Source of the DNA: Gammaproteobacteria bacterium
Lineage (GTDB): Bacteria > Pseudomonadota > Gammaproteobacteria > GRL18
Direction: 5' to 3'
DNA length: 37,881 nt
Assembly: GCA_015488755.1 (NCBI GenBank)
Contig: WFNB01000057.1
Location: 1 to 37,881 of the forward strand
In this document: in pieces, positions 1-37,881 of the stretch
How positions within the stretch are numbered: position 1 is the stretch's first letter
How the letters are laid out: every line of letters begins with the position of its first letter
Translations under genes and position numbers: made by a program
The notes under the pieces: generated by a model
What the model saw: only the letters and a program-made list of their open reading frames with translations
The model's database searches: none
What the model was told of the DNA's origin: nothing

Positions 1-79
1 AAGGCATGGTCTTAATTTTATTATCCCTCATATAGGCATAATTAAATGACTCATATGATTATTCAAGGTAACTTCTATT

Positions 80-3025
80 ATGGTTTTTAATAAACTACTA
101 CAGCCTATTTTTAGTTCTTTTAGTAAAAAAAAGTGGCTAAGCCGTAATCCTAGCGTGAGAAAAAAAGCAGTTCAAGAACTTCCTGTGAGTGACCAACAGG
201 TATTAAGTGACATTGCTTTAAATGATAGCGAAGCAGATATTCGAGCCATTGCCGTCAACAAGCTCAGCGATCTGGATTTATTACAAACAATTATAATGAA
301 AGGCACCAACGAAGCCGTTAAACAAGTTGCTCAAACACGACTTTTTCAACTACTTTGTGGACTAAAGCACCCCGTTCCAGAATTCGATATTCGAGAGAAA
401 ATGGTTCGTGGCAGCCGTAATTCTGAACTACTCGAATACATTGCCGAACATGCCAAAGAAGCCCCGCTAAGAGAGCTTACGATTAAAAAGCTAAGCCGTG
501 ATCCTTTGCTTGGTAATATTGCTCTCAATGATAACAATGCCCAAATCAGACAATTAGCAGCCCAGCAAATTGCCAAACGCTCAACCTTAGAGCGCGTAGC
601 AAAAAATTCTCGTCGTAAAGATAAGCGTGTTTACAAGATTATTAAAGACAAGCTAGATCGAATTATTGATGATGAAGAACGCCCTGCTCGCTTAGCCAAA
701 GAAGTGGTAGAGATTTGTGATAAATTAGAAAAACTTCATAAACGTAACTTACTACTACAAGAAAAAACGACCTTTGACAACTATACTGCTCGATGGAATG
801 AAATTAAAAATTTTGCAGATCAAACAATCAGCGATCGCTTTGCTAGCGTCTGTACAAAAATTAATACCCAATTAGCACAACTAGAGCAGGCTCACCAAAA
901 AGAACAAGCTGCCATACAAACACTGGAGATATTACTCAACAATCTTTCTAATACCGTTGATGACTTACTCAATGCAAAGGAAGCTGAAACAATTGATCAC
1001 GAGAAAATCACTAGCCAAGAAAAAATTATTGCTAATCTTAAGCAAGAGTGGCACGAAAACATTAAGCATATTAACAATGCTAAAGCACTCAAAGCTTATA
1101 ATACAAAATTTCAAGCCATTTTAGAACTCGCCGAAAACAAACCAGAAAAGCAAGAAAGTAACCATACAAATTCTCTTGAAAAAATAACCAATCTGACTAA
1201 CCAAGCCGAAGCCATGTTGGAAAAGTCAGGTTTTATTTTAGAAAAAACAATTGCTGTATTACAAGATAAATTTAAACAACAAATTACTAATTTTGACTCT
1301 TTACCAGAAGAACTACATACCGTTCAAGAGAAATTTAATCAAACCATAAGCGCATTAAAAGAACAATTAAGTGAGCAACAACAAAAAGCACATACATTCA
1401 AACAAGAAACCGAAAGCACCATAGAGAAAATTAATCTATTAATTGCCGATGGTTATATTTCCAAAGCAGAAAAACAACTCCACAATACCTTAAAACGTAT
1501 TGAGCAATCTCTACTTATATCTAATAGTGATAAACAATATTACCAAAACAAACTCAGGCAATTACAACAACAGCTAGGCAATCTTTCCTCTTGGCGCAAC
1601 TGGGCACATGATAATGAACGTGAGAATCTAGCCCAAAAAGCAGAACAACTGGCAGAGCAGGCAAAGCAAGCTGAGCACCTAGAAAAAGACTACCTTGATA
1701 TCACCTCTGCTATTAAAGAGTTACGCCAACAATGGAAAAAAATGCATAGCCACACACCAGAAGAACTCTGGCAACGCTTTAATGGCGCCTGCAACCTTAC
1801 TTATGAATATTGCACGCCATTTATAGATAAGGAAATAGAAAATCGAAATAAGAATCTACTTGCCAAGCAAGCACTTTGTCAACAACTAGAAGACTATATC
1901 AATACAATGGGCTGGCCTTCTGATAAAGAGGCCAGCATTGATCAAAGTATTGATTGGATTCAAGTTGATAAAATTACCAAACAAGCCCGTAAAGAATGGT
2001 CAAACATTGGTTTTGTAGAGCGTAAGGAACATAAAAAAGTTACTCAACGTTTTAATAAAGCGATTGAATGCATTCGTAGTGAACTTAAAAAGGCATGGCA
2101 ATTTAATCAAGAACAATTTTTTGAGCTCATTCAAAAGGCTGAGCAGTTAGCTGAGCTTATGGATGAGGATCTCAATAATGCAATTAATAAGTCCAAAGAC
2201 TATCAAAAACAGTGGAAAACCATCGGCCCTGTTTCTCCCTATCAGCGAGCAAAATTATGGAAAAGATTTCGTAATGCTTGTGATATTGTCTTTAATAAAC
2301 GCCAAGAAACGATTGAACACAAAAATAATACCAATATTGAAAAACTCAGAGAAAAGCAAGCCATTTGCGAAAATCTTGAAGCATTAAATCAGCAACCTTT
2401 ATCAATAAATGATTTAGAAAATGCATTCTTAGATATTAAAACACTTTGGCATGAACTAGAACCTCAGGCCAAATCATTAAGCACTGAGGTAAATAAGCGT
2501 TATCAACTCGCCGTTGATAATTATTATACAAAAATCGCTTCTCTTACTGCTCAAAAAGAAGAGCATACATTAGCATTAGTTAGACAGAAATCGGCTTTAT
2601 GTACTCAAATTGAGCGCACTGATAGCCTAGAAGAACAAACATTAAAAAACTTTCAAGAACAATGGCAACTACTTGATGAACAATCCGATGCCAAGAGCTA
2701 TCTTGGCACACGTTTCACTCAAGCAGTGAGTGCAATCAACACCGACAAATCAGAATTAATTGCCTTGGAAATTCAAGCAAAAGAAGCATTTTGTCTAGAA
2801 AATGAAATTTTATTGGGTAAAAATTCTCCTGAGGAATTTCAACAGGCTCGTATGGAAAAACAAGTTGAATTACTCAATTCTAATTTAGGCAATAATGGCG
2901 ATGTTAACAGCAATACTCAGGGTAATAAATCAGCCTATCAATTACAGCTTGATTGGCATGAGTTAAGTAATTACACCCAAAGTGATGCCCTTGAGCAACG
3001 CTTTATAAACTTAATTTCCAGTTAA
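80..3025 (+). CDS. DUF349 domain protein, long coiled-coil form
   Basis: A 981-residue, highly charged, Lys/Glu/Gln-rich protein without signal peptide or membrane segments, so probably cytoplasmic. The first ~200 residues look like HEAT-type helical repeats (recurring D-x-x-IR-x-x-A and L-x-x-IALND motifs). After that comes long coiled coil carrying several DUF349 units, recognised by a Trp followed by an LWxRF-like segment; the clearest are near residues 550-590 (QQWKKMHS, LWQRFNGAC), 640-670 and 712-745 (KQWKTIGPVSP, LWKRFRNAC), with a weaker one near 790-820. DUF349 proteins occur in many proteobacteria and their biochemical role is not settled. The start is ATG with AAGG about 11 nt upstream. 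It is followed after 47 nt by a co-directional DUF853 ATPase, suggesting co-transcription. The family call is solid; the function is unknown. Confidence 0.9.
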   Translation: MVFNKLLQPIFSSFSKKKWLSRNPSVRKKAVQELPVSDQQVLSDIALNDSEADIRAIAVNKLSDLDLLQTIIMKGTNEAVKQVAQTRLFQLLCGLKHPVPEFDIREKMVRGSRNSELLEYIAEHAKEAPLRELTIKKLSRDPLLGNIALNDNNAQIRQLAAQQIAKRSTLERVAKNSRRKDKRVYKIIKDKLDRIIDDEERPARLAKEVVEICDKLEKLHKRNLLLQEKTTFDNYTARWNEIKNFADQTISDRFASVCTKINTQLAQLEQAHQKEQAAIQTLEILLNNLSNTVDDLLNAKEAETIDHEKITSQEKIIANLKQEWHENIKHINNAKALKAYNTKFQAILELAENKPEKQESNHTNSLEKITNLTNQAEAMLEKSGFILEKTIAVLQDKFKQQITNFDSLPEELHTVQEKFNQTISALKEQLSEQQQKAHTFKQETESTIEKINLLIADGYISKAEKQLHNTLKRIEQSLLISNSDKQYYQNKLRQLQQQLGNLSSWRNWAHDNERENLAQKAEQLAEQAKQAEHLEKDYLDITSAIKELRQQWKKMHSHTPEELWQRFNGACNLTYEYCTPFIDKEIENRNKNLLAKQALCQQLEDYINTMGWPSDKEASIDQSIDWIQVDKITKQARKEWSNIGFVERKEHKKVTQRFNKAIECIRSELKKAWQFNQEQFFELIQKAEQLAELMDEDLNNAINKSKDYQKQWKTIGPVSPYQRAKLWKRFRNACDIVFNKRQETIEHKNNTNIEKLREKQAICENLEALNQQPLSINDLENAFLDIKTLWHELEPQAKSLSTEVNKRYQLAVDNYYTKIASLTAQKEEHTLALVRQKSALCTQIERTDSLEEQTLKNFQEQWQLLDEQSDAKSYLGTRFTQAVSAINTDKSELIALEIQAKEAFCLENEILLGKNSPEEFQQARMEKQVELLNSNLGNNGDVNSNTQGNKSAYQLQLDWHELSNYTQSDALEQRFINLISS

Positions 3026-3072
3026 TTGATTCACATCCCTTACTAAACGCCCTTCCCTATAAGGATGATATA

Positions 3073-4554
3073 ATGAGTATTAAATTTTTAATTGGTGGCA
3101 ATGCAAACACTCAGGTTCATTTTTCAGCAAAGACTGCCAATCGACATGGTATGATTGCCGGCGCAACCGGAACAGGTAAAACAGTCACTTTACAAGTGCT
3201 TGCAGAAAATTTCTCTAAAATTGGCGTGCCGGTATTTTTAGCCGACGTAAAGGGGGACTTATCTGGTCTGGCCACCAGTGGTAAAATGAATGATAAAATT
3301 CAATCCCGAATTAATACCATTCACATTGATAATTATTCCAATCACGCAAATCCCAGCCTGTTTTGGGATATGTATGCCAAGCAGGGACACCCTGTTCACA
3401 CCACTATTTCAGAAATGGGACCACTACTTTTATCCAACTTATTAGAGCTCAATGAAGTACAAAGTGGTATTTTGTACAGTGCCTTTGCCATTGCCGATGA
3501 TGAAGGTCTACTATTACTTGATCTAAAAGACCTTCGTAGCATGCTTGCCTGGATGGCTAAAAATGCCAAAGTCCTATCAAGTGAATATGGCAATATCAGC
3601 TCCTCCAGCATTGGAGCAATACAACGGCGCTTATTGGTACTTGAAGAACAAGGTGGTGAAAACTTATTTGCCGAGCCTGCCCTAGAGCTTAATGATTTAA
3701 TGATCACTGATTTTTCTGGTCAGGGCGTAATCAGTATTATGGATGTCACTCAATTAATGAACCAATCGCCTAAGGTGTATGCCTCTTTTTTAATTTGGCT
3801 ATTAGCCGAGTTGTACGAACAATTACCTGAAGTGGGTGATGCTGAAAAACCTAAGCTGGTACTCTTTTTTGATGAGGCTCACTTACTCTTTGATCGTGCC
3901 CCTCGTTCTCTAGTTGATAAAATTGAACAAATTGTTCGTTTGATCCGCTCTAAAGGCGTAGGTGTTTATTTTATCAGTCAAAGTCCTCTTGATATTCCAG
4001 AAGATATTATGGGCCAACTCGGCACTAAGATTCAACATGCACTAAGAGCATTTACTCCCAAAGATAAAAAAAATGTCCGACTGGTTGCCGATACCTTTAG
4101 AGAAAATCCACAATTGGATACCCGTAGCGCTATTACCGAGTTAAGAACAGGTGAAGCTCTCGTTTCCGTATTGGATGATAACGGGGCACCAACACCGGTT
4201 GAGCGTATTTTAATCTGCCCTCCTGAGTCTCGCATTGGTCCTTTAGATGCAATAGAACGCCAAAACATTATGCATCGTTCTCCTATTAAAGGGCGTTATG
4301 ATAATGCCGTCGATAGAGAATCAGCCTATGAAATACTAAAACAACGTACCCAACAAAGAATAGAGCAAGAACAGCAGGCACAGGAAGCAGAGCAAAAAGC
4401 AAAAGAAGAAAAACAAAAAGAGCGAGCATCCGGACGCCGTTCAAATCGACAAAGCTATGCCGAATCGATTACTAAAAGTGTTTTACGTTCCGTTGGCAGT
4501 TCTTTAGGGAGACAATTAGTTCGAGGTATTATGAAGACCTTATTAGGAAAGTAA
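3073..4554 (+). CDS. DUF853 (HerA-like/YjgR family) P-loop ATPase
   Basis: A 493-residue AAA-type ATPase resembling E. coli YjgR and the HerA/VirB4-like helicase superfamily. The Walker A motif GATGTGKT lies at residues 30-37 and the Walker B motif LVLFFDEAH near 264-272. A sensor-like segment (YFISQSP) follows ~45 residues later. The C-terminal ~100 residues are a Gln/Glu/Lys-rich helix followed by a basic tail. No membrane segments are seen. An AAGGATG ribosome site precedes the ATG. Family members are annotated as helicase-like, but the cellular role of YjgR is not established. The gene follows the DUF349 gene by 47 nt. It ends just before a palindromic repeat that may terminate transcription. 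Confidence 0.92.
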   Translation: MSIKFLIGGNANTQVHFSAKTANRHGMIAGATGTGKTVTLQVLAENFSKIGVPVFLADVKGDLSGLATSGKMNDKIQSRINTIHIDNYSNHANPSLFWDMYAKQGHPVHTTISEMGPLLLSNLLELNEVQSGILYSAFAIADDEGLLLLDLKDLRSMLAWMAKNAKVLSSEYGNISSSSIGAIQRRLLVLEEQGGENLFAEPALELNDLMITDFSGQGVISIMDVTQLMNQSPKVYASFLIWLLAELYEQLPEVGDAEKPKLVLFFDEAHLLFDRAPRSLVDKIEQIVRLIRSKGVGVYFISQSPLDIPEDIMGQLGTKIQHALRAFTPKDKKNVRLVADTFRENPQLDTRSAITELRTGEALVSVLDDNGAPTPVERILICPPESRIGPLDAIERQNIMHRSPIKGRYDNAVDRESAYEILKQRTQQRIEQEQQAQEAEQKAKEEKQKERASGRRSNRQSYAESITKSVLRSVGSSLGRQLVRGIMKTLLGK

Positions 4555-4577
4555 GACTTAGAGAAAGCAAGTCTAGG

Positions 4578-4780
4578 AAAAAAATACCAAGTGCTTAATA
4601 GCCACTCATTCGTAGATACTTAAGGATAACTCTGTGTTTACGGAGGAAGTTTTTGCCACATGGATGTGGCAATAAAGCCTCCAAGGATGGATTTACGGCG
4701 TCTTGCGTAGTAAATACAGAGTTATCCTGCCTCAGACATGCTTAAGTACCTACCTATTGAATAGCCACTTGGTATTTTTT
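4578..4780. mobile_element. Palindromic MITE-like element, copy 1
   Basis: A non-coding palindromic unit of about 203 bp. Its outer ends are inverted copies of AAAAAATACCAAGTG (4579-4593 and, inverted, 4766-4780). Inside are nested stems: ACTCTGTGTTTAC opposite GTAAATACAGAGT, GGAGG (4642-4646) opposite CCTCC (4678-4682), and a perfect central hairpin TTGCCACATGGATGTGGCAA (4653-4672). A GGATGGATTTACGGCG block follows the hairpin. The same core recurs near 9.5 kb and, with changed but still pairing stems, near 33.2 kb. No transposase is encoded, so it is a non-autonomous or REP-like repeat. It lies between the DUF853 gene and a convergent small gene and could act as a bidirectional terminator. 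Confidence 0.8.
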
Positions 4781-4814
4781 GTCATATTTAATTTATATGA
4801 ATAGTAGCTGATGT

Positions 4815-5054
4815 CTAGTTTGGATCAATGACTTTTACATTAGCAGCACTTGAACAACTCGCTGTTCCTGAAATTTTACACCCAGAATTTTTACAATTTT
4901 TTCTTTGATCTTGAGTGTCACTGCCATGGTACTTGCATTGCTTGATATTATTATCACTGCCAGAACCACACAAATAACAACCGTCACCAGCAAAAGCCGC
5001 ACTGGAAAAAAGTAAACCTAAGAATAATCCCGCTATTTTTAATGCTTTAGACAT
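4815..5054 (-). CDS. Small secreted cysteine-rich protein, unknown
   Basis: A 79-residue protein that I do not recognise. Residues 1-23 form a classic signal peptide (basic start, hydrophobic core, AFA then GDG), so the mature part of about 56 residues is probably periplasmic or extracellular. The mature part carries six cysteines (near 26, 29, 40, 54, 59, 67), beginning with CYLC. That spacing suits disulfides or metal binding, but I see no CxxCH haem motif. It has a GAGGAG ribosome site and its own promoter upstream on the minus strand. Gene reality is well supported by signal peptide, ribosome site and promoter; function is open. Confidence 0.8.
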   Translation of the reverse strand: MSKALKIAGLFLGLLFSSAAFAGDGCYLCGSGSDNNIKQCKYHGSDTQDQRKNCKNSGCKISGTASCSSAANVKVIDPN

Positions 5055-5130
5055 TTATCGCTCCTCAATATACTAAATAATGTAATCTATAGGTAGTAGA
5101 TTCAATAAAATCACTTAAACCTAGGAAAAA

Positions 5131-5159
5131 ATAATAGTGCAGAGTCAAAATATTGTCAA
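5131..5159 (-). promoter_or_regulatory. Sigma-70 promoter for the cysteine-rich protein gene
   Basis: On the minus strand, a perfect -35 box TTGACA (5159-5154) is followed by a 17-bp spacer and a -10 box TATTAT (5136-5131). Predicted transcription start is near 5124, giving a leader of about 70 nt before the ATG at 5054. Confidence 0.6.
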
Positions 5160-5211
5160 GTTTTAAAATATTCTCTCAAACATAATAATTTTTCTAAGCC
5201 CTTCTATTTCA

Positions 5212-5220
5212 TGGTATAAT
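5212..5220 (+). promoter_or_regulatory. Extended -10 promoter of the ClC gene
   Basis: TGGTATAAT is a perfect extended -10 (TGnTATAAT). No good -35 box is present, as is common for extended -10 promoters. Transcription would begin near 5227. This argues for the TTG start at 5263 rather than the in-frame TTG at 5233, which would have a leader of only about 6 nt and no ribosome site. Confidence 0.5.
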
Positions 5221-5262
5221 GTTTGGTTATTATTGAGAAAAAATAAGCTATGGAGTAAATCA

Positions 5263-6987
5263 TTGGACAATTCAAAACTGGTATCACGTCACCTTGGCAT
5301 TACATTTCTTATTTCAATAGTAATTGGTATTTTAGCTGGAATTTTTTCATGGTTATTTAGATTATTAATCGGGGTTATCCATAATATTGCTTTTCTAGGT
5401 CAATTTTCTAGCCAATACGATGCCAATATCCACACCCCAGGCTCTTATCTCGGCTGGTTAATTATTTTTTCGCCTGTATTAGGTGGTCTCATTGTCGTTT
5501 ATCTTATTAAAAACTTTGCTCCTCAAGCAAAGGGACATGGTGTTCCCGAAGTCATGCACGCTATTTATCATAAACGAGGTATTATTCCTGGTAATGTTAG
5601 CATCGTTAAAGCATTTGCATCCGCTATTACTATTGGTACAGGTGGTTCCTTAGGGCGTGAAGGTCCCATTGTCCAAATTTCAGCAGCCTTTAGTTCCTTT
5701 ATCGGAAAAATAGCACACCTCAGTGTCAGCCAGCGTAATCTTATGATTGCCTGTGGTGCTAGCTCAGGCATTGCGGCAACTTTTAATGCCCCATTAGGAG
5801 GGATCTTATTTGCCATTGAACTACTATTGGTCACTGTCAATAGCCGAACTATTTTACCCGTAGCCATATCAACCGTTATTTCTGCAAACATCGGTCAATA
5901 CTTAATTGGCAATGAACCCGCATTTAGCATACCTGAAATTATCCACATTACTGAAAATAGCAATATTTATAGTACCTTATTAGCCATTCCTCTAGGGGCT
6001 CTAATTGGTCTATTTGCGATTATTTTTATCAAAAGTATTTATTTTTCTGAAGATCTCTTTGAAAGTCTCCCTTACAACGACTATATAAAACACATTATCG
6101 GTACATTTATCTTAGGCATTATGTTTTATACCATCTATATTCAAATTGGTCATTATTATGTTCAAGGGGTAGGCTATGCCACAATACAAGATGTATTAAT
6201 GAATATGATCACCAATCCAGGGTTATTGCTCTTTTTATTATTAGCCAAACTCCTTGCAACCAGTTTGACTATTGGTTCTGGTGGCTCTGGTGGGGTCTTT
6301 TCACCCTCATTATTCCTAGGTGCTGTATTCGGTGCTTTGTTTGGAAATATTGTTAATTTACTGTTCCCTGAATTGGGTATTAATCCCATTATTTTTGTTA
6401 TCTCTGGTATGGCAGCAATGGTATCTGGTACTACTAGCGCCCCCTTAACTGCAGCCATTATCGTCTATGAAATGACTCTGGACTATAATGCCATCTTAGC
6501 CATTATGACAGCCGTCAGTATTGCCTATGCTGTTCGTCGCCATTTTATGAAAGCAGACATCTACACCTTGAAACTGAATAGACGAGGCGATTATATTCCA
6601 GAAGAATTAATTGCCGATTTAAAATCCTATATTGTTGTTGATGACTCAGCATCAAAAAATGTTCAATTCCTTTCTGATAAAGACAATATCGCTTGGGATC
6701 ATGACTTTTCATGCCTTATTGAGAACAATAAAGTCGTCGAGATCATTAATTTAGGTAAGCAAAATAAAGATCATAATTTAACCATTCGTTCTATGGAAAA
6801 AGAACATTATATTATCTTAAATGCTGGCATAACGGTAACAGAAGCCGTTGATCAATTTTATCAACATAACTGCGAAGTAGCACTTGTGAGCCACAATGGC
6901 AGCTCTGATAAAGAAGCAGTTGTTGGTGTTGTCACATCTGCTCATTTGCTGCATTCTATTGGTAATGTATCAAGCATTTTAAGATAA
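5263..6987 (+). CDS. ClC-family chloride channel/antiporter with C-terminal regulatory region
   Basis: An inner-membrane anion transporter of the voltage-gated chloride channel family. Signatures appear in order: GHGVPEV (selectivity-filter region), GSLGREGPIVQ with the gating Glu at residue 133, FNAPLGGILFAIE, and GSGGSGGVFSPSLFLG. About ten hydrophobic helices are followed by a soluble tail of ~130 residues resembling a degenerate CBS region. I chose the TTG at 5263 (574 aa) because GGAG lies 7 nt upstream and the promoter sits at 5212-5220; the frame extends to a TTG at 5233. After the conserved Glu of FAIE (residue 186) comes Leu, where E. coli ClC-ec1 has its internal proton glutamate (E203), so strict Cl-/H+ antiport is uncertain. 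It stands alone and is divergent from the small secreted protein gene. Confidence 0.92.
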   Translation: MDNSKLVSRHLGITFLISIVIGILAGIFSWLFRLLIGVIHNIAFLGQFSSQYDANIHTPGSYLGWLIIFSPVLGGLIVVYLIKNFAPQAKGHGVPEVMHAIYHKRGIIPGNVSIVKAFASAITIGTGGSLGREGPIVQISAAFSSFIGKIAHLSVSQRNLMIACGASSGIAATFNAPLGGILFAIELLLVTVNSRTILPVAISTVISANIGQYLIGNEPAFSIPEIIHITENSNIYSTLLAIPLGALIGLFAIIFIKSIYFSEDLFESLPYNDYIKHIIGTFILGIMFYTIYIQIGHYYVQGVGYATIQDVLMNMITNPGLLLFLLLAKLLATSLTIGSGGSGGVFSPSLFLGAVFGALFGNIVNLLFPELGINPIIFVISGMAAMVSGTTSAPLTAAIIVYEMTLDYNAILAIMTAVSIAYAVRRHFMKADIYTLKLNRRGDYIPEELIADLKSYIVVDDSASKNVQFLSDKDNIAWDHDFSCLIENNKVVEIINLGKQNKDHNLTIRSMEKEHYIILNAGITVTEAVDQFYQHNCEVALVSHNGSSDKEAVVGVVTSAHLLHSIGNVSSILR

Positions 6988-7206
6988 GTTGTATCGTAGG
7001 TGTTAGAACAAAGTATCGGAATCAAAATACTCAAAATTTGCCTTTAATTTCATACTAAAACGGGCATTAGTCTGAGAAAAATTAAAGGGGTTTGATTAGA
7101 TCTGAAGCAATAGGTGCTAATTTAGTATCTGTTAACACATCAGGTAGGCAACCGCTATTCTGACACAGGGAGCCACCCGCACACCTTCTTTTGCATCTAA
7201 AACAAA

Positions 7207-8697
7207 TCAAAGCTCTATTTTATTTGCTGTTGTTGACTCATACTGTTTTTTCTCTTCAATGAGTTGATCAACCAATCCCAGTACCTGCTGACTGGCTTTT
7301 TCAGTGGACTCAAATAATTGATACAGTTGATTTTGTTGATCCTTATCTTTTTGCCACTTCTCTTCCTTAATAATAGCAACAATTTTATGCACATTATGAT
7401 GCACTGTGTAGTGAGGTTCACTCATCTTTTTATACGCTGGTAAATAATTATATTGCGCCCCTCCACTATTTCCTTCAGAAAGCAACCATTTACCAAAATT
7501 ACAATGAGTATCATCCACTTTAAGATCTTGTGACTCCTCACCTGTTTCTAAAGTTCTATAAGCCTTTTGTATGTAAACAATGTGATCGAGTTTAGATAAG
7601 GTTCCAAAGCTGGCAAGGCGTGCATGACTCACGATAGAAAGGGTATTTTGTGCAATATGAGAAAATCGAGAAAAACTTTTCTCAAATTCATTAACAACCT
7701 GATGAGATTCTTCTGATAATGTACTCATACGTTCAGTGTCATTATAGATAGTGGTACTTGAGTCTACTAATTGTTTAATGATTCGAGTGATATTATCTGT
7801 CGCCTCTTTGGTATCAACTGCCAAATTTCTTACTTCATCAGCCACCACAGCAAAACCACGCCCCGCCTCACCTGCACGAGCCGCTTCAATCGCTGCATTT
7901 AAGGCCAATAAATTAGTTTTATCTGCCACTCCTGCAATAAAACTGGTTACTTCAGTAATTTCCTTGCTAGCAAGGTTAAGAGCTTGTGCTGAGTCACGCA
8001 TGATGTTAATCGAATTACCCAACTCACTGATGTTTGATAATACTTGCTTTACTGTTTGTTCACTTTTTTGTGCTGTTTCAGATGACTCAATAGAAGAAGT
8101 TTCTATATATGACATCTCTGTAGCCATCGTTATTAAATCAGCTTGATTTTCTTTTAATTTATCTAATAATTGCTTATTTCTCATCACATCCAAAGCAAAT
8201 AATAATTCATCTTTTTGTTTTTTCCAATGAGACTCCTCCATTTTTTGCACAGTAGTATCAATTTCTTTCAAGATAGAGGAAAATACACCATGTAGACCTA
8301 CAGGAAACGCACTACGATAAAATTTATCATCCCAAATATAATTAAAGACCGTAGACACTTCTCTAATAAAGGTTTCCATCTGATCTAAGGTATCATTAAG
8401 TGATAAAGCCACTTCATTTAAGCCTGTTTTAACCGAATAATTAATTGGGAAAATTCGATCATCCAGATTTCCAGTCACCATATTATCGGCAACTCGCCTA
8501 AGCGCATATTCAACTTCAGTTTTATAACGATTAATTTTAACTTGTATAAAAAGCAGTACCGCTGAGAGTATTAATAAGATAAAGAAAACAGGATCGGCAC
8601 CATAGCGAACAATTGAGTACAAAGGCCCACTAAACAATAAGGCAGCAATAAACAAGCGGATTGTTTTGGCTCTAAAGTGATAAAGCAAACTGGTCAT
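7207..8697 (-). CDS. Methyl-accepting chemotaxis protein with CZB domain (CetA-like half of a split Aer)
   Basis: A 496-residue chemoreceptor. A membrane hairpin (residues ~13-55) has almost no periplasmic domain, then a HAMP-like region (~50-115), then the signalling domain with its highly conserved tip ([17 protein letters not shown], ~261-277). The C-terminal part is a chemoreceptor zinc-binding (CZB) domain with the 3His/1Cys set: H372, C399 in HCNFGKW, and H429/H433. Lack of an external sensor plus the overlapping upstream PAS gene parallels the Campylobacter CetA/CetB energy-taxis pair, in which the PAS protein signals through a separate membrane transducer. The ribosome site AAGGGGTGG lies inside the upstream gene's end region. 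The CZB suggests added response to zinc or to oxidants such as hypochlorous acid, as reported for other CZB receptors; this is inference here. Confidence 0.9.
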
Positions 8698-9184
8698 AAT
8701 CCACCCCTTGTAATTTATTCACTAATAATTGAGTGGCAATATGAATAGCCTCTTTTGCCCCAGCATTTGCCTCTGCTAAAAGCATTTCTTTATATAGAGG
8801 TTCAATGATGTTGAGTGCTTGCTGTGATGGTTTTCGGCGCACCGAATAATAACCAATGGGTTTATTATTATCATCGTAACTCGGTGTAACATTAGCAATC
8901 ACCCAATAAAAACTACCATCTTTAGACATATTTTTTACATAGCCATTAAATTCTTGACCTGATTGAAGTGTTTTCCAAAGTAAATAAAAAACAGCTCTTG
9001 GCATATCAGGGTGGCGGATAATATTATGTTGTTGATTCAATAGTTCATCTTGAGAATAACCGCTAAACTCAATAAAAATCTTATTAGCATAGCTAATTCG
9101 CCCCTTTAGATCGGTTTTTGAGACAATAAAATCATTATCTCGCATTACTTTTTCTACCTTAGTAGGCTGAATTTTATTTTTCAT
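8672..9184 (-). CDS. Aer-type PAS domain protein (CetB-like redox/energy sensor)
   Basis: A 170-residue soluble protein that is essentially one PAS domain plus a short helical tail. It follows the FAD-binding PAS of E. coli Aer closely: [44 protein letters not shown] and [10 protein letters not shown] all have direct Aer counterparts. It is therefore likely to bind FAD and sense redox or respiratory state. It lacks membrane and signalling domains, which are encoded by the next gene with a 26-nt overlap (8672-8697), pointing to translational coupling and a two-protein receptor. The ATG has GAGG 6 nt upstream. The sensor assignment is strong by motif; FAD binding is inferred. Confidence 0.88.
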
Positions 9185-9428
9185 TAAAACCTCAATCAGA
9201 TGTTCCGAGTCATCCCCTTATTCCCCATATCGGCCTAGTATAAAAAAACTGAAGGATATTTGGCCATTAAGCTCGATGTAGGATTTATATTACAAGATTA
9301 GCAGAAAACATAAAAGAGTCAACAAATTTATCTTGACTTAGAACAAAAAGTATGAATGAAATATTCACTTGCAAAGCAAACTTAAGGTTATTTTTATTTC
9401 GGCTAAAGCAAATAGAATATAAATAACA
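9185..9428. other. Intergenic region upstream of the taxis pair
   Basis: This stretch holds no gene I can support. An open frame on the minus strand at 9285-9515 runs into the repeat element and lacks a ribosome site or recognisable protein character. It should hold the promoter of the PAS/MCP pair, but I could not assign convincing boxes. Confidence 0.4.
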
Positions 9429-9613
9429 TAACCTGAGTTCTGGATAACTGAATAAGTAACGTATTGAGTAGCCACTTAAGGATAATTCTGTGTTTACGGA
9501 GGAAGTTTTTGCCACATGGATGTGGCAATAAAGCCTCCATGGATGGATTTACGGCGTCTGTGTAGTAAACACAGAGTTTTCCTGCCTCAGAAGTGCTTAA
9601 GTACCTACCTATG
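9429..9613. mobile_element. Palindromic MITE-like element, copy 2 (hybrid ends)
   Basis: The core matches copy 1 almost base for base: ggataa-ctctgtgtttacgg-type arm, GGAGG/CCTCC stem, the identical hairpin TTGCCACATGGATGTGGCAA at 9509-9528, the GGATGGATTTACGGCG block and CTTAAGTACCTACCTAT at the right end (9597-9613). The left end differs: TAACCTGAGTTCTGGATAA (9429-9447) is identical to the inverted right end of copy 3 near 33.3 kb. The copy is therefore a hybrid of two end types, or two nested insertions. Its right end runs into the RND permease gene and supplies that gene's stop codon (CTA at 9609-9611 on the plus strand). Confidence 0.75.
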
Positions 9614-12600
9614 ATTCTGCCTTAAACCAAGCAGCATAGAGTGCTGGAAGAAATAATAAGGTCAGTACAGTTGCTACCAATAAACCACCCATAATAGCAA
9701 TCGCCATAGGTCCCCAAAAAGTGCTTAAGGACAGGGGGATCATAGCCAAGACAGAAGCTGCTGCAGTGAGAAAGATAGGCCGAAGACGTCTGACCGAGGC
9801 CTCAATAATGGCTTCTTTTAAAGGGATCCCCTTGGCCTGATCTTTATCAATTTGATCAACTAAAATCACTGAGTTTCGCATAATCATGCCAAACAAAGCA
9901 ATGACACCTAAGTTGGCCACAAAACCATAAGGCGCATTAAAAAGTAACAAAGCGGTACTGACACCAATTAATCCAAGTGGTGCCGTAAGTACTACAATTA
10001 GGGTTTTTTGCATACTTTGTAACTGTATCATAAGCAAAGTAAAAACCGCTAATATAACGACAGGAATAACCGCTTTAATAGCCGTTTCACCTTTGGCACT
10101 TTCTTCGACAACACCACCAATAGACAAACGATAGCCTTGAGGTAATTCCCCACGTAATGTGTCTAATTGTAAAGAAATTTCCTTACTCACACTGGCTGCC
10201 TGTACAGCACCGACAACATCAGAGCGAACCGTAATCGTCGGCAATAAATCCCATCGCCAGATAAGCCCTTCTTCAAGTTCATAGGATAGGGAAACAATTT
10301 GGCTTAAAGGAATAGAAACACCCTTATTAGTCGGTATACTGATATTGCTTAAATTACCCAAACCAATGCGTTCATTTTTGTCTGAGCGAGCTAATACTTC
10401 AATCAAACGATCACCTTCACGGAAATGGGTAATAGAGTAACCACTTAAAATTGAGTTGATAACTGTCGCCAGTTCTTGCGAGCTAATACCTAAGACTCTG
10501 GCTTTATCTTGATCAATCGTCAATCGAACCACTTTGGATAATTCATTCCAATTATAGTTAACATTGTCCACATGCGTATTTTTACGCATAATAGCCGCAA
10601 CTTTATTGGCTATACCTCTTAGGACGGTGCGATCACTACCACTGATACGAAATTGTATGGGGTAGCCTATGGGGGGGCCATTTTCCAAACGTTTAACGCG
10701 GCCTCGAATATCAATATAATCTTCTTTAAAGAGTTGGATTAAGCGTTTTCTTAATCGCTCACGAGCGTCATTATTTTTAGTCATAATCACAAATTGAGCG
10801 AGATTATTATGTTGCAGTTCTTGATCTAGGGGTAGATAAAAACGTGGTGAGCCACTGCCAATGTAACTGACAAAATTAATGATTGTGCCTTTAATTGAAT
10901 GAGAATTTGCGTCTAATGATTCATTTGAGCCAAAGGCCTGAGTTAATAAAAAAGTCTCAAATTTCTTTGCATAGGCCTCTGTGGCCTGAAAAGAACTTCC
11001 TTGGGGCAACCAAATATCCACCATTAATTCATTGCGATTAGAGCTTGGGAAAAACTGACTGTCAATAAAACGAAACGAATAAATAGAAAGTGAAAAAAGG
11101 AGTAGTGTTATAATAATAACTGTTTTACGCCAATGAACACAAGCCGTGACAAGAACACGAAACATACGATAAAAAGGTCTTTGATAGACATCTGATATGG
11201 CTTGATTAAGCTCCTTGTTAACGCCTTTGTGGTGGTCTTTTTCTTCCTTATCATTATATTCAGGTAATAGCCAATAACCAAATAAGGGAACAAATAATAC
11301 CGCAACCAACCATGAAATAAGCAATGCTAAGCCAACCACAATAAAAAGGGAACCCGTATATTCACTGGCTGAGGACTTAGCCAAAAAAACGGGTAAAAAT
11401 CCAGCAAAGGTAATTAAGGTTCCTGTTAGCATGGGAAAAGCAGTATGAGTATAGGCATAAGCAACGGCTTTAAGGCGATCCATACCCTGTTCCATTTTAG
11501 TCGACATCATTTCCACTGAAATCATGGCATCATCAACCAATAAACCTAAGGCAATGATCAAGGCACCTAATGAGATCCGTTGCAGATCCATGCCCCAAAG
11601 TTTCATACCTAAAAAGGTAATGGCTAAGACCATAGGAATGGATAAAGCCACCACCATTCCAGTGCGAAAGCCTAAACTTAAAAAGCTGACCACTAAGACA
11701 ATAATTAAGGCATCTCGTAATACCGCAATAAATTCTGAGATGGCGTGCTTAACGACGCCAGGTTGATCGGAGACGCTATGAATTTCAATACCAATGGGTA
11801 GTTCTGACTGTATTTCCTGTATTTTACTTTCGAGTTGTTCACCTAAACGAATAATATCCCCACCTTTACGCATGGTTAAAGCAAGACCAATGACTTCTTT
11901 ACCCATAAAGTGCATTTTGACCTTAGGAGGATCAACATAGTCCCGATAGACATGCGCAATATCACCTAAGCGAAATAAACGGCCATTAGAGCGTATGCCT
12001 ACTTTACGAATTTCTTCTACTGATTCTAAACGACTGACACGGATATAAATACGATCAGAATCGGTGTTTACATCACCTGCAGGTGTTAAATAATTTTGCT
12101 GCGTTAAAGTATTAAAAATTTGTGTGGGTTGTAGACCTAATTTTGCTAATTTTACATTCGATATTTCAATGTAAATTTTTTCTTCTTGTACGCCTAATAA
12201 ATCAACTTTAGCAACGTCGGCCACATTAAGTAATTTAAGACGTGCATCATCTACATAGTCACGTAATTGTGCATAGTTAAAACCATCACTACTAAAAGCA
12301 TAAATAATACCAAAGGTATCACCATACTCATCATTAGGAAAAGGGCCTTGTACGCCTAAGGGTAAGGTATGACGAATATCATTAATTTTTTTTCTAACCT
12401 GATACCATGCATCCGGCACTTCTTCTGGTGGCGTGAAGTCTTTAAGATTAACAAAAATCATGGATTCCCCTGGTTTGGAATAACTGCTTAAATAATCCAA
12501 CCACGGTGTTTCTTGTAATTTTTTTTCCAGACGCTCTGTTACCTGAGCCTCTACTTCTAGTGCTGTCGCCCCCGGCCAAAACGTTTTAATGGCCATAATT

Positions 12601-12737
12601 TTAATGGTAAACTCAGGATCTTCTGCCTGTCCTAAATCACGATAGGCCATAATACCCATTAGAGTAAGCACCAAAATCAAATACAATGTTAATGATCGAT
12701 GTTGTAAACTCCACTGGGATAAATTAATCATTTTCAT
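9609..12737 (-). CDS. RND efflux permease (HAE1/AcrB superfamily)
   Basis: A 1042-residue inner-membrane pump of the resistance-nodulation-division superfamily, expected to work with the adaptor encoded immediately upstream (6-nt gap) and an outer-membrane channel not encoded here. It has full length, two large periplasmic loops and 12 helices. The TM4 proton-relay pair is D402-D403 in GLLVDDAMISVE. In TM10 the AcrB lysine (K940) position reads Arg in GMIMRNSVILVDQ, which I believe is typical of the MexK/TriC-like branch; NDEYGDTFGIIYA near residue 135 also suits that branch. The final residues and stop codon overlap repeat copy 2. Substrates cannot be predicted. It is the last gene of the oadGAB-adaptor-RND run. 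Confidence 0.93.
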   Translation of the reverse strand: MKMINLSQWSLQHRSLTLYLILVLTLMGIMAYRDLGQAEDPEFTIKIMAIKTFWPGATALEVEAQVTERLEKKLQETPWLDYLSSYSKPGESMIFVNLKDFTPPEEVPDAWYQVRKKINDIRHTLPLGVQGPFPNDEYGDTFGIIYAFSSDGFNYAQLRDYVDDARLKLLNVADVAKVDLLGVQEEKIYIEISNVKLAKLGLQPTQIFNTLTQQNYLTPAGDVNTDSDRIYIRVSRLESVEEIRKVGIRSNGRLFRLGDIAHVYRDYVDPPKVKMHFMGKEVIGLALTMRKGGDIIRLGEQLESKIQEIQSELPIGIEIHSVSDQPGVVKHAISEFIAVLRDALIIVLVVSFLSLGFRTGMVVALSIPMVLAITFLGMKLWGMDLQRISLGALIIALGLLVDDAMISVEMMSTKMEQGMDRLKAVAYAYTHTAFPMLTGTLITFAGFLPVFLAKSSASEYTGSLFIVVGLALLISWLVAVLFVPLFGYWLLPEYNDKEEKDHHKGVNKELNQAISDVYQRPFYRMFRVLVTACVHWRKTVIIITLLLFSLSIYSFRFIDSQFFPSSNRNELMVDIWLPQGSSFQATEAYAKKFETFLLTQAFGSNESLDANSHSIKGTIINFVSYIGSGSPRFYLPLDQELQHNNLAQFVIMTKNNDARERLRKRLIQLFKEDYIDIRGRVKRLENGPPIGYPIQFRISGSDRTVLRGIANKVAAIMRKNTHVDNVNYNWNELSKVVRLTIDQDKARVLGISSQELATVINSILSGYSITHFREGDRLIEVLARSDKNERIGLGNLSNISIPTNKGVSIPLSQIVSLSYELEEGLIWRWDLLPTITVRSDVVGAVQAASVSKEISLQLDTLRGELPQGYRLSIGGVVEESAKGETAIKAVIPVVILAVFTLLMIQLQSMQKTLIVVLTAPLGLIGVSTALLLFNAPYGFVANLGVIALFGMIMRNSVILVDQIDKDQAKGIPLKEAIIEASVRRLRPIFLTAAASVLAMIPLSLSTFWGPMAIAIMGGLLVATVLTLLFLPALYAAWFKAES

Positions 12738-12743
12738 AAGCTA

Positions 12744-13862
12744 TCAGTGCTTATTTTTAGTATTAAAAAGACGCACTTTTTGCCCTGAATGCAATTGGTG
12801 TACGCCAGCAGTCACCACAATCTGTCCTTCTTGCAAGCCTGACTGAATCAATAGTGAATCATATTGATACTCTAAAACAGTCACTTTTTGCAAATGCACC
12901 TGTGATGTTTTAGGTGAATAAATCCAAACAGCTGTCTGAGTTTTATTGTTGGTATCTGGATCGGTTTGAAATAAAACGGTTAATGGTAATTTAGCAACCA
13001 GACCTTGTTTTTTATGACGAATAAAAACCGTCGTTGTCATACCTAATTGAACCTTATCATCACCATCTATAAGACTGATGCGCACCTGATAAGTCCGCGT
13101 TATTGGATCAGCACTGGGGGATATTTCCCGCACTCGTCCCGTATAAAAATGCTTTGGATCAATCCATAAGCTGAGTTTGACATCATCCGCATGACGCACA
13201 TCATTAAGACGATTTTCAGCAATAGCAATAAGCACTTCTTTCTCTTTAGGCAATGCTAAATTAGCCACCGTTTGACCAGCCACAACCACTTGTCCGACTT
13301 CCATATCCAATGCCGTAACAACACCACCCTTATCCGCATAGAGATGCGTATAATCCGATTGATTTCGAGTGACTTCAAGGTGCGCTTTGGCCTGCGTGAC
13401 TTTTGCTTTAGCAATATCCAGACGATTACTAAATTGCAGGTATTCACTCGCACTGATCATTTTTTCTTTATAGAGTTTGCGATAACGTTTTAGATCCAAC
13501 TCTGCTTTTTCTTTTTGTGCCTGAGCCTCAGCCAAAGCTCCCTCAGCTTGCATAAACTGCAAAATGGAATCTTCGGTATCTAAGCGAGCTAATAGCGCAC
13601 CCGGAGCCACTATATTACCCACTTCAACAAAACGCTCTGTAATTTTCCCACTAATACGAAAGCCTAGAGCCATATTGTATCGTGCCTTAATTTCTCCCGC
13701 ATAACTTTCTTCTTGCCAGTTATCTTGAATATGCACCACCTGAGTAATCACGGGTCGGATCACTTTTTTAATGGACGTTTCTTCTTTACAGGCTAACAGC
13801 ACACTGCTTAATACTAAAAATATTAATAGCCGTACCAACGAAGTTATTATTACTTTATTCAT
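12744..13862 (-). CDS. RND membrane fusion (adaptor) lipoprotein
   Basis: A 372-residue periplasmic adaptor of the HlyD/AcrA family. The N-terminus is a lipoprotein signal (hydrophobic segment ending VLLACK, with Cys about residue 25), so it is probably lipid-anchored. A beta/lipoyl half (GFRISGKITERFVEVG, then PGALLARLD) precedes a coiled-coil hairpin (~95-165) and a second lipoyl half (ADKGGVVTALDMEVGQVV). The beta-barrel and membrane-proximal domains end at QSGLQEGQIVVTAGV. It starts 23 nt after the oadB stop and ends 6 nt before the permease start, so it most likely shares their transcript. No outer-membrane TolC-like gene is linked. Confidence 0.93.
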   Translation of the reverse strand: MNKVIITSLVRLLIFLVLSSVLLACKEETSIKKVIRPVITQVVHIQDNWQEESYAGEIKARYNMALGFRISGKITERFVEVGNIVAPGALLARLDTEDSILQFMQAEGALAEAQAQKEKAELDLKRYRKLYKEKMISASEYLQFSNRLDIAKAKVTQAKAHLEVTRNQSDYTHLYADKGGVVTALDMEVGQVVVAGQTVANLALPKEKEVLIAIAENRLNDVRHADDVKLSLWIDPKHFYTGRVREISPSADPITRTYQVRISLIDGDDKVQLGMTTTVFIRHKKQGLVAKLPLTVLFQTDPDTNNKTQTAVWIYSPKTSQVHLQKVTVLEYQYDSLLIQSGLQEGQIVVTAGVHQLHSGQKVRLFNTKNKH

Positions 13863-13885
13863 AGATAAGAATTAATCACAAAAAT

Positions 13886-15304
13886 TTAAGAAGAAAAATA
13901 TTTCAGTAACACACCCGCAGCCACCGCAGAACCAATAACACCGGCAACATTCGGCCCCATGGCATGCATCAGTAAAAAATTTTGTGGATTGGCTTGCAAG
14001 CCGACTTTATTGGACACTCTTGCTGCCATAGGCACAGCTGAAACACCTGCTGAACCAATTAATGGGTTAATATCTTCATGAGTGAATTTGTGCATTAATT
14101 TTGCCATCAAAACACCACAAGCCGTACCAATGGCAAAGGCAATAACACCTAATAAAAGTATTTTTAATGTGCCGATCTGTAAAAATTCACCCGCTTGTAG
14201 CTTTGAACCCACTGCCAAGCCAAGGAAAATAGTCACTATATTGATTAGGGTATTTTGTGTGGTTTTACTTAAGCGTTCAACAACACCACACTCACGCATT
14301 AGAGTACCAAAACAAAACATGCCAAGCAAAGGTGCGGCTTCGGGCAAAGTCAGCCCCACTAAAATCAATAATAGGATAGGAAAAATAATTTTTTCTGTTT
14401 GTGAAACGGGACGTAATTGTACCATAACCCGCTGACGTTCTTCCTGTGTGGTCAGCAGTTTCATTATAGGAGGCTGAATCAATGGCACTAAGGCCATATA
14501 GGAATAGGCGGCAACCGCAATAGCTCCTAGTAAATGAGGAGCCAGTTTATTGGTCACATAAATAGCCGTAGGCCCATCTGCACCACCAATAATAGCAATA
14601 GCAGCAGCTTCACTTTGACTAAACCCCAAAGCCATAGCACCTAATAAGGTGGCAAAAATACCAAATTGGGCAGCCGCACCTAAGAGTAGTGTTTTAGGGT
14701 TTGCCAATAAGGGAGCAAAGTCTGTCAAGGCACCCACCCCCATAAAAACCAGTAATGGGAACACGCCAGAGGTTAAGCCAATAGCATAAAATAAGTATAA
14801 AATGCCATCACTAAAGCTGTATTTATGAGCAATTTCTGACAGTTCAAAGGCTTTAGCAACATCATTTTCTTTTGCTTGATAGTAGGCTTTTTTACATAAG
14901 CGTTGCTGTGTACATAGATGCAAGGCATCACCTAAAACTGATCGCAATTCCCGTGTTAGTTGGGCTGTTTTGTTGCTTTTACTATTTTGTGCCTCCAGTG
15001 AAAGACTCTCAAAATTAAGCACTTTAGTTGTATTTTTTTTGATACTAGCAGAATACTTCTCAAGTATCTGATATTCATAATTCATAGCCCTATTAAAGGC
15101 TTGAAAAGAGGCGGACTCTGCTAGCCCTGCCATAGGTAAATTAGATAAAATAGCACCAAAACCAATAGGCACCAGCAATAAAGGTTCAAAGTTCTTTTTT
15201 ATGGCTAAAAATAAAAGTAATAAACCAATGAGCAACATAAATGCTTGCCCTAGTGATAGATTATAAAGCCCTGAACCTTCCCATAATCTCAGTATATGTT
15301 CCAT
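13886..15304 (-). CDS. oadB: Oxaloacetate decarboxylase beta subunit, Na+ pump
   Basis: The membrane subunit that decarboxylates carboxybiotin and exports Na+ across the inner membrane. Strongly conserved segments are present: [28 protein letters not shown] with the essential Asp at 243, [16 protein letters not shown], and [17 protein letters not shown] near the C-terminus. At 472 residues it is longer than Klebsiella OadB (433, key Asp 203). The extra ~40 residues lie in the hydrophilic stretch between helices at about 63-165, which contains two Cys (131, 137). The gene sits 29 nt downstream of oadA and 23 nt upstream of the efflux adaptor gene. Confidence 0.95.
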
Positions 15305-15333
15305 AGTATTTAAAGTAACCTGTCAGCTCTATG

Positions 15334-17136
15334 TTATAAATAGCGCATTGTTAATAGAGTATCACCAACCATAATACTATCCCCTTCTTTAACATTAATG
15401 GCACCAATAATACCATCCTTACTGGCACGAATTTCAGTTTCCATTTTCATTGCTTCAAGGATAATAATGACATCACCTAGAGCAACTTGTTGATTAGTCA
15501 CAACAGGTATTTTATAAATTTGCCCACTCAATGGCGCCGGGACAGGTTCTCCTCTAGAAGAGTTTGAGTCAGCAGCGGATGCTACTCTTTTCAATGTATC
15601 ATTAGAAGGTTCACTAAGCGGTATTGGCCCCTGAGTAATATCTCCTCCCTCATTGACTTGAACAACATATTGCTCACCTTCTACCGTCACAGTGTAAACA
15701 TTCTCATCCACATTATTTGTTTTAGTTTTGCTTTCTTTATTAAGGGACGGAGCTGATTCAAAAAATTCTGGGTTATTTCTATTTTCAAGAAATAGTAAAC
15801 CTACTTGTGGAAATAACGCATAAGTTAAAACATCATCAAGCGGTTCACTAGCAAGGGGGATTTCTTTTTCAGCGACAATCATATTTAATTCTTCACTGAG
15901 TGTATCCATTTCTGGTGTTAGCTTATCTGCTGGGCGACAATTGATAATAGGCGCACCATTAAGCACTTTCTCCTGTAACTTGACATCTAATTTTGCCGGT
16001 GTAGCCCCGTACTCACCCTTGAGTATTCCCAGAGTTTCCTTAGTCACTGTCTTATAACGCTCTCCTGACAACACATTAAGCACTGCCTGAGTACCCACAA
16101 TTTGTGAGGTTGGAGTGACTAAAGGAATAAAGCCTAATTCTTTACGCACTTTAGGAATTTCTAACAGCACCTCATCAAGCTTATCACTAGCACCTTGCTG
16201 GCGCAGTTGGTTTTCCATATTAGTTAACATGCCACCAGGCACTTGAGCAATTAGGATACGTGAATCAATACCTTTAAGTGCCCCTTCAAACTGAGCATAT
16301 TTTTTACGTATTTTACGACAATCTAGGGCAATATTTTCTAAAGAGTGAATATTAAGCTGGGTATCACGAACTTGAGAATCTAACATAGCAACAATAGTTT
16401 CTGTCGCTGAATGGCCATAAGTACCGCTCATAGATGAAATGGACGTATCCACATTATCCACCCCTGCTTCAATGGCTTTAAGCAAGGTCGCTGTTGATAA
16501 GCCGGTTGTGGCATGAGCATGTAAATGAATAGGGATTTGCAATTCTTTTTTTAGACGTGATACCAATTCATAGGCATCATAGGGTTTTAATAAACCAGCC
16601 ATATCCTTAATACATAGAGAATGAGCGCCCATATCTTGTAGTTGTATTGCTAAGCTTACCCATAAGTCAAGTGTGTGTACCGGACTGGTGGTATATGAAA
16701 TAGCAGCCTGTGCATGTTGGCCATTAGCAAGCACAGCATTAATGGCTGTTTGAAAATTGCGTGGATCATTCATGGCATCAAAAATACGAAAGACATTAAT
16801 ACCATTTAGCGTTGCTCGCTCGATAAACTTTTCGACTACATCATCAGCATAATGACGATAACCGAGAATATTTTGTCCTCGCAAAAGCATTTGTTGCGCC
16901 GTATTAGGCATCACTTCTTTGATTTTTCTTAGACGCTCCCAAGGATCTTCACCTAAATAGCGAATACAAGCATCAAAAGTTGCCCCACCCCAAGATTCAA
17001 CAGACCAATAACCAATGTTATCCAGTTTTTCTGCAATAGGCAGCATATCATCAATACGCATACGGGTTGCTAATAAAGACTGGTGGGCATCACGCAGTAC
17101 GACTTCGGTAATACCAAGCTTATTTTTATTATTCAT
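15334..17136 (-). CDS. oadA: Oxaloacetate decarboxylase alpha subunit (biotin carboxyltransferase)
   Basis: The cytoplasmic carboxyltransferase subunit: it transfers CO2 from oxaloacetate to biotin, yielding pyruvate. The N-terminal TIM barrel begins [14 protein letters not shown] (metal-binding Asp 16) and contains CIKDMAGLL and [10 protein letters not shown] with its metal His pair. A conserved PycB-type domain follows (~300-470), then a flexible acidic/Ser-rich linker (~480-525). The C-terminal biotinyl domain carries EAMKMETE with biotin-Lys 564, 36 residues from the end, as usual. The 600-residue length is normal. It lies 14 nt after oadG and 29 nt before oadB. With OadG and OadB it makes a Na+-exporting decarboxylase; close relatives use methylmalonyl-CoA, but the alpha sequence fits oxaloacetate. 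Confidence 0.96.
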
Positions 17137-17150
17137 AGTTAATTGTGGGG

Positions 17151-17390
17151 TTACTTGTTTAAACGATGCTGTTGTATTGCCGTTTGAATGATTTTCTTAA
17201 GCTTTTCATCTGAAACTCTGGTGTTCAAAGAATATTCAGGAACTTGATGGGGTTGTAAGGTAGCTGATGGTTGTTTCTGCTCAAAGTATCTCACTGTTTT
17301 GGACATTAATAATGTTATTATAATTAATACCATAAGAAAAACAAATACAGTACTCATGCCCATAAGAGCTAATTCTAAGCCTAACCACAT
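17151..17390 (-). CDS. oadG: Oxaloacetate decarboxylase gamma subunit
   Basis: A 79-residue protein with a single N-terminal helix (about residues 5-30, [19 protein letters not shown]), a polar linker and a basic, His-containing C-terminus. This is the normal layout of OadG, which anchors and assembles the alpha and beta subunits and can bind zinc through its C-terminal part. It is the first gene of the oadG-oadA-oadB-adaptor-RND run. I see no strong ribosome site before the ATG; position and length make the call secure. Confidence 0.9.
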
Positions 17391-17480
17391 AGCATAATAC
17401 TCTGTTTTTCTGTCATTAAAATTTTAGCCTAACTGATGTTCAGTTCTTATTCAATCTAAATAACCAACATATCTTGATAA

Positions 17481-17508
17481 TTTACCAACTCTTAACTAAA
17501 GTTATGAT
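17481..17508 (+). promoter_or_regulatory. Candidate promoter of the response regulator gene
   Basis: TTTACC (17481-17486), a 16-bp spacer and TATGAT (17503-17508). The boxes are moderate. A start near 17515 would give a leader of ~124 nt containing the competing stems at 17554-17633. Confidence 0.3.
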
Positions 17509-17553
17509 AACACTGACAATCTTATCGCATAACCATGTCGTCCTACCGTTAAC

Positions 17554-17633
17554 TTAGGTCTTCCACCTAAATTAAGTATAGGTTGGTTTTTAAGAGTAAT
17601 TACAACACTCAAACTGATCGTATTATTTAGGTG
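17554..17633 (+). promoter_or_regulatory. Possible leader switch over the ribosome site
   Basis: Three mutually exclusive pairing strands. TTAGGT (17554-17559) can pair with ACCTAA (17565-17570). CACCTAAAT (17564-17572) can instead pair over 9 bp with ATTTAGGTG (17625-17633), which contains the AGGTG ribosome site 5 nt before the ATG at 17639. One fold frees the site, the other hides it. No known riboswitch class is recognised. Confidence 0.3.
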
Positions 17634-17638
17634 AAATC

Positions 17639-18826
17639 ATGAAAGCTCAAATACTTTATGTTGAAGATGATATTATTAATAGTAGCATCGTAGAAGATTT
17701 AATGACCAGCGAAGGCTATCACTGTACTGTTTTACGATCTGGGCAAGAATGCCTTGATCAGGCAGCACAAATTAAGCCAGATTTAATCTTAATGGATGTT
17801 TTGATGCCTGGTTTGAATGGTCTTGAAACCTGCACAAGACTTCGACATATAGACAGTTTACATAACATCCCTATTATTTTTATCTCTGCCCGCAATGAAT
17901 TAGAAGATCGACTTAAGGGCTACAATGCAGGCGGTGATGATTATATAGGCAAGCCTTTTGAACCTGATGAACTTTTAGCTAAAATTGAAGCTTCTATTGA
18001 GAGAAGAAGCACTCTTAATGATCTTTATAAAAAAGCACAACAATCCGATCTAACAACCAATAGTCTTATGACCGCTCTAGGAGAAATTGGTCTGGTCATG
18101 CATTTTTTACAAGCAAGCTCAAAAATAAAAACCATTGAAACGCTAGCACAAAAAATTATTCAAACCCATGCATCCATGAGTCTCGAAATTAGTATTGAGA
18201 TACGCATTTATGATCAAAAATTACACTTCTGTACCGAAGGTATTAGTCACCCCTTAGAGGAATCTGTGTTTAATTATGTCGTTTCTAAGGGGCGACTCGT
18301 TGACTTTAATAATAGAACTGCCGTCAACTTTCCCCAGATTAGTATATTAGTACGCAATATGCCACTTAATGATCCTGAAAAATATGGCAGAATCAAAGAT
18401 TATATTGCCATTATTGCTGAAGGTGCTAATGCAAAAATAAACAATCTGAGATCTGATCAGTTAATTCACAGGCAATATAAGAATATGCTCAGTATTATCG
18501 ATAAAACAAAAGAAACCATTAAAACTGTTGATAACCATTATCGGATGCAGCAATACAAAAGCAATGAAATACTCTCTGAAGTGTCAGAAAAGATTGAAAG
18601 CTCTTTTCTTTATCTAGGCTTATCTGATGAGCAAGAAACACAGCTACAATCAATAACAAAAAAGTCAGAAGAAAAAATGACTCAGCTTTTTCAAAAGACA
18701 TCCTGCATTGATGAAAAACTTAATCATATTTTATCTCAAATGGAGTGTGCTATAGAGAATTTTTCAGTGCCCAAGGATGAGCCTAGTGACGAGGAAAATG
18801 ACTTAGAAACCATTACATTATTCTAG
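17639..18826 (+). CDS. Response regulator with unrecognised output region
   Basis: A 395-residue protein. Residues 1-122 are a complete receiver domain: acidic pair D10/D11, phospho-acceptor D53 in LMDVLMPGLNG, S83 in FISA and K105 in GKPFEP. The rest is not a DNA-binding, GGDEF, EAL, HD-GYP or kinase domain. Residues ~135-285 could be a degenerate GAF-like fold, and 290-395 are mainly helical, coiled-coil-like and acidic at the end. No histidine kinase is adjacent, so the partner is elsewhere. Codons and composition match the neighbours. An output through protein-protein contact is inferred. Confidence 0.85.
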   Translation: MKAQILYVEDDIINSSIVEDLMTSEGYHCTVLRSGQECLDQAAQIKPDLILMDVLMPGLNGLETCTRLRHIDSLHNIPIIFISARNELEDRLKGYNAGGDDYIGKPFEPDELLAKIEASIERRSTLNDLYKKAQQSDLTTNSLMTALGEIGLVMHFLQASSKIKTIETLAQKIIQTHASMSLEISIEIRIYDQKLHFCTEGISHPLEESVFNYVVSKGRLVDFNNRTAVNFPQISILVRNMPLNDPEKYGRIKDYIAIIAEGANAKINNLRSDQLIHRQYKNMLSIIDKTKETIKTVDNHYRMQQYKSNEILSEVSEKIESSFLYLGLSDEQETQLQSITKKSEEKMTQLFQKTSCIDEKLNHILSQMECAIENFSVPKDEPSDEENDLETITLF

Positions 18827-18953
18827 CAACACATGCATTTGGAGCAATAATTTTATTTTAAAGCCAAAAACCATGACAAGCAATGTCACTTATACCCTAT
18901 TTATGATATAAGATACCTTTTTGACTTACTACTAATGAAAGCTCTCTCATAAC

Positions 18954-19586
18954 ATGCTTAAACAAAAAATAATCCCTGTTACTGCTTATCAACAAAATTG
19001 TTCTTTATTATGGTGTGATCAAACACATGAGGCGGCATTAATCGACCCTGGTGGTGATGTTGAGTTACTAGAAACAGAGCTTAAAAAGCATCAATTAACA
19101 CTGACGCAACTGTGGTTGACACATGGACATTTAGATCATATTGGTGGCACCGATGAATTAGCAACAAAATATCAGGCGAAAATTATTGGTCCCCATAAAG
19201 ACGATTCTTTCTGGTTGGATATATTGCAACAGCAGTGTGACATGTTCAACTTCCCAAAAGTTAATCAATTTACCCCTGAAAAATGGCTTAAAGATGGGGA
19301 TAGCCTTACTTTAGGTAAAGAAAATTTTTCAGTATTACATACCCCAGGTCACACTCCTGGTCATATTGTTATTGTCCACCATTCATCCAAGATGGTATGG
19401 GTTGGTGATGTATTATTTAAAAATTCTATTGGTCGCACTGATTTTCCACAAGGCAGTCATGAGGCACTTATCCATTCTATTCGCAGTCAATTATTTACCC
19501 TTCCTGATGATTATCACTTTGTTCCCGGACATGGTGAGGGCGGTCGTCTGGGAAGTGAAAAAACAAACAACCCCTATTTACGATAA
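18954..19586 (+). CDS. MBL-fold hydrolase, glyoxalase II-like (YcbL type)
   Basis: A 210-residue cytoplasmic metallo-beta-lactamase-fold hydrolase. All metal ligands are present: H57, H59, D61 and H62 in THGHLDHIGG, H133 in TPGHTPGH, D152 in VGDVLF and H193 in VPGHGEGG. The ending EKTNNPYL is typical of YcbL-like glyoxalase-II-family enzymes, which hydrolyse S-lactoylglutathione or related thioesters and lack the C-terminal helical domain of full GloB. The exact substrate is not certain. The ATG lacks a strong ribosome site. An SPFH gene follows after 58 nt. Confidence 0.92.
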   Translation: MLKQKIIPVTAYQQNCSLLWCDQTHEAALIDPGGDVELLETELKKHQLTLTQLWLTHGHLDHIGGTDELATKYQAKIIGPHKDDSFWLDILQQQCDMFNFPKVNQFTPEKWLKDGDSLTLGKENFSVLHTPGHTPGHIVIVHHSSKMVWVGDVLFKNSIGRTDFPQGSHEALIHSIRSQLFTLPDDYHFVPGHGEGGRLGSEKTNNPYLR

Positions 19587-19644
19587 TAATTTACCTATTT
19601 CATTTTCTTCATATAAAAAAGTCATATAAAAAGGAACTCTTAAC

Positions 19645-21063
19645 ATGACCGATATACTTAATAAAATTAAGCCTAGCAGTAGTATCATTGGCACCATCAT
19701 AAAAGTAATAATAAGTATTATCATTATTGCAACATTGGCTGTCTTTTTTTCCAAATCCATTTTTTATGCTGAACCGGGCTATATTTATCATGTTAGAACC
19801 GTTTTAGGTAATGAAGAAGTGGTCACAGATGTGGGCTATAAATTCTTCCCTCTTGGACGCTATAATGCTTGGAAACGAGCCATGACAGTACAAGCAACCG
19901 GTTCTCTTAACCCCTCATCACGTTTAGGCTCCTTTGCTGCTAATAATACGGGGGGGATTAATGCTGAAAAAGACGGTAATAATGCTTCAGCAAACCTGCC
20001 ACCATTGAATATTATGTTTTTAGATCAGGTTGATGCTTATGCGGAAGCGACTGTACGTTTTTCTATCCCATCTGACCCAGATTCTTTTTTAAAACTTGCT
20101 CATGAGTATCGTTCTCCTGAAAATCTACTGCGTACTGCATTGATGCCTGCATTTAAGGAAACACTCCAAGCAAATGCTTCTTTAATGACTGCTGAAGACT
20201 ACTATGCAGGTTCTCGCACTGAATTTAATTCTGAATTTGAAAATCAAATGAACCGTGGGATATACCTAGTCAAGCGTATTGAAGTTGAAACTGAGGCATC
20301 AAAACAAGCCCGTGCTTCAGCCAATGCTTCTTTAGGTGCTGATCAGGAGCGCTATGGCGAGCCATCAAAAACTATCTTTGTGGTAAAAAAATTACTGGAT
20401 AAAGATGGTCTTCCAAGACGCAAAAACCAGCGTTTCCTAGAATTTGGCATTACTGTCGTATCTGCCCTAGTAACAGAGATGCGTCCAAATAAGAAGTTTG
20501 TTGAACGTATGCAATTAAAGCAAAAAGCCTCAGCTGATCGAGCCATTGCCCGAGAGCAACGTGTTCAGGAAGAAGAGCAAAAACTATTAGCTATTGCTCG
20601 TGGTGAGCGTGAAGTTGCCCAGCGCCAAGCAAAAGCAAAGGTTGAGCAAATCCAAAAAACCACGGAAGCAGAAACAGATAAGCAATTAGCTATTACGCAT
20701 GCCAATAAGCTAAAAGCCCAAGCAACCATTTATAAAGAGACCGCAGCAATTAATTATGATAAAGCTAAAATTCAAGCTGAAACCAAGCGCACATTAGCAG
20801 AGGCGGAAGCCTATCAAAAGCGAGTTATCTTAGAGGCTGACAATGCCTTGGCACAAAAGCTGGATGCTGAAATTAAAATACAGAAAATCTGGGCGCAGGC
20901 TTTTGCCCAACGTAAAGTACCGACAACTGTTTTTGGTGGCTCAGGTACTTCTGGTGGTGCCCCCGTAGGAAGTGATAATGAAGTAAAGGCATTTATGCAA
21001 ATGCTGACTTTAGATGCGGCCAAACGCCTTAATTACAATAGGGATATTAATACTGAAAAATAG
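19645..21063 (+). CDS. SPFH/band 7 domain membrane protein
   Basis: A 472-residue protein with one N-terminal membrane helix (~16-38), an SPFH (stomatin/prohibitin/flotillin/HflK) domain starting EPGYIYHVRTVLG, then a long Ala/Glu/Lys/Gln-rich helix (~290-405) and a Gly-rich, polar tail. This layout matches flotillin-like scaffold proteins that oligomerise on the inner membrane. No NfeD-type partner is adjacent. The insert near residues 90-120 (Asn/Gly-rich) is unusual for small stomatins. An AAGGA ribosome site lies upstream. Role in membrane organisation is inferred from the family. Confidence 0.88.
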   Translation: MTDILNKIKPSSSIIGTIIKVIISIIIIATLAVFFSKSIFYAEPGYIYHVRTVLGNEEVVTDVGYKFFPLGRYNAWKRAMTVQATGSLNPSSRLGSFAANNTGGINAEKDGNNASANLPPLNIMFLDQVDAYAEATVRFSIPSDPDSFLKLAHEYRSPENLLRTALMPAFKETLQANASLMTAEDYYAGSRTEFNSEFENQMNRGIYLVKRIEVETEASKQARASANASLGADQERYGEPSKTIFVVKKLLDKDGLPRRKNQRFLEFGITVVSALVTEMRPNKKFVERMQLKQKASADRAIAREQRVQEEEQKLLAIARGEREVAQRQAKAKVEQIQKTTEAETDKQLAITHANKLKAQATIYKETAAINYDKAKIQAETKRTLAEAEAYQKRVILEADNALAQKLDAEIKIQKIWAQAFAQRKVPTTVFGGSGTSGGAPVGSDNEVKAFMQMLTLDAAKRLNYNRDINTEK

Positions 21064-21104
21064 CTGCTAAACAGACATTGGGGCTGTGGTTCAATGGCTT
21101 GGTT

Positions 21105-21123
21105 TAATCTAAGTTCTGGATAA
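21105..21123. repeat. Solo end of the MITE-like element
   Basis: TAATCTAAGTTCTGGATAA differs at two positions from the 19-bp end TAACCTGAGTTCTGGATAA seen at 9429-9447 and, inverted, at 33289-33307. No core or second end is nearby, so it looks like a decayed remnant. Confidence 0.45.
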
Positions 21124-21137
21124 GCTTTTGACCAAGC

Positions 21138-21177
21138 CTCATAGCTCTAGGTGCCAACTCATACCTCTAGGTGCCAA
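21138..21177. repeat. 20-bp tandem duplication
   Basis: Two adjacent 20-bp units, CTCATAGCTCTAGGTGCCAA and CTCATACCTCTAGGTGCCAA, differing at one base. They lie between the convergent SPFH and DUF1415 genes. Confidence 0.7.
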
Positions 21178-21187
21178 GATAGTGTTA

Positions 21188-21739
21188 CTAAAACTTAGTT
21201 CCTTGGCAGTCACTGAGCATTTTCTGCATTGTCACTAAGCCCAAGTCCCGACAATAACGAATATTGCGCTCTGGGATCAATTCTGGTTCGGGGTAATTTA
21301 ACAGAGCCTTTTCTAAACTCTTTTCTCTAATTAAATGCACCATTGGATAGGGAGAACGATTGGTGTAATTAGCTGGGTCATTTTCATCGCTATGCTCAAA
21401 GCAATAATCAGGATGAAAGCTGGCCAGTTGAAAAACACCTTCATAACCTTGTTCAACTAAGAGCTTATTCGCTATATCCAAAAAATCAAGGTAGTCATCA
21501 AAGTGCTGTCCATATTGAGACAAAATAAATAAGGTGGTTTCAATATCTGTTTGTGTTTCCAAACGCTCACATTCAACTATCAAATTTTCTAATATTTGAG
21601 CCAGATCACTATGTTCAGCCACACAAAAATGAATACTTCCCTTATCACGTTCTTTTTTAGCAAAGGGGCATATATTATGTTTAATAATAACGTTATCCAA
21701 CCAGCATTGCGTTTGTTTAATAATTACACTCACACTCAT
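21188..21739 (-). CDS. DUF1415 domain protein
   Basis: A 183-residue cytoplasmic protein of the DUF1415 family, known mainly from gammaproteobacteria and without an assigned function. Characteristic segments are NICPFA near the N-terminus, the central FLDIANKLL with GYEGVFQLASFHPDYCF, and the NYTNRSPYPMVHLIRE block. Conserved Cys and His residues hint at metal or redox chemistry, but this is speculation. It is a single gene, convergent with the SPFH gene. Confidence 0.9.
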   Translation of the reverse strand: MSVSVIIKQTQCWLDNVIIKHNICPFAKKERDKGSIHFCVAEHSDLAQILENLIVECERLETQTDIETTLFILSQYGQHFDDYLDFLDIANKLLVEQGYEGVFQLASFHPDYCFEHSDENDPANYTNRSPYPMVHLIREKSLEKALLNYPEPELIPERNIRYCRDLGLVTMQKMLSDCQGTKF

Positions 21740-21771
21740 TCCTCTTAAATTTAGAGCAATAATATTTCTTA

Positions 21772-21797
21772 TTATAGCGTCTTGTTATAGCGTTTTG
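21772..21797. repeat. 13-bp tandem repeat
   Basis: TTATAGCGTCTTG is followed directly by TTATAGCGTTTTG. It lies in the divergent region between the DUF1415 gene and the small membrane protein gene and could be a binding site or a replication slip. Confidence 0.5.
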
Positions 21798-21902
21798 TCA
21801 TAAAAATGTCATTCATCTTTGCTAAAGTAAATATCACTTACTAGCCGTACATAAAACAAGGAAACACCTAAATAACTACGGCAAATACTCATAAAGATAG
21901 AA

Positions 21903-21920
21903 CTTATCTGTATAGATAAG
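21903..21920. promoter_or_regulatory. Perfect inverted repeat upstream of small membrane gene
   Basis: CTTATCTgtatAGATAAG has 7-bp arms with a 4-base centre, about 60 bp before the ATG at 21981. It could be an operator for a dimeric regulator or a short RNA hairpin in the leader. No promoter boxes are assigned with confidence. Confidence 0.35.
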
Positions 21921-21980
21921 CTATTAATTAAACCTAGACTTATAATTATCTGAACGTCATTCCCAAGGAGGGATTATGTC

Positions 21981-22346
21981 ATGATTACTCACCAGCAAGA
22001 AACACCCATTCATTCGCTACTGCATATGTTATTAAATAGCAAGATACACATTCCTAAAATAATACACTCTATTTTAGAAAAAGTCGTATGGTTATTGCTC
22101 CCCCTCCCCTTATTTATGCTCATTACAGGAACAGAAGGTATTATTGAAAATGAATCACCTGAAAATCTAGCATCATTAAGCACTCTACGTTCAGGCTTAG
22201 TTGACTTTCTCAATATGCACACCTTAATCATATTTGGTGCTTTTGGTTTAACGTTTATGATCTGGCTTATTACCAGAAAAATGTGGACACCATCCGTACA
22301 AGACCGTCACCAAAGCTCAGATAAAACCTGTAATTATTCAGATTAA
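21981..22346 (+). CDS. Small two-helix membrane protein, unknown
   Basis: A 121-residue protein that I do not recognise. It has two hydrophobic segments, about 34-50 (VVWLLLPLPLFMLITG) and 80-98 (LIIFGAFGLTFMIWLIT), with a short hydrophilic loop between them and polar ends. A strong AAGGAGGG ribosome site lies 8 nt upstream of the ATG. An out-of-frame ATG-TCA-TGA at 21976-21984 overlaps the start codon, a minimal two-codon upstream frame. It stands alone between the DUF1415 gene and the polyene cluster. Gene reality is likely; function is unknown. Confidence 0.7.
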   Translation: MITHQQETPIHSLLHMLLNSKIHIPKIIHSILEKVVWLLLPLPLFMLITGTEGIIENESPENLASLSTLRSGLVDFLNMHTLIIFGAFGLTFMIWLITRKMWTPSVQDRHQSSDKTCNYSD

Positions 22347-22497
22347 TAGCCCATCCTCCCTCAGACCAACTGCTGCCCAATCACCCCAAAAGGAAGTGCT
22401 CTTGGGGTTCACTTCAAGGTATTAGTATCACATTGTGTATATCATTATTTGAACTAATTATCTAAAACAAAATATAACTGTTAATTTATTATTAGGG

Positions 22498-22503
22498 TAT
22501 AAT
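22498..22503 (+). promoter_or_regulatory. Candidate -10 box for the polyene cluster
   Basis: A perfect TATAAT without a convincing -35 box, about 135 nt upstream of the carrier protein start. A transcript from here would contain the inverted repeat at 22528-22592 in its leader. Confidence 0.35.
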
Positions 22504-22527
22504 AGCCCGATACAAACCAGTGCTATT

Positions 22528-22592
22528 AAGTAGGTACTTATTTTGGAGCACATATCATAATTCAAGACACAAGTTTTCTTAAATACCTACCT
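22528..22592. repeat. Core-less MITE remnant (paired ends) in the cluster leader
   Basis: AAGTAGGTACTTA (22528-22540) and TAAATACCTACCT (22580-22592) form an imperfect inverted repeat, pairing at 11 of 13 positions with one more possible G-U. The right arm with its flank, CTTAAATACCTACCTAT, matches the right end of repeat copies 1 and 2 (CTTAAGTACCTACCTAT) with one change. The central hairpin core is missing. It lies between the candidate -10 box and the first gene of the cluster. Confidence 0.5.
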
Positions 22593-22638
22593 ATGAATGC
22601 TATAAATAACATATTGCCACCCGCAGTGAGGAAGGACA

Positions 22639-22905
22639 TTGAAACTAACAGATTTGCAAATGGAAGTAGGTGAGCTAATAATTGACACCTTAAATTTAGA
22701 TATGGAAGTAAGCGAAATTGATCCCAATGATTACTTATTTGGCGAAGGCCTAGGCTTAGATTCCATTGATGCCCTTGAATTAGCAATGGCCATTACCAAT
22801 CAGTATAATTTTCAACTTCGATCCGATGATGCTGATAACCGCAAAATATTTCGTTCTTTAGATTCACTTACTCAGCACATTGCCAGTAAAACAGATAACA
22901 GCTAA
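22639..22905 (+). CDS. Acyl carrier protein of the polyene cluster (ApeE/F-like)
   Basis: An 88-residue phosphopantetheine carrier protein. The attachment Ser lies in GLGLDSIDALELA (about residue 42). It carries the growing aryl-polyenyl chain between the ketosynthase, reductase and dehydratases. The start is TTG with GAGG 7 nt upstream; no ATG would keep the first helix. Known aryl-polyene clusters carry two carrier proteins (ApeE and ApeF); only this one is visible. Its frame continues open past its single TAA stop into the next membrane protein. No phosphopantetheinyl transferase gene is linked. Confidence 0.93.
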   Translation: MKLTDLQMEVGELIIDTLNLDMEVSEIDPNDYLFGEGLGLDSIDALELAMAITNQYNFQLRSDDADNRKIFRSLDSLTQHIASKTDNS

Positions 22906-23034
22906 AAATCAAAGCAAGACTATTATCATCAACAAGTATTTTGGGGCAAAGAAATAGAGTTTTTAAAGCGTTTCCAATTTTTTTTCTATCCACTGTGTGT
23001 ACATATCAGCATTATTTTTAATGTTGTCCACTGG

Positions 23035-23622
23035 GTGGTTGCCCTACTGCCTATTGTATTTTACCTCAGTGTCTCGCCCCTATGTAACAGCAAAACAAGT
23101 AAAATCAAGCAAAAAAATATCTGCCTCAATAGCAAAGTATTCCTATTTATTCTATTACTAATAATGGCCTTACTATCCATCGTATTTAAAAATCACAGCC
23201 TATTATACCTCCCCCCTATATTAATCAGCTTGTCTATTTTATTCCCTTTTGCACTGTCTCTTAGCTCAGGTTATATTCCCTTAATTACACAGTTTTATTA
23301 TTTAAGCGAAGACCTTAACTTAAATGATGGCTTGGTAACGGCTATTGATCCTAAACGAGTGCAATATACTCATATATTGACATGGCTTTGGGTTATTATC
23401 ATCAGTATGATGTTACTGGAAATCATATTACTGAGCTTGTTTGCCCCTTTAGAAATTTGGTCATTATTTACTAATTTTATTAATTACCTTATTTTATTAC
23501 TCTTTATGATATTTGAATGGTTGTTTCGTAATTTCTATTTTAAGCAATGGGAATCACCGCTCATGTTTATTAAACAGCTTATTACTATTGATCACCGACA
23601 ATTACTAAAAAAACACCCTTAA
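23035..23622 (+). CDS. COG4648-like membrane protein (ApeG-like), start uncertain
   Basis: A multi-helix inner-membrane protein of the type found in aryl-polyene clusters, with helices near 38-52, 56-75 and two long C-terminal helices, plus the conserved LLYLPPILISLSILFPFA and VQYTHILTWLW-like segments. Function in the pathway is unknown. The first possible GTG/ATG/TTG codon is the GTG at 23035, but it lies in the middle of a hydrophobic helix and has no ribosome site. The frame is open 43 codons further upstream, to the carrier protein's TAA, and those codons read as convincing protein (KRFQFFFYPLCVYIS...). A GGGG 7 nt before an ATA at 22954 is the best non-standard alternative. The next gene starts 2 nt after its stop. 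Confidence 0.75.
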   Translation: MVALLPIVFYLSVSPLCNSKTSKIKQKNICLNSKVFLFILLLIMALLSIVFKNHSLLYLPPILISLSILFPFALSLSSGYIPLITQFYYLSEDLNLNDGLVTAIDPKRVQYTHILTWLWVIIISMMLLEIILLSLFAPLEIWSLFTNFINYLILLLFMIFEWLFRNFYFKQWESPLMFIKQLITIDHRQLLKKHP

Positions 23623-23624
23623 TT

Positions 23625-25010
23625 ATGATACTAAAACAAGCACTATTAGGTTATCAATCTCTCAATGATATTGTTATTTATCAAAATGATAATAGCATTA
23701 CTTTGTATCAGCTTATGGAAGATCTTATCTATCTTGATAAGAAATTGCCCAAGCATAAGCATCTACTTAATTTATATGAAAACCGATATTACTTTATACT
23801 TAGCTTATTATTGGGGATCAAACGCCAATCCATGCATCTATTTCCCAGTAATACCAGTGCTTATACATTCAAGTTTTTAACACAAGAGTATACGGACATA
23901 CTCACATTGGACAAAACAGTCCCAAAATATAAGCACCAAGACGAAAATAAACTAAACCATATTGATATTGAGCCACTTCTAAAAAGCAAGAAAACAGCCA
24001 CGCAAGAAACCGTAAAGCAGTATCTCGCTATTTTTGCTAATAATGCTTATTACCATAAAGACACTATCATTATTTTTACCTCAGGTAGTACAGGTACTCC
24101 TAAACCCTTTGCTAAAAAATTAAGTGATTTTATTACCGTTGCTCAACAATTAAAGACGCAATTAACACTAGAAAATAATCCCATGATCTTGGCAACTGTT
24201 CCTGCACAACATATGTATGGTCTAGAAACCTCCATAATGATGCCTTTAATCAATGGCCTGAGCATCTATGAAGAACGCCCTTTTTACCCTGATGATATGG
24301 CTAGAATACTGGCTAAGCAGACTCGTTCGAGTCTATTAGTGACCACCCCCATTCATATTAGAGCTTGTTTGAAAACTCAGACAAAGTTGACTCATTTACA
24401 GCAAGCTCTGTGTGCAACGGCTCCTTTGGATGAACAAATGGCACAAATTTTTGAGGATGAACAGGAAGTATCTCTGATTGAGATTTATGGCTGTACTGAA
24501 GTGGGTGTCATTGCAACACGTCATCCCGCTATATCACAAGAATGGACATGTCTTGATGATATTGCACTCGTACCATCTTCTGAAAATTCAGTTGACATTC
24601 AAACCAATCGTTCCATTAATGTATTTACACTGAATGATCATATTAGCTACATAAGCAATAAGACCTTTATGCTCCATGGTAGAAAGTCTGACATGATCAA
24701 TATCGCCGGTAAAAGAAATTCCTTGTCCTATCTGAATCATCACTTAGTGAATTATAAACACCTTAGCGATGGTTGCTTTTACCAACCTGATCACTTAGAA
24801 GAAAGTCAGCAAAGGCTCGTGGTTTTTATTGTCGCCGATAAATATCATTTTTCTATTCAAGATTTCAAACATTACTTTAAAACCAAAGTGGATTCTGTTT
24901 TTACTCCCCGTCATTTTTATTTTGTTGATAAGCTTCCTCGCAATAAAACAGGAAAAATCCTGCATAATGAGATAAAATCTCTTTATCAGCAACTCAGTAT
25001 TAACCACTAA
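23625..25010 (+). CDS. apeH: AMP-dependent ligase activating the aryl starter (ApeH-like)
   Basis: A 461-residue ANL-superfamily adenylating enzyme. The phosphate loop is FTSGSTGTPK (151-160). ATP and acid-binding motifs IYGCTEVG and GRKSDMINIAGKR follow, and the catalytic C-terminal lysine lies in LPRNKTGKI. In aryl-polyene systems the equivalent enzyme activates an aromatic acid such as 4-hydroxybenzoate or a cinnamate and loads it onto a carrier protein. No gene making the acid (ammonia-lyase or chorismate lyase) is in the window. It is slightly short but has all catalytic motifs. It starts 2 nt after the preceding gene, implying coupling. The symbol is borrowed from the Xenorhabdus naming. 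Confidence 0.9.
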   Translation: MILKQALLGYQSLNDIVIYQNDNSITLYQLMEDLIYLDKKLPKHKHLLNLYENRYYFILSLLLGIKRQSMHLFPSNTSAYTFKFLTQEYTDILTLDKTVPKYKHQDENKLNHIDIEPLLKSKKTATQETVKQYLAIFANNAYYHKDTIIIFTSGSTGTPKPFAKKLSDFITVAQQLKTQLTLENNPMILATVPAQHMYGLETSIMMPLINGLSIYEERPFYPDDMARILAKQTRSSLLVTTPIHIRACLKTQTKLTHLQQALCATAPLDEQMAQIFEDEQEVSLIEIYGCTEVGVIATRHPAISQEWTCLDDIALVPSSENSVDIQTNRSINVFTLNDHISYISNKTFMLHGRKSDMINIAGKRNSLSYLNHHLVNYKHLSDGCFYQPDHLEESQQRLVVFIVADKYHFSIQDFKHYFKTKVDSVFTPRHFYFVDKLPRNKTGKILHNEIKSLYQQLSINH

Positions 25011-25030
25011 GCCACTAAAGTCATTATAGA

Positions 25031-25342
25031 ATGTCCGATAATCGTTATTCATTTATCATTAATAGTACTCATCCTTGTCTTGCTGGACATTTCCCAAACA
25101 ATCCAATCGTCCCGGGTGCCGTTATTCTTGAACAAGTTATGCTAAAATGGGCGTTATTTAGCACACAAAAAATACAGCAATTTGATTTTTCAAAATTTAC
25201 TCAACGCCTTTTAGCTGATACTCCCTGTATTGTTAGTTTTATACAATTAGAACCTAAAAATAAACTGACTAAAGCTGAGTTTATCGTTAAAACAACAGAT
25301 GATATAACCATTTGCAAAGGACGTTTTGTCTATGGGACATAA
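25031..25342 (+). CDS. apeI: Short hotdog-fold 3-hydroxyacyl-ACP dehydratase (ApeI-like)
   Basis: A 103-residue hotdog protein with the FabA/FabZ-type active site LAGHFPNNPIVPGAVILEQ (catalytic His 20). In characterised aryl-polyene systems a short ApeI pairs with the longer ApeP to form the dehydratase that makes each trans double bond; the second partner is encoded at 31473-31952. It starts 20 nt after the ligase gene, with a weak ribosome site, and overlaps the next gene by 11 nt. Confidence 0.88.
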   Translation: MSDNRYSFIINSTHPCLAGHFPNNPIVPGAVILEQVMLKWALFSTQKIQQFDFSKFTQRLLADTPCIVSFIQLEPKNKLTKAEFIVKTTDDITICKGRFVYGT

Positions 25343-26237
25343 CTCACAGCCAGCATGGAAAAACACCTCTGATCGAGGTAGTTTATGGCTAATTGAAGTC
25401 ATTACTTGGATTATTTTACATCTTGGTAGAAATATCGGACGGCTATTTCTTTATCCTATTGTTTGTTATTTTATCCTTTTTTCCTCAACAACCACTTATT
25501 CACGCCAATACCTAAGCCTAAGCCTAGGCCGTTCACCTACCCTCGTTGATGTTTTTCGGCACTATTACAGTTTTGCTAATATGTTACTTGATCGCGTTTA
25601 TTTACTCAGTGGAAAAACTCACGCCTTTGATGTACAACTGCATGGTGAGCACATATTAGATGAGTTAATAAAAAAAAATAAAGGTATTATTCTATTAGGA
25701 TCTCACTTAGGCAATTTTGATCTCTTACGAATTTTTTCCAGCAAGTATTCAGATATTAAAATAAAAGCGATTATGAATGATAGTAATAATCAAAAAATTA
25801 ATAAAGTCTTTGAAAAACTCAACCCCTCACTAAAAGATGAAGTCATTACAATTGGCACACCTGAATCCATGTTGTATTTAAAAGAATTTGTTCAACAAGG
25901 CAATCTGGCAGGTATTCTTGCCGATCGAGTTGAAACAGATAGTAGGACGGTTCGCTGTAACTTCTTTAACCAAACAAGCCTATTTCCAAGCGGCCCTTTA
26001 ATTGTTGCCAGCCTTGTAAACGTGCCCGTCATATTGTGCTTTGGCTTACATAGAAAAAACAACCAATACGATGTTTATTTTCATCTCTTTAGTGAACAAA
26101 TTGATTTACCTCGAAAAGACCGGCAAGAAAAACTCACATTGTATATGCAAGAATATGCCACAATTCTTGAACAATATTGTAAAAAATATCCTTATAACTG
26201 GTATAACTTCTATGATTTCTGGCAAGATACGCTTTGA
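25332..26237 (+). CDS. LpxL/HtrB-like lysophospholipid acyltransferase family protein
   Basis: A 301-residue membrane-associated acyltransferase. It has an N-terminal hydrophobic anchor (~18-45), the catalytic HxxxxD as HLGNFD (H125, D130) and a downstream GILADRVE block typical of lipid A-type acyltransferases. In many aryl-polyene clusters this activity is fused to a family-2 glycosyltransferase (ApeJ); here the two are separate, the glycosyltransferase lying at the cluster's end. It probably attaches an acyl chain to the polyene's lipid or sugar anchor. I chose ATG 25332 (AAAGGA 9 nt upstream) over the in-frame TTG at 25326. It overlaps its neighbours on both sides, by 11 and 26 nt. Confidence 0.87.
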   Translation: MGHNSQPAWKNTSDRGSLWLIEVITWIILHLGRNIGRLFLYPIVCYFILFSSTTTYSRQYLSLSLGRSPTLVDVFRHYYSFANMLLDRVYLLSGKTHAFDVQLHGEHILDELIKKNKGIILLGSHLGNFDLLRIFSSKYSDIKIKAIMNDSNNQKINKVFEKLNPSLKDEVITIGTPESMLYLKEFVQQGNLAGILADRVETDSRTVRCNFFNQTSLFPSGPLIVASLVNVPVILCFGLHRKNNQYDVYFHLFSEQIDLPRKDRQEKLTLYMQEYATILEQYCKKYPYNWYNFYDFWQDTL

Positions 26238-26889
26238 ATTTAAAAAACAACTAATTGTTAGTTTAGCACTATTATTTTATATTAACTCTCAAGCCTGTTT
26301 GGCCAACACTGAATTACAAAACCTGCTCCTACCATTTAAGCAGATTACTTTAGTAAAATTTACTTACACCGAAACCCGCAAGTCCGTTTTCTTTAAAAAA
26401 CCACTGCTATCTTCTGGTGAAATAGAATTTATTCGTCCTGATAAAATAATAAAAGAAGTACTAAAACCTTCTTATAAAAAATTCATTATCAACCAAGAGA
26501 CACTCACAATTATTGACACAATTAAAACCAATCATAAAAACGAAGACATAAAGAAAAAACAGCTTAAGCTTACTCATTATCCCAAACTAAAACAATTTAT
26601 TGATTTACTTAAGGCGCTATTAAGTGGTGATGCTTTATTTCTTCAGAAACACTATGATATTAGCATTAGTCAATTAGCACCCAATAAAAATGATCTTAAA
26701 AAAACAACTCATTTATCATGGAAACTAATTCTAACACCCCAAATATTCCCTGATAACTTGGAGAAACAGACTATCAAAACCATTCAGATAGTGGGTACAC
26801 AGAGTCATATTAAAAGCATAGAGATAAATGGCTTTGCAGATGAATATTCATTATTAACAATAGATAAAATTTTACAAAAGCTTATGTAA
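26212..26889 (+). CDS. LolA-like periplasmic outer-membrane lipoprotein carrier (ApeL-like)
   Basis: About 225 residues from the ATG at 26212. The frame is open further upstream, but this start gives a proper signal peptide (basic start, KKQLIVSLALLFY core, then CLANTEL) and overlaps the acyltransferase gene by 26 nt. The mature part begins LLLPFKQITLVKFTYTETR, the LolA pattern, followed by beta-strand-rich sequence. Aryl-polyene clusters carry a LolA-like protein (COG2834) thought to ferry the polyene lipid across the periplasm, next to an MMPL exporter, exactly as here (1-nt gap). Confidence 0.85.
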   Translation: MISGKIRFEFKKQLIVSLALLFYINSQACLANTELQNLLLPFKQITLVKFTYTETRKSVFFKKPLLSSGEIEFIRPDKIIKEVLKPSYKKFIINQETLTIIDTIKTNHKNEDIKKKQLKLTHYPKLKQFIDLLKALLSGDALFLQKHYDISISQLAPNKNDLKKTTHLSWKLILTPQIFPDNLEKQTIKTIQIVGTQSHIKSIEINGFADEYSLLTIDKILQKLM

Positions 26890-26890
26890 A

Positions 26891-29359
26891 ATGTTGATAA
26901 AAAAAAACCACAACACTGTTTTACTCAGTTATTTCATCTTAGCCATAGTATTAATAGCATATTTATTAAGCTCATTAACGATACGCTCCGATATGAGCTT
27001 TTTTACGTCCAATAGTGCTAATAATGACAGCAAAATTATTCAGCAATATTTACTTGATGGAGATGCGAATCGCCTGCTTTTTATTGTTTTAGATAGCCCG
27101 AAGGTCTCTAGTAAAAAATCACAAGATAATGAACAAACTATTAAAAAATTAATACATTTTAGTCACCAATTAAAACAGGAGATTATAAAAAATGATCAAT
27201 TTACTCTTATAGAAAACACGCAACAAAACATTGAGCAGATAATGGCCGAACCACTTTATCAATACCGCTATATAATCAACTCAGAGTCAGATAACAAAAA
27301 ACGCTTTAGTATTGCTTCATTAAAACAACACTTTAATAACTTACAACAACGTTTACAGATGGTAACTTCGATTGATGAGCAAGCAATTATTGCACAATCA
27401 CCATTGAATGTATGGTTTCGCTATTTACAGTCCATTAATAAGACCCAATTAAAGCAAAAAGACGGTGTCTGGTTTACAGAACAAGCACAGGCTATTCTTT
27501 TATTAAAAACAAAGGCATCGGGTTTTGATCTCAAGCAACAGGCCAAAAATAGACAGTTTTTAGAACAACGGATCACAGCAATACTCTCTGATGGAGTCAC
27601 CTATAGCCTCAGTGGTGCGGCTATTATTGCCCTTGAAAATAGCAAAAAAATTGCTTTTCAAATACAGATTATTTCCACTCTAGCATCGGTTATTCTTATG
27701 CTTTTCCTCTTTTTAGTCTTTCGTTCAATAAAGCAAGTTTTATTAATTTCTTTACCTTTGTTTTTTGCAGTCTTAGCAGGGACAAGTATGGTTAATTGGA
27801 TTTATGGCTATATTCATGGCATCAGCTTGGCTTTTGGTATTACCATTATCGGCATTGCCGTAGATTACCCTATTCATTATTTTTCACATCTCATGGGACT
27901 ACAGAAAACAGGGCTGCAGAACAAGTCACACTATGTAAATAATAAAACCTCTCTATTAGCAATCTGGCCAAAATTACTTCTGGGTCTTATTACGACATTG
28001 ATTGGTTTCTCTGCCATTACTTTTTCTGACTTTTCAGGACTGAATCAATTAGGTATTTTTGCCATGACCGGTTTAATCGTAGCCATGCTAAGCACCCGTT
28101 ACTTACTCCCTCTGTTTCATTATAATAGTATTAAATTAACCCATTCAAAAGTCATTCTGTATTCTACACAAGTGTTACTATTTAAAAATCGGTGTTACTT
28201 TCGTAGTATCAGTCTAGCCCTTATACTCTTATCAATAGTATATATCACCACTCATAACAACTTATGGGAGAATGACTTAGCTCATTTAAGCCCCATTAGT
28301 GATGCAGTAAAAAGCAATGATTTTAAATTACGCAAATCATTAAACTTACCCGAATTGCGTTATGTGTTATTGGTTTCAGCAAATAATGAACAAGCAGTGC
28401 TGCAAAAAATAGAAAGCCTAAGCCCTTTTTTGGAGCAACTGATTCATTCAAAAGCTATTACTTACTATGATTCAGCAGCACGTTATATCCCAAGTATTGA
28501 TACTCAAAAGCAACGTCAAGAGGCATTGCCGACACAGACACAACTCTATAAAAATTTACACCAAGCACTTAAGGATACCCCCTTTGATATTCAAGCCTTT
28601 GATCCCTTTATCAAGGCCGTTACTGAAAATAAAAACAATCCCCCTCTCACACCAAATGATTTGAGTCAGTCACTATTTGCGACCAAGATAAAATCACTGC
28701 TTTTTCTTGATAAAAATAATAATAACCAAGACGCTAATAAGCAGAAGCATCCTAATTGGATTGGGGTGATTATTTTAAGTGGCGTCAATGGCTCACAATT
28801 ATCCAAAGAATTTAAGCAGTATAAAAAAACAAGTAAGACAAACAAAAAAGATACAGCAAAGATTCAACTTATTGATATTAAAGAACAAACAAATAAGCTG
28901 GTAAAAAATTATCGTATTGATGCCTTATATTGGTTTCTATGGGGCAGTTTTTTTATTATTCTCTCTCTTGTTATTTATATTAAAAAAATAACACAATTGC
29001 CCGCATTGCTACTACCTTTTTCTGGAGCAATCATTCTCAGCGTCTCATTACTCTTATTGTTGGGTTATAGCCTGTCTATTTTTCATTTGGTTACACTACT
29101 CTTGGTTGTTGGACTAGGCATTGATTATAGTATTTTTATCTCTCAAATCGATGCAAACAATCAGGTGGATAATCAACAAAAGACCATTAACCTTTTTTCT
29201 GTATTGATTTGTGCCATATCAAGCATTATTATGTTTTTCTCACTATCACTCTCATCAATTCCTGTACTTAAGGCAATTGGTTTAACGGCTTCATTAGGCA
29301 CAGCATTGGCTTTTATACTGAGCCTTATTTTTAGTCGTCCGTGTAAGGCTATTGAATAA
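26891..29359 (+). CDS. apeM: MMPL/RND-superfamily exporter (ApeM-like)
   Basis: An 822-residue inner-membrane exporter of the MMPL branch of RND proteins (COG4258 in aryl-polyene clusters). It has two repeats of one helix, a large periplasmic domain and a five-helix bundle. GIAVDYPIHYFSH in the first bundle and GLGIDYSIFISQI in the second carry the conserved proton-relay acidic residues. It is expected to move the finished polyene lipid out of the inner membrane, handing it to the LolA-like protein encoded 1 nt upstream. The ketosynthase gene follows after 3 nt. Confidence 0.92.
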   Translation: MLIKKNHNTVLLSYFILAIVLIAYLLSSLTIRSDMSFFTSNSANNDSKIIQQYLLDGDANRLLFIVLDSPKVSSKKSQDNEQTIKKLIHFSHQLKQEIIKNDQFTLIENTQQNIEQIMAEPLYQYRYIINSESDNKKRFSIASLKQHFNNLQQRLQMVTSIDEQAIIAQSPLNVWFRYLQSINKTQLKQKDGVWFTEQAQAILLLKTKASGFDLKQQAKNRQFLEQRITAILSDGVTYSLSGAAIIALENSKKIAFQIQIISTLASVILMLFLFLVFRSIKQVLLISLPLFFAVLAGTSMVNWIYGYIHGISLAFGITIIGIAVDYPIHYFSHLMGLQKTGLQNKSHYVNNKTSLLAIWPKLLLGLITTLIGFSAITFSDFSGLNQLGIFAMTGLIVAMLSTRYLLPLFHYNSIKLTHSKVILYSTQVLLFKNRCYFRSISLALILLSIVYITTHNNLWENDLAHLSPISDAVKSNDFKLRKSLNLPELRYVLLVSANNEQAVLQKIESLSPFLEQLIHSKAITYYDSAARYIPSIDTQKQRQEALPTQTQLYKNLHQALKDTPFDIQAFDPFIKAVTENKNNPPLTPNDLSQSLFATKIKSLLFLDKNNNNQDANKQKHPNWIGVIILSGVNGSQLSKEFKQYKKTSKTNKKDTAKIQLIDIKEQTNKLVKNYRIDALYWFLWGSFFIILSLVIYIKKITQLPALLLPFSGAIILSVSLLLLLGYSLSIFHLVTLLLVVGLGIDYSIFISQIDANNQVDNQQKTINLFSVLICAISSIIMFFSLSLSSIPVLKAIGLTASLGTALAFILSLIFSRPCKAIE

Positions 29360-29362
29360 ATT

Positions 29363-30661
29363 ATGCAAGCATTAGTATTATCTTCTTTTACGCTGACCAC
29401 CGCTGCTGGATGTGGCAATGCCGAAAACATTGCCTCACTGCGTCATAGAAAAACAGGCTTACGGCCTAATAATTTTCTTGATATTGAACTGGAAACATGG
29501 ATCGGCCGAGTTGCTGATGTGGAACAATGCAGCCTTCCTAATACCTTAAAGAACTATCAATGTCGTAATAATCAATTGGCTTATATGGCCTTACAAAATG
29601 ATAATTTTTCAATTCAAGTGGAGCAAGCAAAAAAGAAATATAATCCCTCACGGATTGGGGTTTTTATGGGCACATCAACGTCTGGAATTTTATCCACAGA
29701 GTTAGCCTATCAAAAAATTAACACCACGATAGAAAATAACGTTAACTTTCAAAAATCTGTTTTTTTTAAGGAACAGCACAATAGCTTTGCTCTGGCTGAT
29801 TTTGTCCAACAATATTTTCAGCTCACAGGACCTGCTCAGGTTATTTCAACCGCCTGTTCTTCCAGTGCAAAAGTATTTGCCAGCGCTAGCCAGTATATTA
29901 AATTGGGTCTATGTGATGCTGCGATTGTCGGCGGGGTTGATAGTCTCTGCTTAACAACATTATATGGTTTTAATTCCTTAGAATTAGTCGCAAAAGACAT
30001 CTGCCGCCCAGCCGATCAAAACCGTCAAGGACTCTCAATTGGTGAAGCCGCGGCCTTTGTACTATTAGAAAAACCACCAGCAGAGACATCGAGCAATTCC
30101 GAACGGACTATCTACTTACGTGGCTATGGTGAAAGTTCGGATGCTTACCATATGTCAACCCCTCATCCAGAAGGTTTGGGTGCCATAAAAGCCATGCAAT
30201 GCGCATTATCTCAGGCACAGCTTAAGTCTGAGCAGGTAGACTATATTAACTTACATGGCACAGCAACAGCCATCAATGATCAAGTAGAAGATATTGCTAT
30301 ACAGAAGGTATTCCCCCAACACACACCATGCAGTTCAACAAAGGGTTGGACTGGGCATACATTAGGCGCTGCCGGTGCGGTGGAGGCGATTTATAGTGCT
30401 TTTTGCATTCAAAATACGATCTATCCACCTAGTTTAAATACCCAACACATAGACCGTCAATTTTCAAGCCATATTATACTTGCTGACGAGCAGACATCCA
30501 TATTAAGCAATCAAGGCAGCCATAATAGTAATACCAAAACCAGCACCAAAGAACTTCATACCATTGCCAGTAATTCTTTTGGCTTTGGTGGCAATAATTG
30601 TTGTTTAATCTTTTCTGATAGTTTAGATAATAGCAAACAGCACTCTGGTGATAGAACATGA
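29363..30661 (+). CDS. apeO: Beta-ketoacyl-ACP synthase, polyene ketosynthase (ApeO-like)
   Basis: A 432-residue FabF-type condensing enzyme with an intact Cys-His-His triad: C165 in STACSSSAK, H298 in NLHGTATAIND and H332 in GWTGHTLGAAGA, plus the supporting K327. It performs the repeated two-carbon extensions. The downstream gene, overlapping by ATGA, encodes a catalytically empty partner, as in the ApeO:ApeC heterodimer of characterised aryl-polyene systems. A Ser/Asn-rich insertion near residues 385-405 lies just before the C-terminal NSFGFGGNN motif. It is the only active ketosynthase in the cluster; the additional ApeR-type enzyme of fuller clusters is absent here. Confidence 0.93.
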   Translation: MQALVLSSFTLTTAAGCGNAENIASLRHRKTGLRPNNFLDIELETWIGRVADVEQCSLPNTLKNYQCRNNQLAYMALQNDNFSIQVEQAKKKYNPSRIGVFMGTSTSGILSTELAYQKINTTIENNVNFQKSVFFKEQHNSFALADFVQQYFQLTGPAQVISTACSSSAKVFASASQYIKLGLCDAAIVGGVDSLCLTTLYGFNSLELVAKDICRPADQNRQGLSIGEAAAFVLLEKPPAETSSNSERTIYLRGYGESSDAYHMSTPHPEGLGAIKAMQCALSQAQLKSEQVDYINLHGTATAINDQVEDIAIQKVFPQHTPCSSTKGWTGHTLGAAGAVEAIYSAFCIQNTIYPPSLNTQHIDRQFSSHIILADEQTSILSNQGSHNSNTKTSTKELHTIASNSFGFGGNNCCLIFSDSLDNSKQHSGDRT

Positions 30662-31476
30662 TACATTTATCTATTAATGCCATTGCAATGGTGGCACCTG
30701 GTATGCCAAACTGGGCTCAGGCACAACAAATGTTAAGTGGCAAACAAAGTTATCATCATGCCCCTACCACTAAGAAATTAACCACCTTCTTGCCTGCCAA
30801 TGAAGCCAGACGTTGTTCTCGCACTATTTCTCTAGCCTTAAGTAGCATTACGCAGCTATTAGAAAACAGCAATGTTAATGAACAGGAAATACGCTATATT
30901 TTCTCCTCTTGCAATGGTGATTTAAGTATTTTTCATCATATTAGCACTGCCCTATCACAGACTGGACGACCTGTATCACCAACAAAATTTCATAATAGTG
31001 TACACAATGCACCAGCTGGATACTGCGCCATTGCCCTAGGAGCACAAACACCCAGTACAAGCATTACGGCTTATCAGGACAGCGTAGCAAATGCATTATT
31101 AGAAGCTGCCGTACAAGTCGCTAGTCAAAAACAAGCTTGCTTGCTGACAGGATATGATGAAATACCTCCAGAACCACTATTGTCTTTGTTTCCCATCGCT
31201 GATGATTTTGCTTATTCTTTACTTATCTCACCCGCTCATAAAGCTCACGTTCAAGAGCCAGCATTATGTCGTTTAAGCATCGCTATTACACAGGGTCAGA
31301 AAACAAGCACAATGGATAAGCAAGCATTTGAAAAATTGAGAACAGCAAACCCTCAAGCAAAAATATTACCCCTATTAGAGGCCATTGCCAAGCAAGAGGA
31401 AAAAACCATTATCCTTAACGATAATCAACAGCAAATCGCCATCCATGTTAGTGAATTTTTAGGAAAAAATCCTTGA
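30658..31476 (+). CDS. apeC: Ketosynthase-like chain-length factor (ApeC-like)
   Basis: A 272-residue protein matching the N-terminal thiolase-fold half of a ketosynthase. The region that would hold the active Cys reads FHNSVHNAPAGYCAIALG, without the catalytic nucleophile motif; it ends before the His-containing half. This matches ApeC, the chain-length-factor-like subunit that pairs with the active ketosynthase, so it is not a broken pseudogene. Its start overlaps the ketosynthase stop (ATGA), giving 1:1 coupled translation suited to a heterodimer. It ends overlapping the next TTG start. Confidence 0.88.
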   Translation: MIHLSINAIAMVAPGMPNWAQAQQMLSGKQSYHHAPTTKKLTTFLPANEARRCSRTISLALSSITQLLENSNVNEQEIRYIFSSCNGDLSIFHHISTALSQTGRPVSPTKFHNSVHNAPAGYCAIALGAQTPSTSITAYQDSVANALLEAAVQVASQKQACLLTGYDEIPPEPLLSLFPIADDFAYSLLISPAHKAHVQEPALCRLSIAITQGQKTSTMDKQAFEKLRTANPQAKILPLLEAIAKQEEKTIILNDNQQQIAIHVSEFLGKNP

Positions 31477-31952
31477 ATAAAAGTGATATTTGTCAATTAC
31501 TCCCCCATTCTGGCAGTATGTGCCTAATTGATCAGATTATTTCATGGGATGATAATGAGCTCATTGCCCATAGCCGGTCACATCATGATAATAACAATCC
31601 ACTAAGGAATAACCTACTAAGCAATAGTCACTCTCTGAGCAGTATCATCGGTATTGAATATGCAGCTCAAACAATGGCCCTACACGCTGGCCTATTGGCA
31701 GAAAAAGAAAATCAAGGTCGCCCGAATAAAAATAACCTAGGAGGCTATCTGGCAACAACAAGAAAGGTAGTAATAGGTAGCAACAGCCTTTGCCCACCTG
31801 ACACAGAACCATTCGCACCTTTGGTGATTCAAGTGTCTGTGTTAATGCGTGATACTCAGGGCTATACATACCAATTTAATATCCACAGCCAACATGTTAA
31901 TATTATCTCTGGTCAGCTCACCATTTTTTTAGTTCCAAGTTCTGAGTCTTAG
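31473..31952 (+). CDS. apeP: Hotdog-fold 3-hydroxyacyl-ACP dehydratase (ApeP-like)
   Basis: A 159-residue FabZ/ApeP-type hotdog protein beginning ICQLLPHSGSMCLIDQI (His 12 in the LLPH-x-x-x-M pattern), with GIEYAAQTMALHAGL as the central helix and GGYLATTRKV afterwards. It likely forms the dehydratase with the short ApeI-like protein encoded at 25031. The start is TTG, overlapping the preceding TGA stop as TTGA, with AGGA 8 nt upstream. A low-complexity Asn/Ser-rich stretch near residues 37-50 is extra relative to the family core. Confidence 0.88.
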   Translation: MNKSDICQLLPHSGSMCLIDQIISWDDNELIAHSRSHHDNNNPLRNNLLSNSHSLSSIIGIEYAAQTMALHAGLLAEKENQGRPNKNNLGGYLATTRKVVIGSNSLCPPDTEPFAPLVIQVSVLMRDTQGYTYQFNIHSQHVNIISGQLTIFLVPSSES

Positions 31953-31997
31953 TCTTAATCCTTTTAAATCTAGAAAAATGCCAAAAGAATCCAAAAC

Positions 31998-33077
31998 ATG
32001 AAAAATGATTTTTTTAATCACGATGACATCAGCGCCTACGATGCTCAATATGAAGCACAAAAAATAGCCTTTGCACCCATTATCTTTCAAGTTGCTCGTG
32101 TTATGCGGGATAAGGGCTTATTAGAGCTATTACACACCAATAGGAAAACGGGTTTAACGTTAGAACAAATTAATCAGGCCAGTCAAGTAAACTCTTATGG
32201 TATCAGTTTATTATTGGAGAGTAGTCTCAGTGCTAATATTGTTAAATGCATTGATGATCATTACTTTTTAAGCAAAATTGGCTTTTATCTACTTAAAGAT
32301 ACCATGACTCAGATTAATATGAATTATAATCATTATGTCAATTATCAGGCTTTATTCCATCTTGAAGAAAGTATCGAACAGAAAAAACCCATTGGTTTGA
32401 AAAATTTTGGTTCTTGGCAAACAATTTATCCCGCATTAACCTCGTTACCTAAAAAAGTCAGAGACAGTTGGTTTAAGTTTGATCATTACTATTCAGATTC
32501 TGCCTTTGCTGATGTCTCAAATCTATTAGCAACAACACAGATTAAAACAATCCTTGATGTCGGGGGTAATACAGGCAAGTTTTCTCTTTTTATTGCGCAA
32601 AATAACCCGTCCATTCAGTTAACCTTGGTCGATTTGGCTGAACAAATCCATGTTGCTCAAGAAAATATCGCTGAGCACCACTTAGAGCAAAGAATAACTA
32701 CTTATATTGCCGATGTATTAGCCACCGATCAAACGCTGCCTAAAGACTATGATATGATTTGGATGAGCCAATTTTTAGACTGTTTTAGTAAAAAAGATAT
32801 TATTAGTCTATTAAAAAAAGTCACTCAGTCTATGACAAATAACACCGAACTTTGGATAATGGAACCCTTATGGGATAGACAAAAGCATGAAACCTCTGCT
32901 TTTTGCATTATCAATACTTCACCCTATTTTACCACAATGGCCAATGGCAAAAGCAAAATGTATCGCTCCGATGATCTCCTTAATTGCATTACTCAGGCAG
33001 GTTTAAAAGACATTGAAATCATTGATAATCTTGGACTTTGCCAGTCTATTATTCGTTGTAAATTAGCTCTTGAATAA
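31998..33077 (+). CDS. SAM-dependent O-methyltransferase, family 2 type
   Basis: A 359-residue methyltransferase. A winged-helix dimerisation-like N-terminus (~1-110) is followed by a Rossmann domain with SAM motif DVGGNTGKFS (187-196), acidic motif LVDLAEQ and post-motif MIWMSQFLDCF. The layout resembles plant/bacterial small-molecule O-methyltransferases (CrtF/hydroxyneurosporene or acetylserotonin type). In this context it probably methylates the aryl head hydroxyl or another polyene group; substrate is inference. It starts 45 nt after the dehydratase gene and is followed by a repeat element, not directly by the next cluster gene. Confidence 0.87.
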   Translation: MKNDFFNHDDISAYDAQYEAQKIAFAPIIFQVARVMRDKGLLELLHTNRKTGLTLEQINQASQVNSYGISLLLESSLSANIVKCIDDHYFLSKIGFYLLKDTMTQINMNYNHYVNYQALFHLEESIEQKKPIGLKNFGSWQTIYPALTSLPKKVRDSWFKFDHYYSDSAFADVSNLLATTQIKTILDVGGNTGKFSLFIAQNNPSIQLTLVDLAEQIHVAQENIAEHHLEQRITTYIADVLATDQTLPKDYDMIWMSQFLDCFSKKDIISLLKKVTQSMTNNTELWIMEPLWDRQKHETSAFCIINTSPYFTTMANGKSKMYRSDDLLNCITQAGLKDIEIIDNLGLCQSIIRCKLALE

Positions 33078-33121
33078 CAAAAAATTGGTACCAATGATTT
33101 TAACGTACTTTTTATGTTATT

Positions 33122-33307
33122 TAACCTGAACTCTGGATAAGATAATCTTGAAATAAATTCAGAGTGTTGATTAGCCTGTGTTTGTGGAAGCAGTCTCTTT
33201 GGCATGGATGCCAAAGTGAAGCTTACAAGGATGCATTTACAGCGGCTTCTGTAACAAATACAGGCTAATCAATACGTTACTAGTTCAGTTATCCAGAACT
33301 CAGGTTA
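33122..33307. mobile_element. Palindromic MITE-like element, copy 3
   Basis: A 186-bp palindromic unit with 19-bp terminal inverted repeats: TAACCTGAACTCTGGATAA (33122-33140) and, inverted, TAACCTGAGTTCTGGATAA (33307-33289). Inside, TTAGCCTGT pairs with ACAGGCTAA and GAAGC with GCTTC, and the centre is the perfect hairpin TTTGGCATGGATGCCAAA (33198-33215). It shares the CATGGATG loop and AAGGATG-ATTTAC-GCG block with copies 1 and 2, but its stem bases differ in a compensated way. It fills most of the 297-nt gap between the methyltransferase and ketoreductase genes. Confidence 0.8.
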
Positions 33308-33374
33308 TTTAAAACCATTCATGCCAATTTTTTTGGCTGTGGGCACTTCTAATTAAACACACATAGACAATAAA

Positions 33375-34094
33375 ATGAAAACAGCATTAGTAACAGGTGG
33401 TAGTGGTGATATTGGTCAGGCAATCTGCCTTAGACTGGCCAAAGAAGGGCATCACGTCATTGTGCATAGCAATACCAATATAGAAAAAGCCAATAGCCTA
33501 GTGGCAACGATTATACAATCAGGTGGCTCTGCCCAAAGCATCTGCTTTGATATTACCAACCATCAGCAAAGCACACAACACATCAGCCAACTCTTAAATC
33601 AGAATCCAATCCAAATATTAGTACACAATGCCGGTATTCATGACGATGCTCCTATGGCTGGAATGAGTAAAGAGCAATGGTCACATGTCATTGATGTTAG
33701 CTTAAATGGCTTTTTTAATGTCACCCAACCACTCTTATTGGCCATGATGAAACCCCGTTGGGGACGTATTATTGCCATAGGCTCTATTGCCGGAGTGATG
33801 GGCAATCGGGGTCAGGCCAATTATGCAGCAGCTAAATCAGGCTTACATGGTGCGTGTAAATCACTATCACATGAGATAGCATCACGAGGAATTACAGTGA
33901 ATGTAATTGCCCCAGGTATTATTGATACCCAAATGACTCAGAATACATTCCCTAAAACTCTTATTGATAAATTAGTCCCCGCAAAACGAGCAGGCAAGGT
34001 AGATGAAGTGGCTGCATTGACCCATTTTTTATCCTCTGATGAGGCCGCTTATATTACCGGACAAGTCATATCCATCAATGGTGGAATGTCATGA
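33375..34094 (+). CDS. apeQ: 3-oxoacyl-ACP reductase (FabG/ApeQ-like)
   Basis: A 239-residue short-chain dehydrogenase/reductase reducing the beta-keto group in each extension cycle with NADPH. Motifs: TGGSGDIGQAI (7-17), NAG at 85-87, N111, S137 in GSIAG, and Y150-x3-K154 in YAAAKSG. This matches FabG-type enzymes, including ApeQ. The glycosyltransferase gene overlaps its stop by ATGA. Repeat copy 3 separates it from the upstream cluster genes, so it may depend on readthrough of that hairpin or on a promoter in the gap. Confidence 0.93.
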   Translation: MKTALVTGGSGDIGQAICLRLAKEGHHVIVHSNTNIEKANSLVATIIQSGGSAQSICFDITNHQQSTQHISQLLNQNPIQILVHNAGIHDDAPMAGMSKEQWSHVIDVSLNGFFNVTQPLLLAMMKPRWGRIIAIGSIAGVMGNRGQANYAAAKSGLHGACKSLSHEIASRGITVNVIAPGIIDTQMTQNTFPKTLIDKLVPAKRAGKVDEVAALTHFLSSDEAAYITGQVISINGGMS

Positions 34095-34876
34095 GTCTTA
34101 TTAAAAACAATGATCATAAAACACTAAAATGGGCAGTACTAATTCCTGCTTACAACGAAGAGCTGACAATAAAACCATTAATTGAAGAAATACTGACCCT
34201 GCAACCAAGCCAGTTAATCGTTGTTAATGATTGCTCATCGGATCATACCGCAGAATTAATAGACAAGTTACCTATTATTGCTTTGCATAATAGTAACAAT
34301 CTAGGCAAGGCCACAAGTTTATGGCGAGGTTTTGATAAAGCCATTGAACTCAATGTCGATGTTATTATTACTCTTGATGGCGATAGTCAACATGACCCCA
34401 AGGATATACCACGCTTACTAGAAAAATATAATAAGCATGAACAGATCATTATTGCTGCTCGAAAAAGAAACCCTGAGACTCAACCATTTGCCCGTTATTT
34501 TGCTAATAAATTTGCCAACTTCTGGGTTTCATGGGCTGCGGGTTATCGAATATCAGATAGCCAATCAGGGTTTAGACTCTATCCCGTTTCTTTATTAAAA
34601 AAGTTAAGCGCTCTAAAGCAAAGTACCTTACAGAGTAGGCAAGGCTTTGTCTTTGAAAGTGAAGTGTTGATTGAGGCCGCATGGCAAAATGTCAGCTCAA
34701 CATCCGTAGAAATTGATGCCATTTATCCCGAACAAAGAAGAGCCAGTCATTTTGAACCCTTTAAAGATATTAGCAATATCACCAAAATGGTAGCCTCAAG
34801 ACTGCTGAAAAAAAAGATGAATCTATCTGGCTTGTATGCCATTATTATTAACAAAAATAACCGGCATAAAGAGTGA
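34091..34876 (+). CDS. Family-2 glycosyltransferase, DPM1-like
   Basis: A 261-residue GT-A fold glycosyltransferase with LIPAYNEE at 18-25, VVNDCSSDHT, the metal-binding DGD (D96-D98) in TLDGDSQHDP, and a DSQSGFRLYP acceptor-side motif typical of dolichyl-phosphate-mannose-synthase-like enzymes. No C-terminal membrane helices are seen. It probably corresponds to the glycosyltransferase half of ApeJ, here encoded apart from the acyltransferase half. It likely adds a sugar to the polyene or its anchor. It overlaps the reductase stop by ATGA and is the last gene of the cluster. Confidence 0.9.
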   Translation: MSLIKNNDHKTLKWAVLIPAYNEELTIKPLIEEILTLQPSQLIVVNDCSSDHTAELIDKLPIIALHNSNNLGKATSLWRGFDKAIELNVDVIITLDGDSQHDPKDIPRLLEKYNKHEQIIIAARKRNPETQPFARYFANKFANFWVSWAAGYRISDSQSGFRLYPVSLLKKLSALKQSTLQSRQGFVFESEVLIEAAWQNVSSTSVEIDAIYPEQRRASHFEPFKDISNITKMVASRLLKKKMNLSGLYAIIINKNNRHKE

Positions 34877-34896
34877 ATAGCTTATTACAGGGCTTC

Positions 34897-34928
34897 TAAG
34901 GTGGACTCCAAATTAGAAATCCACCTTA
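34897..34928. terminator. Hairpin between convergent genes, possible bidirectional terminator
   Basis: TAAGGTGGA (34897-34905) and TCCACCTTA (34920-34928) make a 9-bp stem with a 14-nt loop just after the glycosyltransferase gene and before the convergent lipoprotein gene. No immediate T-run follows on the plus strand; a TTATTTTTTAAT run starts about 15 nt later. Confidence 0.4.
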
Positions 34929-34949
34929 TAGCAAAGCAGGAGTTATTTT

Positions 34950-35354
34950 TTAATAAACCTGTTGGCGAATGGCGTTACTTAGGTTTTGTATCCAACCATT
35001 ATAGTTAGAATGGATAACTTCTTGACCATCATAACTGGCACTACTTTTTTGATGATCTAAGTTAGTGCTATCTTTATAATGAATACTATAGGTTTTGGTA
35101 TTATAAGTAATATCGACCTTAGCCATATGGGTTCTCAAAAATAAAGTACCTTCAATTAAACCCGGTTTCTTTTCAGCCATTCTCCAGCCAAGTCCATTCC
35201 CTGCCCGTTTAATACCAGCAGTCACTTCATCCATAGTAATATTACTTTTAGCATTAAATGGATCATTATCAATATTTAAAATCGGTGTTGATTTACACGC
35301 CACTAAAACGAGTGATAGCATGATTAACAATAATACGTGTTTTATAATAGACAT
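34950..35354 (-). CDS. Small lipoprotein, unknown
   Basis: A 134-residue predicted lipoprotein: MSIIKHVLLLIMLSLVLVAC with the lipobox Cys at 20, then an acidic, mainly beta mature part. I chose the ATG at 35354 because it gives a normal lipoprotein signal and has AAGGGA upstream; the open frame extends 13 codons further. I do not recognise the family. It contains a repeated-looking pattern of short polar strands (KVDITYNTKTYSIHYKDS) ending with WIQNLSNAIRQQV. Likely an inner- or outer-membrane-anchored periplasmic protein. It is convergent with the polyene cluster, so it is not an obvious part of it. Confidence 0.75.
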   Translation of the reverse strand: MSIIKHVLLLIMLSLVLVACKSTPILNIDNDPFNAKSNITMDEVTAGIKRAGNGLGWRMAEKKPGLIEGTLFLRTHMAKVDITYNTKTYSIHYKDSTNLDHQKSSASYDGQEVIHSNYNGWIQNLSNAIRQQVY

Positions 35355-35532
35355 TTTTAGTTCCCTTTGTTTTGCCATATCGGTGTTTGTCAAGATACTT
35401 AATAACTATTTTTGATAAAGAATTGTTGATAATAATTTTTTAATAAAATTACAAATTAACAAAATTTATTATATATGAATACTAAATAATTAACAAAAAT
35501 GGGTTGGCACGATACTCAGCTGATTTCCTCAC

Positions 35533-36297
35533 TTAGAGCAAAGATTTATAATACACCCAGCAAGGTAACTTATGGGCAATATCATTGACTTGTTTATCCC
35601 GAATACGGGCATCAGGCATAATAGACTCAACATAGTCCCAAAATGCTTTTGAATGATTCATATGAATGGTGTGTACCAGTTCATGAATAATAATATAATC
35701 TAATAAAGCTGTATTGATAAATAATAAACGATAGTTTAAATTAATATTTTTTTGACTGGAACAGCTTCCCCAGCGTGTTTTTTGTGCCCGAACAGTCAAA
35801 CGTCTATAAGGTAAATTCAGTTGTTCCGACCAATAATGCAATCGTTGCTCTAAATAATAGTAAGCATATTGTTTTAAAAATTGCTCTAATAGCGAAAAAA
35901 CCTGTTTTTTATCCTTTGTATTGCCATTAATATCAAGTTGAGTCTCGTTAATATAGGAGAGTCTTAAGGATGATAAGTCACCATCCGATACATAATTTAT
36001 TAGCAACGTTTGTTTTATAGCCGGTAGTTCTACTTGTGCCGGCAAAGGACAAGAACTAATATTTCTATGACCTTGGGGTTTGCCCTGCAATTTCTGAATG
36101 GCATTGTTTATCCAGTCTGCTTTACTTTGTACAAAATTCTGAACAAGCGTATCTCTTTGAAATTTATTCACTGATTTAGGAACCACAACAACCAGCCCTT
36201 TATCAAGGGAGACCGTTAGTCGCATGTATTTCGCTCGCTTTGAAATACGTACCACATATTCTTGAGAAATCACTTTATTGGATAAAGAAATAATCAC
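35533..36297 (-). CDS. YgjP-like metallopeptidase domain protein (DUF45)
   Basis: A 254-residue protein of the YgjP/SprT-like zincin group. The zinc motif is HELVH (H205, E206, H209) with a third ligand in MNHSKAFW (H215); TRWGSCS just upstream (174-180) is the family hallmark. The N-terminal half is beta-rich and less conserved. No signal peptide, so cytoplasmic. The start appears to be GTG at 36297 with AAGG only a few nt upstream, a tight spacing. The physiological role of YgjP proteins is not well defined. It is divergent from the HD-GYP gene. Confidence 0.9.
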   Translation of the reverse strand: MIISLSNKVISQEYVVRISKRAKYMRLTVSLDKGLVVVVPKSVNKFQRDTLVQNFVQSKADWINNAIQKLQGKPQGHRNISSCPLPAQVELPAIKQTLLINYVSDGDLSSLRLSYINETQLDINGNTKDKKQVFSLLEQFLKQYAYYYLEQRLHYWSEQLNLPYRRLTVRAQKTRWGSCSSQKNINLNYRLLFINTALLDYIIIHELVHTIHMNHSKAFWDYVESIMPDARIRDKQVNDIAHKLPCWVYYKSLL

Positions 36298-36459
36298 CCC
36301 CCTTGTTCAGATACTTTTAAGCATTTGTAAATAGGCATTTAGAATAATCCTAAATAAATCATACTAACGTAGCATTAAACTGATAGTAAAGTCACAGTAA
36401 GCGAAGAGTCAAATAGATCACACAAAAAATTTTACTCAATGGAATTATAGCATCGAAAC

Positions 36460-36468
36460 TGCTATGCT
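36460..36468 (+). promoter_or_regulatory. Extended -10 candidate for the HD-GYP gene
   Basis: TGCTATGCT fits an extended -10 (TGnTATnnT), about 37 nt before the ATG at 36505. No clear -35 box. Confidence 0.35.
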
Positions 36469-36504
36469 GATCCCTGATTTTAACCACCATTTAAAAATAA
36501 TCCA

Positions 36505-37752
36505 ATGCCTGAAGTCACCTCTAGCGAATACATTGAGTTAAAACGTTCTGTCGATTTACTTGAACTTGGTATGTTTGTTACTCGCCTAGATCGCCCATGG
36601 GAAGATACTGATTTTATTTATCAAGGTTTTCAAATAAACACCTTAGATGAACTACAGGCACTACAAGACTTATGCGACTATGTCTATGTCCGAGCAGCCA
36701 AGCAAAGATGGCATATTGAACAAGGTTCACAAAGGGAAAAAACACCCAGTAAAAAAATTGTCTATATTAATAAAATACCGATTAATCAAGAACTTGCTTA
36801 TGCCCATTCCGCTTACAAAGATGCTTGTTCTCAAACAGCAGCCATTTTAGACTCCATACGGCTCAGTGGTGAATTAGATAAACACCAAGTTAACCAAGTT
36901 GTCGATGACTGCGTGGATAGTATTTTACGTAATAACACCGCTCTCATCTGGCTTACTCAAATCCGCAATAAAGATAATTATACGGCCGAACATTCATTAA
37001 GAGTTTGTATTTACGCCATTGCTCTTGGCCGTGAACTGGGTTTTAAAGAGCTGGAATTACAAAATATCGGTGTCTGTGGTTTATTACATGATGTTGGCAT
37101 GGTGCGAATCCCAAAAAACATATTACAGAGGAAAAATACTCTTACTGATAAAGAAATTCAGATCGTGCGCCAACACCCTGTTTACGGAAAAAAATTATTA
37201 ATTTCTAAAACAGGCATTTATCCCGGTGCCGTTGATGTTGCCTATTGCCATCATGAACGTTTAGATGGTTCTGGATATCCCCGAGGCATTACCACTGAAC
37301 GTATTCCCTACTATGCTAAAATTATTGCCATTATTGATTCTTATGATTCGATGATATCAGACCAACCCCATAGTCATAGCATAACTACATTAGATGCCTG
37401 CCGTTATATCTACCAAGGTAAAGATACACTTTATGATAAGGCTCTTCTAGGCCATTTTATCCATTTTATTGGCATTTACGCCCCTGGCAGTTTAGTTGAG
37501 ATGAACACAGGGGAAGTGGGTATTGTTATTGAAACCAATAATGAAGATGGCATTAAACCAAAAATTCTATTGATCCTTGGCTCAGATAAGTTACCCAAAA
37601 ATGAGCGCATGATTGATTTAAACAAAGGCGGCATTACCTTTACCAATACGGCCTATCTTATAAAAAAGTCGCTTTCTCATGGCTCCTACGGGGTTAATAT
37701 TGAAAACTATTTACCTATTATCAAGCAAAAAAGTAAATATCCACGTTCTTAG
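36505..37752 (+). CDS. HD-GYP c-di-GMP phosphodiesterase with N-terminal DUF3391
   Basis: A 415-residue cytoplasmic protein. The N-terminal ~80 residues are DUF3391 (VDLLELGMFVTRLDRPW, then a VYVR end). The HD-GYP domain spans ~150-340 with all expected residues: H163, H195-D196 in LLHDVGM, H224, H249-H250, the GYP signature at 257-259 in RLDGSGYPRG, and D278 in IIDSYDSM. It should hydrolyse cyclic di-GMP. The C-terminal ~75 residues are a beta-rich extension common in this family. The stop codon falls inside the hairpin at 37741-37759. Control of motility or surface growth is the family's usual output. Confidence 0.93.
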   Translation: MPEVTSSEYIELKRSVDLLELGMFVTRLDRPWEDTDFIYQGFQINTLDELQALQDLCDYVYVRAAKQRWHIEQGSQREKTPSKKIVYINKIPINQELAYAHSAYKDACSQTAAILDSIRLSGELDKHQVNQVVDDCVDSILRNNTALIWLTQIRNKDNYTAEHSLRVCIYAIALGRELGFKELELQNIGVCGLLHDVGMVRIPKNILQRKNTLTDKEIQIVRQHPVYGKKLLISKTGIYPGAVDVAYCHHERLDGSGYPRGITTERIPYYAKIIAIIDSYDSMISDQPHSHSITTLDACRYIYQGKDTLYDKALLGHFIHFIGIYAPGSLVEMNTGEVGIVIETNNEDGIKPKILLILGSDKLPKNERMIDLNKGGITFTNTAYLIKKSLSHGSYGVNIENYLPIIKQKSKYPRS

Positions 37753-37759
37753 AACGTGG
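37741..37759 (+). terminator. Hairpin with T-run overlapping the HD-GYP stop
   Basis: CCACGTTCTTAGAACGTGG forms an 8-bp stem with TTA loop, followed by TTTTAGT. It can act as a factor-independent terminator for the HD-GYP gene, whose TAG stop is in the loop and stem (37750-37752). Confidence 0.6.
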
Positions 37760-37791
37760 TTTTAGTCTCACCCTATAAGGGTATTTAAAAA

Positions 37792-37812
37792 CCAGCCTTC
37801 TGAGAAGGCTGG
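37792..37812 (-). terminator. Hairpin with T-run on the minus strand
   Basis: CCAGCCTTC, TGA, GAAGGCTGG form a 9-bp stem. On the minus strand it is followed by TTTTTAAATA, so it should terminate a leftward transcript entering from beyond the window's right edge, where a short minus-strand frame ends at 37831. Confidence 0.55.
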
Positions 37813-37830
37813 CCACTACGATTGCCGCCT

Positions 37831-37881
37831 TCATTGATTTATTTCTTTAAGCCAAGCTCTAGCTGTTTCTCTCTTTTTTCC
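37831..37881 (-). CDS. Possible 3' end of a leftward gene, cut by window edge
   Basis: On the minus strand the last 51 bases read GKKRETARAWLKEINQ then TGA. It is too short to identify. It is supported only by being open to the edge, by its helical, charged composition, and by the properly oriented terminator hairpin about 20 nt downstream. Other frames stop sooner or similarly. Confidence 0.25.
   Translation of the reverse strand, partial: GKKRETARAWLKEINQ

Follow-up and report, generated by a model that had tools for sequence, protein, structure and literature searches.

On balance, the palindrome that separates an O-methyltransferase-type gene from a ketoreductase gene in the window (the whole stretch of 37,881 nt analysed, from the gammaproteobacterial contig WFNB01000057.1) is best read from its sequence as one carrier of a mobile, TwoAYGGAY-like and putatively CsrA-binding RNA module that travels on different MITE backbones. 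A non-autonomous transposable palindrome (family A) sits nested in an older repeat and, in the mechanism we propose, brings with it a conserved payload, a long stem predicted to open into a junction with two short hairpins, whose C-A-N-G-G-A-n-G loops lie 23 nt apart in the window copy. Where the + strand is transcribed, as would be the case for the operon mRNA, a single CsrA dimer is predicted to clasp the core.

Nested insertion of a family A element

The palindrome at 33122-33307 takes up most of the 297 nt (33078-33374) that separate the upstream open reading frame, which ends at 33077, from the downstream one, which starts at 33375. On the 5' side of the gap, Pfam matches identify two ketosynthase-type proteins and an O-methyltransferase-type protein, and on the 3' side a ketoreductase and a family 2 glycosyltransferase, which fits the downstream genes named in the first-pass annotation; "polyene" as the name of the cluster is a label given there. 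The same annotation described a MITE-like palindrome inserted inside the operon, and the ends of the element, its duplication, its copies and two relatives without it all bear out an insertion of this kind into a row of co-directional genes. The element, a full family A copy with the ends ACCTG...CAGGT, and its surroundings are made up as follows.

31998 to 33077, + strand: upstream gene, O-methyltransferase type (Pfam PF00891, PF21212)
33067 to 33123, + strand: left half of repeat C, which supplies the last codons and the stop of the methyltransferase reading frame
33118 to 33123, no strand: target site duplication TATTTA, left
33124 to 33305, + strand: member of MITE family A, bounded by ACCTGAACTCTGGATAA / TTATCCAGAACTCAGGT, which stay sharp in an alignment with 39 further copies
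33164 to 33198, + strand: 5' arm of the long inner stem (inverted repeat and fold)
33197 to 33216, + strand: hairpin 1, CTTTGGC-AUGGAU-GCCAAAG, with the CsrA-consensus site CATGGATG at 33203-33210
33224 to 33235, + strand: hairpin 2, UAC-AAGGAU-GCA, with the CsrA-consensus site CAAGGATG at 33226-33233
33241 to 33275, + strand: 3' arm of the long inner stem (inverted repeat and fold)
33306 to 33311, no strand: target site duplication TATTTA, right
33306 to 33352, + strand: right half of repeat C (joined empty site and aligned copies)
33375 to 34094, + strand: downstream gene, ketoreductase/SDR type (Pfam PF00106)

The genome contains at least 40 near-full family A copies, the window copy included (40 of 97 candidates scored), which align with sharp ends and unrelated flanks, one of them being cut at its right end. 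The terminal inverted repeats have arms of 24 nt that are 83% complementary (33117-33140 / 33289-33312). An exact 4-nt direct duplication was found in 31 of the 39 copies with both flanks, against 4.9 when flanks were re-paired; it is part of a target that mostly reads TANNTA, and TATTTA in the window. None of 75 examined copies of families A and B (40 listed A copies, 34 of the 40 listed B copies and the copy at 9468, with 6 of the 75 at contig edges) lies wholly within an open reading frame of at least 80 aa. The search for a parent transposase covered 7 proteins beside lone family A ends (part of such ends), none of which is a transposase. A sequence resembling a lone family A end (TAATCTAAGTTCTGGATAAG) also occurs in the window at 21105-21124, beside a tandem 20-nt repeat (21138-21177). 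Some family A members (L038, L039, L041, L042, L043 and L025:2575-2787) form a subfamily in which the core contains 27-30 additional nt (CGCCCGAAGGAAGTACTCTTGGGGTG-like) directly ahead of its CGGCG.

Repeat C is a palindromic repeat of about 95 nt (CTCTTGAATAACAAAAAATTGG ... CCAATTTTTTTGGCTGTGGGCACTTCTAA) that, with the MITE inside it, spans about 33067-33352 and is also found at L311-L318; the end of the upstream reading frame, CTCTTGAATAA, belongs to it. The joined flanks of the element (94 nt) recur almost in full at no fewer than 12 further sites of the genome, with matches of 85-98% (40 of 55 candidates scored). Empty sites are thus available both as uninterrupted repeat C copies in the same genome and as two relatives without the insertion. 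The MITE entered the loop of the older, small palindromic repeat C, and the insertion is a nested one.

The methyltransferase is present in 4 of the 40 genomes searched, its own included, which leaves three relatives for comparison. In two of them, both of the same genus (L297 and L298) and with both genes on one contig, the ketoreductase adjoins the methyltransferase; only 17 and 25 nt separate the two protein matches, and the element is absent. In the third (L296), the 1.3 kb downstream of the methyltransferase hold neither ketoreductase nor element, and its gene order therefore differs. As judged from these sequences, the insertion is lineage-specific and hence not an old device of the pathway.

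Structure, loops and distribution of the common core

According to the first-pass annotation, the palindrome is the third copy of one repeat. This holds for the core, which is common to three copies in the window; however, the other two belong to another MITE family, B, with different ends.

4606 to 4757, + strand: member of MITE family B that has this core, with CANGGANG at 4659 and 4682
9468 to 9612, + strand: another family B member, with CANGGANG at 9515 and 9538, abutting a family A end at 9428-9473

At 9428-9612, where the family A end abuts a family B element with a degenerate left end, the arrangement looks like an A/B chimera or a nested insertion. In the genome, family B is present as at least 40 near-full copies (40 scored out of 77 candidates), which brings families A and B together to at least 80 elements. 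It ends near TCATACGTAGGTACTTAAG and is flanked by an 8-bp duplication, exact in 23 of 34 cases and with at least 7 of 8 bases in 30 of 34 (0.99 on re-pairing). Since A and B differ in their ends and in duplication length, they probably use different transposases. Their centres are nevertheless homologous and consist of a stem, an ATGGAT-loop hairpin, an A-N-GGATG..ATTTACGGCG block and a stem. In the hairpin stems, compensatory changes set A (TTTGGC/GCCAAA) apart from B (TTGCCAC/GTGGCAA).

The earlier suggestion that the element could fold into a long hairpin agrees with a predicted energy of -77 kcal/mol for the + strand, a value equalled by none of 200 shuffles (mean -42.2, z -7.98); the opposite strand is nearly as stable, at -70.1 kcal/mol (z -8.87). 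Hairpin 2 of the window copy has one broken stem pair (A.C), found in 1 of 40 family A copies. Copies within one genome can share a core of about 60 nt and have outer stems that differ from copy to copy and yet remain paired over about 15-28 bp (G309, G305 and G239; by eye).

How widely the core is distributed was assessed by scanning contigs with CAAGGATGNATTTACNGCG, which gave at least 110 stretches with 111 matches, 87 of which pass a flank test. The remaining 24 were set aside (16 chance-like by look, 6 near a contig edge, and two, L066 and L080, that are core-like but fail the flank pattern), and removal of 8 duplicates left 79 non-redundant loci. Hosts among the listed matches that pass include Marinobacter, Catenovulum, Oceanisphaera, Yersinia, Halomonas/Vreelandella, Stenotrophomonas, Lysobacter and methanotrophs. 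With R1, a covariance model made from 62 sequences, the core is detected in 77 of 369 genomes drawn from the class, where 10 candidates were scored per genome, so that copy numbers are lower bounds. In a draw from the phylum the core was found in 29 of 398 genomes, all 29 of the same class, a count that gives no out-of-class rate, since the share of this draw outside the class is not given. The 109-nt core has no match in a plasmid collection.

Conservation of the fold was measured on two alignments. The first, A1 (62 sequences, unfitted), retains 60 of the 79 non-redundant loci, namely those with enough flank and an upstream A.GGA. RNAalifold predicts 31 pairs in it, 28 of which changed on both sides; this number of compensated pairs shows no excess over shuffles (28 vs 27.4; 253 of 500). 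Counted by cell, however, 84.7% are paired against 55.1% in shuffles (0 of 500) and at most 44.5% with partners slid, 666 cells changed on both sides against 236 (0 of 500), and the covariation score is 0.734 against 0.203 (0 of 500). The second, A2, has 63 distinct full rows from 71 hits at 69 loci. It was fitted to the model, and its 97.5% of pairing cells and 30 of 32 pairs changed on both sides (25.9 in shuffles) are to be read with that in mind. The folded strand is not identified by comparing G.U with A.C on A1 (20 to 14, p 0.50); the same comparison on A2 gives 21 to 5 (p 0.005) and was set aside because A2 is fitted.

Since A1 required the upstream A.GGA, loop conservation is quoted from hairpins located by stem alone and from the class draw. 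A search by stem alone places hairpin 1 at 77 of the 79 non-redundant loci. GGA stands in its loop in 64 of these 77; for shuffled hairpins the figure is 134 of 1513, and for hairpins immediately upstream 3 of 69. Because hairpin 2 was fixed by the scan pattern, it was judged on the class draw (63 distinct full rows, 29 genomes). Among the model matches of this draw, A-N-G-G-A is present in loop 1 in 63 of 63 rows and in loop 2 in 62 of 63, a constancy of GGA that is partly selected because R1 was trained on A.GGA sequences; the freedom of N is not selected in this way. N is G37 T21 A5 in loop 1 and G36 A13 T12 C2 in loop 2, and the base after GGA varies too. For loop 1, the flanking C and the flanking G are each present in all 63 rows, and for loop 2 each in 62 of 63, so that both loops read C-A-N-G-G-A-n-G with N free. 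The consensus cited for RsmE in the available part of PMC6692469 is (A/U)CANGGANG(U/A); the core loops match this published CsrA/RsmE consensus and vary where it allows. In the window, pairs of CANGGANG at most 40 nt apart on one strand occur in the three repeat copies only, each 23 nt apart: 3 on the + strand and 0 on the - strand, with 0.06 expected per strand.

Explanations for the conserved core

Between co-directional neighbours in the genome of origin, the GGA strand is sense in 19 copies and antisense in 19 (38 copies), and in other genomes it is sense in 29 and antisense in 24 (from a set of 107 loci, with 18 at edges and 15 inside a reading frame of at least 90 aa). Since copies are as often antisense as sense to their neighbours, regulation of host genes is an unlikely reason for conservation of the core and was rejected as its general cause. 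Convergent and divergent gaps harbour family A in a ratio of 15 to 4 and family B in a ratio of 6 to 6. Single-copy substitutions, a depletion of which would be a sign of selection on single copies, are not rarer in the whole core (p 0.60 for A, 0.73 for B) and not depleted in hairpin 2 (p 0.11 and 0.25); in hairpin 1 they are depleted in A (p 0.005) and not significantly in B (p 0.11). ANGGA has been lost from hairpin 2 in 2 of 40 copies of family A and in 6 of 35 of family B. Moreover, elements of 75-84 nt exist that have family A ends and no core (L299, L300 and probably L304, which has 2 mismatches in one end), flanked by direct repeats as seen by eye. Random orientation, the absence of core-wide depletion, the ANGGA losses and the coreless elements together indicate that the core is probably kept by the elements themselves rather than by adjoining host genes.

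What the elements gain from it could in principle lie in the DNA. The core would then be a single-stranded hairpin signal for transposition or replication, read by a transposase or a host protein, and its GGA loops would have nothing to do with CsrA. Mobility of the copies and their random orientation relative to genes suit such a signal, and a hairpin in single-stranded DNA equally predicts conserved pairing and loops that differ between strands. However, families A and B, which differ in their ends and in the length of their duplications and so probably depend on different transposases, keep the same core, and the coreless elements with family A ends and adjacent direct repeats seem to do without it. 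The variation in both loops, moreover, falls mainly at the N of CANGGANG. We therefore regard a DNA-level signal as unlikely, though it keeps some weight.

The first-pass annotation had proposed that the element serves the operon as an attenuator, as a protector of an mRNA end or as an internal promoter. Its sense position within a co-directional row and its very stable fold would be in keeping with such a device. Nevertheless, two relatives with a readable gene pair lack it, family A copies stand in either orientation beside other genes, and scans of 33000-33450 for promoters and terminators stay at or below chance: the single promoter-like site lies outside the element (1 vs 1.7 in shuffles), which speaks against an internal promoter, and terminator-like sites, i.e., a GC-rich stem followed by a T run, number 0 (0.1 in shuffles), which speaks against an attenuator. 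An operon-specific function of this kind is thus quite improbable. Least probable of all is a purely selfish MITE whose arm pairing is kept by template-switch correction of quasi-palindromes and whose loops look conserved only because the copies are young: outer stems that differ within one genome and stay complementary (by eye), and the 86-94% identity to the window copy of family A copies without the extra insert, would agree with it, but the loops are alike across the class while stem positions changed many times, which needs a constraint on loop sequence.

A CsrA-binding module, in comparison, would account for the loops, and CsrA binding may be why different MITE backbones keep the core. 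Core RNAs would act as dispersed CsrA decoys or as CsrA-sensitive segments. For the operon in the window, a post-transcriptional effect is possible, since two hairpins with the CsrA consensus would lie in its mRNA some 140-170 nt ahead of the ketoreductase start; a CsrA dimer at this distance could change stability or polarity, or merely titrate CsrA. More tentatively, and with appreciable doubt, the core may define a class-wide mobile family of CsrA-binding RNAs, the GGA strand of which is unmodelled in Rfam so far as tested, and which moves between MITE backbones. Where a genome gathers scores of such elements, as the genome of origin does with its 80 or more of families A and B, their transcripts might then form a distributed CsrA sponge and place neighbouring operons under the influence of CsrA, possibly replacing dedicated antagonists of the CsrB/RsmZ type.

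The genome of origin encodes one csrA of standard sequence (E 3.3e-24). In the class draw, csrA is present in 72 of 77 core-bearing genomes against 241 of 292 others (p 0.019), and among complete, clean genomes in 63 of 64 against 217 of 250 (p 0.006); 5 of the 77 core-bearing genomes have no csrA match, one of them being 98% complete. This association is confounded by genome reduction and phylogeny and lends weak support, since reduced genomes may lack both csrA and the core. Searches of the genome of origin for dedicated antagonists with the CsrB and RsmZ models gave no hit with RF00166 and none above cut-off with RF00018. This is weak evidence, since both models also give signals below cut-off in control genomes and are lineage-bound.

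CsrA is a global post-transcriptional regulator, and a small set of dedicated sRNAs is regarded as its antagonists. If the reading as a mobile CsrA-binding module is true, paired CsrA sites ride transposable palindromes in about one fifth of the sampled class genomes, including the long-known YPAL of Yersinia, and a single transposition step could both alter the CsrA-binding capacity of a cell and affect further operons. What is conserved in several small mobile repeats would also acquire a testable function.

Relation to described RNAs and repeats

At the gathering threshold, Rfam has no match in the window. The best Rfam match of the window element is TwoAYGGAY (RF01731, clan CL00106), with 39.5 bits and E 4.5e-5 in a search of 321 bases, below the curated cut-off of 43 bits. 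Like TwoAYGGAY, the element has two A-N-GGA-loop hairpins on a common long stem, the loops of TwoAYGGAY being A-Y-GGA-Y. RF01731 finds 0 of 15 named core loci at its cut-off and, up to E 0.01, none in 17 core loci, two family A copies among them; in the genome of origin it has no match (7 candidates scored). Filing the element under TwoAYGGAY was therefore rejected, on the score below 43 bits and the absence of matches at other core loci and family A copies. TwoAYGGAY was listed in 2010 in a table of PMC2864571 and was proposed as a CsrA-binding RNA in PMC4333381; the excerpts of the literature that deal with it contain no link to mobile repeats.

The core is present by eye in YPAL/RU-2 of Yersinia (168 nt), as an AAGGAT-loop hairpin followed by GAGCCTACATGGATGTATTTACGGCG (PMC2759123 Table 1b). 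RU-2 is called MITE-like in the available part of PMC2759123, and the ends of the sequence printed there differ by eye from those of families A and B. YPAL duplications of 3-26 bp are given in the accessible portion of PMC2229807. The word CsrA is absent from the texts of PMC2229807 and PMC2759123, and a literature search with most subscription papers outside its reach found no paper joining CsrA with such repeats. A Yersinia core (L085) passes the cut-off of Ysr224 (RF02770) with 123.9 bits, while the window element matches this model weakly (21.3 bits). Ysr224 describes the other strand of the Yersinia repeat, the one without GGA loops, and the strand chosen for RF02770 may deserve review at L085:465-571.

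The CsrB and RsmX-Y-Z decoys are dedicated genes. With these RNAs the core shares repeated GGA hairpins, which in the decoys titrate CsrA (PMC4383904, as excerpted). With the Correia and ERIC MITEs, as named in the available part of PMC2229807, the element shares terminal inverted repeats, target duplications and tens of copies; unlike in these, its structured core is common to MITEs with other ends. RF01731 itself has matches in 23 of the 369 class-draw genomes (at most 7 scored each; L163-L192). They include repeated palindromes that have two GGA loops but another core and may make up a second mobile superfamily in which the loops are arranged alike.
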